From contig NZ_BMJH01000002.1 of NCBI RefSeq assembly GCF_014643175.1, forward strand, positions 372,001 to 436,000: DNA of 64,000 bases, written 5' to 3'. The translations under genes were made by a program, and so were the position numbers. Source of the stretch: Hoyosella rhizosphaerae (GTDB lineage: Bacteria > Actinomycetota > Actinomycetes > Mycobacteriales > Mycobacteriaceae). Below, piece after piece: positions 1 to 64,000 of this stretch (positions are counted from its first letter, which is position 1; every line of letters starts with the position of its first letter). Under the pieces are notes generated by a model that saw nothing but the letters and a program-made list of their open reading frames with translations, was not told the origin of the DNA and ran no database searches.

Positions 1-668
1 GATTTGAGGTATGCCCCCAGCATCCGCTTGAGTTCAACGACCGCTTCGGGATGAGATTGCCCATCACGGACCGCGAAGTTCAACATCGAATACACCATGT
101 GCACGCACACCTCGGCGATCTTCTGGTTGTACTCCGGCCCTGCCGTTGGGAACAGTGGTTCGATCACACTCGATACTTGCTGTGCCAGCGTGCGCTCGTA
201 GATCACAGCGGTGGTCCGCGTCGCAGGCGTTGATTGCACGGCCAGCCACACGGCGCGCCTCGATGGATCGCGGAGCCACAAGTTCGCCAAGTGGTCGAGA
301 AACCTGTTCAGCAACTCTGGCCACTCCAGGGCGGGAACTTCGGTCGCGAATGCCGCAAGTTCACGCTGTACCGCAACGAGGTCTTGGCGGTCGAGTTCGC
401 ACACAATGACGTACTTATTGGCGAAGAACTGATACAACGTACCGATCGGTACACCCGCACGTTGGGCGACTTCCTCGCACGTAAACGACTCGAAACCTTC
501 GTCCACGAGCAGGTTGCGCGAAGCCGAAAGAATCGCTTCGAACTTGCGGCGGCTGCGTTCCTGCGCTGGTCGGCGGCGGGGCAGTAGTTCCTCTGGCGCG
601 CCCGCCGGTTCCGGAATCGACGCCGCAGGTCGCGCAGTGCGTGACGATCTGCTCAGCGATGATTCCAC
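1..668 (-). CDS. TetR-family transcriptional regulator (3' end outside window)
   Basis: Reading the minus strand from about 668 down to the window edge gives a continuous frame with a TetR DNA-binding region. A basic stretch (RRRPAQERSRRKFEAIL) leads into a helix-turn-helix containing FTCEEVAQRAGVPIGTLYQF. The rest is a helical ligand-binding domain that runs off position 1, so the C-terminus is missing. The GTG at 668 is the only plausible start found and has no clear ribosome binding site. This puts about 45 Arg/Ser/Pro-rich residues before the helix-turn-helix. The regulated gene is probably outside the window. Confidence 0.7.
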   Translation of the reverse strand, partial: MESSLSRSSRTARPAASIPEPAGAPEELLPRRRPAQERSRRKFEAILSASRNLLVDEGFESFTCEEVAQRAGVPIGTLYQFFANKYVIVCELDRQDLVAVQRELAAFATEVPALEWPELLNRFLDHLANLWLRDPSRRAVWLAVQSTPATRTTAVIYERTLAQQVSSVIEPLFPTAGPEYNQKIAEVCVHMVYSMLNFAVRDGQSHPEAVVELKRMLGAYLK

Positions 669-764
669 GCCCCGAAGGATATCGGTATGTCGCAGATATT
701 TCTCGGAACCTAGTGTGGTCGTTCACTTTGGTGCGGCTCGATTCGGGTGGCCGACTTTGCCCAT

Positions 765-833
765 GCTCCCACTTTTGACGGACGCTCCCACTTTTTCAGT
801 GCAAAAGTGGGAGCGTTTGCACAAAGTGGGAGC
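765..833. repeat. Four copies of a GCTCCCACTTT motif, two in each orientation
   Basis: The 11-12-base core GCTCCCACTTTT occurs at 765-776 and 784-795. Its reverse complement occurs at 803-814 and 823-833. The inner pair forms a perfect 14-bp stem (782-795 with 803-816) around a 7-base loop. The array lies between the end of the 892-1776 gene and the divergent TetR gene. It could terminate the minus-strand gene or bind a protein. There is no U-rich tail, so a simple intrinsic terminator is not the obvious reading. Confidence 0.75.
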
Positions 834-884
834 GTCACCGGGAGGGGCCCGGCCCGGCGCTACCGTCATCGGGAGGGGCCCGGC
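834..884. repeat. Two direct copies of a 20-base GC-rich unit
   Basis: GTCACCGGGAGGGGCCCGGC at 834-853 recurs at 865-884 with one change (C to T). The spacing is 31 bases. It adjoins the inverted array at 765-833 and ends just before the stop codon of the minus-strand gene at 892. Each copy contains a short GGGCCC palindrome. Confidence 0.7.
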
Positions 885-891
885 GCCAACG

Positions 892-1776
892 TCACCCGCC
901 GAAGCGCCGCGCGAGTGCAATGGCCCGCTGAAACCGTTCATAGATCACGGCCGGATCCGCCAGGTCGGCCCACGTCCAGCGCACTGTGAGCCATCCTTCG
1001 CCGCGGATTCGGTCTTCGCGCTGCTTCTCTCGCCACAACACGTCTTCGAGGTTTGCGTCGCCATTGAGGGCGCGACCGTACTTGACCTTGCCGTCAAACT
1101 CCCCAGCGATGCGCAGCGACTCCAGCGCGAAATCCACTCTCGCGAGCAATCGGCGTGAAAGCGAATCGCGGATCTCGTGCTGGATCGAAAGCGCAGGCAG
1201 GTCCATCGCGAGCAACACAGCGCGGCTACGGGATTCGCCGACACTTTCGCTACGTGCGTCCAACTGGTCGAGGACGGTTCGGGCCTTGCCTATTCCGCGC
1301 CAACCACGCATGTCCTCCACCACTGCCGCAATCGCTGCCAGGGTGGTGCGTTGGTGCCGTAGTGCGTAGTCACCGGTGACGAATACGGATTCGGCATCAG
1401 CGGTGCGTGCGATGTCAACAAGGAGCCGCTCAACTGTGTTGACGGCGATGCCTTCGCGTTGTGTGATGTGGTCCGCGGGCAGTGGTGCTCGGTGGAGTGT
1501 GCGCCGGTTGCTCGATTTTCCGCTAGCGGTTGAATCGCGGGTGACATGGATAGCGTCGAGAGGCAAACCCCAAGTGGGCAGCCCGTGGAGTAGTGCTGCT
1601 GTGACATGACTCCCGACGGTGCCGCGGGTGCTGGCGGCGATGAGTTGCCGAGCGACCGTCAGGTGTGTCTGTGCGGCTGTGTGCGATGTCGGTAGGTAGA
1701 AGCCGTGGTGTGTGCGGTGCAAACCCTGGGAGGTGAGCGCCAAACGGATGCTGCGGTCGGTCAGTCCTGCGCGCAA
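892..1776 (-). CDS. DUF559-type nuclease-like protein with AbiEi-like N-terminus
   Basis: The 294-residue product resembles the common actinobacterial proteins that join a winged-helix segment like that of type IV antitoxins (AbiEi) to a C-terminal domain of the DUF559/Vsr-like endonuclease fold. The C-terminal part contains RVDFALESLRIAGEFDGKVKY, with the acidic and lysine residues expected at such a site, followed by a WREKQREDRIR helix. No toxin partner lies next to it, so an antitoxin role is not supported. The start is uncertain. TTG at 1776 is the nearest start codon, but similar residues continue upstream (an LPTNRQLAL-type stretch) without a good start. The true N-terminus may be longer, or slightly decayed. 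Confidence 0.65.
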   Translation of the reverse strand: MRAGLTDRSIRLALTSQGLHRTHHGFYLPTSHTAAQTHLTVARQLIAASTRGTVGSHVTAALLHGLPTWGLPLDAIHVTRDSTASGKSSNRRTLHRAPLPADHITQREGIAVNTVERLLVDIARTADAESVFVTGDYALRHQRTTLAAIAAVVEDMRGWRGIGKARTVLDQLDARSESVGESRSRAVLLAMDLPALSIQHEIRDSLSRRLLARVDFALESLRIAGEFDGKVKYGRALNGDANLEDVLWREKQREDRIRGEGWLTVRWTWADLADPAVIYERFQRAIALARRFGG

Positions 1777-1898
1777 TGCGAGCTGACGATTGGTGGGGAG
1801 TTGGTGGGGTGCCGCATGAACAATGACACCCCGCCAGACCGGCGGGTGCGCTCCGCGGCAGAAATGCTGTGGATAACAACACCCGTGTGGACAACTTC

Positions 1899-2372
1899 TT
1901 AGACGTCGAGGTCGCGTCGCAGTTTTGCTACGTGCCCGGTGGCGCGGACGTTGTACTGGGCTTGTTCGACGGCGCCGTTTTCGTTGATGAGGAACGTCGA
2001 GCGGATTACCCCTTGGACAACTTTGCCGTACATTTTCTTCTCACCGAACGCGCCCCACGCTGTCAGGGTTTCTTTCGACGGGTCGGAAAGTAGTGGGAAG
2101 TTGAGTTCCTCTTTGTCGCGGAATTTCGCGAGCTTTTCGGGTTTATCCGGTGAGATGCCGACGATGTCGAGTCCGGCTTCGTTGAGTTCCGCGAGGTTGT
2201 CACGGAAATCGCATGCTTGTTTGGTGCAACCGGGAGTGCTTGCGGCTGGGTAGAAGTAGACGATTACTTTGCGTCCGCGGTAGTCACTGAGTGAGACGTG
2301 GTTGCCGTCTGCGTCAGGAAGAGTGAAGTTTGGTGCGGTGTCGCCGGGGGAGAGTCGGTTATTGTCAGTCAC
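1899..2372 (-). CDS. bcp: Thioredoxin-dependent peroxiredoxin, Bcp/PrxQ type
   Basis: This 157-residue cytosolic peroxidase would reduce hydrogen peroxide and organic hydroperoxides with thioredoxin as electron donor. The peroxidatic cysteine lies in AASTPGCTKQACDFRDN. The second cysteine, five residues on, is the resolving cysteine typical of the atypical two-Cys PrxQ group. The PNFTLPDADG start and the ISPDKPEKLAKF segment are also characteristic. I chose the GTG at 2372 (VTDNNRLSPGD), because the upstream ATG would add residues not usual for the family. It is divergent from the DUF3618 gene across a short shared promoter region. Confidence 0.9.
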   Translation of the reverse strand: MTDNNRLSPGDTAPNFTLPDADGNHVSLSDYRGRKVIVYFYPAASTPGCTKQACDFRDNLAELNEAGLDIVGISPDKPEKLAKFRDKEELNFPLLSDPSKETLTAWGAFGEKKMYGKVVQGVIRSTFLINENGAVEQAQYNVRATGHVAKLRRDLDV

Positions 2373-2418
2373 ACTAGGCAAGGTTAGGCGAAAATACACG
2401 ACTTGGTGTCCTAGTGTG
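2370..2418. promoter_or_regulatory. Inverted repeat in the bcp / DUF3618 divergent promoter
   Basis: CACACTAGG at 2370-2378 and CCTAGTGTG at 2410-2418 form a perfect 9-bp inverted repeat 31 bases apart. The left arm covers the bcp start codon. Copies of TAGGC also occur at 2374 and around 2384. The arrangement suits a regulator binding site shared by both genes, but no regulator is identified. Confidence 0.4.
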
Positions 2419-2463
2419 TTCTAACATTAGGCGCCGAAAGACTTCTCAGCTGATGGAGGACAT

Positions 2464-2685
2464 GTGTCCAGAAACCCCGAAAGCATTGAGCGCGACATTG
2501 AGCGGGCTCGGGAGCAGCTTGCGAGCACGCTTGACGAGTTGGTGGTGCGTGCGGATCCCCGGCGTGCCGTTGACAACGTGAAGGCGCGTGTTATTGCGAA
2601 GTCGGAAGAGCCGGAAGTTCGCATGGCCGTTGCTGGCGTTGGTGTGTTGTTTGTGCTGTTCGTTTTGTGGCGGATTTTCCGCTAA
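2464..2685 (+). CDS. DUF3618 single-pass membrane protein
   Basis: This 73-residue protein has the DUF3618 pattern: an N-terminal SIERDIERAREQLASTLDEL helix, a PRRAVDNVKARV middle, and one C-terminal transmembrane helix (VAGVGVLFVLFVLWRIFR). The family is widespread in actinobacteria and has no established function. The start is GTG with a GGAGG-like site just upstream, in the sequence TGGAGGACATGTG. In Mycobacteriales the gene is commonly found beside bcp, as here. Confidence 0.85.
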   Translation: MSRNPESIERDIERAREQLASTLDELVVRADPRRAVDNVKARVIAKSEEPEVRMAVAGVGVLFVLFVLWRIFR

Positions 2686-2732
2686 CGCTGCTTAAGCGTT
2701 TTCTGGGGCGGGTGGTGCGGGTTTTCCTCGCG

Positions 2733-2795
2733 CTGCCCGCCCTTAGTGCTGCCCGCCCTTAGCGCTGCCCGCCCTTAGCGCTGCCCGCTCTAACG
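2733..2795. repeat. 16-bp tandem repeat, about four units
   Basis: The unit CTGCCCGCCCTTAGCG repeats at 2733-2748 (one difference), 2749-2764, 2765-2780 and 2781-2795 (last copy degenerate). It occupies the space between the DUF3618 gene and the convergent TetR gene, and its last copy runs into the TetR stop codon. Confidence 0.85.
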
Positions 2796-3449
2796 CTTTG
2801 ACCAGTGCGAAATTCCGACGGCGATCAACTTAAGTTGATTTTCGCCGCGCTGGATGATGTCGCGTTCTTCTGCTGGGTTGCGGTGGTCGGCCCGTAAGAG
2901 GTCGTCGATGATGGCGAGGATTGTTTGGACGATGAGGTCTGAGACCCATTCGATGTCGTCGTATTCCCAGTCCCGCATTGCGGGGGATCGGCCGAGGTCG
3001 GCGGCGAGTTCTCTGCCGAAGAGGCGTAGTTCGATGGCGATTGCGCGTCTGATTTCGACGGCGCCGCCGTATCTCTCTTGCGAGATGAAGCGGAATTCGC
3101 GTTCGTGGTCGCGTACTTGGCGCGCGATGATGGTCAGTGAGTTGTGTACATCGAGTGCGTCTATGTTGCGGCGTGCGTCGCGAAGGATTTGGCGGAGGGC
3201 CTTGGCGCTCATTTCGACGAGGTTGACACCGAGGTGTTCCATCGAGTCGAAATGCCTGTAGAACGCAGTGGGTACGATGCCGACTGCGCGTGTTACTTCC
3301 CGCAGCGACACGCTCGAGAAGCTGCGGTCATCGAGTAGTTCCAACGTCCCGTCGAGGAGTGCCTGGCGGGTCCGTTCTTTGCGTTCTGATCTGGTTCCGG
3401 GCCCTGTCACGGGGATCAGTTTAGTTGGAATTGGTCCGGTGTACGCCAT
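2790..3449 (-). CDS. TetR-family regulator, DesT/MadR-like, of the adjacent desaturase operon
   Basis: The 219-residue protein has a basic N-terminus (RSERKERTRQALLDGTLELL) and a TetR helix-turn-helix (VSLREVTRAVGIVPTAFYRHF), followed by a helical sensor domain rich in acidic residues. It is divergently placed against a ferredoxin-reductase/desaturase operon. In Pseudomonas the TetR regulator DesT sits beside and represses desCB, an equivalent desaturase/reductase pair, and mycobacterial MadR has a similar role. Control of membrane lipid unsaturation in response to acyl-CoA is therefore inferred from context. The ATG at 3449 lacks a strong ribosome binding site. A GTG near 3413 is an alternative. 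Confidence 0.85.
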   Translation of the reverse strand: MAYTGPIPTKLIPVTGPGTRSERKERTRQALLDGTLELLDDRSFSSVSLREVTRAVGIVPTAFYRHFDSMEHLGVNLVEMSAKALRQILRDARRNIDALDVHNSLTIIARQVRDHEREFRFISQERYGGAVEIRRAIAIELRLFGRELAADLGRSPAMRDWEYDDIEWVSDLIVQTILAIIDDLLRADHRNPAEERDIIQRGENQLKLIAVGISHWSKR

Positions 3450-3515
3450 GACACTGTCGCGGGGATCACGTTGGTGGCTGTTGACATGGGGGTCTTTCCT
3501 GGCGCAAAGTATTGG

Positions 3516-3532
3516 GTGTACACACGTTCACT
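3516..3532. promoter_or_regulatory. Possible operator for the DesT-like regulator
   Basis: The 17 bases GTGTACACACGTTCACT form an imperfect palindrome in the divergent promoter of the TetR gene and the desaturase operon. The reverse strand reads AGTGAACG then TGTGTACAC. From memory this half-site resembles the DesT site of Pseudomonas. Its position and shape suit an autoregulatory operator. Confidence 0.4.
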
Positions 3533-3597
3533 GAAAGTTAGGGCAACGGTTCGTCCCGGAATCGGGCCTCAGGTTCAGCTACGATGAGGAGATTAAA

Positions 3598-4761
3598 ATG
3601 ACCACATCGATTACGCCGCGGTCCCTTCCCACCCGACCCAACCCGCCGCGTTTCGGCAAAACAGCCAAGAGCATCCTGAAGCGTCGCTTCTCGGTGGTCG
3701 ACCTCTTCGAGGCCATGGCAACGCCACACGCTGTGGATCGTTACCTTGAACTGGTTAACCCAATGGTGACGGTGCGTGACCTGCGCGCCAAGATCACCAG
3801 GGTCGACCGTCAGACTAAGGACACTGTCACCCTCGAGCTTCGCCCCACACGTCAGTGGAAGGGCTTTGAAGCCGGACAGTTCGTTCAGATCGGTGTTGTT
3901 GTTGACGGTGTGCGGCACACTCGGTGCTTCTCACCGGCGAACTCAGTGCACAGGCGTGACGGACGAATCGAATTAACTATCAAGGCCCACGCCGATGGTT
4001 TCGTTTCCCGCTACCTTCGCGAAAACGCAGAACCGGGACTTGTGGTTGAGCTATCGCAGGCAGCCGGCGTGTTTAAGCTTCCCGAGCAGCGCCCTGACAA
4101 GGTCGTCCTCCTCTCCGGTGGTAGTGGCATCACTCCAGTGCTGTCGATGCTTCGCACCTTGGTCGACGAGGGGCACGAGGGTGACATCACTTTCTTGCAC
4201 TACTGCGACACGGTCAACGATGTACCGCACGCAGACGCGCTTCGCGAGATTGCCCGCGAGAACAAGAACGTCACTCTACTTATCGCATCGACACTGCCTG
4301 GCGGCGGCGGCGACCTGCAAGGGTTCTTCGGAACTGAGCATGTCGACATCGCAGCGCCGTGGCTTGCCGAAGCACAAACTTTCCTCTGCGGACCGCCTCC
4401 GATGATGAACGCGATCCGCAAGTATTACGACGAACGCGACCTCGGCGACCGCCTCCATACAGAGGAGTTCCAGGTAGCTTCCACTGTCATCGATGACATC
4501 GAGGAAGCAACAGGCACGATCAACTTCTCAAGCAGCAGCGTGGAGAAAGAGAACGCAGGCTCGAGTTTGCTGGAAGAAGCCGAAGCGGCTGGTCTCAGTC
4601 CAGAATTCGGCTGCCGGATGGGTATTTGCTTCACCTGCACCGCAGTGAAGAAGTCCGGTTGCACCAAGAGCCTGCTTACCGGTGAAATCAATGACACTTC
4701 CGACGAGCCCATCCAACTGTGCGTGTCCCGCGCGGTGGGTGACGTTGAGATCGACATCTAG
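3598..4761 (+). CDS. Ferredoxin/flavodoxin reductase-type oxidoreductase, electron donor to the desaturase
   Basis: This 387-residue protein corresponds to the M. tuberculosis Rv3230c type, which supplies electrons to DesA3. An FAD-binding barrel carries the RCFSPAN motif near residue 110. A nucleotide-binding region has LLSGGSGITPVLSML and LCGPPPMM. A C-terminal plant-type [2Fe-2S] domain has the ligands CRMGICFTC and a later LCVS cysteine. It would move electrons from NAD(P)H through FAD and the cluster to the diiron desaturase. A good ribosome binding site (GAGGAG) precedes the ATG. The desaturase gene starts 110 bases downstream on the same strand. Confidence 0.92.
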   Translation: MTTSITPRSLPTRPNPPRFGKTAKSILKRRFSVVDLFEAMATPHAVDRYLELVNPMVTVRDLRAKITRVDRQTKDTVTLELRPTRQWKGFEAGQFVQIGVVVDGVRHTRCFSPANSVHRRDGRIELTIKAHADGFVSRYLRENAEPGLVVELSQAAGVFKLPEQRPDKVVLLSGGSGITPVLSMLRTLVDEGHEGDITFLHYCDTVNDVPHADALREIARENKNVTLLIASTLPGGGGDLQGFFGTEHVDIAAPWLAEAQTFLCGPPPMMNAIRKYYDERDLGDRLHTEEFQVASTVIDDIEEATGTINFSSSSVEKENAGSSLLEEAEAAGLSPEFGCRMGICFTCTAVKKSGCTKSLLTGEINDTSDEPIQLCVSRAVGDVEIDI

Positions 4762-4871
4762 TTACTGCTCCTGAGTCGCACTGCGACTCCCTCTCGCCAA
4801 AATCCAAGTTCAACGCCTGTGACGGTATCTCCATGCCAAAAACGGGCAGGAAACACTGAAGGAGAAACACC

Positions 4872-6134
4872 ATGGCTGTTATCAACTTCCCCGTATCGGC
4901 TCCGACACTTCCCGGTCGCGAACTTCGCCGTAAGGCAGCTTCGGCGGCTAAGTCCGGACTTTCGAAGGCCCCTATCGCTGGCCGCGTCTTCCGCGAAGAC
5001 GCTCCGCAAGCCGCTAAGGAGCCTGTGCGCATTACGTCCGAGCAGGTCGAAGAATTCGGCAAGGCGCTCGATGAGCTTCGTGCCCGAGTAGTTGCCGACC
5101 TCGGCGATCGGGATCGCGAATACATCTACAACGTCATCAAGGCCCAGCGCGCCCTTGAGGTAGCAGGTCGCGGCCTGATGTATGTATTGCCTGCGTGGCC
5201 GATCGCAGTTCTGTCGCTTGGACTGGCGAAGATTCTGGACAACATGGAAATCGGCCACAACGTGATGCATGGCCAGTACGACTGGATGCGCGAAAAGGGT
5301 CTCAACTCACGCGTCTTCGATTGGGACAATGTGTGCCCAGCTGATCAGTGGCGCCACTCGCACAACTACATGCACCACACCTTTACCAACATCCTCGACA
5401 TGGACCGCGACATTGGTTACGGGATCCTGCGTATGGACAAGGACCAGAAGTGGCACCCCTACTTCCTCGGCAACCCGGTCTACGCATTCCTGCTGATGAC
5501 GTTCTTCGAGTGGGGCGTGATGCTCCACGACATGCACGCCGAGGAGGTTGTGCAGGGCAAGCGTGACATGCGCGAAGTTGCGAAGCTGGCTAAAGGCTGG
5601 GTTCGCAAGGCAACGCCACAGGTGCTGAAGGACTACGTGATCTTCCCGGCGCTGACCGGTCCGTTGTTCCCAACGACTCTCGTGGGCAACGCTGCAGCGA
5701 ACCTCATCCGCAACGTGTGGACCTACAGCATCATTTTCTGTGGACACTTCCCCAACGGTGTTCAGGTGTTCACACAGGAAGAGACTGCCAACGAGACTCG
5801 CGCCGAATGGTACCTGCGCCAGATGCTCGGGTCAGCGAACATCGAGGGTGGCAACTTGTTCCACATCTTGTCGGGCAACTTGTCGCACCAAATTGAGCAC
5901 CACATCTTCCCGGACATCCCAGCGTTCCGTTACCCAGAGATGTCAGTTGAGGTTGAGGCGTTGGCCAAGAAGTACGGCCTTCCTTACAACAAGGGCAGCT
6001 TCCTCGGCCAGATCAGCTCAGTGTGGGTGAAGATCTTCAAGCTCGCTCTTCCAGACTCACTTGTTCGCCACGATGAGCCAGCCGGTGTGCTGATTGAGCG
6101 CAAGACGGAAGTTGAAGCCACCACAGCTGCCTGA
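4872..6134 (+). CDS. desA3: Membrane acyl-CoA (stearoyl) desaturase, DesA3-like
   Basis: The 420-residue integral-membrane diiron enzyme would insert a cis double bond into saturated acyl-CoA, giving oleate-type chains for membrane lipids. All three histidine boxes are present: HNVMHG, HSHNYMHH and HQIEHH (followed by IFPD). Hydrophobic segments lie around residues 95-115 and in the second half. The ATG follows AAGGAGAAACACC. It forms an operon with the upstream reductase gene and ends at the strong terminator at 6158-6187. A paralogue lies at 15510-16805. Confidence 0.92.
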   Translation: MAVINFPVSAPTLPGRELRRKAASAAKSGLSKAPIAGRVFREDAPQAAKEPVRITSEQVEEFGKALDELRARVVADLGDRDREYIYNVIKAQRALEVAGRGLMYVLPAWPIAVLSLGLAKILDNMEIGHNVMHGQYDWMREKGLNSRVFDWDNVCPADQWRHSHNYMHHTFTNILDMDRDIGYGILRMDKDQKWHPYFLGNPVYAFLLMTFFEWGVMLHDMHAEEVVQGKRDMREVAKLAKGWVRKATPQVLKDYVIFPALTGPLFPTTLVGNAAANLIRNVWTYSIIFCGHFPNGVQVFTQEETANETRAEWYLRQMLGSANIEGGNLFHILSGNLSHQIEHHIFPDIPAFRYPEMSVEVEALAKKYGLPYNKGSFLGQISSVWVKIFKLALPDSLVRHDEPAGVLIERKTEVEATTAA

Positions 6135-6157
6135 ACTACTGCAGCAGCATAAGAATT

Positions 6158-6187
6158 AGCCCGGATGGGGATTACCCCATCCGGGCT
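6158..6187. terminator. Intrinsic terminator between desA3 and gdhA
   Basis: A perfect 13-bp stem (6158-6170 pairing with 6175-6187) closes an ATTA loop and is followed by TTTCTT. It can serve both converging genes. Confidence 0.9.
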
Positions 6188-6206
6188 TTCTTGTATGGGA
6201 CGGCTG

Positions 6207-7568
<1,362 letters not shown>

Positions 7569-7703
7569 TTATGCGTTACGTCGTCAATTTTGGCAAGGCC
7601 TGGTAACAACTTCGCGTAACACGCAAATAGTACGGCGGGCTGACTGGGAGCGCTGAGATGGTCAATTCGACCTACAGTGGTTCGTGAGATGTGGAGGAGT
7701 GCC

Positions 7704-9143
7704 ATGCTGGTTCGGTCAGCTATCAGGGCGGGTGTGGTTGTGGCGTTGTCATTGACGACGGTTGCGGCCCTAACTGTTTCTGGTCAGTCTGCTCCTGTAC
7801 GCGCGCAGGGCGCTGAGGCGCAGGTGTGGCTCACGACAGGCGATCGTTCGGTGACGTTGCAGCAGGTCGCATCGGTGCCGCTCACGTCGCGCAAGGCGTC
7901 GGGTCCGAATGTGATTACGGTGAATCCCACGAGCCGACATCAGGTGATCACAGGTTTCGGTGCTTCGATAACAGGTGCGTCTGCATTCAATATCGCGTCC
8001 CTGTCTGCGGAGGCACGAGCAGAGTTGATGTCAGAACTGTTCAACCCCAACACTGGGATTGGTTTGAACTACCTGCGTCAGCCAATGGGCGCGTCAGATT
8101 TCAACGCTCCTGGTGACTTGTACACGTATCAGGACGAGTTGGACCCCGATGCGGATGATCACGGATTTTCAGTTGATATCGATGAGCAACTCGGTATTTT
8201 GCCGCTCATTCGTGAAGCATTAAGTGAAAATCCTGGGCTCCGTGTGATGGGAACACCGTGGAGCGCTCCGGCCTGGATGAAGAGCAGCGGCGACCTCCGA
8301 GGCGGTGCCCTAAACCCTGAGTCGATGTCCGAATATGCTCAGTACTTTGTTCGGTTTGTGGAGCAATATCGGGAACGCGGTGTAGCCGTTCAGATGGTAA
8401 CTCCAGGTAACGAACCGCTTTTCGCGAATCCAAAGTACCCGTCGATGCAGATGGGTACCGAACAGCAGGCTGAATTCGTTCGCGAACTGGATTCTGCGTT
8501 CAGCGACGCCAATCTCGATACGGAAATTTTGGTGTTTGATCACAACTGGTCAGACGCGTGGTACGCCGCCGATGTGCTCAACAAAACTGCCGACGTCGAA
8601 AGGGTAGTGGGCGCCGCCTTCCACTGCTATCACGGCGACCCATCGGCTCAGACCCAGGTCATTGCAGCTGGAAAACGCGTGATGGTGACGGAATGCACCG
8701 GAGTGCGGTCGTCGGACACATTTTTGCACACGCTGCTGTGGCAGTTTCAGAATCTGATCGTCGAAAGTTCACGCAACGGCAGTGAGGGCACCACCTTGTG
8801 GAACCTCGCTCTGGATGCTGAGGGCGGGCCACACCAAGGGTATTGCGACGACCGTTGCCGCGGGGTTGTTGAGGTTGCGGATGGTACTTACTCACTCAAC
8901 GCTGAATATTATGTCTTGGGGCATGCGAGCAAGTTTGTGAAGCCAGGGGCGGTCCGTCTCGGGTCTAACAGCGGAACTGGTTCGAACTCGTTGCGCAATG
9001 TCGCCTTCGAAAATCCAGATGGCAGTCGCGTGGTTTTGTTGATGAACCCATCAGGTCGGTCGCAGCGCTATTCCGTCACCGACGGTGCGGTGACAATGCA
9101 GGCGGACATTGAGGGAAACTCAGTCGCGACGATTGTGTGGTGA
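7704..9143 (+). CDS. Secreted glycoside hydrolase family 30 protein (glucosylceramidase-like)
   Basis: The 479-residue product starts with a Sec signal peptide (basic LVRSAIRAG, hydrophobic VVVALSLTTVAALTVSG, cleavage near VRAQGA). A GH30 barrel with a C-terminal beta domain follows. The acid/base glutamate is in TPGNEP and the nucleophile in VTECTG. The family includes glucosylceramidases, beta-1,6-glucanases and xylanases, so the substrate is not predictable. I chose ATG 7704 over the upstream GTG because GGAGG sits at the right distance. It converges on the glycosyltransferase operon with a 24-base 3' overlap, which suggests it may trim or recycle that operon's polysaccharide. Confidence 0.88.
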   Translation: MLVRSAIRAGVVVALSLTTVAALTVSGQSAPVRAQGAEAQVWLTTGDRSVTLQQVASVPLTSRKASGPNVITVNPTSRHQVITGFGASITGASAFNIASLSAEARAELMSELFNPNTGIGLNYLRQPMGASDFNAPGDLYTYQDELDPDADDHGFSVDIDEQLGILPLIREALSENPGLRVMGTPWSAPAWMKSSGDLRGGALNPESMSEYAQYFVRFVEQYRERGVAVQMVTPGNEPLFANPKYPSMQMGTEQQAEFVRELDSAFSDANLDTEILVFDHNWSDAWYAADVLNKTADVERVVGAAFHCYHGDPSAQTQVIAAGKRVMVTECTGVRSSDTFLHTLLWQFQNLIVESSRNGSEGTTLWNLALDAEGGPHQGYCDDRCRGVVEVADGTYSLNAEYYVLGHASKFVKPGAVRLGSNSGTGSNSLRNVAFENPDGSRVVLLMNPSGRSQRYSVTDGAVTMQADIEGNSVATIVW

Positions 9144-10325
9144 TGTGGGTGTCAGCCCATACCGCTCAGCCCGGTATGGGTCCTTCAGTCGCCCCTCGCG
9201 GGTGAATAGTCCTGCGATGTTGAGGGCTGAGCGCTCGATCACCCAGTAGCTCACCCCGCCGACAAGCATTGTGAGTACCAAGAGGAGCGCTGTTGCTAGC
9301 GGCCATGTTGCACTGGACTGGAAGTTGATCCAACGCCAGTCACTCATCGCGAGCATCAGGGGTTCGTGCCAAATGTAGACGCTGTAGGAGATGAGCCCTA
9401 GCCACATCAGGGTCGGTGTGGCGAGGGTTCGTTCGAGTCGTGATCCGCGTGGCCCGAGCACTGTCGCGGACATTAACAGCACGAACCCAATCGCGATGAC
9501 GCTCGATTCGAATACTTGCGCTTCAGGTGTTGTAGCTGCATACAGGTATGTCGCGATGATTGCGGCGACGCCGGAAGATCCCACAACAACAGCGGTTTTG
9601 GTGCCGAACATAGGGTGAATTCGGTTGTGAAGGTAAAGGACGGCGAGAAGCATGCCGAGCGCAAACTGGTCGAGTTTCGCAGGGAAACTGAAGTAGACAA
9701 CATAATTGCTGGTCGGGATGCCCGCTACGAAGTATGCCCAGGTTTTAAACAGCACACTGGCTGCAATGAGGCTCAGAATTACCCCGACGACAATCGTGCT
9801 CCGTGCAGAAGGCGTGGCGACGCGGGCGCACCAGGCGCACACCGCGCTTCCGGCGACGAGCACAAATACGTAGAACATCACTTCGATGGCCAGTGACCAC
9901 GCGGGCCCGATCGTGTAAAAGATGCGCTGATTGTCGAAGACATGGGTGAAGGTGAGGTGTTGCAGCAGGTCACGCCACGCTTCAGTGCTGGGCCAGTATC
10001 GCGTCGTCCACACCACGATGATGGCGATGTAGTACAGCGGGATAATCCGGATGGCGCGGCGGATCAGGAACCCACGCGGTGACGGCGTGGTGGTTTGGTC
10101 CAGGGCTGCTTTGGCGAACGGTAGGAAGATGAGGAATCCCGACAGCACGAAGAAGAATGCGACGCCGTGGTTGAGCGCCCGCAGGGTTGCATCGAGGAAG
10201 AATTGATCTTCGTAAACGTAGGCGTTGGTGATGCGGGATGTTTGGTAAGCGTGAAAGATGACAACACTCAGGGCTGCGATGCCACGGTAGCTTTCGAGTT
10301 CGGCAAATCGGGTGGCCGCGCTCAT
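9120..10325 (-). CDS. Acyltransferase-3 family membrane O-acyltransferase
   Basis: The 401-residue polytopic protein (roughly ten membrane helices) shows the Acyl_transf_3 pattern. It opens with RFAELESYRGIAALSVVIFHA and continues with FFFVLSGFL, FLIRRAIRIIPLYY and a TIGPAWSLAIEVMFY segment carrying the conserved glutamate. A WHEPL motif lies near the C-terminus. Such enzymes O-acetylate or O-succinylate cell-surface polysaccharides and lipids. The ATG at 10325 overlaps the histidine kinase stop codon (ATGA), so translation is coupled. As last gene of the operon it probably decorates the polymer made by the fused glycosyltransferase. Confidence 0.9.
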   Translation of the reverse strand: MSAATRFAELESYRGIAALSVVIFHAYQTSRITNAYVYEDQFFLDATLRALNHGVAFFFVLSGFLIFLPFAKAALDQTTTPSPRGFLIRRAIRIIPLYYIAIIVVWTTRYWPSTEAWRDLLQHLTFTHVFDNQRIFYTIGPAWSLAIEVMFYVFVLVAGSAVCAWCARVATPSARSTIVVGVILSLIAASVLFKTWAYFVAGIPTSNYVVYFSFPAKLDQFALGMLLAVLYLHNRIHPMFGTKTAVVVGSSGVAAIIATYLYAATTPEAQVFESSVIAIGFVLLMSATVLGPRGSRLERTLATPTLMWLGLISYSVYIWHEPLMLAMSDWRWINFQSSATWPLATALLLVLTMLVGGVSYWVIERSALNIAGLFTREGRLKDPYRAERYGLTPTSPHNRRD

Positions 10326-11953
10326 CGGGCCGCAGCCTGTGGAGGTGCGAGCGCCTTGTCGTTGCATCGCGGAAGGCGAATCGTAAATGTGGTGCCTTTT
10401 CGTGGGGCGCTTCGTACGCTGATGGTGCCGTGGTGAAGTTCGACGATGGTGCGCACGATGGCGAGTCCTAGGCCGGTGCCATTAATACCGCGGTCGGTGT
10501 TTTTTTCAGATCTCCAATAGCGTTCGAACACTAGCTTTTGATCTGAGTCGTCTAATCCGAACCCTTGGTCAGTCACCGCAATGGTGGCGTCGATGTCTGA
10601 AGACTCAAGGGTTAATGTGATCGCACTCCGGGGCGGGGAGTACTTAATCGCGTTGTCGAGAAGGTTGTCGAGCGCCTGAGTTAGTTTGTCGGCGTCTGCG
10701 GTGATGGTGATGTGGGTGGGTCCGGCAATGTGGAACGTGTAGTTGGTGTGCGCGCGCTGTCGACGAGAAACGATCATTCGGACGAGGTTCGCCAGGTCGA
10801 TTTCTGCAGCGGCAAGCGGTGCCTTGGTCGCCTCGAGGGTGCTTGCGTTGAGGATTTCGTTGCACATCCGGCTGAGGCGTTGCGCGTCGGTGTGGATATC
10901 GTTGGCGAAGTCTTTCACTTCCTCCACGGTCAAGTCGTTGTCTCGAATGAGCTCGCTGAATGCGAGCATGCCCGTGAGTGCAGTGCGAAATTCGTGGCTA
11001 ATGACGGAGACCAGTCCAGTTTGTTGCGCGTTTGTTCGTAGGAGATCCGCGTGTGCTGATCGGTGGGCGAGCAGTGCAGCTTCGGCGGCCTGTTCAGCTC
11101 TCATTCGGTCGGTGATGTCTCGCAGTGTTAGCACCATCTGGTGGGATGATCCGTGGGGGTACCCAGTGGCGGACAATTCGACTGGAATCTTTTTCCCGCT
11201 ATCTTGGATGACCTTTCCACTTCCGCGATAGGAAAACTCCGAGATTGTGCGTTTTTGGACTATTTGTCGTGCAAGTGAATTTCTGAGGTCTTCCGTTAAG
11301 ATGTCCGAGATGGGCTTTCCATATAAGTGTGTTCCGATAAGTTTGTCGGCTGCCCCATTAGATTGAATTACTGCGCCACTCGAATTGACCACTAACAGTG
11401 CATCGCTGATGGAGTCAAGAATCGTCGTCTCAAGTGTTCGAGTTTCAACTAGAACATGGTGGGTCACTTCTGCATCGATCGCGGATATCGAATTGTCCAA
11501 AATGTCGATGAGGTCGCTGAGAAGCAAGGAGTCGCGTGTGGAAGCGACGTGCGGGGCGGTGTCTGCGACCACCAATGCTCCAATAGTGATGCCTCGACGC
11601 GAGCGGATCGGCGCACCGATGAGCGCGCGCACATCATGATGAAGCACGTGCTCCATGTCGGCGAACCGGGGGTCATTGCGCGCATCGGTGCTGGTAACAA
11701 TCGTGTTGGCACGAACTATCAACGATGTGATTGACGAGTCATGATCGACGTAGTCGAGGTCAGCCCCTTGTGCTGATGCGACGCGAACGCCATTCGCGGT
11801 GATGATGCCTATTGCTGCGAAGTCATAGTCAAAGATCCGACTTGCTAGACGCGTGACGGGGTCAAAACGCGAGTCCTTCTCGCTCGTGCCAAGACCAAGT
11901 CGTGCGACCTCAGCGAGCCGTTGTGCTTCATCAACTGAATTTAGTTGTTCCAT
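10322..11953 (-). CDS. Soluble GAF-PAS sensor histidine kinase
   Basis: The 543-residue protein has no membrane helix. A GAF domain spans about residues 15-165 and a PAS domain about 170-285 (ILDSISDALLVVNSSGAVIQ). A HisKA domain follows with SHEFRTALTG, in which the phospho-accepting histidine is near residue 320. The C-terminal ATPase domain has DNLLDNAIKYS, DQGFGLD and GTGLGLAIV. ATG 11953 is preferred because AGGGGG lies 8 bases upstream. A GTG nine bases earlier is possible. It lies 15 bases after the receiver-glycosyltransferase fusion and is its most likely phosphate donor. The input would be cytosolic, such as a small molecule or redox state. Confidence 0.92.
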   Translation of the reverse strand: MEQLNSVDEAQRLAEVARLGLGTSEKDSRFDPVTRLASRIFDYDFAAIGIITANGVRVASAQGADLDYVDHDSSITSLIVRANTIVTSTDARNDPRFADMEHVLHHDVRALIGAPIRSRRGITIGALVVADTAPHVASTRDSLLLSDLIDILDNSISAIDAEVTHHVLVETRTLETTILDSISDALLVVNSSGAVIQSNGAADKLIGTHLYGKPISDILTEDLRNSLARQIVQKRTISEFSYRGSGKVIQDSGKKIPVELSATGYPHGSSHQMVLTLRDITDRMRAEQAAEAALLAHRSAHADLLRTNAQQTGLVSVISHEFRTALTGMLAFSELIRDNDLTVEEVKDFANDIHTDAQRLSRMCNEILNASTLEATKAPLAAAEIDLANLVRMIVSRRQRAHTNYTFHIAGPTHITITADADKLTQALDNLLDNAIKYSPPRSAITLTLESSDIDATIAVTDQGFGLDDSDQKLVFERYWRSEKNTDRGINGTGLGLAIVRTIVELHHGTISVRSAPRKGTTFTIRLPRCNDKALAPPQAAAR

Positions 11954-11968
11954 CGTTGCCACCCCCTG

Positions 11969-14227
11969 TTAAGCCGCATCCCGTGGTGTCACTCGCCATT
12001 GGACATCGCCGCGTATGTGGCGTAGCTGGGAGACCATCGCGATTGCATTTCGGAAATTAACGTAGGCGATCGAAACGAGTGCGTACCAAAGAAACCACCG
12101 CTTGTTTTGGCGAATATCCGGGTGCGAAAGTAGGTACGTAATGATCGTTACCGCTGGACCAGTTGCGACCGTAAAGATCGTTGTCAGAATGAAAATGGGG
12201 ATTAAGTAATCAAGTTCGCCGGCACCGCCCGCCTTCCACATCATGAACGCCAGAATGGGGAACACCTGGAGTGCTAACCAGGGATAGATTTCGCGCCACA
12301 CCAACAAATGGAAAATACCGAGCTTCTGGCGTACTGAGGTGTTCCGAGACCGGATCGCTGAGATTGCGTGTTCGAGTGTCACCTCAAACCATCCCTGTGC
12401 CCAGCGCAGGCGCTGATTCCACAAGCTTTTGAGGGTTACGGGTGCAAGTTCACGCGAAATGATCAGTGGATCATTGACGATCTTTCGCCCAGCGGTAACT
12501 GACCGGATCGACGAATCGATGTCCTCTGTGAGCATGAAGCCGTGCATCCGCGTATTGCGTAGTACCTCTCCGCGCCAGTAGCCATTGGAACCACCGAAGA
12601 TGCCGAAATCGTGCATCCGAGCCCGCCCAGGGTGGGCCACTGCGTAGATCGTTTCAAACTCGACGGCAACCGTGCGGGCAACCCATGAGGCATCGCCGTT
12701 GCGTACTAAACAATGCCCTTGAACAATGTCGTTACCTGCTGCGATCCACTGCCATGCTCGCGTGAAGCTGATCGGATCGGGGTGGTGATCCGCATCGAAG
12801 ATGCCCACCATGTCGGAGCGGGTACGGCTTACCGCGAAATTAACATTCTGCGCTTTAGATGTGCTGTCGGGCACGTTGAGCAGGGTGAGCCGGGGGTTTT
12901 CGCGCGCTAGCTCGCGGAGTGCCGCCTCCACAGGCAACTCCGCCGGGGTGTTGTACGCGAGGACAACTTCAAGATCGCCTGGATAGTCAACTCGCAAAAA
13001 TGCGTGAACGGTGTCCACAATCGTCGCGGCCTCATTGGGCAAAAACGCAGCAATGATTGCGGCGGCAGGCGGATATGGGCCATCCCACGGCGGCGGATCC
13101 TCCTCTCGCATTGCGAGGAGTCCTTCGATCCAGATGAAGATTGCGGTGCCGAGCAGTGCGACAACGACCAGGATGTACATGGCCGGAACAATGTTGATGA
13201 CGTATCTATCAAAGGCCACGTAGGCGATCAGGGGCAGGACGAACGCGATAAGGAACACCGCAACGAGTTCGAACGGCGTGACAAGTGGGCGTAGCCACGA
13301 CATGCCCTTTTCTTTGGTGGGGGCCGGGGCGTGCATTCGTGCGTCCCACTCGAGGGGTTCGAGGTCGAGCAGCAGTCGGGACTGTTCGCGAGCTATATGT
13401 GCGCGTTCAACAAGTTCGGCTGACGTGTCCGCGAGGGGGGTGTAGCCAATAACGGGGGTGACGTGGATTGTTTCGCCGCCGATTTCGAACGGCGAGCTAT
13501 TGACGGCGCGGCTGAGGTTTTGTAGACGCTTGCGCCCGGCTTCTGGTGACGTTTCAGGTAGAAGTATGTTCATTCCGCCGAAGCGCGACCTGCCGACCAG
13601 GTCGAGGGGCTCAGCGATTTCCGTAAATCGATCACTCAACGCGGTCCATAGTTGTGCAGCGTAAGCAGGGCCTAGCCGCTCGACTATGGCTGCAGACTCA
13701 TGGATATCGAGTTCAGCGACGATGCCGGTACGTCGAGATGCGCTGACACGGAAAAGTTCGCGATCGAGTTCATCGCGAAACTGGGGGTTGCTGAGAATCC
13801 TTCTGTGGGTGCGGCCAGGGAGATCAGCGACCGGCACCGGGGGGCGCTCTAACTTGCCCTTGACGCGAGCAACGAGTTCTTCGATCGCAAATGGCTTGGC
13901 AATGTAATCGTCGGCTCCGTGTCGAAGGCCCTCGACGCGATCTGAAATTTCGGCCTTAGCTGTCAGCATGAGGACCGGAATTGGAGCGAGGTCGGGATCG
14001 GCGCGGATGCTTTTCAGCAGTTCAAGGCCGTCGAGGCGGGGCATCATCAAGTCGGACACGATGACATCGGGCCTTGTACCTGTGAGACGTTCGAGGGCTT
14101 CAATACCGTCACTTGATTCGATGACGTGCATTCCTGCTTTAGTTAAGCCAACCCGGATTGCCTTGCGGATCCGTACTTCGTCATCGACGACAAGAACAGT
14201 TGGTAGATCAGTTTGTGCGCCGTTCAC
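11969..14227 (-). CDS. Response-regulator receiver / degenerate GGDEF / family-2 glycosyltransferase fusion
   Basis: This 752-residue protein has three parts. Residues 10-125 form a receiver domain (VLVVDDE, phospho-Asp59 in SDLMMPRLDG, Lys111 in AKPF). Residues 140-285 look like a GGDEF domain whose signature has become RFGGM, so it probably makes no cyclic-di-GMP. From about 320 a membrane-embedded processive GT2 begins, with helices at 318-340 and 345-372. Its catalytic motifs are DAD (478-480), TEDID (567-571) and QRLRW (605-609), and further helices run to about 735. It would polymerise and probably export a polysaccharide under phosphorylation control. The GTG start lacks a clear ribosome binding site. 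Confidence 0.92.
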   Translation of the reverse strand: MNGAQTDLPTVLVVDDEVRIRKAIRVGLTKAGMHVIESSDGIEALERLTGTRPDVIVSDLMMPRLDGLELLKSIRADPDLAPIPVLMLTAKAEISDRVEGLRHGADDYIAKPFAIEELVARVKGKLERPPVPVADLPGRTHRRILSNPQFRDELDRELFRVSASRRTGIVAELDIHESAAIVERLGPAYAAQLWTALSDRFTEIAEPLDLVGRSRFGGMNILLPETSPEAGRKRLQNLSRAVNSSPFEIGGETIHVTPVIGYTPLADTSAELVERAHIAREQSRLLLDLEPLEWDARMHAPAPTKEKGMSWLRPLVTPFELVAVFLIAFVLPLIAYVAFDRYVINIVPAMYILVVVALLGTAIFIWIEGLLAMREEDPPPWDGPYPPAAAIIAAFLPNEAATIVDTVHAFLRVDYPGDLEVVLAYNTPAELPVEAALRELARENPRLTLLNVPDSTSKAQNVNFAVSRTRSDMVGIFDADHHPDPISFTRAWQWIAAGNDIVQGHCLVRNGDASWVARTVAVEFETIYAVAHPGRARMHDFGIFGGSNGYWRGEVLRNTRMHGFMLTEDIDSSIRSVTAGRKIVNDPLIISRELAPVTLKSLWNQRLRWAQGWFEVTLEHAISAIRSRNTSVRQKLGIFHLLVWREIYPWLALQVFPILAFMMWKAGGAGELDYLIPIFILTTIFTVATGPAVTIITYLLSHPDIRQNKRWFLWYALVSIAYVNFRNAIAMVSQLRHIRGDVQWRVTPRDAA

Positions 14228-14274
14228 GGCACTACGCTAGCCGGTTGGAAATGGCTATGCCTTTTATGTGGCGC

Positions 14275-15195
14275 TTACCTCAGTACGGGTATAACGTCAC
14301 TGCCGACCAACCACTCGTCAGCGAGTTCTTCAAGTACTCCGTCATTATGTAGGTGTTCGAGCGCAAGACTGGCGCATTCAGTGAACTCGCTGTCCTTTTC
14401 GAGCACAAGGCCGAAAAACTCCGTCACTTCATTCGGGGCCGGAAACTTACCAACAACAATTCCGCCACCAAGTTGTTCCTCAGCCATTCTGACAGCCGTG
14501 GGGAGGTCGGCAACAACAGCATCAATTTCGCCGAGAGCGAGGGCGTTGAGCGCCTCGCCATGGGTCGCGAATCCAATAGGGGCACGCGTAGGTTTGATCG
14601 AATGCGTCGCGGAGTACAAGCTTGTCGAATCGGCGTATGCGCCTATCTGTAAATCTTCTAGGTCCTCGAGATTCTCCGCTGAGGCGGCGGCCGTTCCTTC
14701 TAACGCAACAACTGCTTGTGCCACCGCGTAATACGGCGATGAGAAGTCAACAAAATCGCGCCTAGGGCCGATGATGCTGAACTGATTTATCGCGAAATCA
14801 AAGTCCTTTGGCCCGCTGGCGAGTGCGTCAGAGAAGGGGACGCGGACGAAGGTCGTTGACCCAGAGTCGTAGCCCAAGGTCGTAGCGACAGCATGTGCCA
14901 CTGCGCCCTCAAACCCTTCGCCGGTAGTGGGGTCATTGTCGATGATCCACGGAGCGAAGGCCGGATCGTCAACTGCGATGGTGAGTTGTGCGTCTTCGAG
15001 AGTGCGTCCACCGCCGGGGCCGCACCGTGGTGGGATGCCTTCCGGGGTTGCGTTAGGAAGCCGCAAAGACCCTGGTGGGGGCAGGGGATCTGGCTCTGCC
15101 GGAGAGTCCGGGGCAGAAGAGTTGCAGCCAGTCGCCACAAGCGCTGCGGCCATGAACGGGCCGACAAGCGCATATCCCAGCATTTTGTGTGGCAT
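14275..15195 (-). CDS. Solute-binding lipoprotein, amino-acid (SBP_bac_3) type, without a transporter
   Basis: This 306-residue lipoprotein has a signal peptide ending in the lipobox LVATGC, with lipidated cysteine 24. A periplasmic binding fold of the glutamate/glutamine type follows (QLTIAVDDPAFAPW, GFEGAVAHAVATTLG, DFAINQFSIIGPRRDFVDFSSPYY). No permease or ATPase gene is near. It is instead the first gene of the operon with the receiver-glycosyltransferase fusion, 47 bases upstream of it. It may therefore bind an extracellular ligand or glycan intermediate and inform this system, but that is inference. The ATG at 15195 follows AGGAAAA. Confidence 0.88.
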   Translation of the reverse strand: MPHKMLGYALVGPFMAAALVATGCNSSAPDSPAEPDPLPPPGSLRLPNATPEGIPPRCGPGGGRTLEDAQLTIAVDDPAFAPWIIDNDPTTGEGFEGAVAHAVATTLGYDSGSTTFVRVPFSDALASGPKDFDFAINQFSIIGPRRDFVDFSSPYYAVAQAVVALEGTAAASAENLEDLEDLQIGAYADSTSLYSATHSIKPTRAPIGFATHGEALNALALGEIDAVVADLPTAVRMAEEQLGGGIVVGKFPAPNEVTEFFGLVLEKDSEFTECASLALEHLHNDGVLEELADEWLVGSDVIPVLR

Positions 15196-15509
15196 CAGTC
15201 ACGTTTTCCTAGTGGCGGCAACAGTGTTGGTTCCATTATGAACCAACGCCAGCGCGGCGCTAAACAACCAACAGTGCGCGTCAGCGTCTATTTCGTAACG
15301 CCTGGGTCAACATGTCGGATCGTTCGTTTAGTCGCAGCTAGTGTTAATTTACCGCACGGGTGCGGGTATGTGGTGACGGCAACTGATCTGAAGAATGGTG
15401 ACCTTCTTCATAGCGCGGTGCTGAATTCTCGGGTATTCGGATAATGTCAACCGCATTGATCAGAGTTGATCGCGTGGTTAGCCGCGTAGAATTTTGGGGA
15501 GGCGAACAG
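15196..15509. other. Intergenic region between the polysaccharide operon and the second desaturase
   Basis: No convincing gene lies in these 314 bases. They must hold the divergent promoters of the lipoprotein-led operon and the second desaturase. A perfect 8-bp inverted repeat (GTTGGTTC at 15226-15233, GAACCAAC at 15240-15247) lies about 30 bases upstream of the lipoprotein start, where a repressor would act. Near 15440-15480 there are TTGATC repeats before the desaturase gene. Confidence 0.5.
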
Positions 15510-16805
15510 ATGGTGGCACTGCCGTTTCAAGGGGTGAAACGACATGCGGCAAGTGCATTTGCGCGATCTGGGGCAGTTGTTAGTTCCGTTAATAATGTTG
15601 TCGTAAAAATCCCATTCGCGGATAAAGTTCTTTTTTCTGCGCAGGCCACTAAGATAACTGACTACCCTCCGATTTCGGAAACGTCCGAAAATGAGCCAAT
15701 TCGCCTAACGCTCGATCAAGTCGAAGAGTTTGGACGTGCGCTCGACGAAATTAGGTTTCGCCACCTAGCCGATTTGGGCGATCGTGACCGCCAGTACATT
15801 TACTCGGTATTGCGAACGCAACGTGCTTTGGAGGTCGCCGGACGTGGACTGTTCTACTTGAGTTTCATTCCGCCGGTATGGCTTGCAGCCGTCGGCGCGC
15901 TAGCGATGTCGAAAATTATCGACAACCTCGAAATTGGCCACAACGTGATGCATGGCCAGTACGACTTCATGCACGAGCGAGGCTTCAATTCGCGTGTCTT
16001 CGAATGGGACATGGCGGTGCAATCGGACCTGTGGCGGTACTCCCACAACTACCGCCACCACACTTTCACGAATGTTGCGGACCAGGACCGGGATATCGGG
16101 TTTGGTGTCATGCGCATGGACGAAGACCGTCCGTGGCATCCGTTTTTCCTCCTCAACCCAGTGCTCGGCACGTTGATTGTTGTCTGGTTCGAATGGCTCA
16201 CTGCGTTGCACGTCCTCGAACTCGACCACAGCGTCGTTGGTGGTGACACTAAGGCCAAGGTGAAGAAGGTCGTTCAGCATTGGTGGGCAAAAATAGCCCC
16301 TCAAGCGATCAAGGACTACGTCTTTTTCCCAGCGCTTTCGGGGCCGCTTTTTCCGCTTACCTTTGCGGGCAATGCCACTGCGAACATCATTCGAAACCTC
16401 TGGGTGGGCAACCTCGTGTTTTGCGGGCACTTTCCAGCCGGATCACAAACCTTCAGCGATAAAGACATCGAAGGTGAGACTCGCGGCGAGTGGTACTTGC
16501 GTCAAATCTTGGGCTCAGCGAACTTCACTGGGTCTCGGCTATTCCACATTTTGTCGGGACATACCGGGCATCAGGTAGAACACCACTTGTTCCCTGACAT
16601 TCCGGCATGGAGGTTGCCCGAAATCTCCGTGGAAGTGCAGGCGCTCTGCGAGAAGTACGGATTGCCGTACAACACGGGTCGGCTGTCCAGCCAGCTGTTG
16701 TCTGCCTGGGTGCGGATTGTGAAGCTCGGTTTGCCGCCGTCGTGGGTCAAGCCAGAGGCGTTCCGCACTGTTATCGTAGACAGGGGAGCGCGTAGACCGT
16801 CTTAG
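15510..16805 (+). CDS. Second membrane acyl-CoA desaturase, DesA3 paralogue
   Basis: The 431-residue protein is closely similar along its length to the desaturase at 4872-6134. It carries the same three histidine boxes (HNVMHG, HNYRHH, HQVEHH). I chose ATG 15510 because GGGGAGG precedes it and its start (MVALPFQGVKR) aligns with the paralogue's MAVINFPV. Unlike the first copy it has no reductase gene beside it, so it presumably shares that partner. It may differ in chain length or regulation. The small 16830 gene follows after 24 bases and is probably cotranscribed. Confidence 0.9.
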   Translation: MVALPFQGVKRHAASAFARSGAVVSSVNNVVVKIPFADKVLFSAQATKITDYPPISETSENEPIRLTLDQVEEFGRALDEIRFRHLADLGDRDRQYIYSVLRTQRALEVAGRGLFYLSFIPPVWLAAVGALAMSKIIDNLEIGHNVMHGQYDFMHERGFNSRVFEWDMAVQSDLWRYSHNYRHHTFTNVADQDRDIGFGVMRMDEDRPWHPFFLLNPVLGTLIVVWFEWLTALHVLELDHSVVGGDTKAKVKKVVQHWWAKIAPQAIKDYVFFPALSGPLFPLTFAGNATANIIRNLWVGNLVFCGHFPAGSQTFSDKDIEGETRGEWYLRQILGSANFTGSRLFHILSGHTGHQVEHHLFPDIPAWRLPEISVEVQALCEKYGLPYNTGRLSSQLLSAWVRIVKLGLPPSWVKPEAFRTVIVDRGARRPS

Positions 16806-16829
16806 TCGCGCCTTTGTGAGGAGGCCCAC

Positions 16830-17102
16830 ATGGTCGGCAAAATCGAACGCAACAAGGACGTAGTGCAGCAGCTTGTGGAGTCAGCGGCTACGCACGTTGG
16901 ACGTATCACGGTCATTATCACGGGGGCCGTCGCCGGTGTTGCGCGTGAGATTGGCGACTGGGTCACCGACGGTTTTGAGATGGTTGAAGCTGCGAAGAAG
17001 GCCGATGAAGACGGCCAGCGTGATGATGACCGACGCCAGGTTGGGTGGTCTGACCGATTCTCGGACGACCGCTACGAACTCGAAGCGTCAGACGACGACT
17101 AG
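16830..17102 (+). CDS. Small hypothetical protein after the second desaturase
   Basis: The family is not recognised. The 90-residue product has a central moderately hydrophobic stretch (VGRITVIITGAVAGVAREIGDWV) and a very acidic C-terminus (VEAAKKADEDGQRDDDRR, ending EASDDD). It may associate peripherally with the membrane. A strong ribosome binding site (GAGGAGG) precedes the ATG, and the 24-base spacing from the desaturase suggests one transcript. An accessory role for the desaturase is possible but not shown. Confidence 0.7.
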   Translation: MVGKIERNKDVVQQLVESAATHVGRITVIITGAVAGVAREIGDWVTDGFEMVEAAKKADEDGQRDDDRRQVGWSDRFSDDRYELEASDDD

Positions 17103-17109
17103 TCCCGGT

Positions 17110-17149
17110 GTGCTGGATAGCGACGTAGACGATGCGTGCTACCCAGCAC
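17110..17149. terminator. Hairpin between the small protein gene and gabD
   Basis: GTGCTGGATAGC (17110-17121) pairs with GCTACCCAGCAC (17138-17149) with one G-U pair, between two converging genes. There is no T-run, so it is a likely bidirectional terminator rather than a certain one. Confidence 0.55.
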
Positions 17150-17164
17150 GGGCAAGCGAGATTT

Positions 17165-18628
17165 CTACATCTTCACACCGATGTACTTTATTTCGAGGAA
17201 CTCATCAATTCCGGTGAGCCCACCTTCTCGACCGAGTCCTGATTCTTTGACGCCACCAAATGGTGCGGCTGGGTTGGACACGATCCCTTGGTTGAGTCCA
17301 ACCATGCCGGATTCGATTGCTTCACACACTCGTAGTCCGCGGCGTAGATCTTCGGTGAACACATATGCGACCAGCCCGTATGGGGTGTCGTTGGCGCGGT
17401 CGACTACTTCCTCTTCAGTATCGAAAACGCTGATGGCGGCTACCGGGCCGAAGATCTCGGTGTGAGCCATTTCTGCGTCGTCGGGCACGTCGGTAATGAC
17501 GGTGGCGGGGAAGAAGAAGCCTGGTCGGTCTACCGCGGTGCCGCCTAACGCTATGCGGGCCCCTCGCTTTGTCGCGTCGGCGACGAGACTAGTTACTTTG
17601 TCTATCGCTGATTGTTCGATCAGAGGGCCGACGACAAGGCCCTCATCGACTCCGCGGCCCACTGTGTACTCGGACATTTTCTCGGTGAGCTTGGTGGAAA
17701 ATTCTTCGGCGACCCCACGCTGCACATATATGCGGTTGGCGGCTGTGCACGCTTGGCCGATGTTGCGCATCTTGGCGGCGATTGCCCCGGCGACGGCTTC
17801 GTCGATGTTGGCGTCGTCAAACACAATGAACGGTGCGTTGCCGCCAAGTTCCATCGAGGTTCGCATGACCGTCTTCGAGCATTGTTCGAGAAGAATCTTG
17901 CCGACCTGGGTTGACCCGGTGAACGAGAGCTTGCGGCTTCGGGTGTCGTAGGTGAGCGGCGGGATTACCTTTGACGGCTGCGACGTAAGGACGACATTGA
18001 CGACGCCGTCGGGTACTCCGGCTCGTTGAAGAATGTCAGCGAGGGCGAGCATCGATAGGGGGGTGGCCTCAGCAGGTTTGATGATAGAGGTGCAGCCAGC
18101 GGCGATGGCTGGTCCTATTTTTCGGGTACCCATTGCCATGGGGAAGTTCCACGGGGTGATCAGAATGGACGGGCCAACGGGTTCGCGGCGCACGATGAAG
18201 CGCGATCCGCCGGCTGGGGCTGTCATGTAGCCACCGTCGATGCGGACGGCTTCTTCGGCAAACCAGCGGAAGAACTCTGCGGCGTAGGCGACTTCGCCTT
18301 TGGCTTCAGCGAGTGGTTTGCCCATTTCTAGCGTCATGATGAGGGCGAGTCGGTCTTGTTCTGCCATGAGGAGTTCGTACGCTCGCCGGAGCATTTCGCT
18401 GCGTTCGCGTGGGGGAATTTTGGCGAAACTTGGTTGCGCTTGTGCGGCGGCATCGAGTGCTGCCATGGCTTCATCAGGGTTGGCGTCCGCGACGTGGCAG
18501 AGGGTTTCTCCCGTCGACGGATCAGTCACCGCCATGGTGCGTTCGGTGGTGACAAACTTGCCGCCGATGAAGAGTCCTGTGGGAACTGACGCGATTGCAT
18601 CGCGCTCTTCTTGGGCTGTGGTGGCCAT
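17165..18628 (-). CDS. gabD: NAD(P)-dependent succinate-semialdehyde dehydrogenase family protein
   Basis: The 487-residue aldehyde dehydrogenase has the general-base glutamate in MELGGNAPFIVF and the catalytic cysteine in NIGQACTAANRIYV. The cofactor region ITPWNFP is present, and GVKESGLGREGG near the C-terminus is typical of the GabD branch. It would oxidise succinate semialdehyde or a similar semialdehyde to the acid. The ATG follows AAGGAG. It is divergent from a class III aminotransferase gene across 85 bases holding a palindromic operator. Together they make an amine-to-semialdehyde-to-acid route, although the true substrate could differ from 4-aminobutyrate. Confidence 0.9.
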   Translation of the reverse strand: MATTAQEERDAIASVPTGLFIGGKFVTTERTMAVTDPSTGETLCHVADANPDEAMAALDAAAQAQPSFAKIPPRERSEMLRRAYELLMAEQDRLALIMTLEMGKPLAEAKGEVAYAAEFFRWFAEEAVRIDGGYMTAPAGGSRFIVRREPVGPSILITPWNFPMAMGTRKIGPAIAAGCTSIIKPAEATPLSMLALADILQRAGVPDGVVNVVLTSQPSKVIPPLTYDTRSRKLSFTGSTQVGKILLEQCSKTVMRTSMELGGNAPFIVFDDANIDEAVAGAIAAKMRNIGQACTAANRIYVQRGVAEEFSTKLTEKMSEYTVGRGVDEGLVVGPLIEQSAIDKVTSLVADATKRGARIALGGTAVDRPGFFFPATVITDVPDDAEMAHTEIFGPVAAISVFDTEEEVVDRANDTPYGLVAYVFTEDLRRGLRVCEAIESGMVGLNQGIVSNPAAPFGGVKESGLGREGGLTGIDEFLEIKYIGVKM

Positions 18629-18677
18629 CGCATCTCCTTGTAGGCATTGCCTGCTGTTCCTCGGTCATGGTATGCCT

Positions 18678-18689
18678 ATTGTCAACAAT
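18678..18689. promoter_or_regulatory. Palindromic operator ATTGTCAACAAT (copy 1)
   Basis: This perfect 12-bp palindrome lies between gabD and the aminotransferase gene. An additional GACAAT at 18692-18697 pairs with ATTGTC at 18678. The same 12 bases, plus the following C, occur at 32563-32574 before the hydroxyacid dehydrogenase and maleate-isomerase-like genes. The TTGT-CA-ACAA core fits GntR/FadR-type sites, which makes the GntR protein at 34117 the likely binder. Confidence 0.6.
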
Positions 18690-18713
18690 CCGACAATAGG
18701 ATGGAGCCTGACT

Positions 18714-19955
18714 GTGACTCGGCTATCCCCACTACTCAAGCAGGCCACACCCGTCACCGTGGAGTACGGGCAAGGAAGCTACCTCTACGGCACCGACGGC
18801 CGCCGGTACCTCGACTTCACCGCAGGGATCGGAGTGACCAGCACCGGACACTGCCATCCACGCGTCGTCGAAGCCGCACAAAAACAAGTCGGCTCACTCA
18901 TCCACGGCCAGTACACCACGGTCATGCACAAGCCCATGATCGAACTCATCGAAAAACTCGGTGACGTTCTCCCGCCAGGTCTAGATTCAGTGTTTTTCGC
19001 CAACTCAGGCAGCGAAGCCGTCGAAGCGGCACTCCGCCTTGCGCGCCAAGCAACAGGCCGCCCCAACATCATCGTCTTCCACGGCGGATTCCACGGCCGC
19101 ACAGTCGCCGCAGCATCAATGACAACGTCTGGAACCCGCTTTAGTGCAGGGTTCAGCCCCCTCATGGCGGGCGTCCACGTCGCGCCTTTCCCCACCGCCT
19201 ACCGATGGGGATGGTCAGAGGAAGAAGCAACCGCATTTGCGCTCCGCGAACTCGATTACCTCTTCGCCACGATTAGCGCACCGAACGAAACCGCCGCGTT
19301 CATCATCGAACCAGTCCTCGGCGAAGGCGGCTACATACCGGCCAACACCACCTTCATGCAGGGGCTGCGCGAACGAGCTGACAAGCATGGAATCATCCTC
19401 ATCGCAGACGAAATCCAAACCGGCTTCGGCCGCACAGGCAAGTACTTCGGACACCAACACTTCGGGATCACACCCGACGTCGTCACTCTGGCTAAAGGCA
19501 TCGCCAGCGGATTCCCCATCTCAGGTATCGCCGCGTCGGAAGAGCTTATGTCCAAGGCTTGGCCCGGGTCCCAAGGCGGAACCTACGGCGGTAACGCAGT
19601 CGCCTGTGCAGCGGCCTGCGCCACTCTAGATGTGATTCGGGATGAAGACTTGGTCGAGAATGCTCGCGTGCGCGGCCACCAACTCCTTGATGGTGTGCGA
19701 GCACTTGCGACGGACGTAATAGGGGACACCCGCGGCCTCGGCCTGCTCGTGGGAAGCGAGTTCGTCAACGCCGATGGACAACCAGATGGCGCAAAAGCCG
19801 CTGCTGCGCAGAAACTCGCCGCGAGCAAAGGTCTGCTTCTGCTCATGTGTGGCGCCTATATGAACACCGTTCGGATGATTCCGCCGCTCGTTGTTACCGA
19901 GCAGCAGATTCACGACGGATTGGGAATATGGAAGGAAGTGCTCGCCGAGATCTAG
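18714..19955 (+). CDS. Class III PLP-dependent aminotransferase (4-aminobutyrate-type)
   Basis: The 413-residue enzyme would transfer an amino group from an omega-amine such as 4-aminobutyrate to 2-oxoglutarate or pyruvate. Class III landmarks include [16 protein letters not shown], the FHGGFHGRT segment and [15 protein letters not shown] with the PLP-binding aspartate. The Schiff-base lysine is in [11 protein letters not shown]. The frame is open far upstream, across gabD, but GTG 18714 with GGAG seven bases before it is the natural start. It pairs functionally with the divergent gabD. The class contains GABA, ornithine and beta-alanine enzymes, so substrate is not certain. Confidence 0.88.
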
Positions 19956-20016
19956 CCCCCGTTCGGTGACATCGGATTTGGTGACACGGGAGAGCGTATT
20001 CGGTTTAGATGGTGGC

Positions 20017-20811
20017 ATGGGCGATGACATATGGATAGCGGTCGCACTGGCCGAAGGCCTCATCATCGCAGTGCTGGTTGTGCTGCTAGTGCGCAGTTCG
20101 AAGAAGGTCGCTGCGCTACGACGCGAAAACAAGAACCGCGCGGCGAAACTATTCCTTTCTGGGAGCCGTGATGCGGTGAAGACTGTGTGGAATACCGCCA
20201 ATGTGGTGCGCACGCGCGGTATTGGCGCTGCTGTCCGAACGTCGGTGGAAGACCTTGCGGGGTGGGCGCAGGTTGAGCGGCCTGACCTCGCGCGATTAAC
20301 GGTCGACGGACGTGTCACGATCTTGTTCTCGGATATAGAGGGGTCAACGACGCTTAACGAGCACCTCGGCGATCAGGCGTGGGTGAAGTTGCTGACAAAG
20401 CACGACAACCTCGTCCGTAAAACTGTCGACGCCCACAACGGGCACGTGATTAAGAGCCAGGGCGATGGTTTTATGATCGCATTTGGCAGCTCTGATGACG
20501 CTGTCCTATGTGCACTTGAGGTGCAAGAAGCACTTCACTCGTCGAGCTGGGCGGCGCGCAATGAGTTGAGGGTACGGATTGGTATCCACTCGGGCAGTTC
20601 GGTGCGTCGCGGTGACGACCTGTTTGGCCGAAACGTAGCAATGGCCGCGCGCGTGGAAAGCCAAGCCAAAGGCGCCGAAACACTGATTTCAGAACCAGTG
20701 CGGCGACACCTTAGCCCGGAACTGCCCGTCGACGTTGTCGAGGAACGTCAGGTGGAACTCAAAGGTTTTGATGGCACCCACACGCTCTATCGAGTGCAGG
20801 CACGAACCTGA
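20017..20811 (+). CDS. Membrane-anchored class III adenylate/guanylate cyclase
   Basis: The 264-residue protein has one N-terminal membrane helix ([21 protein letters not shown]), a basic linker and a C-terminal class III cyclase domain. The metal-binding aspartates are in [12 protein letters not shown] and [11 protein letters not shown]. The transition-state Asn and Arg are in [13 protein letters not shown]. It should act as a homodimer making cAMP. The ATG at 20017 was chosen since it begins just before the helix. No HAMP or other sensor domain is present. It converges on the VOC gene. Confidence 0.88.
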
Positions 20812-20815
20812 ACCA

Positions 20816-21604
20816 CTAGTTTGGCTGCGGCATTTCTCCCACCGTGGTGGCCACGTCGACGAGACCAAGCACTTCGCCCTGCGGTGACTGCACAAAACTC
20901 ATGCGGCCGTACGGGGTATCCATTGGCGGCATGAAGACCTGGCCGCCGCGCTGGGACACAGTATCGGTTGCCTTGTCGCAGTCCTCAACGGTGAAGTACA
21001 CATTCCACATCGGAGGTGTTTCCGCGTTCACCATCATCCCAGCTACTTCGTGTCCGCCTACTTTGGCGATGTTGTATTGCATTTCGTCGTTGCTGATGTC
21101 GTCGTACGAGTAGTCGAAAACAGTGGTGAAGAATGCTCGTGCCCGCTCGAGGTCGCTGGTGTATAGCTCGTTCCAGCACATCGCGCCGGGCTCATTCACA
21201 AGCTCCGCGCCGGGGTGGTCGCGACCCTCCCACAACCCAACAGCGGCACCTGTCGGGTCGGTAATGATTGCCATCCGTCCCGCGGACATGACATCCATCG
21301 GTGGCATCAGGATCTGTCCACCAGCGGCATTGGCAGTCTGAACTGTCGAGTCAACATCGTCAGAGGCCAGGTAGGTGGTCCACGATGATGGCATCTGCTC
21401 CATTCCTGGTGGCTTCGGGCCGACGCCCGCCACAGGATGGCCGTCCTTTGTGGCGACTAAGTAACCGCCAGCTTCTGGGTCGGTGTCTTGATACTCCCAC
21501 CCAAGTACAGCTGTGTAGAAGTCGCGCGCTGTTGCCACGTCGTCCACTTGGCAATCTGCCCAACATGGGGTGCCAACAGGCCATACATTGGTCCGAATTG
21601 TCAT
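20816..21604 (-). CDS. Two-domain VOC (glyoxalase-like) protein, Cfp30B type
   Basis: The 262-residue protein contains two tandem VOC domains. Each begins with a GTPCWADCQVDD or GAMCWNELYTSD segment and continues with an (A)RxFYTxVxxW/Y helix. It resembles M. tuberculosis Rv0577 (Cfp30B), a secreted antigen of unclear biochemical role. The ATG at 21604 follows GAGGAGG and removes a spurious upstream extension. Whether it is a metal-dependent lyase, a dioxygenase or a binding protein cannot be told from the sequence. Confidence 0.88.
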   Translation of the reverse strand: MTIRTNVWPVGTPCWADCQVDDVATARDFYTAVLGWEYQDTDPEAGGYLVATKDGHPVAGVGPKPPGMEQMPSSWTTYLASDDVDSTVQTANAAGGQILMPPMDVMSAGRMAIITDPTGAAVGLWEGRDHPGAELVNEPGAMCWNELYTSDLERARAFFTTVFDYSYDDISNDEMQYNIAKVGGHEVAGMMVNAETPPMWNVYFTVEDCDKATDTVSQRGGQVFMPPMDTPYGRMSFVQSPQGEVLGLVDVATTVGEMPQPN

Positions 21605-21717
21605 GATGCCTCCTCGAGAAAACACGTGGGAGAGGTGGATGCGGGAAGCTCTCCTGTGACGCACATTACTCGCAGGCACTGACAAAAAGGAGTCCACAGA
21701 ATGACGGTTTACTCGAA

Positions 21718-22353
21718 CTAGCTTTTATCCATGGGGCCGGTCAAATACCGCTGCAAGTTGGGTGCAACCCGGTCCGCCACCTCGTGAGCCGACGCGCTTG
21801 CTAACGGTTCGATCTTCACTATGTATCGCGTGACAGCAAGCCCGAGAATCTGCGACAACACCAAGTTTGCACGGAGACGACGCTCAGGTTCAGGGCCGTC
21901 AAGCTTGCCGGTGATGATGGGAATGATCTCAGAGGTGGCAAATTCGCGTATCGCCGTTGTCATCCCCTCCTGGGTGAGCACCGCCTGCAAGGTAAGCGCT
22001 AAGCCATTGCCGGCAGGAGAGTCCCACACCGCGAGGAACGCTTCGATAAGTCGGCGGCCAAGTCCATCTAGGTCTCCGTCGGCAATGCCAGCAACAACGT
22101 CAACTGGGTTGATTGGTGCGCGCATTGCGGCGACGAACAGTTGCTGCTTTGTTCCACAGTGGTAGGGGATAAGGGCGGGGTCGACTTGGGCGCGTGCCGC
22201 GATCTTGCGGATGCTGGCTTTGTCGAAACCGAGCGTGGTGAAAAGTTCGCGTGCGGCTGCGAGGATTGCCTCTCTGGTCTCGTTGGGGTCGCCTGGGCGG
22301 CGCCCGCGTTGACTGCTGTCAGCACTGTGTGTCATGTCGTCCAATCCGGTCAC
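21718..22353 (-). CDS. TetR-family regulator of the ABC-2 exporter operon
   Basis: The helix-turn-helix is KASIRKIAARAQVDPALIPYH, and the remainder is a TetR-type sensor domain of about 140 residues. A GTG at 22353 overlaps the permease stop (GTGA), giving 211 residues. ATG 22335 is an alternative and gives 205. As third gene in an ATPase-permease-regulator operon it probably represses the operon through the 27-bp palindrome upstream of the ATPase gene. Confidence 0.88.
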   Translation of the reverse strand: MTGLDDMTHSADSSQRGRRPGDPNETREAILAAARELFTTLGFDKASIRKIAARAQVDPALIPYHCGTKQQLFVAAMRAPINPVDVVAGIADGDLDGLGRRLIEAFLAVWDSPAGNGLALTLQAVLTQEGMTTAIREFATSEIIPIITGKLDGPEPERRLRANLVLSQILGLAVTRYIVKIEPLASASAHEVADRVAPNLQRYLTGPMDKS

Positions 22354-23087
22354 GGCGTGCGGCGCCGAAGGGTGGCGGCCGCGACACTGAGCGCGAGTGC
22401 GGCGACAGCGGCAACGATTCCGATGTCGGACCATATCACCGCCGTTGATGGAGCGGGGAGCGCGACCTCCTGCAGCGCACTTACCCCGTACGTTAGGGGA
22501 AGAAAGTCGCTGATGTGTTGAAGAACAATGTTCATTTCAGTGCGGGGAACGAACAATCCGCACAGCAGGATCTGCGGAAAGGCGATAAGTGGCATGAATT
22601 GCACTGCCTGAAATTCTGTTCGAGCGAACGCGCTGGTGAAGAGGCCAATGGAGACGCCGAGTGCCGCGTTGACGATAGCCACCACAACAACGAGTCCGAC
22701 GCCTGCTGTGGGGCGAACATCGAAGGCGAAGTAGGCGACCGCGATAGTTACTCCTGCCTGCGCTGTCGCGGCGAGTCCGAACGCTAGCGCATACCCCAGC
22801 AAAAGGTCGAGTTTGTTGAGGGGCGACGCCATCAGCCGTTCCAGGGTGCCGGATGTGCGTTCGCGCAACATCCCAATGCTGGTGATGAGGAACATCACCG
22901 TAAACGGCAAAATCCCCAGCATGATGATCGCGACGCCGCTGAAGAGTGGCGGGTTTGATTCGAACATGTAGTAGAGGATGGTCAACAAAAAGCTAGGTAG
23001 AAAGAGGATCATGGCTACGCTGCGGTGATCGCGGCTCAGTTGCCTCAAGACCCGGTTTGTGGTGGCGACCAGTATGCGAATGTTCAC
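22350..23087 (-). CDS. ABC-2 type exporter permease
   Basis: This 245-residue membrane protein has six predicted helices and the ABC-2 pattern (GMLRERTSGTLERLMASPLNKLDLLLGYALAFG, then a FPQILLCGLFVPRTEMN segment near the C-terminus). It works with the upstream ATPase, as in daunorubicin-type or YadH-type exporters. Its GTG start overlaps the ATPase stop (GTGA), and its own stop overlaps the TetR start in the same way. The substrate is unknown. Confidence 0.9.
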   Translation of the reverse strand: MNIRILVATTNRVLRQLSRDHRSVAMILFLPSFLLTILYYMFESNPPLFSGVAIIMLGILPFTVMFLITSIGMLRERTSGTLERLMASPLNKLDLLLGYALAFGLAATAQAGVTIAVAYFAFDVRPTAGVGLVVVVAIVNAALGVSIGLFTSAFARTEFQAVQFMPLIAFPQILLCGLFVPRTEMNIVLQHISDFLPLTYGVSALQEVALPAPSTAVIWSDIGIVAAVAALALSVAAATLRRRTP

Positions 23088-23812
23088 GACAATTCCTCGC
23101 TCTCGATGCGGTTGGCTAGTGCCAAGAAGGCGTCTTCGAGGTCGTCGTGCCCCGTTGTGTCCTTGATTCTGGTGGGTGTGTCGTCGGCGATGAGGTGACC
23201 GTCGCGCAAGAAGAGAATGTGGTTGCACCGGCGGGCTTCGTCCATGACGTGGCTGGAGATGAGAATTGTCGTTCCGTTCTCTGCTAGGTGATGAAACAAC
23301 CTCCATAGGTCCTCGCGTAGGACAGGGTCTAGGCCGACGGTGGGTTCGTCCAGCACGAGGAGTGTTGGCGTTCCAACGAGGGCACAGGCGAGTGTTACGC
23401 GTGTTCGTTGCCCACCTGAAAGGTCGCGCACGAGCCGATTCTTTGGAATGCCATCGAGGTGCACGGATTTGATCGCGTGGCGAACGTCGCGGTCGCCGAG
23501 TCCGTACAACGTGGCGAAGTAGGTGACATTCTCGGTGATTGTGAGGTCGTCGTAGATGCTTGCGTTCTGGGTTACGTAGCGGACGGTTCCGCGGAGTTCG
23601 CGTGACCCGGCTCGGTGGCCGAGCACGGTAATCGCACCCGATGTGACTATTTGCACTCCAACGACTGCGCGGATCAGTGTGGTTTTGCCGCTGCCGCTCG
23701 GCCCGAGCAATCCGGTGATGCTTCCGCAGGGGATGGAGAAGCTGATATTTCGCAGTGCGGGATGACTGCCTCGATGGACTGTCAGGTTTTCGGAGGTGAC
23801 GGCGGGGGGCAT
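23084..23812 (-). CDS. ABC exporter ATPase
   Basis: The 242-residue nucleotide-binding subunit has Walker A GPSGSGKTT, signature LSGGQRTRVTLA, Walker B TLLVLDEP and a SSHVMDEA switch segment. It energises the ABC-2 permease encoded immediately downstream. The ATG at 23812 follows GGAGCGAAAC. The start region is overlapped by a long palindrome, so repression by the operon's TetR is likely. Confidence 0.93.
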   Translation of the reverse strand: MPPAVTSENLTVHRGSHPALRNISFSIPCGSITGLLGPSGSGKTTLIRAVVGVQIVTSGAITVLGHRAGSRELRGTVRYVTQNASIYDDLTITENVTYFATLYGLGDRDVRHAIKSVHLDGIPKNRLVRDLSGGQRTRVTLACALVGTPTLLVLDEPTVGLDPVLREDLWRLFHHLAENGTTILISSHVMDEARRCNHILFLRDGHLIADDTPTRIKDTTGHDDLEDAFLALANRIESEELS

Positions 23813-23820
23813 GTTTCGCT

Positions 23821-23847
23821 CCTTAATTCAACGGTGTTGAATTAAGG
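23821..23847. promoter_or_regulatory. TetR operator: perfect 12-bp inverted repeat before the ABC operon
   Basis: CCTTAATTCAAC (23821-23832) and GTTGAATTAAGG (23836-23847) are perfect reverse complements around GGT. The element ends 9 bases upstream of the ATPase start codon and covers its ribosome binding site region. Its size and symmetry fit a TetR dimer pair. Confidence 0.8.
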
Positions 23848-24025
23848 ATAGCGCGGCCGCCACTTGCATATCAAGAGAAGATTCCTACGCGTCTACGGTT
23901 GCGTAACCGGACCCTTGTGGCTGAAGGTCAATCTCAAGCCGGGGCGCAGTGCAACGTGGCGCAACGTCCCCTAAAAACCTCCCCAAAAAAACTTCGCAGC
24001 AACGAACAAGTCAAAGGAACCTCCG

Positions 24026-25861
24026 GTGGGCCATTACCGCAGCAACGTGCGCGACCTTGAGTTCAACCTTTTTGAATCACTCCACCTCGACGCGGTGCTT
24101 GCCACAGGTGCCTACGGTGACCTAGACGGTGACACTGTTCGCGAGATCGTCGCCGAAGCATCACGACTCGCGGAAGGGCCGATCGCTGACCCATTTGCTG
24201 AAGCTGACCGCAACCCGCCAGTGTTTAACCCCGAGACACACAGCGTGGAACTGCCCGCAGGCCTGAAAAAGGTCATCAAGACGTGGCACGAAGCCGAATA
24301 TTTCCGAATCGGTCTTGCGCCCGCCATTGGCGGCGAACCAGCGCCGTCCATGCTTGGTTGGGCGATTAAAGAACTCATCCTCGGTGCTCAGCCGACGGCT
24401 TACATGTACCTTGCAGGACCGAAGGCCGCGGACATCGTGCATGGCATCGGAAATGACCTCCAAAAGCATTGGGCGAACCTTGCGATTGAACGCAACTGGG
24501 GCGCCACCATGGTTCTTACCGAACCCGACGCGGGCTCAGACGTCGGCGCAGGCCGCACCAAAGCCGTGGAGCAACCTGACGGCACCTGGCACATCGAAGG
24601 CGTCAAGCGTTTCATTACCTCGGCTGACTCCGACGACCTATTTGAAAACATCCTGCATATGGTGTTGGCGCGCCCTGAAGGCGCCGGGCCAGGAACCAAG
24701 GGGCTATCGCTGTTCCTCGTCCCCAAGTTTCATTTCGACCACAGCACTGGTGTGCCGGGCGAGCGAAATGGTGTCTTCGTCACCAATGTTGAGCACAAGA
24801 TGGGCATCAAGGCATCCGCTACCTGCGAATTGACGTTCGGCCAGCATGGAACCCCCGCTGTGGGTTGGCTCGTGGGAGATGTCCACAACGGAATTGCCCA
24901 AATGTTCCGCGTGATTGAAGAAGCGCGAATGATGGTTGGAACAAAAGCCATTTCAACGCTGTCCACCGGTTACCTCAACGCCCTCGACTACGCCAAACAG
25001 CGCGAACAGGGTTCCGACATGACCGAGATGACGAAGAAGGACGCACCTCGCGTTCCGATTACCCGGCACCCTGATGTGCGACGCTCTCTCATGCTGCAGA
25101 AGGCCTACGCAGAGGGTCTTCGTGCGGTGTACCTGTACACAGCGGCGCACCAGGACGATGCCGTTGCGCAGATCGTGTCGGGGGCAGATGCGGACATGGC
25201 GGCGCGGGTCAACGACTTCCTGCTCCCCATCGTGAAGGGTGTGGGATCAGAGCGGGCTTACCAGTTGCTTTCAGAGTCGCTCCAGGTCCTCGGCGGCTCC
25301 GGTTTCCTCCAGGATTACCCGATTGAGCAATACATTCGCGATTCAAAAATTGACTCACTCTACGAGGGCACCACAGCCATACAGTCTCAAGACTTCTTCT
25401 TCCGCAAGATTGCCCGGGACCAGGGCAAGGCGCTTAGTCATATCGCCGGTCAGATCACCGCGTTCCTCGACGATCCTGAAGCAAGCCCCAGCTTGGTGGT
25501 GAGCCGGGACCATCTACGTGTCGCGCTTAACGATGTGCAGGCGGCGCTGGCTTCGATGTTTGGTCACCTCATGGGCGCCAAGGAAGACCCGAAGGCGCTA
25601 TACAAGATTGGTCTGGGCTCGGTGCGGTTGCTCATGGCAGTTGGTGATCTGATCATCGGTTGGCAGTTGCTGCGGCACGCAGAGATCGCCCTGAAGGCTC
25701 TCGATGGAGAACCTGACGCCAAAGATCGCGCGTTCTATCAGGGCAAGGTTGCCAGTGCGAAATTCTTCGCTGCCAACGTGCTTCCCGTTGTGGCCGTGAC
25801 GAGCAGTGTCCTGGCAAATATCGATGATTCGATCATGGACCTAGATGAGGCGGCCTTCTAA
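24026..25861 (+). CDS. fadE5: Acyl-CoA dehydrogenase, FadE5 type
   Basis: The 611-residue flavoprotein belongs to the long acyl-CoA dehydrogenase branch represented by M. tuberculosis FadE5 (Rv0244c), which also begins MGHY-SNVRD. It would introduce the alpha-beta double bond in the first step of beta-oxidation for a broad range of chain lengths. Landmarks are [45 protein letters not shown] and the catalytic glutamate in [16 protein letters not shown] start follows AAAGGAACCTCCG. The 200-residue C-terminal extension typical of this branch is present. It is monocistronic and converges on the nitrobindin gene. Confidence 0.93.
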
Positions 25862-25871
25862 TCGGGTCGAA

Positions 25872-26348
25872 CTATGCGGCCTGCGTGCGGGTGTATTCCG
25901 CATGCAGGTGATGCGTTAAAGGTGTGTCCGCATGTGCCATCCACATGTCGAATGTCAAAGCGTCGCCTTTGAGGACGAGGGTGCGCCGCACTTCGTGTAC
26001 GGGCTTGGATTCGACTGATCGACCGAGGCGGACGGGGTGAAATTCGAGGACGCCGTCGTGCATTAGCCCGGAGTGAATTTCGGTGAATCCAGTCGGTTGG
26101 CTGAGCAGTAGTTCGATTGTGCCGGTGGGGGTGCGTCGGAGGTATCCGCATTCGGTGTGCATGGGCTGGTTGGTTTCAGCGTTCCATGTGCGGGAGCGGT
26201 AGATAAGGAATGGTCGGCCGGTGGGGGTGAAGTCTATTTCTTCGCGATAATTGAAGTCGTCGATGGTGGGGTAGTGGCCGTGGCCTTCGCCGCGCCAAGC
26301 TCCGGCGAATTGTTCGAGATCGCCTAGGGGGCTTTGTTCTTCGCTCAT
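25872..26348 (-). CDS. Nitrobindin-family haem-binding beta-barrel protein
   Basis: The 158-residue protein has the GAWRGEGHGHYPTIDDFNYREE start of the nitrobindin / DUF1794 family, which forms a ten-stranded fatty-acid-binding-protein-like barrel. A C-terminal histidine in LTHHLHAEYTR would bind haem. In mycobacteria (Rv2717c, Rv0813c) and humans (THAP4) such ferric haem reacts with nitric oxide or peroxynitrite. The ATG at 26348 was chosen for its fit to the family start. It is divergent from an iron-uptake operon, so the promoter region may be shared. Confidence 0.88.
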   Translation of the reverse strand: MSEEQSPLGDLEQFAGAWRGEGHGHYPTIDDFNYREEIDFTPTGRPFLIYRSRTWNAETNQPMHTECGYLRRTPTGTIELLLSQPTGFTEIHSGLMHDGVLEFHPVRLGRSVESKPVHEVRRTLVLKGDALTFDMWMAHADTPLTHHLHAEYTRTQAA

Positions 26349-26470
26349 CGTGCACCTTTGATTGTTGCGGGCCTGCGTTTGAAAAAGCTGTGTGATTGAC
26401 GTTACCTTGTGCGGCTGTTCGCCCGATTCGCGCCCGAGGTGAGGAATGCCTACCATAAGTACCTGTCCGA

Positions 26471-26489
26471 ATAGGTAAGGCTTTCCTAC
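26471..26489. promoter_or_regulatory. DtxR/IdeR-type iron box
   Basis: The 19 bases ATAGGTAAGGCTTTCCTAC match 14 of 19 positions of the DtxR/IdeR consensus TTAGGTTAGGCTAACCTAA. The box lies 15 bases upstream of the siderophore-binding lipoprotein start, so iron-dependent repression of the transporter operon is expected. Confidence 0.75.
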
Positions 26490-26503
26490 TAGAAGGAGTG
26501 CTG

Positions 26504-27451
26504 ATGGCGCGCATCCGCACGTTAGCCGCTCTTGCAGCGATGTCCCCACTACTACTGGCAGCGTGCGGAACCGAATCCGCAACGTCCACAGACATTGAGA
26601 CAGTTTCCATCACCCATAGCCAAGGAAGTACCGAAGCTCCGCTCAACCCAGAACGTGTAGCGGTCTACGATTACTCGCTACTGGACACACTCGACGCACT
26701 GGGGCTGTCAGACCGCGTCATCGGATTGCCGACGGCGTCGGTCGTCCCAGAACGGTTCGAAGACATTGCCGCAAACGCTGACAACATCGGATCGCTCTTC
26801 GAACCCGACATCGAGGCTCTCATTGCAGCCGAACCCGACGTTATTCTCGTAGGTTTGCGCAGCGCCGAAGCGTACGACGACGTCAGTAAAATTGCACCCA
26901 CTCTTGACCTCACGTTCGATTTCGACGATCCGGTAGGCAGCAACCGCGCTAACGTCGAAGCAATCGCTGAACTGTTTGGTGTTGAAGATGAAGCAGCTGA
27001 CCGGCTTGACGACATCGATTCACTGGTAAGTGATATTCAAGGTAAAGCAGCCGAGGGTGGCAATGCACTTATCGTGATGACCGCAGGTGGGGATGTTTCG
27101 GCATACGGCCCCGACTCCCGCTTCGGGTTCATTCATAGGGTGCTTGAAATTCCAACAGCCGCTGCCATCACCCAAGATGGTCGACACGGCGAAGCAATCA
27201 GCTTCGAGTTTATCCGCGAAGCACAACCAGACCACCTCTTCGTTATCGACCGCGACGCTGCCATCGGGGAGGGCGGCGCCGCAGCTGCCACAGTCCTCGA
27301 CAACGCACTTGTTGCGGACACACCAGCCGCGCGAAACGGCAACATTCACTACCTAGACTCCACAGCCTGGTACATCATCGGCTCAGGACTGAACACCCTC
27401 GAAGCGATGATCAGCGCAATCGATGCAGCGATTTCAGGCGGAACCTCCTGA
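26504..27451 (+). CDS. Iron-siderophore ABC transporter substrate-binding lipoprotein
   Basis: This 315-residue lipoprotein has a lipobox PLLLAACG and a class III (FepB/CeuE-like) binding fold with the long connecting helix. Segments such as NPERVAVYDYSLLDTLDALGL, EPDIEALIAAEPDVILVG and WYIIGSGLNTLEAMI are typical of the FatB/CeuE/YclQ subgroup that binds catecholate or related ferric siderophores. The ATG at 26504 has AAGGAG five bases upstream. It is first in a four-gene operon and preceded by an iron box. Confidence 0.93.
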   Translation: MARIRTLAALAAMSPLLLAACGTESATSTDIETVSITHSQGSTEAPLNPERVAVYDYSLLDTLDALGLSDRVIGLPTASVVPERFEDIAANADNIGSLFEPDIEALIAAEPDVILVGLRSAEAYDDVSKIAPTLDLTFDFDDPVGSNRANVEAIAELFGVEDEAADRLDDIDSLVSDIQGKAAEGGNALIVMTAGGDVSAYGPDSRFGFIHRVLEIPTAAAITQDGRHGEAISFEFIREAQPDHLFVIDRDAAIGEGGAAAATVLDNALVADTPAARNGNIHYLDSTAWYIIGSGLNTLEAMISAIDAAISGGTS

Positions 27452-27453
27452 CT

Positions 27454-28437
27454 GTGACGTCGCGAGCGGTACGCACTTCGCTGCTGCCGCTCGCCTTCGT
27501 CGCCCTCATCGTCCTGGCCCTCGTGAGTATCTTCATCGGCGTCACAGCAATATCGCCGATCGATGTCATCACCGGTCGCGCCGACGACGGTGCCGTGCTG
27601 ACTCTCATTGTGAGCCGACTCCCGCGAACGCTTGCAGTGATCCTGGCCGGAGCAGCGCTGGCCGTTGCCGGACTGTTGATGCAATTGCTCGCCCGAAACA
27701 GGTTTGTTGAGCCTTCCACAGTGGGAACTGTGGAATCGGCGGGCCTCGGTCTGCTTGCAGTCACAATCCTGGCTCCTGCAGTATCAGTGTTCGGCAAAAT
27801 GCTGGTGGCAACAGTATTCGCGTTGGCTGGCACGGCGCTGTTTCTGCTGCTCATCCGGAACGTGCGACAACGAGACTCAGTTCATGTTCCCCTGATCGGG
27901 ATTATGCTCTCCGGGATCATCGGTGCGGTCGCCACATTCATCGCGTACCGACATGACCTGCTTCAAACATTGGCTTCGTGGACTGTTGGCAACTTTTCGA
28001 GTGTCCTGCAGGGCCGCTACGAGCTCCTTTACCTGGTTGCCATTCTGACCGGTATCGCGATGCTGGCCGCCGATCGTTTCACCGTCGCCGGTTTGGGCGC
28101 TGAGTTCACGACCAACCTCGGGTTGAACTATCGGCGGGTGCTCGCTTTCGGCATGGGAATCATCGCGGTTATATCCGCCGTAGTAGTGACCGTAGTTGGG
28201 GCCATCCCGTTCCTGGGGCTCGTGGTACCCAACATCGTGTCCATGATTGTCGGAGACAGCGCACGCCGGGGGATTCCCTGGGTTGCGGTCGCTGGAGCAG
28301 GGTTTGCTCTGAGCTGCGACATTATTGGGCGCACTGTGCGGTACCCGTATGAGATTCCGGTTGGAACAGTAGCTGGGGTCATTGGCGCCGCAATCTTCTT
28401 GTACCTCTTGCTGAGGAGGAACAGTCGTGTCCACTAA
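27454..28437 (+). CDS. Iron-siderophore ABC transporter permease (FecCD family, first)
   Basis: This 327-residue membrane protein of the FecCD family has RLPRTLAVILAGAALAVAGLLMQLLARNRFVEPSTVG near residue 55 and VGAIPFLGLVVPNIVSMIVG in the second half. It pairs with the next gene to form the translocation channel. The GTG start is 2 bases after the binding-protein stop. Its end overlaps the next gene by 11 bases. Confidence 0.93.
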   Translation: MTSRAVRTSLLPLAFVALIVLALVSIFIGVTAISPIDVITGRADDGAVLTLIVSRLPRTLAVILAGAALAVAGLLMQLLARNRFVEPSTVGTVESAGLGLLAVTILAPAVSVFGKMLVATVFALAGTALFLLLIRNVRQRDSVHVPLIGIMLSGIIGAVATFIAYRHDLLQTLASWTVGNFSSVLQGRYELLYLVAILTGIAMLAADRFTVAGLGAEFTTNLGLNYRRVLAFGMGIIAVISAVVVTVVGAIPFLGLVVPNIVSMIVGDSARRGIPWVAVAGAGFALSCDIIGRTVRYPYEIPVGTVAGVIGAAIFLYLLLRRNSRVH

Positions 28438-29413
28438 ACCTCTGGAACGAGAACTTCGCCAGCGGTCAATCCGCATGCGAATCGGTGTGCTCACCGTCGT
28501 TGCATTGCTCGTCGTCGGGTTGTACCTGTTTAGCCATCTGCCTCGTGCGTGGGAGTTGGTTCTCCCGATGCGCCTCACAACAGTTGGCGCCTTGATTGTT
28601 GTTGCCTACGCCATCGGCATATCTACGGTGATGTTTCAAACCGTCACGGCCAACCGCATCTTGACACCGGCCCTCATGGGGTTCGATTCGCTGTACATCC
28701 TGATCCAGACCGTCCTGGTGTTCGTGTTTGGTGCAGCGGCGATGGTCAGCTATTCCGTAGTTATCAAGTATCTCAGCGAAACGATCATTCTCGTTGGCTT
28801 CACCCTGGTGCTCTACTGGTTGGTGTTCCGTAAGGGCCGAAGCTCAATTCATATTCTGTTGCTCGTCGGAATCGTGTTCGGTGTGTTCTTCCGCAGCGTG
28901 TCGAACTTGGTGCAGCGGCTCATCGAACCGGCCGAATTTGCCGTGTTGCAAGACATGTTTTTCGCGAGCTTCACTCGTATTGATCCAGTGCTGCTCGCAG
29001 CTACTGCCGCGATGTGCGTCCTGGTGACGGCTGTCGGGGCGAAGTACTGGCACACGTTCGACGTCCTATTGCTCGGGCGTGACACTGCCGTCAGTCTCGG
29101 CGTCAACTATCAGCGCATGGTGATCGGGATTTTCATCGCCACTTCAGTGTTGGTGGCAGCGTCGACTGCGCTCGTCGGCCCGATTACTTTCTTTGGCCTC
29201 CTTGTCGCAAATCTTGCCTATCTCATCGCAGGAAATCACCTGCATCGCAACACATTGCCGATCGCGGTGCTGCTTGGTGTCATCACGCTCGTGGGCGGCC
29301 AGTGGTTGCTTGCGCGCGTGTTTTCGCAGGGAACCACCTTGTCGATCATTATCGAATTTGCTGGGGGCATTGTGTTGATTTACCTACTTCTCCGGGGGAG
29401 AGCCGTGCGATGA
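28427..29413 (+). CDS. Iron-siderophore ABC transporter permease (FecCD family, second)
   Basis: The 328-residue partner permease has TANRILTPALMGFDSLYILIQT and LVGPITFFGLLVANLAYLIAG. This divergent form is usual for the second permease of FatDC/CeuBC/YclNO-type importers. A GTG start overlaps the first permease gene, and the last bases overlap the ATPase start as ATGA. Confidence 0.92.
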   Translation: MSTKPLERELRQRSIRMRIGVLTVVALLVVGLYLFSHLPRAWELVLPMRLTTVGALIVVAYAIGISTVMFQTVTANRILTPALMGFDSLYILIQTVLVFVFGAAAMVSYSVVIKYLSETIILVGFTLVLYWLVFRKGRSSIHILLLVGIVFGVFFRSVSNLVQRLIEPAEFAVLQDMFFASFTRIDPVLLAATAAMCVLVTAVGAKYWHTFDVLLLGRDTAVSLGVNYQRMVIGIFIATSVLVAASTALVGPITFFGLLVANLAYLIAGNHLHRNTLPIAVLLGVITLVGGQWLLARVFSQGTTLSIIIEFAGGIVLIYLLLRGRAVR

Positions 29414-30168
29414 TCCGACTAAAGAACGTCACGAAGTCCTTCGGTTCAACGACTGTCGTCGACGACGTGACCTGCGAGATCGCACCGTCCGGAATTACGT
29501 CGCTCATCGGCCCCAATGGCGCGGGAAAATCGACGCTGCTGTCGATGATCAGCCGACTCACTCCGTGTGATGCTGGAGTGATCACAGTAGATGGTCTCGA
29601 TGTCTTTGACACGCCTACCGACGTGCTTGCCCGAAAGCTTTCTATCCTGCGGCAGGACAACGCTGTCAGTGTTCGTCTCACTGTTCGCGAACTGGTGACA
29701 TTTGGTAGGTACCCTCACTCGCGAGGGCGACTAACAGTGGTCGACAAAGTGAAAATCGACGAAGCGATCGCCTACTTGGAACTCGAATCGCTCGCCGACC
29801 GGCCTTTGGAAGAGTTGTCTGGCGGGCAACGCCAACGCGCTTTTGTTGCGATGGTGCTGTGCCAGGACACGGACTACATTCTTCTCGATGAACCGCTGAA
29901 CAACCTCGACATGCGACATGCGGTAGCCATGATGCAGCGACTACGCCGTGCAGCAGATGAACTGGGGAAAACAATTGTCCTGGTCATTCACGACGTGAAT
30001 TTTGCTGCGGCGTATTCCGACAGCATCATCGCTCTCAAAGGTGGCCGCATCGTTCATAGCGGTACCCCGCGGTCAGTCATGACAGCCGAAGTTATGCGGT
30101 CAATCTATGACATGGACATGCGCTTCACCGAGGTAGATGGAACTCGGCTAGCGATGTACTACCTCTAG
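29410..30168 (+). CDS. Iron-siderophore ABC transporter ATPase
   Basis: The 252-residue ATPase has Walker A GPNGAGKSTLL, signature LSGGQRQRAFVAMVL, Walker B YILLDEPLNNLD and the H-loop VIHDVN. It drives ferric-siderophore import through the two FecCD permeases encoded before it. ATG 29410 overlaps the preceding stop codon (ATGA), which places it firmly in the operon. An upstream extension of the frame is rejected. It converges on the amidase gene. Confidence 0.93.
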   Translation: MIRLKNVTKSFGSTTVVDDVTCEIAPSGITSLIGPNGAGKSTLLSMISRLTPCDAGVITVDGLDVFDTPTDVLARKLSILRQDNAVSVRLTVRELVTFGRYPHSRGRLTVVDKVKIDEAIAYLELESLADRPLEELSGGQRQRAFVAMVLCQDTDYILLDEPLNNLDMRHAVAMMQRLRRAADELGKTIVLVIHDVNFAAAYSDSIIALKGGRIVHSGTPRSVMTAEVMRSIYDMDMRFTEVDGTRLAMYYL

Positions 30169-30179
30169 CATGTCCCCAT

Positions 30180-31553
30180 CTACGCTGCGAGAACGTGCTC
30201 GGCATACCGGGCGACCGCAAGAACGAGATCATCCGAGTGTCGTGGCCCGACGATCTGTAAACCGACTGGCAACCCTGCCGCGGTGGTGCCGACGGGGATG
30301 CTGATGGCTGGCTGCTGGGTGAGGTTGAACGGGTAGGTAAACCCTGTCCACTGGGGCCAACTCGTGTAATCGCTACCGGGAGGCACATTGTGTCCAGCTT
30401 CGAACGCGGCGATGGGCATCGTGGGCGTGAGCAGAAGGTTATGCGTGTTGTGGAAGTTGCCCATCGTGATACCCAGTTGGGCAGCGACATCACGTGCCTG
30501 GAGGTATTCCACAGCGGAGTATTCGAGACCGCGGTCCCACACCGTACCGAGATCGGGGTCAACTTTGTCGCGCGAGCCTTCGGGGAAACGCCCCAGAAGA
30601 GTGGCAGCTCCCGCGGCCCACAGCAGTTCAAAAGCCTCAACTGGATCACTGAAACCGGGATTCGCCTCGGTAACAGGGAGACCTGCTTCGTCGAGTTTGC
30701 GCACTGCGGCGTCAACAATCTTGCAGACTTCGTCATCCACCTTGAGGTAGCCGAGGTTCTTGGAGTAAGCCACACCAAGGCCGCGCACGTCGCGGTTCAT
30801 CTGGCCGCGGTAGGTGGTAAACGTGGGGCCAAGATAGGTGGGGTCACGGTAGTCAGGCAACGACAAGATGTCCATCAGCAGGGCAGTGTCTTCAACCGTG
30901 CGCGTCATGGGGCCGCCGTGCGCAAGGGGACCGAACGGGCTGGCAGGGAACATCGGCACACGACCGTGGGTGGGCTTGAAGCCAACGATGCCGCAGAACG
31001 ACGCAGGGATGCGAATGCTGCCGCCCCCATCTGTGCCTACTGAGCATGGTCCCAGTCCAGCCGCGACGGCCGCTGCACTGCCGCCCGAAGACCCACCAGC
31101 AGTCTTGCTGGGATCAACCGGGTTGCGCGTAATGCCGGAAAGTGGGCTGTCCGTCGTGGCTTTCCACGCAATTTCGGGTGTGGTCGTCTTGCCGACAAAC
31201 ACCATGCCGTCTTCACGCAAGCGCGCGGTTATCGGACTGTCGACGTTCCATTCCTGGTTGGGGTCAACACATTGCGAACCCCGCAGCGTAGGCCAACCTT
31301 TGGTGAAGAAAATGTCCTTGATGGAGATCGGTACACCGTCGAGCAAGCCCTTGACATGGCCGCGTCGGTAGCGTTCCTCAGACTGCTTTGCTTGTCGAAG
31401 TGCTCGCTCCGGATCAACAAGGCAAAAGGCGTTGATTTCGGGGTTGCGAGCCTCAATCGCAGAGAGCACCGACTGTGTTGCTTCGACCGGTGACAGCGAG
31501 CCCGCGGTGAATGCGGTGACAAGCTCAGTGGCGGTCATCTCAGTGGGGTTCAT
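30180..31553 (-). CDS. Amidase-signature family hydrolase
   Basis: The 457-residue enzyme carries the Ser-cisSer-Lys triad: lysine in PISIKDIFFTKG, cis-serine in GGSSGGSAAAVAAG and nucleophile serine in GTDGGGSIRIPASFCG. It hydrolyses a carboxamide to acid and ammonia. ATG 31553 follows AAGGAGCACACG. It lies 10 bases after the D-2-hydroxyacid dehydrogenase gene in the same direction. The context of two maleate-isomerase-like genes and a GntR regulator points to catabolism of a nitrogen-containing compound whose identity is not clear. It is not a GatA subunit, as no gatB or gatC is near. Confidence 0.88.
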   Translation of the reverse strand: MNPTEMTATELVTAFTAGSLSPVEATQSVLSAIEARNPEINAFCLVDPERALRQAKQSEERYRRGHVKGLLDGVPISIKDIFFTKGWPTLRGSQCVDPNQEWNVDSPITARLREDGMVFVGKTTTPEIAWKATTDSPLSGITRNPVDPSKTAGGSSGGSAAAVAAGLGPCSVGTDGGGSIRIPASFCGIVGFKPTHGRVPMFPASPFGPLAHGGPMTRTVEDTALLMDILSLPDYRDPTYLGPTFTTYRGQMNRDVRGLGVAYSKNLGYLKVDDEVCKIVDAAVRKLDEAGLPVTEANPGFSDPVEAFELLWAAGAATLLGRFPEGSRDKVDPDLGTVWDRGLEYSAVEYLQARDVAAQLGITMGNFHNTHNLLLTPTMPIAAFEAGHNVPPGSDYTSWPQWTGFTYPFNLTQQPAISIPVGTTAAGLPVGLQIVGPRHSDDLVLAVARYAEHVLAA

Positions 31554-31563
31554 CGTGTGCTCC

Positions 31564-32535
31564 TTAGCCCGGGACGTAACCACGTTGTTTGTCAACTATA
31601 TTGAGCAGTTCTGTGCCTGCCGTCCATCGTTCGAAATTTTCGACGAACAGGGTGACAAGATCGTCGCGCCAACCAACAACATCGCCGGCGTTATGGGGGG
31701 TGATCATCACATTGTCGAGGGTCCACAGTGGATGGTCAGCTGGGAGGGGTTCAGGATCGGTGACGTCGAGCGCTGCGCCAGCGATGGTGCCGTCACGAAG
31801 AGCGGCAACGAGGTCGTCGGTGACGGTGAGGTCGCCGCGCCCGACATTGATGAACCTCGCTGTGGGTTTCATCGCTTGAAAGAGTTCGGCGTTAAACATG
31901 TGCCGAGTTTGCGGCGTGCTGGGGGCAATAGAAACTACGTAATCCGCGGTGCGAAGCACGTCCGGAAGTTCCTCTTGGGCGACGATGGTGCCGAAGTCCG
32001 GGTCATCGGTTTGGGCTCGTCTTCCTGATCCGGTGACGCGCAAACCTGCCGCACTAAGCAGTCTTCCAATGGCCCGCCCGATCGGCCCAGTTCCCACGAC
32101 AACTGCGTGTTTGCCAGCGATCCGCTCGGACTCCCTGTGTTTCCACTCACGTTGCTGTTGGAGAGTCCACGAGGTGGGGAAATCTTTTGCGAAAGCAAGG
32201 ATCTGTCCAAGCACGTATTCAGCAATGTGCGGGTCGAAGATTCCACGGGAATTGGTGACAACGACGTCGCTGTCAGAGAGCTCATCGAACATGAACCGTT
32301 CCACCCCTGCCGAGGCGATGTGGATCCATTCGAGTGCGTTTGCGCTGCTCCAAGCGTCCGGGACTGCGTGGCTGAAGAAGTCATACGCGAAGAGGATCTG
32401 TGCGCCGTCGAGGGCGCGGGGCAGATCATCGGCGGTCGTGAAGCGCACGTTGGCCTGTTTGAGCACAGGGGCGAGGAGGTCCTCGTCCGGCTTCGTCGAG
32501 CCATGAAGGACCGCGATTATTGGGTTCTCGGTCAC
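31564..32535 (-). CDS. D-2-hydroxyacid dehydrogenase family protein
   Basis: The 323-residue protein belongs to the NAD-dependent D-isomer 2-hydroxyacid dehydrogenases. It has a Rossmann motif VVGTGPIGRAIGRLL, substrate arginine in INVGRGDL, glutamate in DVTDPEPL and catalytic histidine in MITPHNAGD. It would interconvert a 2-oxo acid and its D-hydroxy acid. GTG 32535 was chosen as the start of the first beta strand (TENPIIAVLHGS). The region before it holds a palindromic operator shared with the opposite-strand cluster. The amidase gene follows in the same operon. Confidence 0.88.
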   Translation of the reverse strand: MTENPIIAVLHGSTKPDEDLLAPVLKQANVRFTTADDLPRALDGAQILFAYDFFSHAVPDAWSSANALEWIHIASAGVERFMFDELSDSDVVVTNSRGIFDPHIAEYVLGQILAFAKDFPTSWTLQQQREWKHRESERIAGKHAVVVGTGPIGRAIGRLLSAAGLRVTGSGRRAQTDDPDFGTIVAQEELPDVLRTADYVVSIAPSTPQTRHMFNAELFQAMKPTARFINVGRGDLTVTDDLVAALRDGTIAGAALDVTDPEPLPADHPLWTLDNVMITPHNAGDVVGWRDDLVTLFVENFERWTAGTELLNIVDKQRGYVPG

Positions 32536-32562
32536 GTTGACACCGTAAGAGGCTCTCGTATG

Positions 32563-32574
32563 ATTGTCAACAAT
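32563..32574. promoter_or_regulatory. Palindromic operator ATTGTCAACAAT (copy 2)
   Basis: The 12 bases are identical to those at 18678-18689. They sit in the promoter space between the hydroxyacid dehydrogenase gene and the first maleate-isomerase-like gene, where a GntR regulator would control both directions. Confidence 0.6.
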
Positions 32575-32624
32575 CTGATTAAATGCCATCAGGCAAGTAC
32601 TTCGAGTGAAGGCGAGGCCCAGCC

Positions 32625-33374
32625 TTGGAACTCAATATCCCTGACTTTGAGGGCCCCATCGCGCAACGCGGGATCGGGATCATCGCGCCGTTCGACATGG
32701 CACTCGAACGCGAGCTATGGCGCTGGGCACCAATGGAAGTAAGCCTGCACTCCGCGCGCACACCATACGAACCCATCGAAGTCAGTTGCGAAATGGCAGA
32801 GCTCGTCTCGGACCGTAAGCACATCATGGCCGCCACCCGCGATGTCCTACACGTCGAACCCGAAGTCGTGGCATACATGTGCACCTCGGGCAGCTTCATC
32901 AAGGGCCTGGCCTATGAGCGCTCACTGTGTGACGCGATGCGCGAAGCAGGAGCACCCGACGCCATCACCACCAGCGGGGCCCTCGTTGAAGCGGTGCGAG
33001 CGCTGAACCTCGACCGAATCTCCGTGATCACCCCATACGACGAACCACTCACGAACAAACTGCACGACTTCCTCGACGAACTCGGTGTTGAAATCCTGCG
33101 GTCCGACCACCTCGGCCTCGGCGGTGGTATCTGGAAAGTCAACTACCGCACCATTGCCGAACGGATCATCTCCGCCGACACCCCAGATTCTGAAGCCATT
33201 TTCGTAAGCTGCACCAACCTCCCGACGTATGACCTCATCGATCCACTAGAGGAACGCCTGGGCAAGCCGATTCTCACCGCAAATCAGTTGTCGATGTGGT
33301 CCTGCCTCGGGCACATGAAGCTCCCGATGATGGGGCCAGGCAAGTGGCTCCGCGACGTGTTCACAGGAGAATGA
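32625..33374 (+). CDS. Maleate cis-trans isomerase / arylmalonate decarboxylase-like protein
   Basis: The 249-residue protein has the Asp/Glu racemase fold of the maleate isomerase group. Its two active-site cysteines are in YMCTSGSFIKG (about residue 85) and VSCTNLPTYDLID (about residue 196), as in maleate isomerase. It could isomerise maleate-type diacids or act as a racemase or decarboxylase. The start is TTG 32625 with AAGGCGAGG upstream. It is followed without a gap by a paralogue. A similar protein, EutA, occurs in ectoine-degradation operons, but no other ectoine gene is here. Confidence 0.85.
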   Translation: MELNIPDFEGPIAQRGIGIIAPFDMALERELWRWAPMEVSLHSARTPYEPIEVSCEMAELVSDRKHIMAATRDVLHVEPEVVAYMCTSGSFIKGLAYERSLCDAMREAGAPDAITTSGALVEAVRALNLDRISVITPYDEPLTNKLHDFLDELGVEILRSDHLGLGGGIWKVNYRTIAERIISADTPDSEAIFVSCTNLPTYDLIDPLEERLGKPILTANQLSMWSCLGHMKLPMMGPGKWLRDVFTGE

Positions 33375-34136
33375 ATGAGCACCACAACAACCACAGCCTT
33401 AGGTTTCATCTACCCCGACCACGCCGCAGAAGACGACTACCCTCTAGCCGAACGGCTCCTGCGCGAAGCCGGAATTGATGTCTCCCTCAACGTCGCTCAT
33501 ATTTACGGTACTGATCTACACGCCATTCCCGAATTGCTTGACCTCGGCAGCCCGGACAAACTGGCTGACGGGGCGTCGCTGCTCGCGGACGCAGACCCCG
33601 CTGCCGTGATCTGGGCATGTACCTCCGGAAGTTTTGTATACGGCCCAGACGGAGCACCGAAACAAGTAGCGGCACTAGCGCAGGCCTCCAGGGTCGCGGC
33701 GTCGAGCACAAGTTTTGCATTCGTCAACGCAGCCAAGCACCTCGGAGTTTCCCGCGTTGCCGTTGCCGCGAGCTACCCCGACGATGTTGCACAACTGTTC
33801 GTCCAATTCCTCGCCGCAGCAGGAATCGAGGTGCTTGGCATGTCTAGCGCGGGCATCGATACCGCTGCGGAAGTGGGCACGCTCACCTCCGACCAAGTGT
33901 GCGAACTTGCAGCCAGCAATGATCGCCTTGACGCACAAGCGCTTTTGATACCGGACACCGCAATGCATACGATCGGCGTGCTCCAGCAACTAGAAGCGCA
34001 ACTCGGGAAGCCCGTGCTGACCGCCAATCAAGTCACAATTTGGGAAGCGCTTCGGCTTGCGAACATTACTGCAGTGCAACCAGCACTTGGCGCACTGTTC
34101 AACGAAAGGCCCCACTATGGCGACGTTCGATCTTGA
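33375..34136 (+). CDS. Second maleate-isomerase-like protein, lacking the second catalytic cysteine
   Basis: The 253-residue paralogue of the preceding gene keeps the first cysteine motif (WACTSGSFVYG). Where its neighbour has SCTN it reads LIPDTAMHT, so the second cysteine is absent. Isomerases of this family need both cysteines, while arylmalonate decarboxylase uses one. The protein may have a different reaction or form a heteromer with the neighbour. The ATG follows the preceding stop directly, with AGGAG upstream (ACAGGAGAATGA). It overlaps the GntR gene by 20 bases. Confidence 0.8.
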   Translation: MSTTTTTALGFIYPDHAAEDDYPLAERLLREAGIDVSLNVAHIYGTDLHAIPELLDLGSPDKLADGASLLADADPAAVIWACTSGSFVYGPDGAPKQVAALAQASRVAASSTSFAFVNAAKHLGVSRVAVAASYPDDVAQLFVQFLAAAGIEVLGMSSAGIDTAAEVGTLTSDQVCELAASNDRLDAQALLIPDTAMHTIGVLQQLEAQLGKPVLTANQVTIWEALRLANITAVQPALGALFNERPHYGDVRS

Positions 34137-34809
34137 ACCAGTCGCTCGACAATCCACCGCCGAACTCATCGCAGACCGACTTCGAATTGCCATCATGCGT
34201 GGCGCACTGGAGCCTGGTGAGCAGCTCGGTGAAGCTGATCTAGCCGCAAAGTTTGACGTGTCACGCGGACCTGTGCGGGAAGCGATGCAACGACTCGTTT
34301 CCGAAGGGCTCCTGCACAGCATCCGCCACCGCGGAATCTTCGTCATAGAACTCACTGTCGACGACATTGAAGACGTATACCGCTCGCGGGCAGCGATTGA
34401 ACGAGGCGTGCTCGAACGAATACTAGAGGGGCGATGCGAAGCCACATACGCAGCCCTCGGGCCATCAATAGAAATGATGCGCGCCGCAGCCGACAAAGGC
34501 GACGCCGCCGCTGTTTCCGATGCTGATCAACAGTTCCACGAGGTACTCGTACAAAGCTCCGAAAGCCCGAGGCTAGTGCGCGCTGCCCGAACATTGCTGA
34601 TTGAAACACGCATGTGCCTCGGTGCCCTGCAGACCACCTACGACGACTTGCACGAACAGGTGACTGAACACGAAACGCTCCGCGACGCGATCGGCGCGGG
34701 CCAACTCGAACTCGCATACACGCTGCTGAGCGAACACATGTCGGACGCCGTCACGCGACTACGTCATCAGCGTGAAGCCACATCAGGGACTCCAGGAACT
34801 GCCAGTTAG
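34117..34809 (+). CDS. GntR-family regulator with FCD domain
   Basis: The 230-residue protein has an N-terminal winged helix (ELIADRLRIAIMRGALEPGEQLGEADLAAKFDVSRGPVREAMQRL) and an all-helical FCD ligand domain. The FCD domain contains the metal/ligand residues typical of the family (DADQQFHE and two later histidines). ATG 34117 lies inside the end of the preceding gene, so the two are coupled. It probably senses an organic acid and controls this cluster and the gabD/aminotransferase pair through ATTGTCAACAAT sites. It converges on the cutinase gene with a 4-base overlap. Confidence 0.9.
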   Translation: MATFDLEPVARQSTAELIADRLRIAIMRGALEPGEQLGEADLAAKFDVSRGPVREAMQRLVSEGLLHSIRHRGIFVIELTVDDIEDVYRSRAAIERGVLERILEGRCEATYAALGPSIEMMRAAADKGDAAAVSDADQQFHEVLVQSSESPRLVRAARTLLIETRMCLGALQTTYDDLHEQVTEHETLRDAIGAGQLELAYTLLSEHMSDAVTRLRHQREATSGTPGTAS

Positions 34810-35834
34810 CCGCGATTGTCGGCTAGGAGCCTGTCCGCGACCATCGCTACACCGCAATCCTTGCCGGACACAAACTGGCCGTCGGTGACGCTCGGTGTTG
34901 TGCAGCGAAGCGCAATATCCGAGCCGTGGTACGCCTGGTGACGATCAAACGGCGACACCCCATTTGTGCCCGAAACATTCTCAGCATCATCAGGGCTTTC
35001 GGCAGGGTTGCACACATTATCGCCAGGGATGCACACCGAAACTACCGCCGAAGGATTACTCCGCATCCAACCGTCTTGGCCGCCATCGCCAATTGGGAAG
35101 AGACGAAAGAAGCCTTCGCCCTGAGTCGCACCCACCTGGGTGACTGCCTGCGTCGCTGATCTGCTCGGATCACCAAACATCACCACAGAAGCCACGTTTC
35201 GGAAATCTTGTGTGCCGCTTCGCTGCTCGAAGCTCAAAGCGGTATTGATGACGTCAGCGCCCTGGGATACACCAAACAAAACAATGTTGGTGCCCGACTC
35301 AGCGCAAATGTCGTTGATGTGGCGCAAAGATGTCCGCAGATTCTCCGCCCCGGCTTCAATCGAATCGCGGTATACCACCGGATATAGCAGCAGTCCTTCG
35401 CCCACCCGAACCGCCGGGTAAGTTACACCAAACCCAGCCGGTGCTGAGGCGCCCCTCGCTGTGAATTCAGCGGACAGCCCCTCGAAAAACTCGTGCCCTA
35501 GCGGGCCCATGCCGCGACCTTCAGTGCCGGCCGGGTAAACCGCCGACGCCGATGACGCCGCAGTGTCCACACCTTGCGGCGGTTCGTTGGAGCCGCGCAC
35601 GCCCAGCATGTACGTCTCAGCGCAGGCCGAACCAATTGCCGAAGTACTCGCAGAGACGTGGCTGTCAGTGATGTGGGCGTCGGGATCGGTGGTTGCGGAA
35701 GGTTGGGCTGAAGCAGACGGCACCAACACCATCGACGCCGCACACACGGCTACGCCACCCTTGACGAAGGTAGACCGCACCCTATGTTTCCGGCTACCCG
35801 TGGCGGTGCGGCGGGCCTGTCGTTTATGAAGCAT
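34806..35834 (-). CDS. Secreted cutinase-family serine esterase
   Basis: The 342-residue protein has a twin-basic N-terminus, a hydrophobic stretch (GGVAVCAASMVLVPSASAQ) and a signal peptidase site near SAQP. A cutinase domain follows with nucleophile serine in LFGVSQGADV, aspartate in CIPGDNVCNP and histidine in RHQAYHGSD. Cutinase-like proteins in Mycobacteriales are esterases or phospholipases of the envelope (Culp family). A C-terminal extension of about 40 residues (TTPSVTDGQFVSGKDC) with two cysteines goes beyond the usual fold. ATG 35834 has AGGGCG upstream. Confidence 0.9.
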   Translation of the reverse strand: MLHKRQARRTATGSRKHRVRSTFVKGGVAVCAASMVLVPSASAQPSATTDPDAHITDSHVSASTSAIGSACAETYMLGVRGSNEPPQGVDTAASSASAVYPAGTEGRGMGPLGHEFFEGLSAEFTARGASAPAGFGVTYPAVRVGEGLLLYPVVYRDSIEAGAENLRTSLRHINDICAESGTNIVLFGVSQGADVINTALSFEQRSGTQDFRNVASVVMFGDPSRSATQAVTQVGATQGEGFFRLFPIGDGGQDGWMRSNPSAVVSVCIPGDNVCNPAESPDDAENVSGTNGVSPFDRHQAYHGSDIALRCTTPSVTDGQFVSGKDCGVAMVADRLLADNRG

Positions 35835-35945
35835 CGCCCTAAGTGTCCCAGAAAACTGGTGTCATTAACCTGAGAAAATTCTCTGATTTTGCTTCGATGC
35901 AGGTCAGGCAGTGTGGAGTGGTGCCTGAGAAGAAAAAACTGAGAG

Positions 35946-36019
35946 TGCCCCCGACAGGAATCGAACCTGTGGCCTGGACTTTAGGAGAGTCCCGCTCTAT
36001 CCGACTGAGCTACGAGGGC
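35946..36019 (-). tRNA. tRNA-Arg (anticodon CCT)
   Basis: The minus strand folds into a complete cloverleaf of 74 bases. The acceptor stem GCCCTCG/CGGGGGC has one U-G pair. A D-arm follows (GCTCAGTCGGATAGAGC). The anticodon stem GGACT/AGTCC carries loop CTCCTAA, and the T-arm is ACAGGTTCGATTCCTGT. The anticodon CCT reads AGG (Arg). CCA is not encoded. Confidence 0.95.
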
Positions 36020-36192
36020 GCGCGCGACGCGTCGGCGGGGAGAGTCTACCGCGTGCAGGGGGTGCAACGCACGCCGACAACACGTGATCGAAGATCATTT
36101 TGTATTGCGCGTTGTTTCATCAGCGATTGTGACAACGAACATTGAGTTGAATGTGCCGTTGTAATTGCAGTTTGTGCGCTTACACTCAACTA

Positions 36193-36213
36193 GACGTTCA
36201 GATGGAAAACGTC
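36193..36213. promoter_or_regulatory. Inverted repeat upstream of the TetR gene at 36267
   Basis: GACGTT (36193-36198) and AACGTC (36208-36213) are reverse complements separated by 9 bases, about 55 bases before the TetR start. This is a possible autoregulatory operator. Confidence 0.4.
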
Positions 36214-36266
36214 AAAAGTGCAGTAGTGAGGGCTGAAGAGCCCCAGAACAATCGTTGGGGAAAAGC

Positions 36267-36944
36267 GTGAGTGGTCACTTTCAGTCGATAAATCCGGTGC
36301 GCCCAACTGTGGACATGCTTCGGAAGAACGAGATTTGTTCGCGAATCCTAGACGCGGCGGAAGAATGCTTAATGCAAGCCGGTTTCCGTGCACGAGTTCA
36401 CGCTGCGATAGCGCAACGGGCCGGGTTGTCTAGGCCCACTGTGTACAAGTATTTCGGTGATCAGTCCGCCATTATTGAGGCACTCTTTGAGCGCGAGATT
36501 GCGAAGTTCCTCAACCGACTGCATCCCGTGATCGAGGGCAGCACGCACGCTAAAGCTCGTGTAGTGGACAGCGTGGTTTTCATCGTCAGTTACGCGCGTG
36601 AACATGAACTCCTCCAAAAATCACTCAAGGAAGACCCCCAGGTTGTCAATCATTTGTTGGCAACCCAAGGTCAAACGCTGATTGAACGCGTCGCTGCTTT
36701 CATTTCGCCATATTTCCACCGGGGCGACGACACCTCACCTGTCGACGACCGCACCCTTGTTCCGTTGGCCGAATGGATTTACCGCGTGGTCACTTCGTTG
36801 ATCACCACACCTGGTGTTGTTGACACGGAAAGCCCTGAGAAGCTGCGGGTTTTCGTCACGGAATTGATGGAAATGCCAGCTTTGACCAGGGACCTCAGCA
36901 CTTCTCATGACACCGCCCGCGATACGGCGTCCACCACGGCGTAG
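36267..36944 (+). CDS. TetR-family transcriptional regulator
   Basis: The 225-residue protein has a helix-turn-helix (HAAIAQRAGLSRPTVYKYFGDQSAIIEALFEREI) followed by a helical sensor domain without recognisable ligand motifs. GTG 36267 is chosen because GGGGA lies just upstream. A TTG 12 bases earlier is possible. No obvious target is adjacent, since the following gene, cobF, begins 58 bases downstream and could be cotranscribed. Confidence 0.85.
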   Translation: MSGHFQSINPVRPTVDMLRKNEICSRILDAAEECLMQAGFRARVHAAIAQRAGLSRPTVYKYFGDQSAIIEALFEREIAKFLNRLHPVIEGSTHAKARVVDSVVFIVSYAREHELLQKSLKEDPQVVNHLLATQGQTLIERVAAFISPYFHRGDDTSPVDDRTLVPLAEWIYRVVTSLITTPGVVDTESPEKLRVFVTELMEMPALTRDLSTSHDTARDTASTTA

Positions 36945-37002
36945 GCGCCGTTTGTTTGCCACAGTTTTCGTGACTTACTAGGTGTGTGGCACCGTTGTGC
37001 CC

Positions 37003-37785
37003 ATGCGAACGGTTTCGGTGGTGGGAATTGGTGCGGGTGATCCTGACCAGCTCACCCTCCAAGCAATCAAGGCAATTCAGCGGGCCTCAGTGTTTTTTGT
37101 CATCGACAAGGGTGCCCAGCCTAGTGGGCTTGTTGATGCACGAATAGCGATGCTCGAAACCCACAAGGGTGCCGTCAACTTCACTGTCGTGGAAATTCCC
37201 GACCCGCCCCGCGACCGAACACCAAGCAACTACCAGCACGCGGTCACCCAATGGCATGCGCAACGCGCGGACGTGCTGGCCGCAGCCATAACGGCACATC
37301 TCAAGGACGGCGAAACAGGAGCCTTCTTGGTGTGGGGCGACCCCGCGCTATACGACAGCACGCTACGTGTTTTCGAGCTGATGCTGGAATCAGGAAACGC
37401 TACGTTTGAATACGAGGTGATTCCAGGGATCACCAGCATTCAGGCGTTAACAGCGCGGCACCGTATTCCGCTCAATCGCATAGGCGAACCCATTCATATC
37501 ACCACCGGACGCCGACTCCGCGAAGGCCTACCTGTGGGCGTCACCAACGCTGTTGTCATGCTTGACGCGCACTGCGCCTTTACCGAGGTAGCGGACCGCG
37601 AAGGCGGGGAGTGGGACGTGTGGTGGGGTGGCAATCTCGGCACAGTTGACGAAGAAATTATCGCGGGAAGAGTTGGCGACGTAGACGACGCAATTACGGC
37701 AGCTCGGAGTCGTGTGAAAGAACAAGCGGGCTGGATAATGGATACCTATTTGCTCCGACGCCGTGACGAACCGGACACCACTTAG
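37003..37785 (+). CDS. cobF: Precorrin-6A synthase (deacetylating)
   Basis: The 260-residue SAM-dependent methyltransferase belongs to aerobic cobalamin biosynthesis. It methylates precorrin-5 at C-1 with loss of acetate. Characteristic segments are VVGIGAGDPDQLTLQAIKAI at the start, FLVWGDPALYDSTLRV, YEVIPGITSIQALTARHRIPLN and WDVWWGGNL near residue 205. No other cob gene is in the window, which is common for cobF in mycobacteria. ATG 37003 begins the first beta strand. The stop overlaps that of the convergent acyltransferase gene. Confidence 0.93.
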   Translation: MRTVSVVGIGAGDPDQLTLQAIKAIQRASVFFVIDKGAQPSGLVDARIAMLETHKGAVNFTVVEIPDPPRDRTPSNYQHAVTQWHAQRADVLAAAITAHLKDGETGAFLVWGDPALYDSTLRVFELMLESGNATFEYEVIPGITSIQALTARHRIPLNRIGEPIHITTGRRLREGLPVGVTNAVVMLDAHCAFTEVADREGGEWDVWWGGNLGTVDEEIIAGRVGDVDDAITAARSRVKEQAGWIMDTYLLRRRDEPDTT

Positions 37786-39236
37786 AACAGTGCCGATGGC
37801 CCGCCCGGGATACCAAGACCTGGTTGATCGCTTTCCCAACTTTGGGGAACGAGACCCCACTTCTCAAGTTCCTTGATCGCCAAATTGCGGAGGCTTCGCG
37901 AGTTGGGGAATCGAACTGGGTCGAGACCATTGATACTCAGCGTGTAATGGTCGCCATTGCGGAGCAGGCACGCATCGATCACCAAGTCCTGCGCCAACGC
38001 TTGAGTCGCTGTGAGTCGTGGGTGCACAGCGCGTGCCGCTGTCGAAACAACTGGGTATTTTCCAAGTTTGGTGAGAGTGTCGGGCAACGTGCCGACGTTG
38101 GATGCGATGGCGTCAGCCACTGATCCGGCGTGGGTAAGTTTGCTGGCAATTCTGTCGGGAACGATGTGCAAAGTGGCCAACGGAAGCGCGGCAGGCCGGA
38201 CTTCTTCTGGCACAACATTTGCGGCAACCTTTTGGAACGCCTCACGAGACTTGTCGCGTATCAGGAACAGTTCACCATAGCGACTGCCTCGTGGTTTCCA
38301 TGTCAATGTGGACATGGTTAACGCATTAGACCTAAGTTCCTGAGTCTTTCCATCAGATACATCAAACGGCATCCCAATGGTGACGTGTTCATTGAGTCCC
38401 CGAGCGCCGGAACTAAACAGCAAATTCGATACGATGCACACAAAGAGACTATTGGAAGTGCCGTTCGATTTTGCGGCGACCGCGTCCCATTCGTCAGCGA
38501 TGATGTCGATTATCGTTGTAGCTTCACTCCAGTTCGGCGCCACCTTCCCAGATTTTGCGACTGTTGTGGCACGTCGTTTCCGGAGCGCATTAACGCGATT
38601 GCGGCGCATAAATCGAACGACTTCATCCCGGTTAGAGCCTTGAATGAAAATTCGGTAAAACGCAATAAGCGAACCAACGATGAATGCCCAGTATTGGGCA
38701 AGGGCATCAGTGAGCTCACTCCACAAGGGTTTCCGCTTGATGTTGGTCGCGATGTTCCCAGTAGCACCGCTTACGGCTGCATTGACGGCAGAGATAAGGC
38801 CCCTGGCGTCAGTGAGAGCGTGGGAGCAGACAAGGGAGACGACCATCCCTCCGTCTGAGATGCGTGCGGTACTGAGTTCCCACCCGATTCCATGTTCGGG
38901 ATTGAGTCGGGTTTGTGCACGCTCGTTGCACCAATCAACAATCTGTTCTCTCGGTATAGCCTGCGTGGTGTACTGAATTGGCGCGATACTTGCCCCGCGT
39001 GCCCAATAGTGTCGAGCCCCTGGAATATACGGGCGGATAACCCTCCGGTCGAGGTGACCATTCGCGATTCCTTGGTGTATCTCGGTGAGAGTGTCGTCGT
39101 CGACAACGTCGTCGAACATCCATATGCCCTGCATGACGATCGGCATTCCGAAGCCCCTATGGGTGCGCACGAAGTGCATGTCCACAAGGCTCAAATAGTC
39201 CGTCTGACTAGGGCGATCGGGGGGCGTGGGTGTCAT
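37782..39236 (-). CDS. CoA-dependent acyltransferase-like protein (WS/DGAT or condensation-domain superfamily)
   Basis: The 484-residue protein carries SHALTDARG, an HxxxDxxG variant of the catalytic HHxxxDG motif of wax-ester synthase/DGAT, PapA and condensation domains. Its length suits that superfamily. A hydrophobic stretch ([14 protein letters not shown]) near residue 200 may anchor it to membrane. It probably esterifies a hydroxyl group with an acyl chain, such as in a triacylglycerol, wax or glycolipid. The ATG overlaps the pgi stop (ATGA), an unexpected coupling to a glycolytic gene. It is divergent in sequence, so the exact substrate is not assignable. Confidence 0.7.
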
Positions 39237-40996
39237 GATCGACCTCTCCACTTACGGTACCGCGCCAGTAGATCGCTGGTGGAGCCGTCGACTGTTGAGG
39301 CTCCGGGCGCACCCGAGGTGAGCAGTGGGAGAAGCGCTTGTGCCTGCGTTTTGCCCAGTTCAACACCCCATTGATCAAACGGGTTGATCGACCACACTGT
39401 GCCTTGAACAAAGACTTGATGCTCGTATAGCGCAATCAGTTGACCAAGGACTTGTGGTGTCAGGGCTGGCGCGAGGATGGTGGTACTTGGACGGTTACCA
39501 GGCATTACCTTGTGCGGAACCAGTGACTCTGGGGTGTCTTCAGCACGGATCTCTTCGGCGTTCTTCCCGAAAGCCAACACGTGCGTTTGCGCAAAGAAGT
39601 TCGACATCAAGAGGTCATGCATGCTTGCTCCGGCGTCATTGTGGAGGTCAGCAGTCGGTTTGGCGAACCCAATGAAATCACACGGGACGAGGCGAGTTCC
39701 TTGATGAAGGAGCTGAAAGAATGCGTGCTGACCATTGGTTCCGGGTTCACCCCAATAGATTTCACCGGTGCCTGTCTGCACAGCGCTACCGTCGAGGGTC
39801 ACAGATTTGCCGTTGGATTCCATCGTCAATTGCTGGAGGTACGCCGGGAACCTCGCCAGATCGTTTGAATAGGGGAGTACGGCTCGTGTTTCCGCGCCGA
39901 AGAAGTGTGTGTAGAGAACGCCAAGCATCCCGAGAACGATGGGGGCGTTTGCTTCGAGTGGCGCAGTGCGGAAATGATGGTCAACCTGGTGCATGCCATG
40001 CAGGAACTCGCGGAAATGAACTGGCCCGATCTGCAGCATCACGGACAGGCCAATCGCTGATCCGACAGAGTAGCGCCCACCGACCCAGTCCCAGAAACCA
40101 AAGATATTTGCTTCGTCGATGCCGAAATCTGTGACTCGCTCAATGTTGGTCGACACGGCGACGAAGTGGTGAGCTACCACGCTTTTTTGCGTCTCGGGAT
40201 CGGTCGCGAGCGTGTCGATCACCCACTGTCGGGCAACCTCCGCATTCGACAGTGTTTCCAGCGTGCCGAATGTTTTGGAAGCAATGATAAACAGCGTCCG
40301 AGCTGGGTCTAGATTGGCGAGGGTGGAAACGAGATCCGCTGGGTCGATGTTCGACACGAAATGCGAATCGATGCCCGCGTCAGAGTAGTGGCGCAGGGCT
40401 TGGCTGACCATAGCGGGGCCGAGATCAGAACCACCGATCCCGATGTTGACTACGGTTGTGATCCTCTCGCCCGTTGCGCCACGAAACTGGCCTGAGCGCA
40501 CTTTGTCAGCAAAATCCGCCATACGATCGAGGACGGCGTGAACTTCCTCGGTGATGTCGACGCCGTCAACAATTAGGGTTTCCGAACGCGGTAGCCGCAA
40601 TGCGGTGTGCAGAACCGATCGGTCCTCAGTTGTGTTGATGCGGTCACCCCGAAACATTGCGTCCCGGCGCTCCAGCACACCAGCAGCCTGAGCTACATCG
40701 CACAATTTTCGAATCGTGCTTGCAGTGACGATGTTCTTGGAGACGTCTATGTGTAAGTCTCCGACATCTAGCGTGAGCGTGCCAGTGCGGTGTGGGTCGT
40801 CGCTGAAGAGCTTTCTCAGAGAGGTGTTTCGCAAGCTTGTCGCGTCGTCGGAGAGCGCACGCCACTCGGGCGTCGACGTGATTCCGGTGGCCGCAGGACC
40901 GTGGGAATTACGCGGTGTCTCAGGTTTCAGCGTCCCAGGTTTTAGCGTCCCAGGATCCGGCGTCGTGGGATTCGATTTCACTGCATCTGAATTCAC
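39233..40996 (-). CDS. pgi: Glucose-6-phosphate isomerase
   Basis: The 587-residue enzyme interconverts glucose-6-phosphate and fructose-6-phosphate. Motifs include [32 protein letters not shown], the catalytic histidine in [11 protein letters not shown] and [15 protein letters not shown] 40996 follows AGGAGTGCCCCT. The first 40 residues form a low-complexity extension encoded by a 15-bp DNA repeat around 40919-40954 (product [10 protein letters not shown]). The gene lies between chorismate mutase and an acyltransferase on the minus strand, similar to the pgi-Rv0948c order in M. tuberculosis. Confidence 0.95.
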
Positions 40997-41027
40997 AGGG
41001 GCACTCCTGACGACGGTGCGGTGAGTT

Positions 41028-41363
41028 CTACTGATGTGGGTCCCGACCAAGGCGGCCACGCCCGAGACGCAACAGAAGCATCGCGAGGGTGTGCCCTTCG
41101 GGGCCGAGTTCACTAAACCGTTCGATGACCTTCATTTCACGATTGTGGACTAATCGCGGCCCACCCGAGGCCATTCGGAGGCGCCCAACGATGCGCGAAA
41201 CCTCAGAGCGGCGCTTGATTGCGTTGAGTATTTGAGCGTCTAGTTCGTCAATCTCTTTTCGCAGATCATCAATATTTGGAGTTGCTGGCTCTGCGGGAAC
41301 CTCGCCGGCGCTGGGGGCAGCTGCCTTCGGTTCGGCAGAGTGGTCAGCGGGTGGCGTTGTCAC
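41028..41363 (-). CDS. Intracellular chorismate mutase, AroQ-delta type
   Basis: The 111-residue protein matches M. tuberculosis Rv0948c, which converts chorismate to prephenate and is activated by DAHP synthase. The core contains [33 protein letters not shown] and ends [13 protein letters not shown], like Rv0948c. About 25 extra Pro/Ala-rich residues precede the core. GTG 41363 with GGGGACAATT upstream is the chosen start. A longer frame exists but has no support. It is divergent from uvrD1. Confidence 0.92.
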
Positions 41364-41676
41364 AATTGTCCCCTGTCGTAGCGGCTGTAGATGATCCGTG
41401 CTGCATGAAAATGTGCTGCACACGTCTTGTGATTCTGCCACGGGTCCGTGACAAGTTTGTGGTGGGAATCGTCAGAGTGAGTTTTGACTGTGAGGTTTCG
41501 ACAGTGAAGTTTTGACAGTGACACTGCCTATGCTGGGTGGAGTCGACAAGTTTGAGTGCACACCGGATGTGGGGCTTACGTGTTGCGTGTGGCCGATCGG
41601 TGAAGGTGGGAAGAGGGAAGTTCTGTTTACAACGAGTACGCAGCATAGTTCGGGGCCCGGATCAGAGGCGAGCACA
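41364..41676. other. Divergent promoter region of chorismate mutase and uvrD1 with 14-bp tandem repeats
   Basis: These 313 bases hold no convincing gene, though the uvrD1 frame is open back to 41512. Three direct repeats of a 14-base unit (GACAGTGAAGTTTT and variants) begin at 41486, 41500 and 41514. A degenerate fourth lies before them near 41472. They look like a regulator array. No mycobacterial LexA box was seen. Confidence 0.6.
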
Positions 41677-44037
41677 GTGAGTGCGGATTCTCTTATCGAG
41701 GGTCTAAACCCACAGCAGCAGGAGGCGGTGCTCCATGCCAATGCGCCATTGCTGATTGTCGCTGGGGCCGGTTCAGGCAAGACTGCGGTGCTGACACGCA
41801 GGATCGCGTACCTTCTCGGGCACCGCGGAGTGCGACCGTCCGAGGTGCTGGCGATTACGTTTACCAACAAAGCTGCTGCAGAAATGCGGGAGCGTGTCAG
41901 CCAGCGCGTAGGACCTGTCGCAGCTTCAATGTGGGTTGCGACGTTCCACTCGACATGTGTGCGTATTCTGCGTGCTCAATCAGGAGTCATTGAGGGCCTT
42001 AATTCAAACTTCTCGATCTACGATGCCGACGATTCGCGCCGACTGCTGTCGATGATCGCCAAAGACCTAGACATCGATATACGACGCTTTACTCCGCGTC
42101 TGCTGGCGACCCACATCTCTAACTTGAAGAACGAACTCATCAGCGTCGAGCAAGCAGCTGCGTCGGCGGAGGTGGAAGCCAATGAGTTTTCGCGACTAGT
42201 GGCGAAGGTCTACGGCATATATCAGCGGCGACTACGAGACGCGAATGCCGTCGATTTTGACGACCTTATTGGTGAGACGGTTCGAATCCTGCAGTCATAC
42301 CCAGACATCGCGGCGTATTACCATCGCCGCTTCAAGCACATTCTGGTCGACGAGTATCAGGATACGAACCATGCTCAATACGTCCTGGTGCGGGAGCTGG
42401 CGGGTGCAGGAACTCATCACACGGAAGGTGTGCCCCAGGCTGAGCTGTGCGTGGTTGGTGACGCAGACCAATCGATCTACGCCTTCCGCGGCGCTACCAT
42501 CCGCAACATCGTTGAGTTCGAACGAGATTTCACCGATGCCAAGACTATTTTGCTGGAACAAAACTACCGATCCACGCAAAACATTCTGTCGGCGGCGAAC
42601 GCCGTCATTGCGCAGAACTCGGGGCGGCGGCCGAAAAAGTTGTGGACCGATGCGGGCGCTGGCGAACCAATCTACGGTTATGTTGCCGATGATGAGCGTG
42701 ACGAAGCGATGTTCGTTGCTTCCGAAATCGACCGGCTCCATTCCAGTGGGGCTGTGAACTACAGCGACATCGCAGTGTTCTACCGCACCAATAATTCGTC
42801 GCGAGCTCTGGAAGAAGTCTTCATCCGGCACGGTTTGCCGTACAAAGTGGTCGGCGGTGTGCGCTTCTACGAACGCAAAGAAGTTCGCGATATCGTCGCC
42901 TACCTTCGGGTGCTCGCGAACCCTGACGACGCAGTGAGTCTTCGCCGCATTCTCAACACCCCGCGTCGCGGCATTGGGGATCGTGCTGAAGCGTGCGTCT
43001 CAGTGCACGCTGAACAGCAAGATATTGGTTTCGCTGCGGCGCTTCGCGATGCTGCGGCCGGTGAAGTGCGGTTGCTTGGCACTCGAGCGCAGAAGGCCAT
43101 CGCTGCGTTTGTTCAGTTGCTTGATGAGTTGCGAGAGCCTCTACACAACGGGACGGCATTAAGTGAGACTGGCGGCCTCGATATCGGTCGCGTGGTCGAG
43201 CACATTCTGGACCAGACGGGCTACCGCGCGGAATTGGAAGCGAGCAACGACCCGCAAGATGGTGCGCGTCTCGACAACCTCAATGAGCTGGTGAGCGTCG
43301 CGGCGGAATTTAGCGTTGATGCGGCGCGGTTAGTAGCGGAGGGGTTCGAAACAGGGGAGGGCGAGCCTGAAGTAGGTTCCTTGGCCTCATTCCTTGAACG
43401 GGTGTCCCTAGTTGCTGATACGGATCAGATTCCCGAGTCTGAGTCTGGCGTGGTCACGCTGATGACGCTCCACACGGCAAAAGGCCTCGAATTTCCCGTC
43501 GTGTTTGTTACTGGCTGGGAAGACGGGCAATTTCCTCATATGCGAGCACTTGGTGACCCTGATGAATTGTCGGAGGAACGACGCCTAGCTTATGTCGGTA
43601 TTACGCGCGCGAAGGAGACCCTCTACCTGACGCGAGCGATAACCCGCTCGGCGTGGGGGCAGCCCACAGCAAACCCTGAATCACGGTTTTTGCAGGAGAT
43701 TCCGTCTGAACTGGTGCAGTGGAAACGGTCCGCCCCACAGCGTCGAACACCGTCGTACGGTGGCAGTTCGTACGGTGGCAGTTCGTTCGGTGGTAATTCC
43801 TTCGGTGGCGCTGCACCGAGCGGCACGACCGGTGATATGCGCGGACGACCAGCTCGTTCACGCGGACCGGTACTTGTTCTTGAGGCGGGCGACCGTGTCA
43901 ATCATGACAAGTATGGGTTGGGGAAGGTACTGAACGTGGAGGGCTCAGGTCCGATGGCGCGTGCGACAGTCGACTTCGGTTCGGCCGGTCGCGTGTCGCT
44001 ATTGCTGATGGCCGGCGTTCCCATGACGAAGCTGTAG
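41677..44037 (+). CDS. uvrD1: ATP-dependent DNA helicase UvrD1/PcrA
   Basis: The 786-residue superfamily 1A helicase unwinds DNA 3'-5' in nucleotide-excision repair, and in mycobacteria it works with Ku. Motifs are the Q-motif GLNPQQQEAVLH, Walker A VAGAGSGKTAVLTRRI, motif Ia ITFTNKAAAEM, DEYQDTNHAQ, GDADQSIYAFRGA, TLHTAKGLEFPVVFV and VGITRAKETLYLTRA. A Gly/Ser-rich linker from a 15-bp repeat (43756-43815) leads to a C-terminal Tudor-like domain (DRVNHDKYGLGKVLNVEG) known to bind RNA polymerase. GTG 41677 fits the family start. An extension to 41512 is possible. Confidence 0.93.
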   Translation: MSADSLIEGLNPQQQEAVLHANAPLLIVAGAGSGKTAVLTRRIAYLLGHRGVRPSEVLAITFTNKAAAEMRERVSQRVGPVAASMWVATFHSTCVRILRAQSGVIEGLNSNFSIYDADDSRRLLSMIAKDLDIDIRRFTPRLLATHISNLKNELISVEQAAASAEVEANEFSRLVAKVYGIYQRRLRDANAVDFDDLIGETVRILQSYPDIAAYYHRRFKHILVDEYQDTNHAQYVLVRELAGAGTHHTEGVPQAELCVVGDADQSIYAFRGATIRNIVEFERDFTDAKTILLEQNYRSTQNILSAANAVIAQNSGRRPKKLWTDAGAGEPIYGYVADDERDEAMFVASEIDRLHSSGAVNYSDIAVFYRTNNSSRALEEVFIRHGLPYKVVGGVRFYERKEVRDIVAYLRVLANPDDAVSLRRILNTPRRGIGDRAEACVSVHAEQQDIGFAAALRDAAAGEVRLLGTRAQKAIAAFVQLLDELREPLHNGTALSETGGLDIGRVVEHILDQTGYRAELEASNDPQDGARLDNLNELVSVAAEFSVDAARLVAEGFETGEGEPEVGSLASFLERVSLVADTDQIPESESGVVTLMTLHTAKGLEFPVVFVTGWEDGQFPHMRALGDPDELSEERRLAYVGITRAKETLYLTRAITRSAWGQPTANPESRFLQEIPSELVQWKRSAPQRRTPSYGGSSYGGSSFGGNSFGGAAPSGTTGDMRGRPARSRGPVLVLEAGDRVNHDKYGLGKVLNVEGSGPMARATVDFGSAGRVSLLLMAGVPMTKL

Positions 44038-44048
44038 TCACATAAACG

Positions 44049-44084
44049 AATGGTGGCGCCCATCCGAGGATGGGCGCCACCATT
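44049..44084. terminator. Bidirectional terminator between uvrD1 and the M23 peptidase gene
   Basis: A perfect 16-bp stem (44049-44064 with 44069-44084) closes a CGAG tetraloop between two converging genes. Confidence 0.88.
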
Positions 44085-44100
44085 GTGAGACGTTAACGAA

Positions 44101-44850
44101 CTATTGGCTGCCGAATACTTCGACGCCCTTGCTGGCGAGCCAGCCGATGGGGTCAATTTTCTGGTCGCCGTTGATCCACACTTCGAAGTGGACGTGCGGG
44201 CCGGTGGAGAACCCACGGTTACCGACAGTTGCGATCTGCTGACCGGCCTGTACTCGTTGCCCGACGGACACCATGTTGGTGTCGTTGTGACCGTAGACAG
44301 TGACAGTACCGTCATCGTGGCGGATACGGACCCAGAGCCCAAACCCGGCTGCTGGGCCTGAGTCGATCACTTCACCATCGCCTGCGGCAACGATAGGTGT
44401 GCCGATGGGTGCTGCGATGTCGATTCCGCCGTGCAAGGTGCCCCAGCGCTGGCCGAATGTTGACGTCAGTACGCCAATGGTGGGAAGTGCGAAGAGTGGG
44501 CGGCGCAAAGCTGCCTCGCGGGCTGCTCGTTCGTCAGTGAAGCGCTGAGCGGTGGCGAGTTGCTGTGTGTATGCGGCTGGGTCGAGAGCACGCGCAACAT
44601 TAAGTACCTGAACGGTTCCTGCTGGTGTGCTCGAATCCGCAGTTGCGGCGAACTTGACGTCCTCACCGGTTGCGCTAGCTGCTGCGAAGGCAATGTTGTT
44701 GTTGGCGCTAGCAGTGGTGTCGGACATGAGGACTGCTTGTCCACCGATAACGGTGGCGCCGAGTGTTACGGCTGCAATCGCCATGCGGCCTTTAGGAGCA
44801 CGTTTCTGGGCCTGTTTTTGGGCATGGTTGTTCAGTGTGGTGCGTAGCAT
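44101..44850 (-). CDS. M23-family (LytM) cell-wall peptidase
   Basis: The 249-residue exported protein corresponds to M. tuberculosis Rv0950c in the same gene context. A basic start and hydrophobic segment (MAIAAVTLGATVIGGQAVLM) direct export or anchoring. A coiled region (YTQQLATAQRFTDERAAREAALRR) precedes the LytM domain. Zinc ligands are in HGGIDIAAPIG and GPHVHFEVW, so it may be an active endopeptidase cutting peptidoglycan cross-links. It is preceded by a roughly 200-base leader with several hairpins. Confidence 0.92.
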   Translation of the reverse strand: MLRTTLNNHAQKQAQKRAPKGRMAIAAVTLGATVIGGQAVLMSDTTASANNNIAFAAASATGEDVKFAATADSSTPAGTVQVLNVARALDPAAYTQQLATAQRFTDERAAREAALRRPLFALPTIGVLTSTFGQRWGTLHGGIDIAAPIGTPIVAAGDGEVIDSGPAAGFGLWVRIRHDDGTVTVYGHNDTNMVSVGQRVQAGQQIATVGNRGFSTGPHVHFEVWINGDQKIDPIGWLASKGVEVFGSQ

Positions 44851-45050
44851 TGGGGTTCCAGAAGGGGTGCGAATCCCTCAGGTCGGTTCCGCCGCAGCCC
44901 CGCGAAAGACTGCGGTGTCATCCAGGTGATGACACCGGCGTGGTGTTGATTGTCGCCGGTACACGAATTTCTGTCTGACGGTGAGCCTGTGGTGCGTGTC
45001 GGGTGGCTCGCCGTCGTGATCAGATCGTGACTTTCACTGATGAAAAGGTA
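44851..45050 (-). promoter_or_regulatory. Structured 5' leader of the M23 peptidase gene (candidate riboswitch)
   Basis: Three hairpins are visible in the region directly upstream of the start codon. In plus coordinates these are 44892-44897 with 44910-44915, a perfect 10-bp stem 44913-44922 with 44928-44937 (the two compete), and an 11-bp stem with one mismatch, 44977-44987 with 45005-45015. Actinobacterial cell-wall hydrolase genes are often controlled by cyclic-di-AMP (ydaO) riboswitches. The remembered ydaO core motifs are not clearly matched here, so the class is open. Confidence 0.4.
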
Positions 45051-45267
45051 ACGAAATGGTTGCGGTGCTTGCAAGCGTTTGTGGTGGTAAAAGCGCCTAA
45101 TGAGAGCGCACTCACAGTCCGACTAGGTAAAACCCCAGTTTGATGGCATGTAGTTGATCTTCACCTGCTTGCACTTTCTCACCATTTGGGAGATTTGGCG
45201 GTTTTTGGCGACGCTGAACGTAACAACCAGTTTTCATCCCGTCCCAAAGTCCGCGAAGAAGCGCACC

Positions 45268-45324
45268 GCTTAAAGTTTCGGTCGGTGAGGCCTGATGGCA
45301 GACCGGAACGGCAAGGATTTAAGC
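45268..45324 (+). ncRNA. Candidate structured RNA upstream of sucC
   Basis: GCTTAAA (45268-45274) pairs with TTTAAGC (45318-45324). Inside it TTTCGGTC (45276-45283) pairs with GACCGGAA (45301-45308) with one bulged or wobble base, giving a long two-part stem. An inner GGC/GGC region caps it. The element lies in a gene-free stretch of 642 bases, about 170 bases before sucC. It could be part of the sucC leader or an independent small RNA. No known RNA family is recognised. Confidence 0.35.
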
Positions 45325-45372
45325 CCATACCGTCCCGTTTTATGTCAGTACGCGATAGGTTAGAGGCGGCTA

Positions 45373-45425
45373 GGACGTGACGTAGCGCACGTCCCGGCCA
45401 TGTCTGTGCAAAGCACAGGATGGCC
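45373..45425 (+). promoter_or_regulatory. Two adjacent hairpins in the sucC leader
   Basis: GGACGTG (45373-45379) pairs with CACGTCC (45388-45394). The second hairpin has GGCCAT (45396-45401) with ATGGCC (45420-45425) enclosing CTGTGC-AAA-GCACAG (45404-45418). They end 67 bases before the sucC start codon and may act as an attenuator or stabilise the transcript. No U-run follows. Confidence 0.5.
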
Positions 45426-45492
45426 TGGACTAAGGTCCGACTTGGCTTACCCCGACCTGGGTGAGCGTCACAGTAGATGAGACGGTGAGCAC

Positions 45493-46662
45493 ATGGATCT
45501 CTTCGAATACCAAGCGAAAGAGCTTTTCGCAAAACACGGAGTCCCCACCACACCGGGGAGCGTCGCGGATACCGCAGAGCAAGCTGAGCAAGTTGCTGCG
45601 GACATCGGCAAGCCAGTTGTGGTGAAGGCACAAGTTAAAACAGGCGGACGTGGCAAAGCGGGAGGCGTCAAACTCGCCACCGACGCTGCTGATGCCAAAG
45701 AGAAAGCTTCAGGCATTCTCGGCCTTGACATTAAAGGTCATATCGTTAAAAGACTTCTCGTAGCAGAGGCAAGTGACATCGCCGAGGAGTACTACATCTC
45801 GTTCCTTCTCGACCGCACCAATCGCACATTCTTGGCAATGTGTTCTAAAGAGGGCGGCGTCGAGATCGAACAGGTCGCCGTCGACAACCCCGACGCACTG
45901 GCTAAAGTGCCCGTCGACGCCACCGAAGGTGTGAGCATCGAGTTTGCGCGGGAGATCGCGGAAAAGGGCAAGCTCCCAGCCGAGGTTCTCGATGCTGCCG
46001 CGGAAACAATCGCGAAGCTGTGGGACGTATTCGTCAAGGAAGACGCCGTTCTGGTGGAAGTTAATCCTCTAGTACGCACCCCTGATGACCAGATCCTCGC
46101 ACTTGATGGCAAGGTCACCCTCGACGAAAATGCAGATTTCCGTCAGCCAGGTCACGAAGACTTCGTCGACGCCGAGGCTGCGGATCCACTCGAGGCCAAG
46201 GCGAAAGCTAAGGGCCTCAACTACGTCAAGCTTGAGGGTGAAGTAGGCATCATCGGCAACGGTGCTGGACTCGTTATGTCCACCCTCGACGTTGTTGCAT
46301 ACGCCGGCGAAGACTTTGGTGGCGTGAAACCAGCCAACTTCCTCGACATCGGTGGTGGCGCGTCAGCAGAAGTGATGGCCAACGGTCTCGACGTGATCCT
46401 CAACGATCCAAGCGTCAAGAGCGTCTTCGTTAACGTGTTCGGTGGCATCACCGCATGTGACGCAGTGGCCAACGGCATCGTCAAGGCCCTAGAAATTCTC
46501 GGCGACGAGGCAAACAAGCCGCTTGTGGTGCGACTTGACGGAAACAATGTCGAAGAGGGACGCCGTATCCTCGACGAAGCTGCTCATCCACTAGTGCAGC
46601 AGCTTGACACCATGGACGGTGCGGCCGCCAAGGCCGCTGAACTCGCAGCAGCGGCGAAGTAA
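45493..46662 (+). CDS. sucC: Succinyl-CoA synthetase (ADP-forming) beta subunit
   Basis: The 389-residue ATP-grasp subunit of the TCA-cycle enzyme converts succinyl-CoA, ADP and phosphate to succinate, CoA and ATP. It begins [18 protein letters not shown]. It has [19 protein letters not shown] for nucleotide binding, [27 protein letters not shown], and [19 protein letters not shown] with [11 protein letters not shown] in the C-terminal CoA-ligase fold. The sucD gene follows after 14 bases. A long gene-free leader with hairpins precedes it. Confidence 0.96.
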
Positions 46663-46676
46663 AGGGGATCGGGAAA

Positions 46677-47552
46677 ATGGCAATTTTTCTGACCAAAGAC
46701 AGCAAAGTTATCGTTCAGGGCATCACCGGCGCCGAGGGTGTTAAGCACACTCGACGCATGGTCGCCTCTGGGACCAACATTGTCGGCGGTGTAAACCCCC
46801 GCAAGGCCGGTACCGACGTCGACGGGATTCCCGTATTCGCCAGCGTCAAAGAGGCGATGGAGAAAACCGGCGCGGACGTATCAGTTTTGTTTGTCCCACC
46901 AGCGTTCACGAAAGCCGCTGTGATCGAAGCAATCGACGCTGAGATCTCACTGGCCGTAGTCATTACTGAGGGTGTACCCGTCCACGATTCCACCGAATTT
47001 TGGGCCTACAACCTCAAAAAGGGCGGCAAGACCCGGATCATCGGGCCAAACTGCCCAGGAATCATCAGCCCTGATCAGTCGAACGCGGGCATCATTCCAG
47101 GGAACATCACAGGTCCAGGCAAGGTCGGTCTCGTCTCGAAGTCGGGCACATTGACCTACCAGATGATGTTCGAACTGGCTGACTTTGGTTTCACAACCTG
47201 CGTCGGCATTGGTGGAGACCCAGTCATCGGTACTACTCACATTGACTGCCTCCAGGCGTTCGAAGACGATCCGGACACCGAATTGGTCGTGATGATCGGT
47301 GAAATTGGTGGCGACGCAGAAGAGCGCGCCGCTGACTACATCAAGGCCAACATCACCAAGCCTGTCGTCGGTTACGTCGCAGGTTTCACAGCACCTGAAG
47401 GAAAGACCATGGGCCACGCTGGTGCCATCGTTTCTGGGTCTTCAGGCACCGCGCAGGCCAAGAAGGATGCGCTAGAAGCTGCAGGTGTTCGGGTGGGTAA
47501 GACTCCGTCCGAAACAGCCAAAATCGCACGTGAGATTCTGCAAAGCATGTAA
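46677..47552 (+). CDS. sucD: Succinyl-CoA synthetase alpha subunit
   Basis: The 291-residue alpha subunit binds CoA and carries the phosphohistidine intermediate. Visible motifs are [41 protein letters not shown] and the active histidine in [19 protein letters not shown]. It is in operon with sucC and ends at a strong intrinsic terminator. Confidence 0.96.
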
Positions 47553-47565
47553 TTCGTGTGGTGTG

Positions 47566-47608
47566 ATGTGCCGTGGCCGCTTTGGTGGTCACGGCACATT
47601 TTTTTTGG
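47566..47608 (+). terminator. Intrinsic terminator of sucCD
   Basis: ATGTGCCGTG (47566-47575) pairs with CACGGCACAT (47590-47599), with extra inner pairing. It is followed by a run of eight T. Confidence 0.95.
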
Positions 47609-47712
47609 TTTTATCCGGTTTGACCGCATCTGTTACAAATGTTTGCCAGTCGTCACCTTGTGTTCGTGTGCCATTGATCAGCACCCCACTTAGTTATTGA
47701 TACAACTAACGG

Positions 47713-49539
47713 ATGCACGCTGTCGCGCACCGAAAAACCTATGTCGCCGCCATCGCACTTGCGATAATCGCCACTGTCATACCGCCAGCTGGCGCGCAAT
47801 CTACACCTGCAAACACCGCCATCGCTGACATTCAGGGCGCCGGACATGGCTCCCCGCTCGTCGGACAAGACGTCAGCGGCGTCACCGGGATCGTGACGGG
47901 GCAGGCCAACAATGGCTTCTGGATGCAAGACCCTGTCGGCGATGGCGCTGATGCGACATCGGAAGGAATCTTCGTATTCCTCGGACGCAACCCGGAACTA
48001 CCAAACGTCGGCGACGAAGTCGCTGTGTCGGGGACCGTGTCCGAGTACCGGCCAGGCAATATCGCCACCAACCTGACAATCACCCAGCTTTCGCAACCCA
48101 ACGTCGACGTAGTGTCGAGCAACAACGAGCTACCAGCGCCCGTATTGATCGGCCCAGGCGGGCGAGTTCCGCCAGCCCAAAACATTGCAGGCGAGTCAGC
48201 TTTTGATGTGGAAAAGAACGCCCTCGACTTCTACGCGTCACTGGAGAGCATGCGGGTACAGGTGGATTCTCCCGAGGTGGTGGGTCCTACCAACCGGTTC
48301 GGTGAGATCGTTGTCATTCCAGCCGGGGGAGACGAATCGCTCGTTCGTACACCTAACGGTGGCGTTGTGTACGCCTATGACAGGCCGAATGCCATGCGGC
48401 TCCACCTTGATGACCGACTGCTGACAGACCCTCCGATGCCGTCAGCAAATGTGGGAGACACACTAGATGGCAGCGTTGTGGGCATCGTCGACTATTCGTT
48501 CGGGAACTTCAAAGTCCAGGTAAGCGATGTTCCCACGGTCAATCCAGGTGCGGCGGCCAGGACCGCAACGAGGCCACAGGAAGCGGATGAACTTTCCGTG
48601 GCGAGCTTCAACGTTGAAAACTTGCACCCCGGTGACCCAGCAGAAAAGTTCGAACGACTCGCAGGGGCAATCGTGGATAACCTCGCGAGCCCAGACATCA
48701 TCGCTCTCGCTGAAGTGCAGGACAATAGTGGTCCCGCAAACAACGGCGTAGTGGCGGCCGATCACACGTTGGCCCGCCTTCGTGACGAGATCAGAACCGC
48801 TGGAGGTCCCGAGTATCAATGGCGGCAAATTGACCCAGAAGACGGCGAAGACGGCGGCCAGCCAGGTGGAAACATTCGGGTGGTCTTCTTCTACCGAACC
48901 GATCGCGGTGTTGAATTTGTCGATCGAGGTACCGCCACTGCGACGACCGGAGTCGCCATCAATGACGTTGATGGCCGCCCGGAACTGTCCACTTCCCCGG
49001 GCCGGATCGCGCCAACAGATGAAGCGTGGACGTCGTCGCGAAAGCCTCTCGTCGGTGAGTTCGTGTTTCGCGAGCAAACATACTTTGTCGTTGGGAATCA
49101 CTTCAGCTCAAAAGGCGGTGACCAGCCGCTCTTCGGGCGCTATCAGCCTCCGCAGCGGTTCAGCGAGCAGAAGCGTCACGCACAAGCGCAACTAGTGGCC
49201 GACTTCACGAGCGAAGTAATGTCGATCGACCCAGAAGCACGCATCATCGTTGCAGGCGACATCAATGATTTTGAGTTCTCGCGCACCACCGAGTTGCTTG
49301 AGGATGGTGGGGCAATGACAGCACTGATGAAAACTCTGCCTGAAGGTGAGCGCTACTCATACGTTTACCAAGGTAATGCGCAGGTTCTGGATCAGATACT
49401 TGTCTCACGAGCACTAGTTGAGGCCCCTCCATGCGGAGACAATCCCGCATGGGAGTATGAGCCCCTACGCCTGAACGTCGACTTCGCTGATCAGATCAGC
49501 GACCACGATCCACAGATCCTTCGTCTACGGGCGTGCTGA
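47713..49539 (+). CDS. Secreted NucH/ExeM-like endonuclease/exonuclease/phosphatase protein
   Basis: The 608-residue protein has a signal peptide (YVAAIALAIIATVIPPAGAQS). An OB-fold-like domain lies around residues 35-290 (SPLVGQDVSGVTGIVTGQANNGFWMQDP, VGDEVAVSGTVSEY). A C-terminal EEP nuclease domain has SVASFNVENL, IIALAEVQD, VVGNHFSSKGGD, AGDINDFEFS and the terminal SDHDP. This architecture is that of extracellular DNases used for DNA uptake or nutrient scavenging. Two cysteines near the C-terminus may form a disulphide. It stands alone between sucD and perM. Confidence 0.9.
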   Translation: MHAVAHRKTYVAAIALAIIATVIPPAGAQSTPANTAIADIQGAGHGSPLVGQDVSGVTGIVTGQANNGFWMQDPVGDGADATSEGIFVFLGRNPELPNVGDEVAVSGTVSEYRPGNIATNLTITQLSQPNVDVVSSNNELPAPVLIGPGGRVPPAQNIAGESAFDVEKNALDFYASLESMRVQVDSPEVVGPTNRFGEIVVIPAGGDESLVRTPNGGVVYAYDRPNAMRLHLDDRLLTDPPMPSANVGDTLDGSVVGIVDYSFGNFKVQVSDVPTVNPGAAARTATRPQEADELSVASFNVENLHPGDPAEKFERLAGAIVDNLASPDIIALAEVQDNSGPANNGVVAADHTLARLRDEIRTAGGPEYQWRQIDPEDGEDGGQPGGNIRVVFFYRTDRGVEFVDRGTATATTGVAINDVDGRPELSTSPGRIAPTDEAWTSSRKPLVGEFVFREQTYFVVGNHFSSKGGDQPLFGRYQPPQRFSEQKRHAQAQLVADFTSEVMSIDPEARIIVAGDINDFEFSRTTELLEDGGAMTALMKTLPEGERYSYVYQGNAQVLDQILVSRALVEAPPCGDNPAWEYEPLRLNVDFADQISDHDPQILRLRAC

Positions 49540-49614
49540 CAAGTTGCTGTGCAGATAGTGACGAGTACTTCACTGTGAGACCTCGGCGCGCCTGCTCACT
49601 TTGGGAACACGAAA

Positions 49615-51237
49615 GTGCCACTCTCAACACTGATGACTGATATGCGCGTGCGACCCGCCCCGGGCGGGAACAACACCACACCCTTGAGCGGGGACGCTGG
49701 CCGCTCACTCATGAAGGCAGCTTTCGCTCCAACAGGATTCACTGCCTTAGCGATCATCGTGGTGATGACGACGGTTCTGATCACATCAGATAGCGATCTC
49801 ACCGGGATATTTGCAGCAGTCGGTGCCACCTGGCTGGGAATCCACCAAGTTACCCTCCCCATTAGTGGCACCAACCTCGGAGTTCTACCGCTTACAGTCA
49901 CTGCCGTTGTTTTCGCTGCGACGTATCACTTTGTTAAGAGAGCATCATCGGCGGTGACCACCACCAAAGATGCAGGGCAGGTCATTGCCGCCGCGGTTGG
50001 TATTCCGCTGGTCATGACGATCATCTCCCTCGCAATCGTGAAAGACGCCTCGACGGTTCTGAAAATTGACACCCCGAATGTGCTGCAATCCTTCGGTTGG
50101 ACAATTCTCATCCATGCCGTAGCTGCGGCGAGCGCATTGCGTAAGCCCCTATGGAAAGACCTCGCCGAACAGCGGCATCTTCCCGAGTGGTTGACGTTTT
50201 CGGCGGCCGCATCCCGTGTCAGCGCCATCACCATGCTCGGTCTTGGGTCCGCCGTTACTGTGATGCTGCTCGCCGTGTCGTGGTCGGACGCTGCAGATCA
50301 ACTCTTTGCATACAACGGGATCGGTGCGGCCATCGGGCTGGGTGTGCTCTCGGTCATGTACCTCGCCAATGTTGTTGTCGGCGTTATCGCCACGTCAGTA
50401 GGGGTCACCATCACTGTTGGTGAGGGCTCAGTCAGTGTTTTCGCCAATGAACCAGCAGCAGGGCCCAGCATCCCAGTGCTGACGGCACTACCGTCGACGG
50501 AACCTGAGTTGTGGTGGTTACTCCTGCTCATCATCCCGGCCACGGCAGGTGTCGTGACCGGAAAATCGATTGCTGCTCGCGGACTAAAGACGCGAGAGTT
50601 GTACTCTGCCATCGCCGCGGCAGCTGTCATGCAAGCAGTTGCTTTCTTCGTCATAGCCCTCGCAGCAGGCGGTGCCTTTGGTGTGTTTGGTGCCATTAGT
50701 TTGGCACCGCTACTCGGCGCACTCGCATTACTAGCCTGGGTGCTCTGCATTGGATCAGCAACAGCCGGTCTCTCACTGTGGTTGCGCGAACATCGCGAGC
50801 GTAAGGAACGTCGAGGCGACGTTGAACGCGCGATCGCTGAGGCACTAGCCGAGGAGGCTGAACAAAAGGCGAAAACAACAGCCGAAGCCAGTAGCGAGAA
50901 GGACGCTCAAGCCGAGAAGGAAGATAAACCCGGGAAGAAATCCAAAGCTGAGGCGGCTGAAGAAGCAAAAGTCGTCGAAAGCAGCGAGAAAGCGCCTGCT
51001 GCGAAGGACACCGACGGGCAGGATGCAGAAGAAGTTAGCTCCGGCGGCAAGGCCGAAGCCACCGCAGCTGAACCGAAGCGCGGCCGCATCGTTGCCCTCA
51101 CTAGGAAACTCCCAACAGTGCCCTTTGACGTACCTTCCATCCCCGGGGCCGTTGCGAAAATTCCTAGTAAGGTCAAAAGTGGCATTACCGGCGCGGGCAA
51201 GAAGTCACCGACGGAAAGCGAACCGTCAGACAAATAG
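49615..51237 (+). CDS. perM: DUF6350 integral membrane protein, PerM-like
   Basis: The 540-residue protein has about ten hydrophobic segments in its first 380 residues. A long cytosolic tail very rich in Glu, Lys and Ala follows (from about 390, HRERKERRGDVERAIAEALAEEAEQ). Its position directly before purN and purH equals that of M. tuberculosis Rv0955 (PerM), a membrane protein needed for cell division at low magnesium and for persistence. The GTG at 49615 is one option. ATG codons at 49633 and 49642 are alternatives. Confidence 0.82.
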   Translation: MPLSTLMTDMRVRPAPGGNNTTPLSGDAGRSLMKAAFAPTGFTALAIIVVMTTVLITSDSDLTGIFAAVGATWLGIHQVTLPISGTNLGVLPLTVTAVVFAATYHFVKRASSAVTTTKDAGQVIAAAVGIPLVMTIISLAIVKDASTVLKIDTPNVLQSFGWTILIHAVAAASALRKPLWKDLAEQRHLPEWLTFSAAASRVSAITMLGLGSAVTVMLLAVSWSDAADQLFAYNGIGAAIGLGVLSVMYLANVVVGVIATSVGVTITVGEGSVSVFANEPAAGPSIPVLTALPSTEPELWWLLLLIIPATAGVVTGKSIAARGLKTRELYSAIAAAAVMQAVAFFVIALAAGGAFGVFGAISLAPLLGALALLAWVLCIGSATAGLSLWLREHRERKERRGDVERAIAEALAEEAEQKAKTTAEASSEKDAQAEKEDKPGKKSKAEAAEEAKVVESSEKAPAAKDTDGQDAEEVSSGGKAEATAAEPKRGRIVALTRKLPTVPFDVPSIPGAVAKIPSKVKSGITGAGKKSPTESEPSDK

Positions 51238-51375
51238 CGCGTCACGGTGATGTAGTGGACCCGATTGTGACCTTCGTAAGGCGAACAACTAGGCTGTGTC
51301 CCGGTAGCGAGCTCAAGTGAGCTGGCAAAATTGGGTTAACTCAGGAGATCCGCTCTGAACCGCCACGCTCAGTCT

Positions 51376-52002
51376 ATGACTACAACATCGATGCGTGAGA
51401 CCTCACAAGCGCGCATCGTTGTTCTCGCCTCGGGAAGCGGCACCCTGTGCCAAGCCTTGCTCGACGCAGCTGCGGGGGAGTTTCCGGCTCGCGTCGTCGG
51501 CCTAGTTACCGATCGAGCGTGCGAAGCCGAAAACCGTGCCAAGAACGTCGGCGTTCAGGTCACACGGGTCGCACTAGGCGACTTTGAGAATCGGCAACAC
51601 TGGGATCAAGCACTAGCCGATGCAGTCAAGACGTACGCACCCACCCTCGTTGTCACCGCTGGTTTTATGCGGCTGCTCGGACCATCGTTCCTCGGTGAGT
51701 TCCCGAACAAAATTGTTAATAGTCATCCCGCGCTGTTGCCGGCATTTCCGGGCGCGCACGCGGTACGTGACGCACTCCATTACGGTGTGCGAGTCACCGG
51801 CACCACAGTTCACCTTGTGGACGAAGGCGTAGATACCGGGCCAATTTTGGCGCAGGAAGTTGTACCTGTCGGCTCCGACGACACTGAGTCCACGCTGCAC
51901 GAACGTATAAAGAAAGTTGAACGGCGCCTCCTCGTCGAGGTGGTTGCTGACCTGGTGACCAGAGGTGTGGTCATCGATGGACGGAAGGCCATGATCCCGT
52001 GA
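51376..52002 (+). CDS. purN: Phosphoribosylglycinamide formyltransferase
   Basis: The 208-residue enzyme transfers a formyl group from 10-formyltetrahydrofolate to GAR in purine synthesis. Motifs are [16 protein letters not shown], the catalytic [16 protein letters not shown] and [16 protein letters not shown] with the catalytic aspartate. The purH gene starts within its last codons (GTGA overlap), so both are made together. Confidence 0.95.
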
Positions 52003-53609
52003 GTGAAAACGCACCAGCAACTGAAAACAACACCAGCGGTGTACGTCCCATCCGACGTGCGCTGATCAGTGTTTACGACAAGACTGGGCTAGAAGACCTT
52101 GCGCGTGGACTAGCCGACCTAGGCGTCGAAATAGTCTCGACCGGCTCCACAGCGCGCCGCATTGCAGACGCTGGCGTAGCAGTCACGCCCGTTGAAGATC
52201 TTACGGGCTTCCCTGAAACGCTAGACGGACGTGTCAAGACGTTGCACCCGCGCGTACACGCGGGCATCCTTGCTGACACTCGCAAGCACGAACATGTTGA
52301 ACAACTTGATGCGCTCGGCGTTGAAGCCTTCCAGCTAGTTGTCGTTAACCTGTACCCATTCACCGACACCGTTGCGTCAGGTGCAAGTGAAGATGAATGC
52401 GTAGAACAGATTGATATCGGTGGCCCCTCAATGGTGCGCGCCGCCGCGAAGAACCACCCCTCTGTTGCTGTTGTAGTTGATCCGAACAAATACGCCGACG
52501 TTCTGTCGGCGGCGCAATCAGGCGGATTCACCTTGGCTCAGCGCACAGCACTCGCAGCGGAAGCCTTCCAACACACCGCGATGTATGACGTGGCGGTGGC
52601 CAGCTGGATGACTAATGTGCGCGCCGTAAACGCAGACGCGGATAGCGAATTCGCGCCGTGGGTTGGTGCTACCTGGGAACGCCGATCAGTCCTGCGCTAC
52701 GGCGAGAACCCGCACCAGGCTGCCGCTCTGTACGTCAGCAGCGACGGCGCAAGCGGGATCGCTGCGGCCGAGCAGTACCACGGCAAGGAAATGTCGTACA
52801 ACAACTACACAGACACTGATGCGGCATGGAGAGCAGCGTTCGATCACGACGGCCCATGCGTGGCGATCATCAAACATGCAAACCCCTGCGGAATCGCGGA
52901 GTCCCGACTCGACGGCGTCGGCGCCATCGCTGATGCGCACCGTCGTGCCAATGCCTGCGATCCAGTCAGTGCATTTGGCGGTGTCATCGCAGCAAACCGT
53001 GAAGTAACCGTGGAGATGGCTGAACAGGTCAGCGAAATCTTCACTGAAGTTATCGTCGCCCCATCGTACGAAGAGGGCGCAGTTGAAGTTCTCTCGCGCA
53101 AAAAGAACATCAGGGTCCTGCGTGCGGACGCGCCAAACAACTCGGGTGCTGAACTCCGCGCCATCTCAGGTGGTGTGCTTCTCCAGGAACGCGATGCTCT
53201 TCACGCCAGTGGTGACGACTCCCAAAACTGGACTCTTGCAACGGGTGAACCGGTGGATGAAGAAACCCTTCAGGACCTCGTGTTTGCATGGCGTGCATGC
53301 CGCGCAGTGAAATCTAACGCCATACTCCTAGCAAGCCACGGCGCAACCGTCGGTGTAGGTATGGGGCAGGTTAATAGGGTAGATGCTGCACGTCTTGCCG
53401 TCGCACGCGCCGGAGATCGTGCCGCAGGGAGCGTAGCGGCGTCCGATGCGTTCTTCCCATTCCCAGATGGACTGCAGGTGCTGCTCGACGCGGGCATTCG
53501 TGCTGTGGTGCAGCCAGGTGGATCTGTGCGGGACTCCGAAGTGATCGCTGCTGCCAAGGACGCCGGTGTTGCCCTGTACCTGACAGGTTCGCGGCACTTC
53601 GCTCACTAA
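51999..53609 (+). CDS. purH: Bifunctional AICAR transformylase / IMP cyclohydrolase
   Basis: The 536-residue protein catalyses the last two steps of IMP synthesis. The N-terminal cyclohydrolase part has [50 protein letters not shown] and [14 protein letters not shown]. The C-terminal transformylase part has [13 protein letters not shown], the catalytic region [20 protein letters not shown] and [19 protein letters not shown] start overlaps purN. Confidence 0.96.
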
Positions 53610-53640
53610 TGCTTTAGCGGAACGCTTTGTTGGGGCCGGT

Positions 53641-54570
53641 TCACACGAGGATCGCCGCCACCGCAATCACCGGGACAGAAGCAACGGTGGAAACGATGGC
53701 GGCGTCACGTGCAAGCACTACGCCTCGGCGGTACCAGCTTGCGTACACAAAGACATTCTGAGCTGTAGGTAGCGCTGCGAGTACGACGACGGCGGTGAGT
53801 ATCGTTCCCTCCAAGCCGAGGACTATCGCGCCAATTAGAAGCGCAACTGTCGGTTGAAACACCGTCTTCATTGCTGCGGCAAGCACTACGTCGCGACGTG
53901 GGCTAACACCGCGTTGTAGTGCACGCTTGCCATGGAGGGACACGCCGAACGCGATCAGCGCCCCGGGCACAGATAGACCGGCCAGCAGAGCAATCGGTTG
54001 CGCGACTGGTTCGGGCATCGTCCAGTTGGTTGCAGAGAACCCGAGACCAAGCACCGCACCAATGAGGATCGGGTTCATCATCGGCGCGGCGACGAGCGCC
54101 CAGGGGGAGCGACTCTTGGTGGTGCGCGGCGCAGTTATATCGAGTACCGCTAGCGCTATGGGCCCAAGGATCACTACTTGAAAAAGCAGTAGCGGAGCGA
54201 TCAGTGTCGCGTCACCGAGCACATAGACGGCGATAGGGAGACCGAGGTTAACTGAGTTGACGTATGAGGCGGATAACGCGCCGACAACACACTCGGGAAT
54301 TGACCGTCGCAGTATCAGCTTGGCGGCGGAATAAAAGACTGCCGCGCTGATGAGGGCTGACGTCGATGCGACAACGAGCGACGGAGAGAAGACGGCGGTG
54401 AGGTCGGCACGGGATAGCGTGTCGAAAAGCAGCGCTGGGGTAGCCACCAGGAATACCAGCCTGCTGAGTACTTGCTCACCGTGAGGACCGAGCGCGCCAC
54501 TTCTGCCAAGTAGGTATCCGACCGTGATGATTGCGAAAATCACGGTGAAACCAACGAGTACGCCCCCCAT
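53641..54570 (-). CDS. AEC-family (auxin efflux carrier-like) transporter
   Basis: The 309-residue protein has ten predicted membrane helices arranged as two repeats. It starts GFTVIFAIITVGYLLGRSG and includes YVNSVNLGLPIAVYVLG with the conserved Asn-Leu-Gly-Pro region of AEC transporters. Bacterial members move organic acids such as malate or malonate. ATG 54570 has GGAGGGG upstream, so the longer frame is rejected. The gene is solitary. Confidence 0.88.
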   Translation of the reverse strand: MGGVLVGFTVIFAIITVGYLLGRSGALGPHGEQVLSRLVFLVATPALLFDTLSRADLTAVFSPSLVVASTSALISAAVFYSAAKLILRRSIPECVVGALSASYVNSVNLGLPIAVYVLGDATLIAPLLLFQVVILGPIALAVLDITAPRTTKSRSPWALVAAPMMNPILIGAVLGLGFSATNWTMPEPVAQPIALLAGLSVPGALIAFGVSLHGKRALQRGVSPRRDVVLAAAMKTVFQPTVALLIGAIVLGLEGTILTAVVVLAALPTAQNVFVYASWYRRGVVLARDAAIVSTVASVPVIAVAAILV

Positions 54571-54683
54571 GCAGCCCCTCCTGCCTCCCCGTTGATACGG
54601 CTGGGCTAGCAGATCCAGATTTGTGACGAAAAACACAACTGAGTGGGCGGCTTTGGGCCCAAAAATGCATCAAATACGAAAGA

Positions 54684-54721
54684 ACTGATGCCTCGCTAGG
54701 TAGTCCTAGCGAGGCATCAGT
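54684..54721. terminator. Terminator after the alternative ribosomal protein operon
   Basis: A perfect 17-bp stem (54684-54700 with 54705-54721) closes a TAGT loop, 12 bases after the rpsR2 stop codon. Confidence 0.88.
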
Positions 54722-54733
54722 GTGTCTGTCGTT

Positions 54734-54991
54734 CTAGCGGCTCGAGAAGGGGAGAAGCGCCATTTCGCGCGCATTCTTCACGGCTACAGCGATCTGGCGC
54801 TGCTGCTGTGGTGTCAAGCCCGTCACTCGGCGTGAGCGAATCTTGCCCCGGTCGGAAATGAAGGTACGCAGCAAGTTGATGTCTTTGTAATCAACATGCT
54901 CGATACCCGCGGCGACGAGCGGGTTCTTCTTCGTTTTCCGACCCTGCTCTCCGCCCTTCTTTTTAGGTGTGGCGGTGCTTTTCTTCCCCAT
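54734..54991 (-). CDS. rpsR2: Ribosomal protein S18, zinc-independent form
   Basis: The 85-residue S18 contains [48 protein letters not shown]. It has no cysteine, so it is the zinc-independent paralogue that replaces the Cys-containing S18 in low zinc. It is last in the minus-strand operon rpmB2-rpmG-rpsN2-rpsR2, equal to M. tuberculosis Rv2055c-Rv2058c. Confidence 0.94.
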
Positions 54992-55019
54992 TTACTCTTC
55001 GTTCCTCAGCGCTCGTTGG

Positions 55020-55325
55020 TTACCAGCTTGACTTGCTAACACCGGGAAGCTCGCCACGGTGTGCCATCTCGCGTACTCGGATTCGTGAGAGTCCGAACTT
55101 GCGGAAGTAGGCGCGTGGGCGTCCGTCGACGGCGTCGCGATTGCGCAACCTTACCGCACTTGCGTTGCGGGGTTGACGCTGCAGTTCTGCAGTGGCGTCC
55201 GCGCGGTCCTCATCAGAGGTCGCGGGGTTGCGAATGATGTTCTTTAGTTCGGCGCGACGGTCAGCAAACTTGGCCACAATGGCTTTGCGCTGTTCGTTGC
55301 GTGCGATCTTAGATTTCTTTGCCAT
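55020..55325 (-). CDS. rpsN2: Ribosomal protein S14, zinc-independent long form
   Basis: The 101-residue S14 has [26 protein letters not shown] and ends [34 protein letters not shown]. It lacks the CxxC zinc motif of the short form. The ATG overlaps the rpmG stop by one base (TGATG). Confidence 0.95.
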
Positions 55326-55489
55326 CAGCGTTCCTCGCGGAATTCAACGTGCTTGCGAACGACTGGGTCGTATTTGCGAAGCACAATGCGGTCTGGGTCG
55401 TTTCTGCGGTTCTTGCGGGTTACATAAGTGAACCCGGTACCAGCTGTCGACTTCAGCTTAATAATCGGGCGCACGTCATTTCGCGCCAT
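55325..55489 (-). CDS. rpmG: Ribosomal protein L33, zinc-independent form
   Basis: This small gene of 54 residues begins [19 protein letters not shown] and continues with [21 protein letters not shown]. It has no cysteine. It lies between rpmB2 and rpsN2 in the low-zinc operon. The start ATG at 55489 follows GAAGGGAAAATC. Confidence 0.94.
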
Positions 55490-55522
55490 GATTTTCCCTT
55501 CTTAGTTCGATACAGGCGGTCT

Positions 55523-55759
55523 TCAGACCTTGTCGCCCCGTGCACGGATCGAGGCGATAACGGCCTCAATGCCATCCCGATCGATGGTCTTGATGCCTTT
55601 AGTGGAGACCTGCAGCGTGACGTAGCGGCCTTCACTGGGCAGGTAGTAGCGGCGGCGCTGGATGTTTGGGTTCCAGCGACGCGATGTGCGTTGGTGCGAG
55701 TGGGAAACGGATTTCCCAAAGCTTGGTTTGCGCCCAGTTACTTGGCAGTGCGCCGACAT
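55523..55759 (-). CDS. rpmB2: Ribosomal protein L28, low-zinc type
   Basis: The 78-residue L28 begins [34 protein letters not shown] and ends [19 protein letters not shown]. Only one cysteine remains, so no CxxC zinc site is present, as in M. tuberculosis RpmB2. It is first gene of the minus-strand operon, with a Zur-like box 22 bases upstream of its start codon. Confidence 0.95.
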
Positions 55760-55780
55760 GACAACAGACCTCTCGTAAAG

Positions 55781-55795
55781 TGACGTTCATTTTCG
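55781..55795. promoter_or_regulatory. Zur-like box in front of rpmB2
   Basis: Read on the minus strand, CGAAAATGAACGTCA matches the actinobacterial Zur-type palindrome TGAAAATGATTTTCA at 11 of 15 positions, including the GAAAATGA core. The position before the alternative ribosomal operon agrees with zinc control. Confidence 0.6.
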
Positions 55796-55835
55796 ACAAA
55801 GCCGACGGAACACGGTACCTTTTCAGCAAAGATTA

Positions 55836-55850
55836 TGACAATCGTTACTG
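55836..55850. promoter_or_regulatory. Second, weaker Zur-like box in front of mrf-rpmE2-rpmF
   Basis: TGACAATCGTTACTG agrees with TGAAAATCATTTTCA at 9 of 15 positions. It lies just upstream of the ribosome binding site AAGGGG (55853-55858) of the divergent operon. This is one reason for placing the mrf start at 55865. Confidence 0.4.
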
Positions 55851-55864
55851 ACAAGGGGTTCCCT

Positions 55865-57142
55865 GTGATCGATCAGCGCACACCCGTCGTGCTGGTCTGC
55901 GGATGGCAAGAAGATGCTAGTCTCCTTGCCCGCTCATTTCAACGTGAGGGTGTATCGATCGTTTCACATGACCTCAATGAAGTCACATCCGGTGTCGTTC
56001 AGAGGACTCTGATATCGACATCGGGGTTAACCCCTCGTGAGCGAACAACAATCCTTGCTCTCGCCCACGGTTGTGTGTCTTCCACACTCCGTGAGGAACT
56101 CCTTCCGTTGCTTCGTCGACTGGCTAGTCGTAGCCGTGTAGATCGGATTGTACTCCTTCTGGACGCCCGAATTGACCCTGAGGTGCTGAGCTCAGCTCTC
56201 GCTACGATGGAGGTATCGAACCTCAACGGCGCGGCCCCTGCGCTAGCGTCGGGCGATGTCCGGATTGAAGCCGTCATCAGTTGCGTCAACGCCGAATCGT
56301 GGTTTAGGGACGCTACCAGCGAAGACTCGCTTAGTGATCGCGGGTATAGATCACTTGCCGAGGACGAACGAACGGTAGCGGATATTGCAATCAAGGCTGT
56401 CGAGTTCGCAGATGCCCTTGTCGTGGTTGGAAACACCAAGGACGGTTGGGCGAATGCGCAGTTGCTAGCATCACTTGCTCGACTCGCACCAACAGCACCG
56501 ACTTTGTGGGCCGATGACGACGCGCTCATTGATGTTGATCGGCTCCTTTTCAGCATCCCGAGTGGTGCACGACGCGGAGAAATTAGCTCTGCACATTCGC
56601 CTCTACTTGCCGGGCAGCCACCATTGGACGCCGATTGTGGTGTCCAGATAGTGGAATATGCAACGCGCTTGCCTTTCCATCCGCAGCGGCTTCATGATTG
56701 TCTAGAAATCTTTTTCGACGGCATCATTTGTGCGCGCGGACGGTTCTGGGTTGCATCGCAGCCCGACCAGGTCCTGTGGTTGGATGCAGCAGGCGGTGCG
56801 GTGCGGGTATCAGCTGCCGGAAAATGGCTTGCTGCCATGAGCGAACGGGAAGCCGAGGGGGAGTGTGGTGAACGAACTGCATTCGCTGCACTAAGATGGG
56901 ATGACCGCTTTGCTGACCGCGACTGCTCGCTTATGATTCTCGTTCACGGGGCCGACCCTCAACGTATCCGAGACACACTCGACTCTGCCGTGCTTTCAGG
57001 AGCAGAGTTAGCGCTACAGGAAAAGGTCTGGAAAACGTGGAATGACCCGTTCGGAAGTTGGCACGAAGATCCTTGTGACGACCATTCGGACAGCGACGCC
57101 CAGGGCGCAATTGACATCACCATATGGAAAGAAGGACACTAG
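55865..57142 (+). CDS. mrf: Mrf-like CobW/COG0523 family protein (Rv0106 type)
   Basis: The 425-residue protein resembles M. tuberculosis Rv0106 and M. smegmatis Mrf, the factor that recruits the hibernation protein Mpy/RafH to zinc-independent ribosomes. Shared segments are [64 protein letters not shown] and a C-terminal [14 protein letters not shown]. It lacks a normal P-loop at the N-terminus ([12 protein letters not shown]). The motif that in COG0523 proteins binds metal reads CVSS, with one cysteine lost relative to the CVSC I recall for Rv0106. GTG 55865 follows AAGGGG. The rpmE2 start overlaps its stop by one base. Confidence 0.82.
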
Positions 57143-57438
57143 TGAAACCAGGCATTCATCCTGACTACCATCCAGTCGTTTTCCAAGACGCTAACACTGG
57201 ATCGATGTTCCTCACCCGCTCCACAGCGACGAGTGAGCGGACCGTCAGCTGGGAAGACGGAAACGAGTACCCGCTTCTTGTCGTCGACGTGACTGCTGAG
57301 TCGCATCCTTTCTGGACCGGCGCGCAGCGTATCCTCGACACAGCCGGTCGGGTGGAGAAGTTCCGTCGGCGCTATGGCAACCGGGCCCGTCCATCGGGCT
57401 CGCGCGCTGGCGCTAGCGGAGAATCGAAAGGAGCTTAA
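57142..57438 (+). CDS. rpmE2: Ribosomal protein L31, type B (zinc-independent)
   Basis: The 98-residue L31B begins [28 protein letters not shown] and has [32 protein letters not shown]. It has no cysteine, so it is the zinc-free form. A Ser/Gly/Arg tail follows. The start GTG shares one base with the mrf stop (TAGTG), and rpmF follows after 5 bases. Confidence 0.94.
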
Positions 57439-57443
57439 GGGAA

Positions 57444-57617
57444 ATGGCAGTACCAAAGAGGCGCAAGTCTCGCTCGCGCACACGGAGTCGTCGCTCGCAG
57501 TGGAAAGCCACCGCAGTAGACCTCACGTCAGTGTCGGTAGGCGGAACTGTGCTACGCGTTCCCAGCCGCGTCGTGAACGCTGTTCGTCGTGGTCTTATTG
57601 ACCCCGACAAATTGTGA
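57444..57617 (+). CDS. rpmF: Ribosomal protein L32
   Basis: This short gene encodes 57 residues: [20 protein letters not shown] at the start, then a middle of TSVSVGG and the end [11 protein letters not shown]. There are no cysteines, as in mycobacterial L32. It is preceded by AAGGGAA. In M. tuberculosis rpmF (Rv0979A) also lies just before mprA. Here only the TRIC gene intervenes. Confidence 0.95.
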
Positions 57618-57658
57618 TCAACGCACGTCTTCACTGATTAGCGCAAAACTTCACAAGT

Positions 57659-57693
57659 AAAGCCCACTCGGATAATTGTTCCGGGTGGGCTTT
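57659..57693 (+). terminator. Intrinsic terminator after rpmF
   Basis: A 13-bp stem with one G-U pair (57659-57671 with 57681-57693) closes a 9-base loop and ends in TTTA. It lies 12 bases before the TRIC gene start. Confidence 0.85.
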
Positions 57694-57704
57694 ACTCTGT
57701 TGCT

Positions 57705-58325
57705 GTGTTGCTAAGCATCCTCGACCTCGTTGGCATTGCGGTGTTTGCTGCGTCCGGCGCCCTAGTAGGAATCGCCAAACGGCTGGACGTATTCGGTGTA
57801 TCCCTGGTGGGTGTCACAACGGGGATCGGCGGCGGCATAGTTCGCGACGTTCTTCTTGGTATTCACCCGCCGACATCGCTGCAGAACTGGCAGAACTTTT
57901 CGACTGCGCTCGGTGCATGCGTCGTGGTGCTGTTTTTCCATCCCGAGATTCGCCGTATTCGGCCGGGGGTGTTAGTCCTCGATGCCATAGGGGTGGGAGT
58001 TTTTGCTACCGGCGGCGCCGCTATTGCCCTAAGCCACGGCGCTGGACCCCTCGCGTCGACGTTAATTGGTGCCACCGCTGCAATTGGTGGCGGCGTCATC
58101 CGCGACGTTCTCGTCAATGAAATGCCGTTGCTTCTACATCGTGACCTTTACGCCGTTCCCGCAATTCTCGGTGCCGCCATTGTTACTGTCGGAAATGCGG
58201 TAAATGCGCCAAGCGTCATTGCGCTGACCACTGGTGTCATCGTGGCTGCAGGCCTACGCTTATTAGCGCTGTGGCGGGGTTGGAATCTTCCGATTGCCCC
58301 CCGAATAACGCCACAGAATGAATAA
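57705..58325 (+). CDS. TRIC-type trimeric cation channel (YadS/UPF0126)
   Basis: The 206-residue membrane protein is a two-fold repeat of three helices plus one. Each repeat contains the hallmark glycine motif, first VGVTTGIGGGIVRDVLLG and then IGATAAIGGGVIRDVLVN. Prokaryotic TRIC proteins form trimeric potassium-permeable channels. The start is GTG 57705 or TTG 57708. It lies between a terminator and mprA, so it is probably transcribed separately. Confidence 0.9.
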   Translation: MLLSILDLVGIAVFAASGALVGIAKRLDVFGVSLVGVTTGIGGGIVRDVLLGIHPPTSLQNWQNFSTALGACVVVLFFHPEIRRIRPGVLVLDAIGVGVFATGGAAIALSHGAGPLASTLIGATAAIGGGVIRDVLVNEMPLLLHRDLYAVPAILGAAIVTVGNAVNAPSVIALTTGVIVAAGLRLLALWRGWNLPIAPRITPQNE

Positions 58326-58386
58326 TTCCCACACCGGCTGGAGCCCCTCTTAAACAATACTTAGGTGTTCGGTACACACTAGGGGC

Positions 58387-59076
58387 ATGCGAATACTCGT
58401 TGTCGACGACGATCGTGCCGTACGCGAATCCTTGCGGCGGTCACTTTCGTTCAACGGATACACAGTAGAACTTGCCGTCGACGGTGTTGATGCTTTGGAG
58501 CGCGTAGCCGCTTCGCCGCCCGACGCGTTAGTTCTAGACGTAATGATGCCGAGGATGGACGGTTTAGAAGTCTGCCGCCGGTTGCGAAGCCAGGGGGACG
58601 ACCGACCAATTCTTGTCCTCACCGCGCGGGATTCAGTGTCAGAACGAGTGTCCGGACTTGACGCAGGAGCTGATGATTACCTCCCCAAGCCGTTTGCGCT
58701 GGAAGAGCTGCTCGCTCGACTGCGTGCACTACTTCGCCGTCGGGGCGCCCACGACGGTGATGGAGCAGCGGAGGCCATGGAGTTCGCGGGATTGACGATG
58801 GATCCAGTTACCCGCGAAGTCACGCGCGACGAGCGACCCATCAGCCTCACGCGGACCGAGTTTTCACTTCTCGAAATGCTCATGGCCAACCCACGTAGGG
58901 TGCTGACTAGGGCGCGCATCTTGGAAGAGGTGTGGGGATACGACTTTCCCACCAGCGGGAACGCCCTTGAGGTGTACATCGGGTACCTGCGTCGCAAGAC
59001 CGAATCTGAGGGCGAACCTCGAATAATCCACACAGTTCGGGGAGTGGGGTATGTCCTGCGGGAGACCCCACCGTGA
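58387..59076 (+). CDS. mprA: OmpR-family response regulator MprA
   Basis: The 229-residue regulator has a receiver domain ([14 protein letters not shown], phospho-Asp51 in [13 protein letters not shown], Lys in [13 protein letters not shown]). A C-terminal winged helix ([52 protein letters not shown]) follows. With MprB it forms the envelope-stress system of mycobacteria that controls sigE and pepD. The next gene overlaps by four bases. The order mprA-mprB-pepD-moaB2-mscL supports the symbol. Confidence 0.93.
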
Positions 59077-60494
59077 GCGAGAGCGGGGCAGTGCCCGTTC
59101 ACGCCCGCATCACGCGAACAATGTCGCTCCGCACCCGTGTAGCCCTGCTCGCTGCGCTGGTTGTTGCATTTTCTGTTGCGCTGGTCTCCACCGCGGCCTA
59201 TAGCGTTGTCGCGCGGGCTCTGTACTCCGACGTCGATGCTCAACTGCAGAAACGCGTAGACGTCATCATCGAGACGCACAGCCTTGAACGGTTTGGTGCG
59301 TCCGCTGTCAGTGCGGCATCGTTGTTCTCCGACACGCTGTCGGGCACCCTGGTGTACCCAGATAGAACAGCGACGCCAATGTCACCCCTCATTGAACTTG
59401 GCGAGACAGAGTTCGCCGTCATTCGTGGCGACGCGGAGTCTTCTCTGCGGACAATTGGGAACCGCCGAGTAATCGCGCAACGATCAAACGAAGGCTCAAC
59501 GCTGGTGTTGGCGCAAGATCTTGCGCCAACACAGGCGGTACTCGACAGGCTTTCGATCGTGCTTTTCATTGTCGGCGGATGCGGCGTGATTCTAGCGGCA
59601 GCAGCCGGTACTGCCGTTGGGCGAACAGGGTTGCGACCCGTAGGTCGGCTAACCGCTGCCGCGCAACGAGTCGCCCGCACCGATGACCTCACGCCAATAC
59701 CTGTCACCGGGGATGACGAGCTCGCACGCCTCACTGAGGCATTTAACTCGATGCTGCTAGCGCTAAGAGAATCCAGGGAACGTCAAGCACGGCTCGTGGC
59801 CGATGCGGGCCATGAGCTTCGAACACCGTTGACGTCGTTGCGGACTAATACCGAGTTGCTGATCGCCGCGAACAAATACGGGGCTGGCGGGTTGTCTCCT
59901 GAGGATATGGAAGGTCTGCAAAGCGACGTATTGGCGCAGATCGAGGAACTGTCCACACTCGTCGGTGACCTGGTGGATCTTGCGCGTGAAGATTCCTCGG
60001 AACCTGGCCTTGAACGCATTGATTTAGCGGAAGTGGTCGACCGCACCATTGAACGCGTGCGGCGTCGACGCACTGATGTGACGATCATTGCGTCAACTGT
60101 TGGCTGGTTTGTGTGGGGGGACTCGGGCGGGCTCTCTCGCGCGCTCCTCAACGTCCTCGACAACGCCGCGAAATGGAGTCCTTCAGGCGGATCCATCATG
60201 GTCACAATGACCCAATCGGGGGAGAACCGAATCAATGTGGTTATCGATGACGACGGACCAGGCATTCCCCTAAAGGAACGCGCACTTGTCTTCGAGCGCT
60301 TTTACCGTTCTGACGAATCACGGTCCATGCCAGGCTCCGGCCTAGGGCTCGCGATTGTGTACCACGTGGTGCATCGCCATGGGGGCGACGTCACCATTGG
60401 TGACTCCCCAACTGGAGGAGCGCGCGTGACGGTGTCCTTGCCGGGGCAACCCGCAGACATACCACTGGACGTGGGAGACAATGGAGGGACGTGA
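59073..60494 (+). CDS. mprB: Sensor histidine kinase MprB
   Basis: The 473-residue kinase has two membrane helices (about 23-45 and 160-182) around an extracytoplasmic domain of about 115 residues. A HAMP linker ([18 protein letters not shown]) follows, then a HisKA domain with His247 in [11 protein letters not shown], and an ATPase domain ([29 protein letters not shown]). It phosphorylates MprA on envelope stress. In mycobacteria DnaK holds it inactive. GTG 59073 overlaps the mprA stop. A perfect 28-bp palindrome lies inside the gene at the extracytoplasmic domain/second helix boundary. Confidence 0.93.
59505..59532. repeat. Perfect 28-bp palindrome within mprB
   Basis: The bases at 59505-59518 (GTGTTGGCGCAAGA) are followed without spacer by their exact reverse complement at 59519-59532. 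The palindrome encodes MprB residues V145 to T153 (VLAQDLAPT). Confidence 0.9.
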
Positions 60495-60500
60495 TCGCCC

Positions 60501-60544
60501 TCTCAGTGTCCTTTTGACGGGCTCGTCTCAGTTGCCTCTCAGCG
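60501..60544 (+). promoter_or_regulatory. Three TCTCAG direct repeats before pepD (MprA-box-like)
   Basis: TCTCAGTG (60501-60508), TCTCAGTT (60526-60533) and TCTCAGCG (60537-60544) are direct repeats of the kind described for MprA boxes (loosely conserved 8-base repeats). They lie between mprB and pepD, a known MprA target in mycobacteria. Confidence 0.6.
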
Positions 60545-60608
60545 TGCCCGTGCATTGTGGAGCAGTGAGCGTTCCGAGCTAACGCCGGACTGCAAGGAGA
60601 ACATGACA

Positions 60609-61940
60609 ATGAGTGACGACCACAGTCGAAGTGACCGTCCAGGCAATGCCTCGCAACCGCCGGAGGATTATTGGCGCCACCCCGGAGCCAGTCAGCCGCC
60701 GTCGCAGGATAGTTTTAGCGATTACGACGCACCCCCAACTGCTGGGGCCCCAACGGCTGGGAATGTGACAAACCCGGACCCTCAGGCTGCCCCTGAACCT
60801 CAGTCGTCGTTGGCGCCGCAGATGACAAAGGGCCGACGATCAACCCGCGCGACGATCGCAGCCGCAGCAGTAGTTCTTGCGCTTGTCAGCGGACTCGTCG
60901 GCGGGCTTGTCGGAGCGTCCTGGGTGAATCGCGATGTCAGCACCACTTCGGAGTTTGGTGGCCAGCTGCCGTCGGTGTCGGACCCCACTGCTGAGGCACC
61001 TGAGGGTTCCGTTCAATGGGCGGCGGAGCGAGTTCTTCCCTCAGTGGTCAAGATCGATATCAATACCCCGACGGCGACCGGGAGCGGTTCCGGTGTCATC
61101 CTCACGGACGATGGCGTGATTCTTACAAACAACCATGTCATCGCAGGGTCGGATGGTTCCGTAGATGTGTCGTTCAACGACGGAAGCGTCGCGCAGGGCC
61201 GCGTGATTGCGGGGGACGCAATGTTCGACATCGCGGTGGTTCAGGTGGAAGGCCGCAGCAATCTCACCCCAATCGAAATTGGGAGTTCAGACAACCTCAA
61301 AGTAGGTCAGCCCGTGGTCGCAATCGGGTCACCGCTTGGCCTATCAGCGACGGTTACGACGGGTATCGTCAGTGCGCTGAATCGACCCGTTTTCGCGGCG
61401 GGTGACAATGAGGAAGAAACCTCAGTGATTGATGCCATTCAAACCGACGCCGCAATCAACCCCGGGAACTCTGGTGGTGCACTGGTTAACCTCAACGGCG
61501 AACTTGTCGGAATCAATACCGCGATTGCAACGCTTGGAACCGGGCCCGGCGCAAGGCCTGGGTCCATTGGGCTCGGCTTCTCGATCCCCATCGATCAGGC
61601 TCAACGAGTAGCGCAGGAACTCCTCGAAACTGGAACCGTGCGAAAATCTGCCCTCGGCGTGATGGTGAACCTGGGTGATCCTCAACGAGGGGCCCTCGTG
61701 ACCGAAGTCCTGCCAGGCAGCGCTGCGGAAGCCGCAGGAATCCCTGAGGGCGCACTTATCGTCGGTTTTGATGGCAGGACCATTACTAGCGCTACGGCCC
61801 TGATCGCGGCGGTTCGATCTAAAGTTCCGGGAACAGTTGTCGAAATCGAATGGGTACAACCTGGCGCAGATACTAGCGTCGTAGGACGAGGCCAGCTGCA
61901 ACGTACACAGGTCGAACTGCTCGAAGACCTTCAGCGCTGA
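60609..61940 (+). CDS. pepD: HtrA-like serine protease PepD
   Basis: The 443-residue protease has a Pro/Ser-rich cytosolic N-terminus of about 80 residues and one membrane helix (ATIAAAAVVLALVSGLVGGLVGA). The trypsin-like domain has histidine in ILTNNHVIAG, aspartate in MFDIAVVQV and serine in NPGNSGGALVN. A C-terminal PDZ domain (SALGVMVNLGDPQRGALVTEVLPGSAAEAAGI) follows. It would degrade or refold damaged extracytoplasmic proteins in envelope stress. ATG 60609 is best spaced from AAGGAG at 60594-60599. ATG 60603 is an alternative. Confidence 0.94.
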   Translation: MSDDHSRSDRPGNASQPPEDYWRHPGASQPPSQDSFSDYDAPPTAGAPTAGNVTNPDPQAAPEPQSSLAPQMTKGRRSTRATIAAAAVVLALVSGLVGGLVGASWVNRDVSTTSEFGGQLPSVSDPTAEAPEGSVQWAAERVLPSVVKIDINTPTATGSGSGVILTDDGVILTNNHVIAGSDGSVDVSFNDGSVAQGRVIAGDAMFDIAVVQVEGRSNLTPIEIGSSDNLKVGQPVVAIGSPLGLSATVTTGIVSALNRPVFAAGDNEEETSVIDAIQTDAAINPGNSGGALVNLNGELVGINTAIATLGTGPGARPGSIGLGFSIPIDQAQRVAQELLETGTVRKSALGVMVNLGDPQRGALVTEVLPGSAAEAAGIPEGALIVGFDGRTITSATALIAAVRSKVPGTVVEIEWVQPGADTSVVGRGQLQRTQVELLEDLQR

Positions 61941-62018
61941 GGCGAAAATTGCATCGCAAGTTGACTTGGTTCGGGGCGCCATGCGCGCACACCACATTGA
62001 GGGGATTACGGTAGGTAC

Positions 62019-62516
62019 ATGGAGATTGAAACTTCGCCAGCGGGCCGGGCACTTGTCGTTATCGTGGACGACCGGCACGCACTGGGCGAGCGGCCCGAAA
62101 CAATTGGACCGTTGGTCCGTGAACTCCTCACCGAGTCCGGGTTTCACGTCGATGCGATCGTCGCCGTGAATGCCGAGGAGGTAGAGATCCGTAACGCGCT
62201 GAACACCGCCGTGATCGGTGGGGTAGACCTCGTTATCTCCATTGGAGGAACGGGCAGTACGGCACGTGACGTCACCCCCGAGGCTACGGATGACATCCTC
62301 GATAGGGAATTGCCCGGTGTTGCCGAGGCCATTCGTGCGTCAGGTAGGGCGGACAGTGTCCTCGATGCGGCGTTGTCGCGTGGTCTCGCCGGAGTGTCCG
62401 GGAGCACGGTTGTGATCAACTTTGCGTCTTCGCGAGCAGCAGTTCGCGACGGTATGGCGACGATCGGTCCGTTGGTGAGCCATGTACTTGCAGAGCAGAC
62501 CGACTTCGAAGGTTAA
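62019..62516 (+). CDS. moaB2: MoaB/MogA-type molybdopterin-binding protein
   Basis: The 165-residue protein has the MoCF fold with ISIGGTGSTARDVTPEATDDIL, the conserved pterin-binding signature, and a starting segment ALVVIVDDRHALGERPETIGPLV. In M. tuberculosis moaB2 (Rv0984) follows pepD in the same way. The usual closing motif is altered to VINFASSRAAVRDGM. It may adenylylate molybdopterin or have another role in the stress block, as no other molybdenum-cofactor gene is near. Its stop overlaps the next start by one base. Confidence 0.88.
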   Translation: MEIETSPAGRALVVIVDDRHALGERPETIGPLVRELLTESGFHVDAIVAVNAEEVEIRNALNTAVIGGVDLVISIGGTGSTARDVTPEATDDILDRELPGVAEAIRASGRADSVLDAALSRGLAGVSGSTVVINFASSRAAVRDGMATIGPLVSHVLAEQTDFEG

Positions 62517-62701
62517 TGTCGGTGTCCGAGGGCGACAGTAGCGATCCCGAGGTGCAGGAGTCTGAGGCTGCGCGGGAAGAGTCGCGACGAAAAGCGCGTT
62601 TAGACGCGATTTTCGGTACGGCATTGCCTGATGACAGCAGCGGGCGGGATAAAGGCCACGACGATAAGTGGTTTCTCGAAAACCGGCCGCCGCACCACTA
62701 A
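62516..62701 (+). CDS. Small conserved actinobacterial protein
   Basis: The 61-residue acidic protein has a charged helix (EVQESEAAREESRRKARLDAIFG) and a conserved-looking end, DDKWFLENRPPHH. Similar short proteins ending in W-x-x-x-NRPPHH occur in Mycobacteriales, but no function is established. The start shares one base with the moaB2 stop (TAATG), so the genes are coupled. Confidence 0.75.
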   Translation: MSVSEGDSSDPEVQESEAAREESRRKARLDAIFGTALPDDSSGRDKGHDDKWFLENRPPHH

Positions 62702-62764
62702 CTCAAATCGCGCCGATGTGGGCTGGAATTAACCTGCAGGACGGCAATCAGCTAGAGAAATGAC

Positions 62765-62800
62765 AATCCCCTCCGCAAGTACCTTGTTGCGGAGGGGATT
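62765..62800. terminator. Bidirectional terminator before mscL
   Basis: A perfect 14-bp stem (62765-62778 with 62787-62800) closes an 8-base loop between converging genes. Confidence 0.88.
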
Positions 62801-62827
62801 CTCTGTTTCTCAGTTGTTGACCGAGTA

Positions 62828-63238
62828 TCAGGGGTTCGAGACGCCGCGCTGGTTGGCGAGGAGGTCACGAATGTCAGTGAGAAGCTCGATGTCGGTGACA
62901 CCGGCTTCTTCGTCAGCGATTTGCTCCTTGATGAGCTTCTTCTTGGCGTGAGTGAACGGAACGATCAGCACGAAGTACACCACCGCCGCGAGGATGATGA
63001 AGTTGATGATCGCTGTAATTACCGATCCGATATCGATGAAGGTTGCAGAGACGCCAGGACGGATGAAGAAGCCAAGTCCGTCGATATCAGGGTCTGCGCC
63101 GATGGCCGCGATCAGCGGGTTGACGATGTTCTCAGTAAAGGCCGTAACGATTGCGGTGAACGCTGTACCGATGACAACGGCTACGGCGAGGTCGAGCACG
63201 TTGCCACGCATGAGGAAATCGCGGAAACCTTTGAGCAT
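62828..63238 (-). CDS. mscL: Large-conductance mechanosensitive channel
   Basis: The 136-residue homopentameric channel opens under membrane tension to release solutes in osmotic downshock. It has MLKGFRDFLMRGNVLDLAVAVVIGTAFTAIV as the N-terminal helix and first membrane helix. A second helix follows (ITAIINFIILAAVVYFVLIVP) and a C-terminal helical bundle. ATG 63238 is preferred since GGAG lies 6 bases upstream. An ATG four codons earlier is less likely. Its position after the mprAB-pepD-moaB2 block equals Rv0985c. Confidence 0.95.
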   Translation of the reverse strand: MLKGFRDFLMRGNVLDLAVAVVIGTAFTAIVTAFTENIVNPLIAAIGADPDIDGLGFFIRPGVSATFIDIGSVITAIINFIILAAVVYFVLIVPFTHAKKKLIKEQIADEEAGVTDIELLTDIRDLLANQRGVSNP

Positions 63239-63363
63239 TGAGGGCTCCATTCTGGACAGGCATATACGCCGAAGGGTTGTCGGCGTGAGTTGATCTTAAG
63301 GTATGTCGCGAAGAGTGGGTGAGGTTGATCGTGCGCCTGTCATTCGCGTACGAGGCGGTTACC

Positions 63364-63993
63364 TCAGTGAAGCGTGACAGTAAGCCGATTGTGGGTTGCG
63401 TGGGTGGCGACGTCAATCGCAGTTTCCGGTGTGAGGGCAAGTACCGCAAGCGAATCCGATCGATGATCCCCGTCCGTCACAAACAGGACAGTCGCGGCGT
63501 GGGCCACTATTGTGCCGGGGCCATCGGAGTGCGGCACAGCGACAACATCAACAAGATCGCCCGCTCGGAGGAGTTGCGTGACGCTGGGGTCCGCGAGTCG
63601 CACTGGGACTGCACGACCACCCTTGGTTTGGGTGATGTCGTCGATGATGTGCGGTGTCAGGAGCCGACTTTCGGTGAAAACTTCGCCTTGGCGGATTGGT
63701 GTGACGACTCGTTTGCCGACGGCCTGGTTTACGTCGTTGAGTGTTCCCACCGGCAGGACACTGAGATTCGTGGGGTCAACTCGGACGTCGGCTTCCGTGA
63801 TGAGAGTGCCAGCATCAAGATCAGCGACAGCGACGAGCATATTCGCTGTCCGTGAGGTTGTCGGAACGAGGAAGAGTGCTACGGCGACACCTGCACAGAC
63901 AAGGGCCGCAATGCGACGCGTTGTGTGCGCATGTTCGTGCGCAGCTAATCGAACCGAAGTGAGGCGATCTGCCCAGGCTGAAGAAGTGGCCAC
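63364..63993 (-). CDS. SAF-domain protein, CpaB/RcpC-like
   Basis: The 209-residue protein has one membrane helix (IAALVCAGVAVALFLV) and then a SAF domain (MLVAVADLDAGTLITEADVRVDP, VGKRVVTPIRQGEVFTESRLL). A region follows with VPVRLADPSVTQLLRAGDLVDVVAV, as in CpaB/RcpC proteins of Flp pilus assembly. In Mycobacteriales such single genes often lie apart from tad loci. The start is a GTG at 63993, seven bases from the window edge, so a longer N-terminus cannot be excluded. Confidence 0.8.
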   Translation of the reverse strand: MATSSAWADRLTSVRLAAHEHAHTTRRIAALVCAGVAVALFLVPTTSRTANMLVAVADLDAGTLITEADVRVDPTNLSVLPVGTLNDVNQAVGKRVVTPIRQGEVFTESRLLTPHIIDDITQTKGGRAVPVRLADPSVTQLLRAGDLVDVVAVPHSDGPGTIVAHAATVLFVTDGDHRSDSLAVLALTPETAIDVATHATHNRLTVTLH

Positions 63994-64000
63994 CGACTGT

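Follow-up and report, generated by a model that had tools for sequence, protein, structure and literature searches.

Synthase-dependent exopolysaccharides (cellulose, PNAG, Pel, Pss) are subject to post-translational control by c-di-GMP, and Pel, to go by the title of a paper, is said to occur in a Gram-positive bacterium. The cellulose synthase BcsA possesses a PilZ domain, a BcsB partner and c-di-GMP control. The poly-GlcNAc systems (icaADBC, PgaC) also depend on a GT2 synthase; in ica, IcaC is an acyltransferase-3-like protein, and neither a receiver (REC) domain nor a kinase is fused to the synthase. A QxxRW motif together with helices flanking the catalytic domain denotes the processive type of synthase. 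In Listeria, synthesis of the Pss exopolysaccharide is controlled through a degenerate GGDEF protein (PMC4125290), and in Methanobacteriaceae (MTH_548) one or two REC domains are fused to a BcsA-like PF13641 glycosyltransferase (PMC5847659).

The window analysed here, 64,000 nucleotides of Hoyosella rhizosphaerae (C2:372001-436000 of a 3.54-Mb genome in 16 contigs), harbors a gene block around a further REC-glycosyltransferase (GT) fusion:

6207-7547, minus strand: NADP glutamate dehydrogenase (GDH) gene (NCBIfam)
7677-9143, plus strand: GH30 glycoside hydrolase gene (Pfam, NCBIfam and recurrence)
9120-10325, minus strand (longest ORF frame starts at 10367): Acyl_transf_3 integral membrane acyltransferase gene (ORF; Pfam, 2e-25)
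10322-11962, minus strand: GAF-PAS-HisKA-HATPase histidine kinase gene (ORF, Pfam and motifs)
11969-14227, minus strand: REC - pseudo-GGDEF - GT2 synthase gene, REC-GT2 (ORF, Pfam and motifs)
14275-15195, minus strand: SBP_bac_3 lipoprotein gene (ORF; Pfam SBP_bac_3, 1e-14)

The sequence-only reading had described the last four as minus-strand frames with short gaps and one ATGA overlap. The re-derived coordinates agree throughout: the gap is 47 bases from the lipoprotein to the GT gene and 6 (GTG start) or 15 (ATG start) from the GT to the kinase gene, and the kinase and acyltransferase genes overlap as ATGA. The domains named for all four proteins are likewise matched in Pfam, GGDEF marginally. 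The GH30 gene is convergent to the acyltransferase gene, with a 3' overlap of 24 bases. Signal scans weigh little for or against a single transcript, with 0 sigma-70 consensus sites versus 3.3 expected by chance, and 6 terminator-like sites versus 5.6 expected, i.e. chance level.

The REC-GT2 protein comprises the following parts:

residues 11-123: REC domain (Pfam Response_reg, 1e-29)
residues about 149-282: pseudo-GGDEF domain (PF00990, 4e-4)
residues about 321-339, 349-367 and 669-687: hydrophobic segments
residues 386-663: Pfam match of the GT2 catalytic domain (PF13641, 2e-19)

The REC domain carries the phosphoacceptor Asp59 within DLMMP as well as the acidic pair and the Lys, and its fusion to GT2 is the arrangement of a two-component system with an enzyme as output. 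The DxD, TED and QxxRW motifs noted earlier are indeed found, as DADHH, TEDID and QRLRW, and sequence and structure model combine the GT2 catalytic domain with membrane helices in the manner of synthase-dependent systems. Among solved structures, BcsA comes closest to the GT in a sequence search and is also one of the best fold matches; these matches include non-processive enzymes, one of which ranks top. The fold matches listed cover residues about 307-743, leaving out the pseudo-GGDEF domain, of a model with a mean pLDDT of 53 built on an alignment of 4 sequences, the REC part of which is unusable. Unlike BcsA, the window GT shows no PilZ match, in the protein itself or its neighbors (Pfam, E 0.001), and no BcsB was detected among the neighbor genes scanned with Pfam; the REC domain would take the place of c-di-GMP control. 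The poly-GlcNAc systems share the GT2 synthase, but the NCBIfam model PgaC_IcaA scores 83.6 bits against the window GT, far under its equivalog cut-off of 422 bits, and the Pfam scan of the neighbor genes returned no deacetylase.

The MTH_548 type has the REC-GT2 fusion in common with the window but is archaeal and, in the available text of its description, is mentioned with none of pseudo-GGDEF domain, kinase, acyltransferase or GH30 partner (PMC5847659). Listeria Pss (PssC/PssE) likewise unites a GT2-type synthase with a degenerate GGDEF protein; according to the accessible part of the source, the GGDEF protein there is a polypeptide of its own that binds c-di-GMP at its I-site, whereas the window domain is part of the synthase, follows a REC domain and has no I-site Arg (PMC4125290). 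The earlier supposition that no such system had been described is thus half right: the gene set is unreported in the literature searched, but REC fusions to a BcsA-like GT are published for Methanobacteriaceae (PMC5847659, in part). No report of a bacterial REC-GT2/kinase/acyltransferase/GH30 module was found in that literature, which mostly excluded subscription papers. Several candidate precedents were set aside on the portions of the papers at hand: two Actinoplanes sporangium papers concern other gene types (PMC13390465, PMC12691653), a third makes no mention of the module terms there (PMC11064477), and PMC10374906 treats a GT2 glucan synthase with PilZ and no GGDEF.

The distribution of the module core is patchy. 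GT relatives occur in 16 of 397 order-level genomes (own included; query pseudo-GGDEF plus GT part, E 1e-60), 6 of 396 phylum-level genomes (own included; GT protein, E 1e-50) and one of 40 other genomes of the kinship sample (E 1e-60; G029, also in the order-level set). The class of G191 contributes 2 of 39, both already in other sets, and one Streptomyces plasmid record was hit among 72,556 records. The genome contig search hit one actinomycete MAG, two cyanobacterial MAGs (GT part) and a fourth locus that matches in REC only. The neighborhoods of 24 loci and the window were matched against the window's genes, with the two cyanobacterial loci as an outgroup outside the partner counts. Since loci were picked by GT similarity and neighbors were ignored, partner recurrence is no selection effect. 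The counts give what the contigs show: several contigs end near the GT, so that partners may be missed, related genomes do not amount to independent events, two of the loci come from G477, and a single locus of G487 may have been split into L057 and L058.

An Acyl_transf_3 gene belongs to the cluster in 15 of 25 loci (immediately downstream and on the same strand in 13, upstream in L046, behind the kinase in the window), leaving out a weak 25% match 3 kb off in L054. A sequence search at E 0.01 gave the window acyltransferase no relative of solved structure. The GAF-PAS kinase lies near the GT in 6/25 loci (window, L022, L023, L043, L045, L046; a kinase-core match 6.5 kb off in L044 is left out), namely in 6 of 12 loci with REC on the GT versus 0 of 11 without. 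The complete four-gene order recurs at none of the 24 other GT loci, and REC-GT2, kinase and acyltransferase meet again in a single one, L046, where the kinase gene is cut by the contig end. The roles previously assigned (GT2 as regulated output, kinase as partner, acyltransferase as decorator) gain from pairings that recur in distant genomes, and it is this recurrence that suggests the functions.

The kinase consists of GAF, PAS_9, HisKA and HATPase_c domains (Pfam), with its phosphoacceptor His within a SHEFRT motif, and is probably soluble because no hydrophobic segment reaches the threshold used. Kinases with phosphoacceptor and ATP-binding domain stand beside REC-GT2 in the window and 5 other loci, one of them cut by a contig end. 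In L022, L023, L043 and L045 the kinase next to REC-GT2 comes with a separate REC gene, which may act as a sink or relay for phosphate; the window has none. An ordinary pair of a response regulator (Trans_reg_C output) and a HAMP histidine kinase is encoded elsewhere in the window (58387-60494), and no other REC of the genome scores higher against the GT fusion than that of this pair (47%).

The claim that the four genes form a self-contained set omits the GH30 gene, a recurrent partner of the GT overlooked in the first reading. Of the 7 genomes that have GH30, 6 carry it no more than 10 kb from the GT, and it is found near the GT in 7/25 loci; counted by genes, 9 of 12 GH30 genes sit near a GT across 24 genomes (that of the window, those of three congeners and 20 more with a GT). 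The window hydrolase passes the Pfam GH30 cut-off, has an N-terminal hydrophobic segment and is probably secreted. Its nearest PDB relative is 5ngk, which we take to be a beta-1,6-glucanase, and its best NCBIfam match is NF053856 (GH30 endo-1,6-beta-glucanase), at 310.5 bits versus an equivalog cut-off of 700 bits.

The block rather probably encodes a synthase-dependent system under two-component control, whose product would be an acylated polymer, perhaps a beta-glucan. Gene content, motifs, recurring partnerships and loss of the GGDEF motif, all directly established, provide its base. The soluble GAF-PAS kinase would sense a cytoplasmic signal and, by predicted phosphotransfer, phosphorylate Asp59 of the REC domain. 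Through the inactive GGDEF domain, REC would then act on the GT2 fused to it in the membrane, in a gating whose direction we infer. The GT2, as a putatively processive cellulose-synthase-like enzyme, would make and extrude the polymer, to which the acyltransferase-3 protein may add acyl groups, and the secreted GH30 enzyme would trim or release it. The GH30 gene beside the synthase hints that the polymer may be a beta-glucan, possibly beta-1,6-linked. A synthase with its own receiver domain would place polymer synthesis under direct phosphorylation control.

It is unlikely that the GT2 and the acyltransferase export no polymer and instead produce a glycolipid with acyl groups or modify a glycan of the envelope. 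Many sugars and lipids serve Acyl_transf_3 proteins as substrates, the block is bordered by lipid desaturase genes, and the non-processive enzymes among the fold matches, with one on top, would suit such a product. Against it, however, stand the QxxRW motif and the helices before and after the catalytic domain, which mark the processive type, and the recurrence of a probably secreted GH30 beside the GT.

The synthase had been described as a REC-GGDEF-GT2 fusion, of which REC and GT2 are borne out, but the middle part is a pseudo-domain: its match of 20.6 bits lies under the Pfam cut-off of 23.8 bits, and SRFGGMN occupies the motif position. As GG[DE]EF is found in none of the 22 aligned rows (the domain itself being uncertain in L010, L026 and L054-L056), an active diguanylate cyclase is rejected. 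At the I-site the window reads EPLD, in place of the RxxD of Pel/Pss-type c-di-GMP receptors. The genome holds 3 PF00990 matches, i.e. the GT protein, one with SDEEF and a short sub-threshold one with no motif; no canonical GGDEF motif was found on inspecting them, and a classical diguanylate cyclase may be lacking in this organism. The protein with SDEEF (L073, G000 C1:623335-623769) is the sole other match above the cut-off.

That the pseudo-GGDEF domain has kept its ability to bind c-di-GMP or GTP, with second-messenger gating as in Pel/Pss and REC as a modulator, is improbable. L022 and L023 do keep RxxD at the I-site position, and the degenerate GGDEF domain of FimX is presented as a GTP sensor in the part of the source available (PMC8846402). 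The I-site Arg is nevertheless kept in these 2 of the 22 aligned rows only and is missing in the window and in 20 of the 22 rows; because of this absence, and of the lack of a canonical GGDEF motif in the genome, c-di-GMP control through the domain appears unlikely in the window organism, an unrecognised cyclase being possible. The phosphorelay reading can tentatively be widened, at slightly less than even confidence, to a patchy actinobacterial synthase family in which a dead GGDEF domain was rewired from second-messenger reception to relaying REC phosphorylation, so that a kinase would control the enzyme directly, served by dedicated acylation and by GH30 as an eraser. Relatives lacking REC, along with the pair that keeps an I-site, offer a natural series in which to study the passage from cyclase fold to relay.

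The lipoprotein, formerly counted as a component, is probably no part of the module, judging by synteny. Two desaturase genes flank the window block, and both are kept in 3/3 congeners, with nothing between them except one SBP lipoprotein gene (L067) or two (L065, L066), 54-68% identical to the window's and in equal orientation; a palindrome follows just after the first desaturase there (seen by eye). The GT part (E 1e-30), GH30 (E 1e-15) and GDH (E 1e-40) have no match in the three congeners, and kinase and acyltransferase are absent at the syntenic place, the only place checked. No lipoprotein homologue was detected around the other 24 GT loci. Because its homologues sit between the same desaturases in 3/3 congeners lacking the GT, the lipoprotein is probably an older resident of that neighborhood; it may share a transcript with the GT, and the constant position of SBP genes between the desaturases suggests a role that may be tied to them. 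A four-gene operon whose lipoprotein would signal an extracellular solute to the kinase, much as GlnH signals to PknG through GlnX, a mycobacterial precedent in the accessible text of PMC6069109, is very improbable despite the 47-base spacing on the same strand, given this separate occurrence, a kinase devoid of membrane segments, and neither a GlnX-like coupler nor a Ser/Thr kinase among the scanned genes of block and neighbors.

In the window, a ferredoxin-reductase-like gene and then the first desaturase occupy 3598-6134, and the second desaturase follows 9 kb on (15444-16805). About 8.1 kb between the first desaturase and the lipoprotein (after 6134 to before 14275) contain GDH, GH30, acyltransferase, kinase and REC-GT2. 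GDH, which shares the block with the polysaccharide genes and was not detected around the GT at any other of the 24 loci compared, is probably a passenger. Gain of the block here and loss in the congeners both fit the four species compared. A horizontal donor is not indicated: G+C per gene is 0.55-0.58 versus 0.578 for the whole window, and in the GT tree the window sits on a long branch of unresolved placement with low backbone support. An earlier quick tree had grouped it with L022-L024. In L024 (G071 C1, 8537-11263), the REC-less GT2 relative is located directly after rpoB-/rpoC-like genes and before a PA14/fn3 protein.
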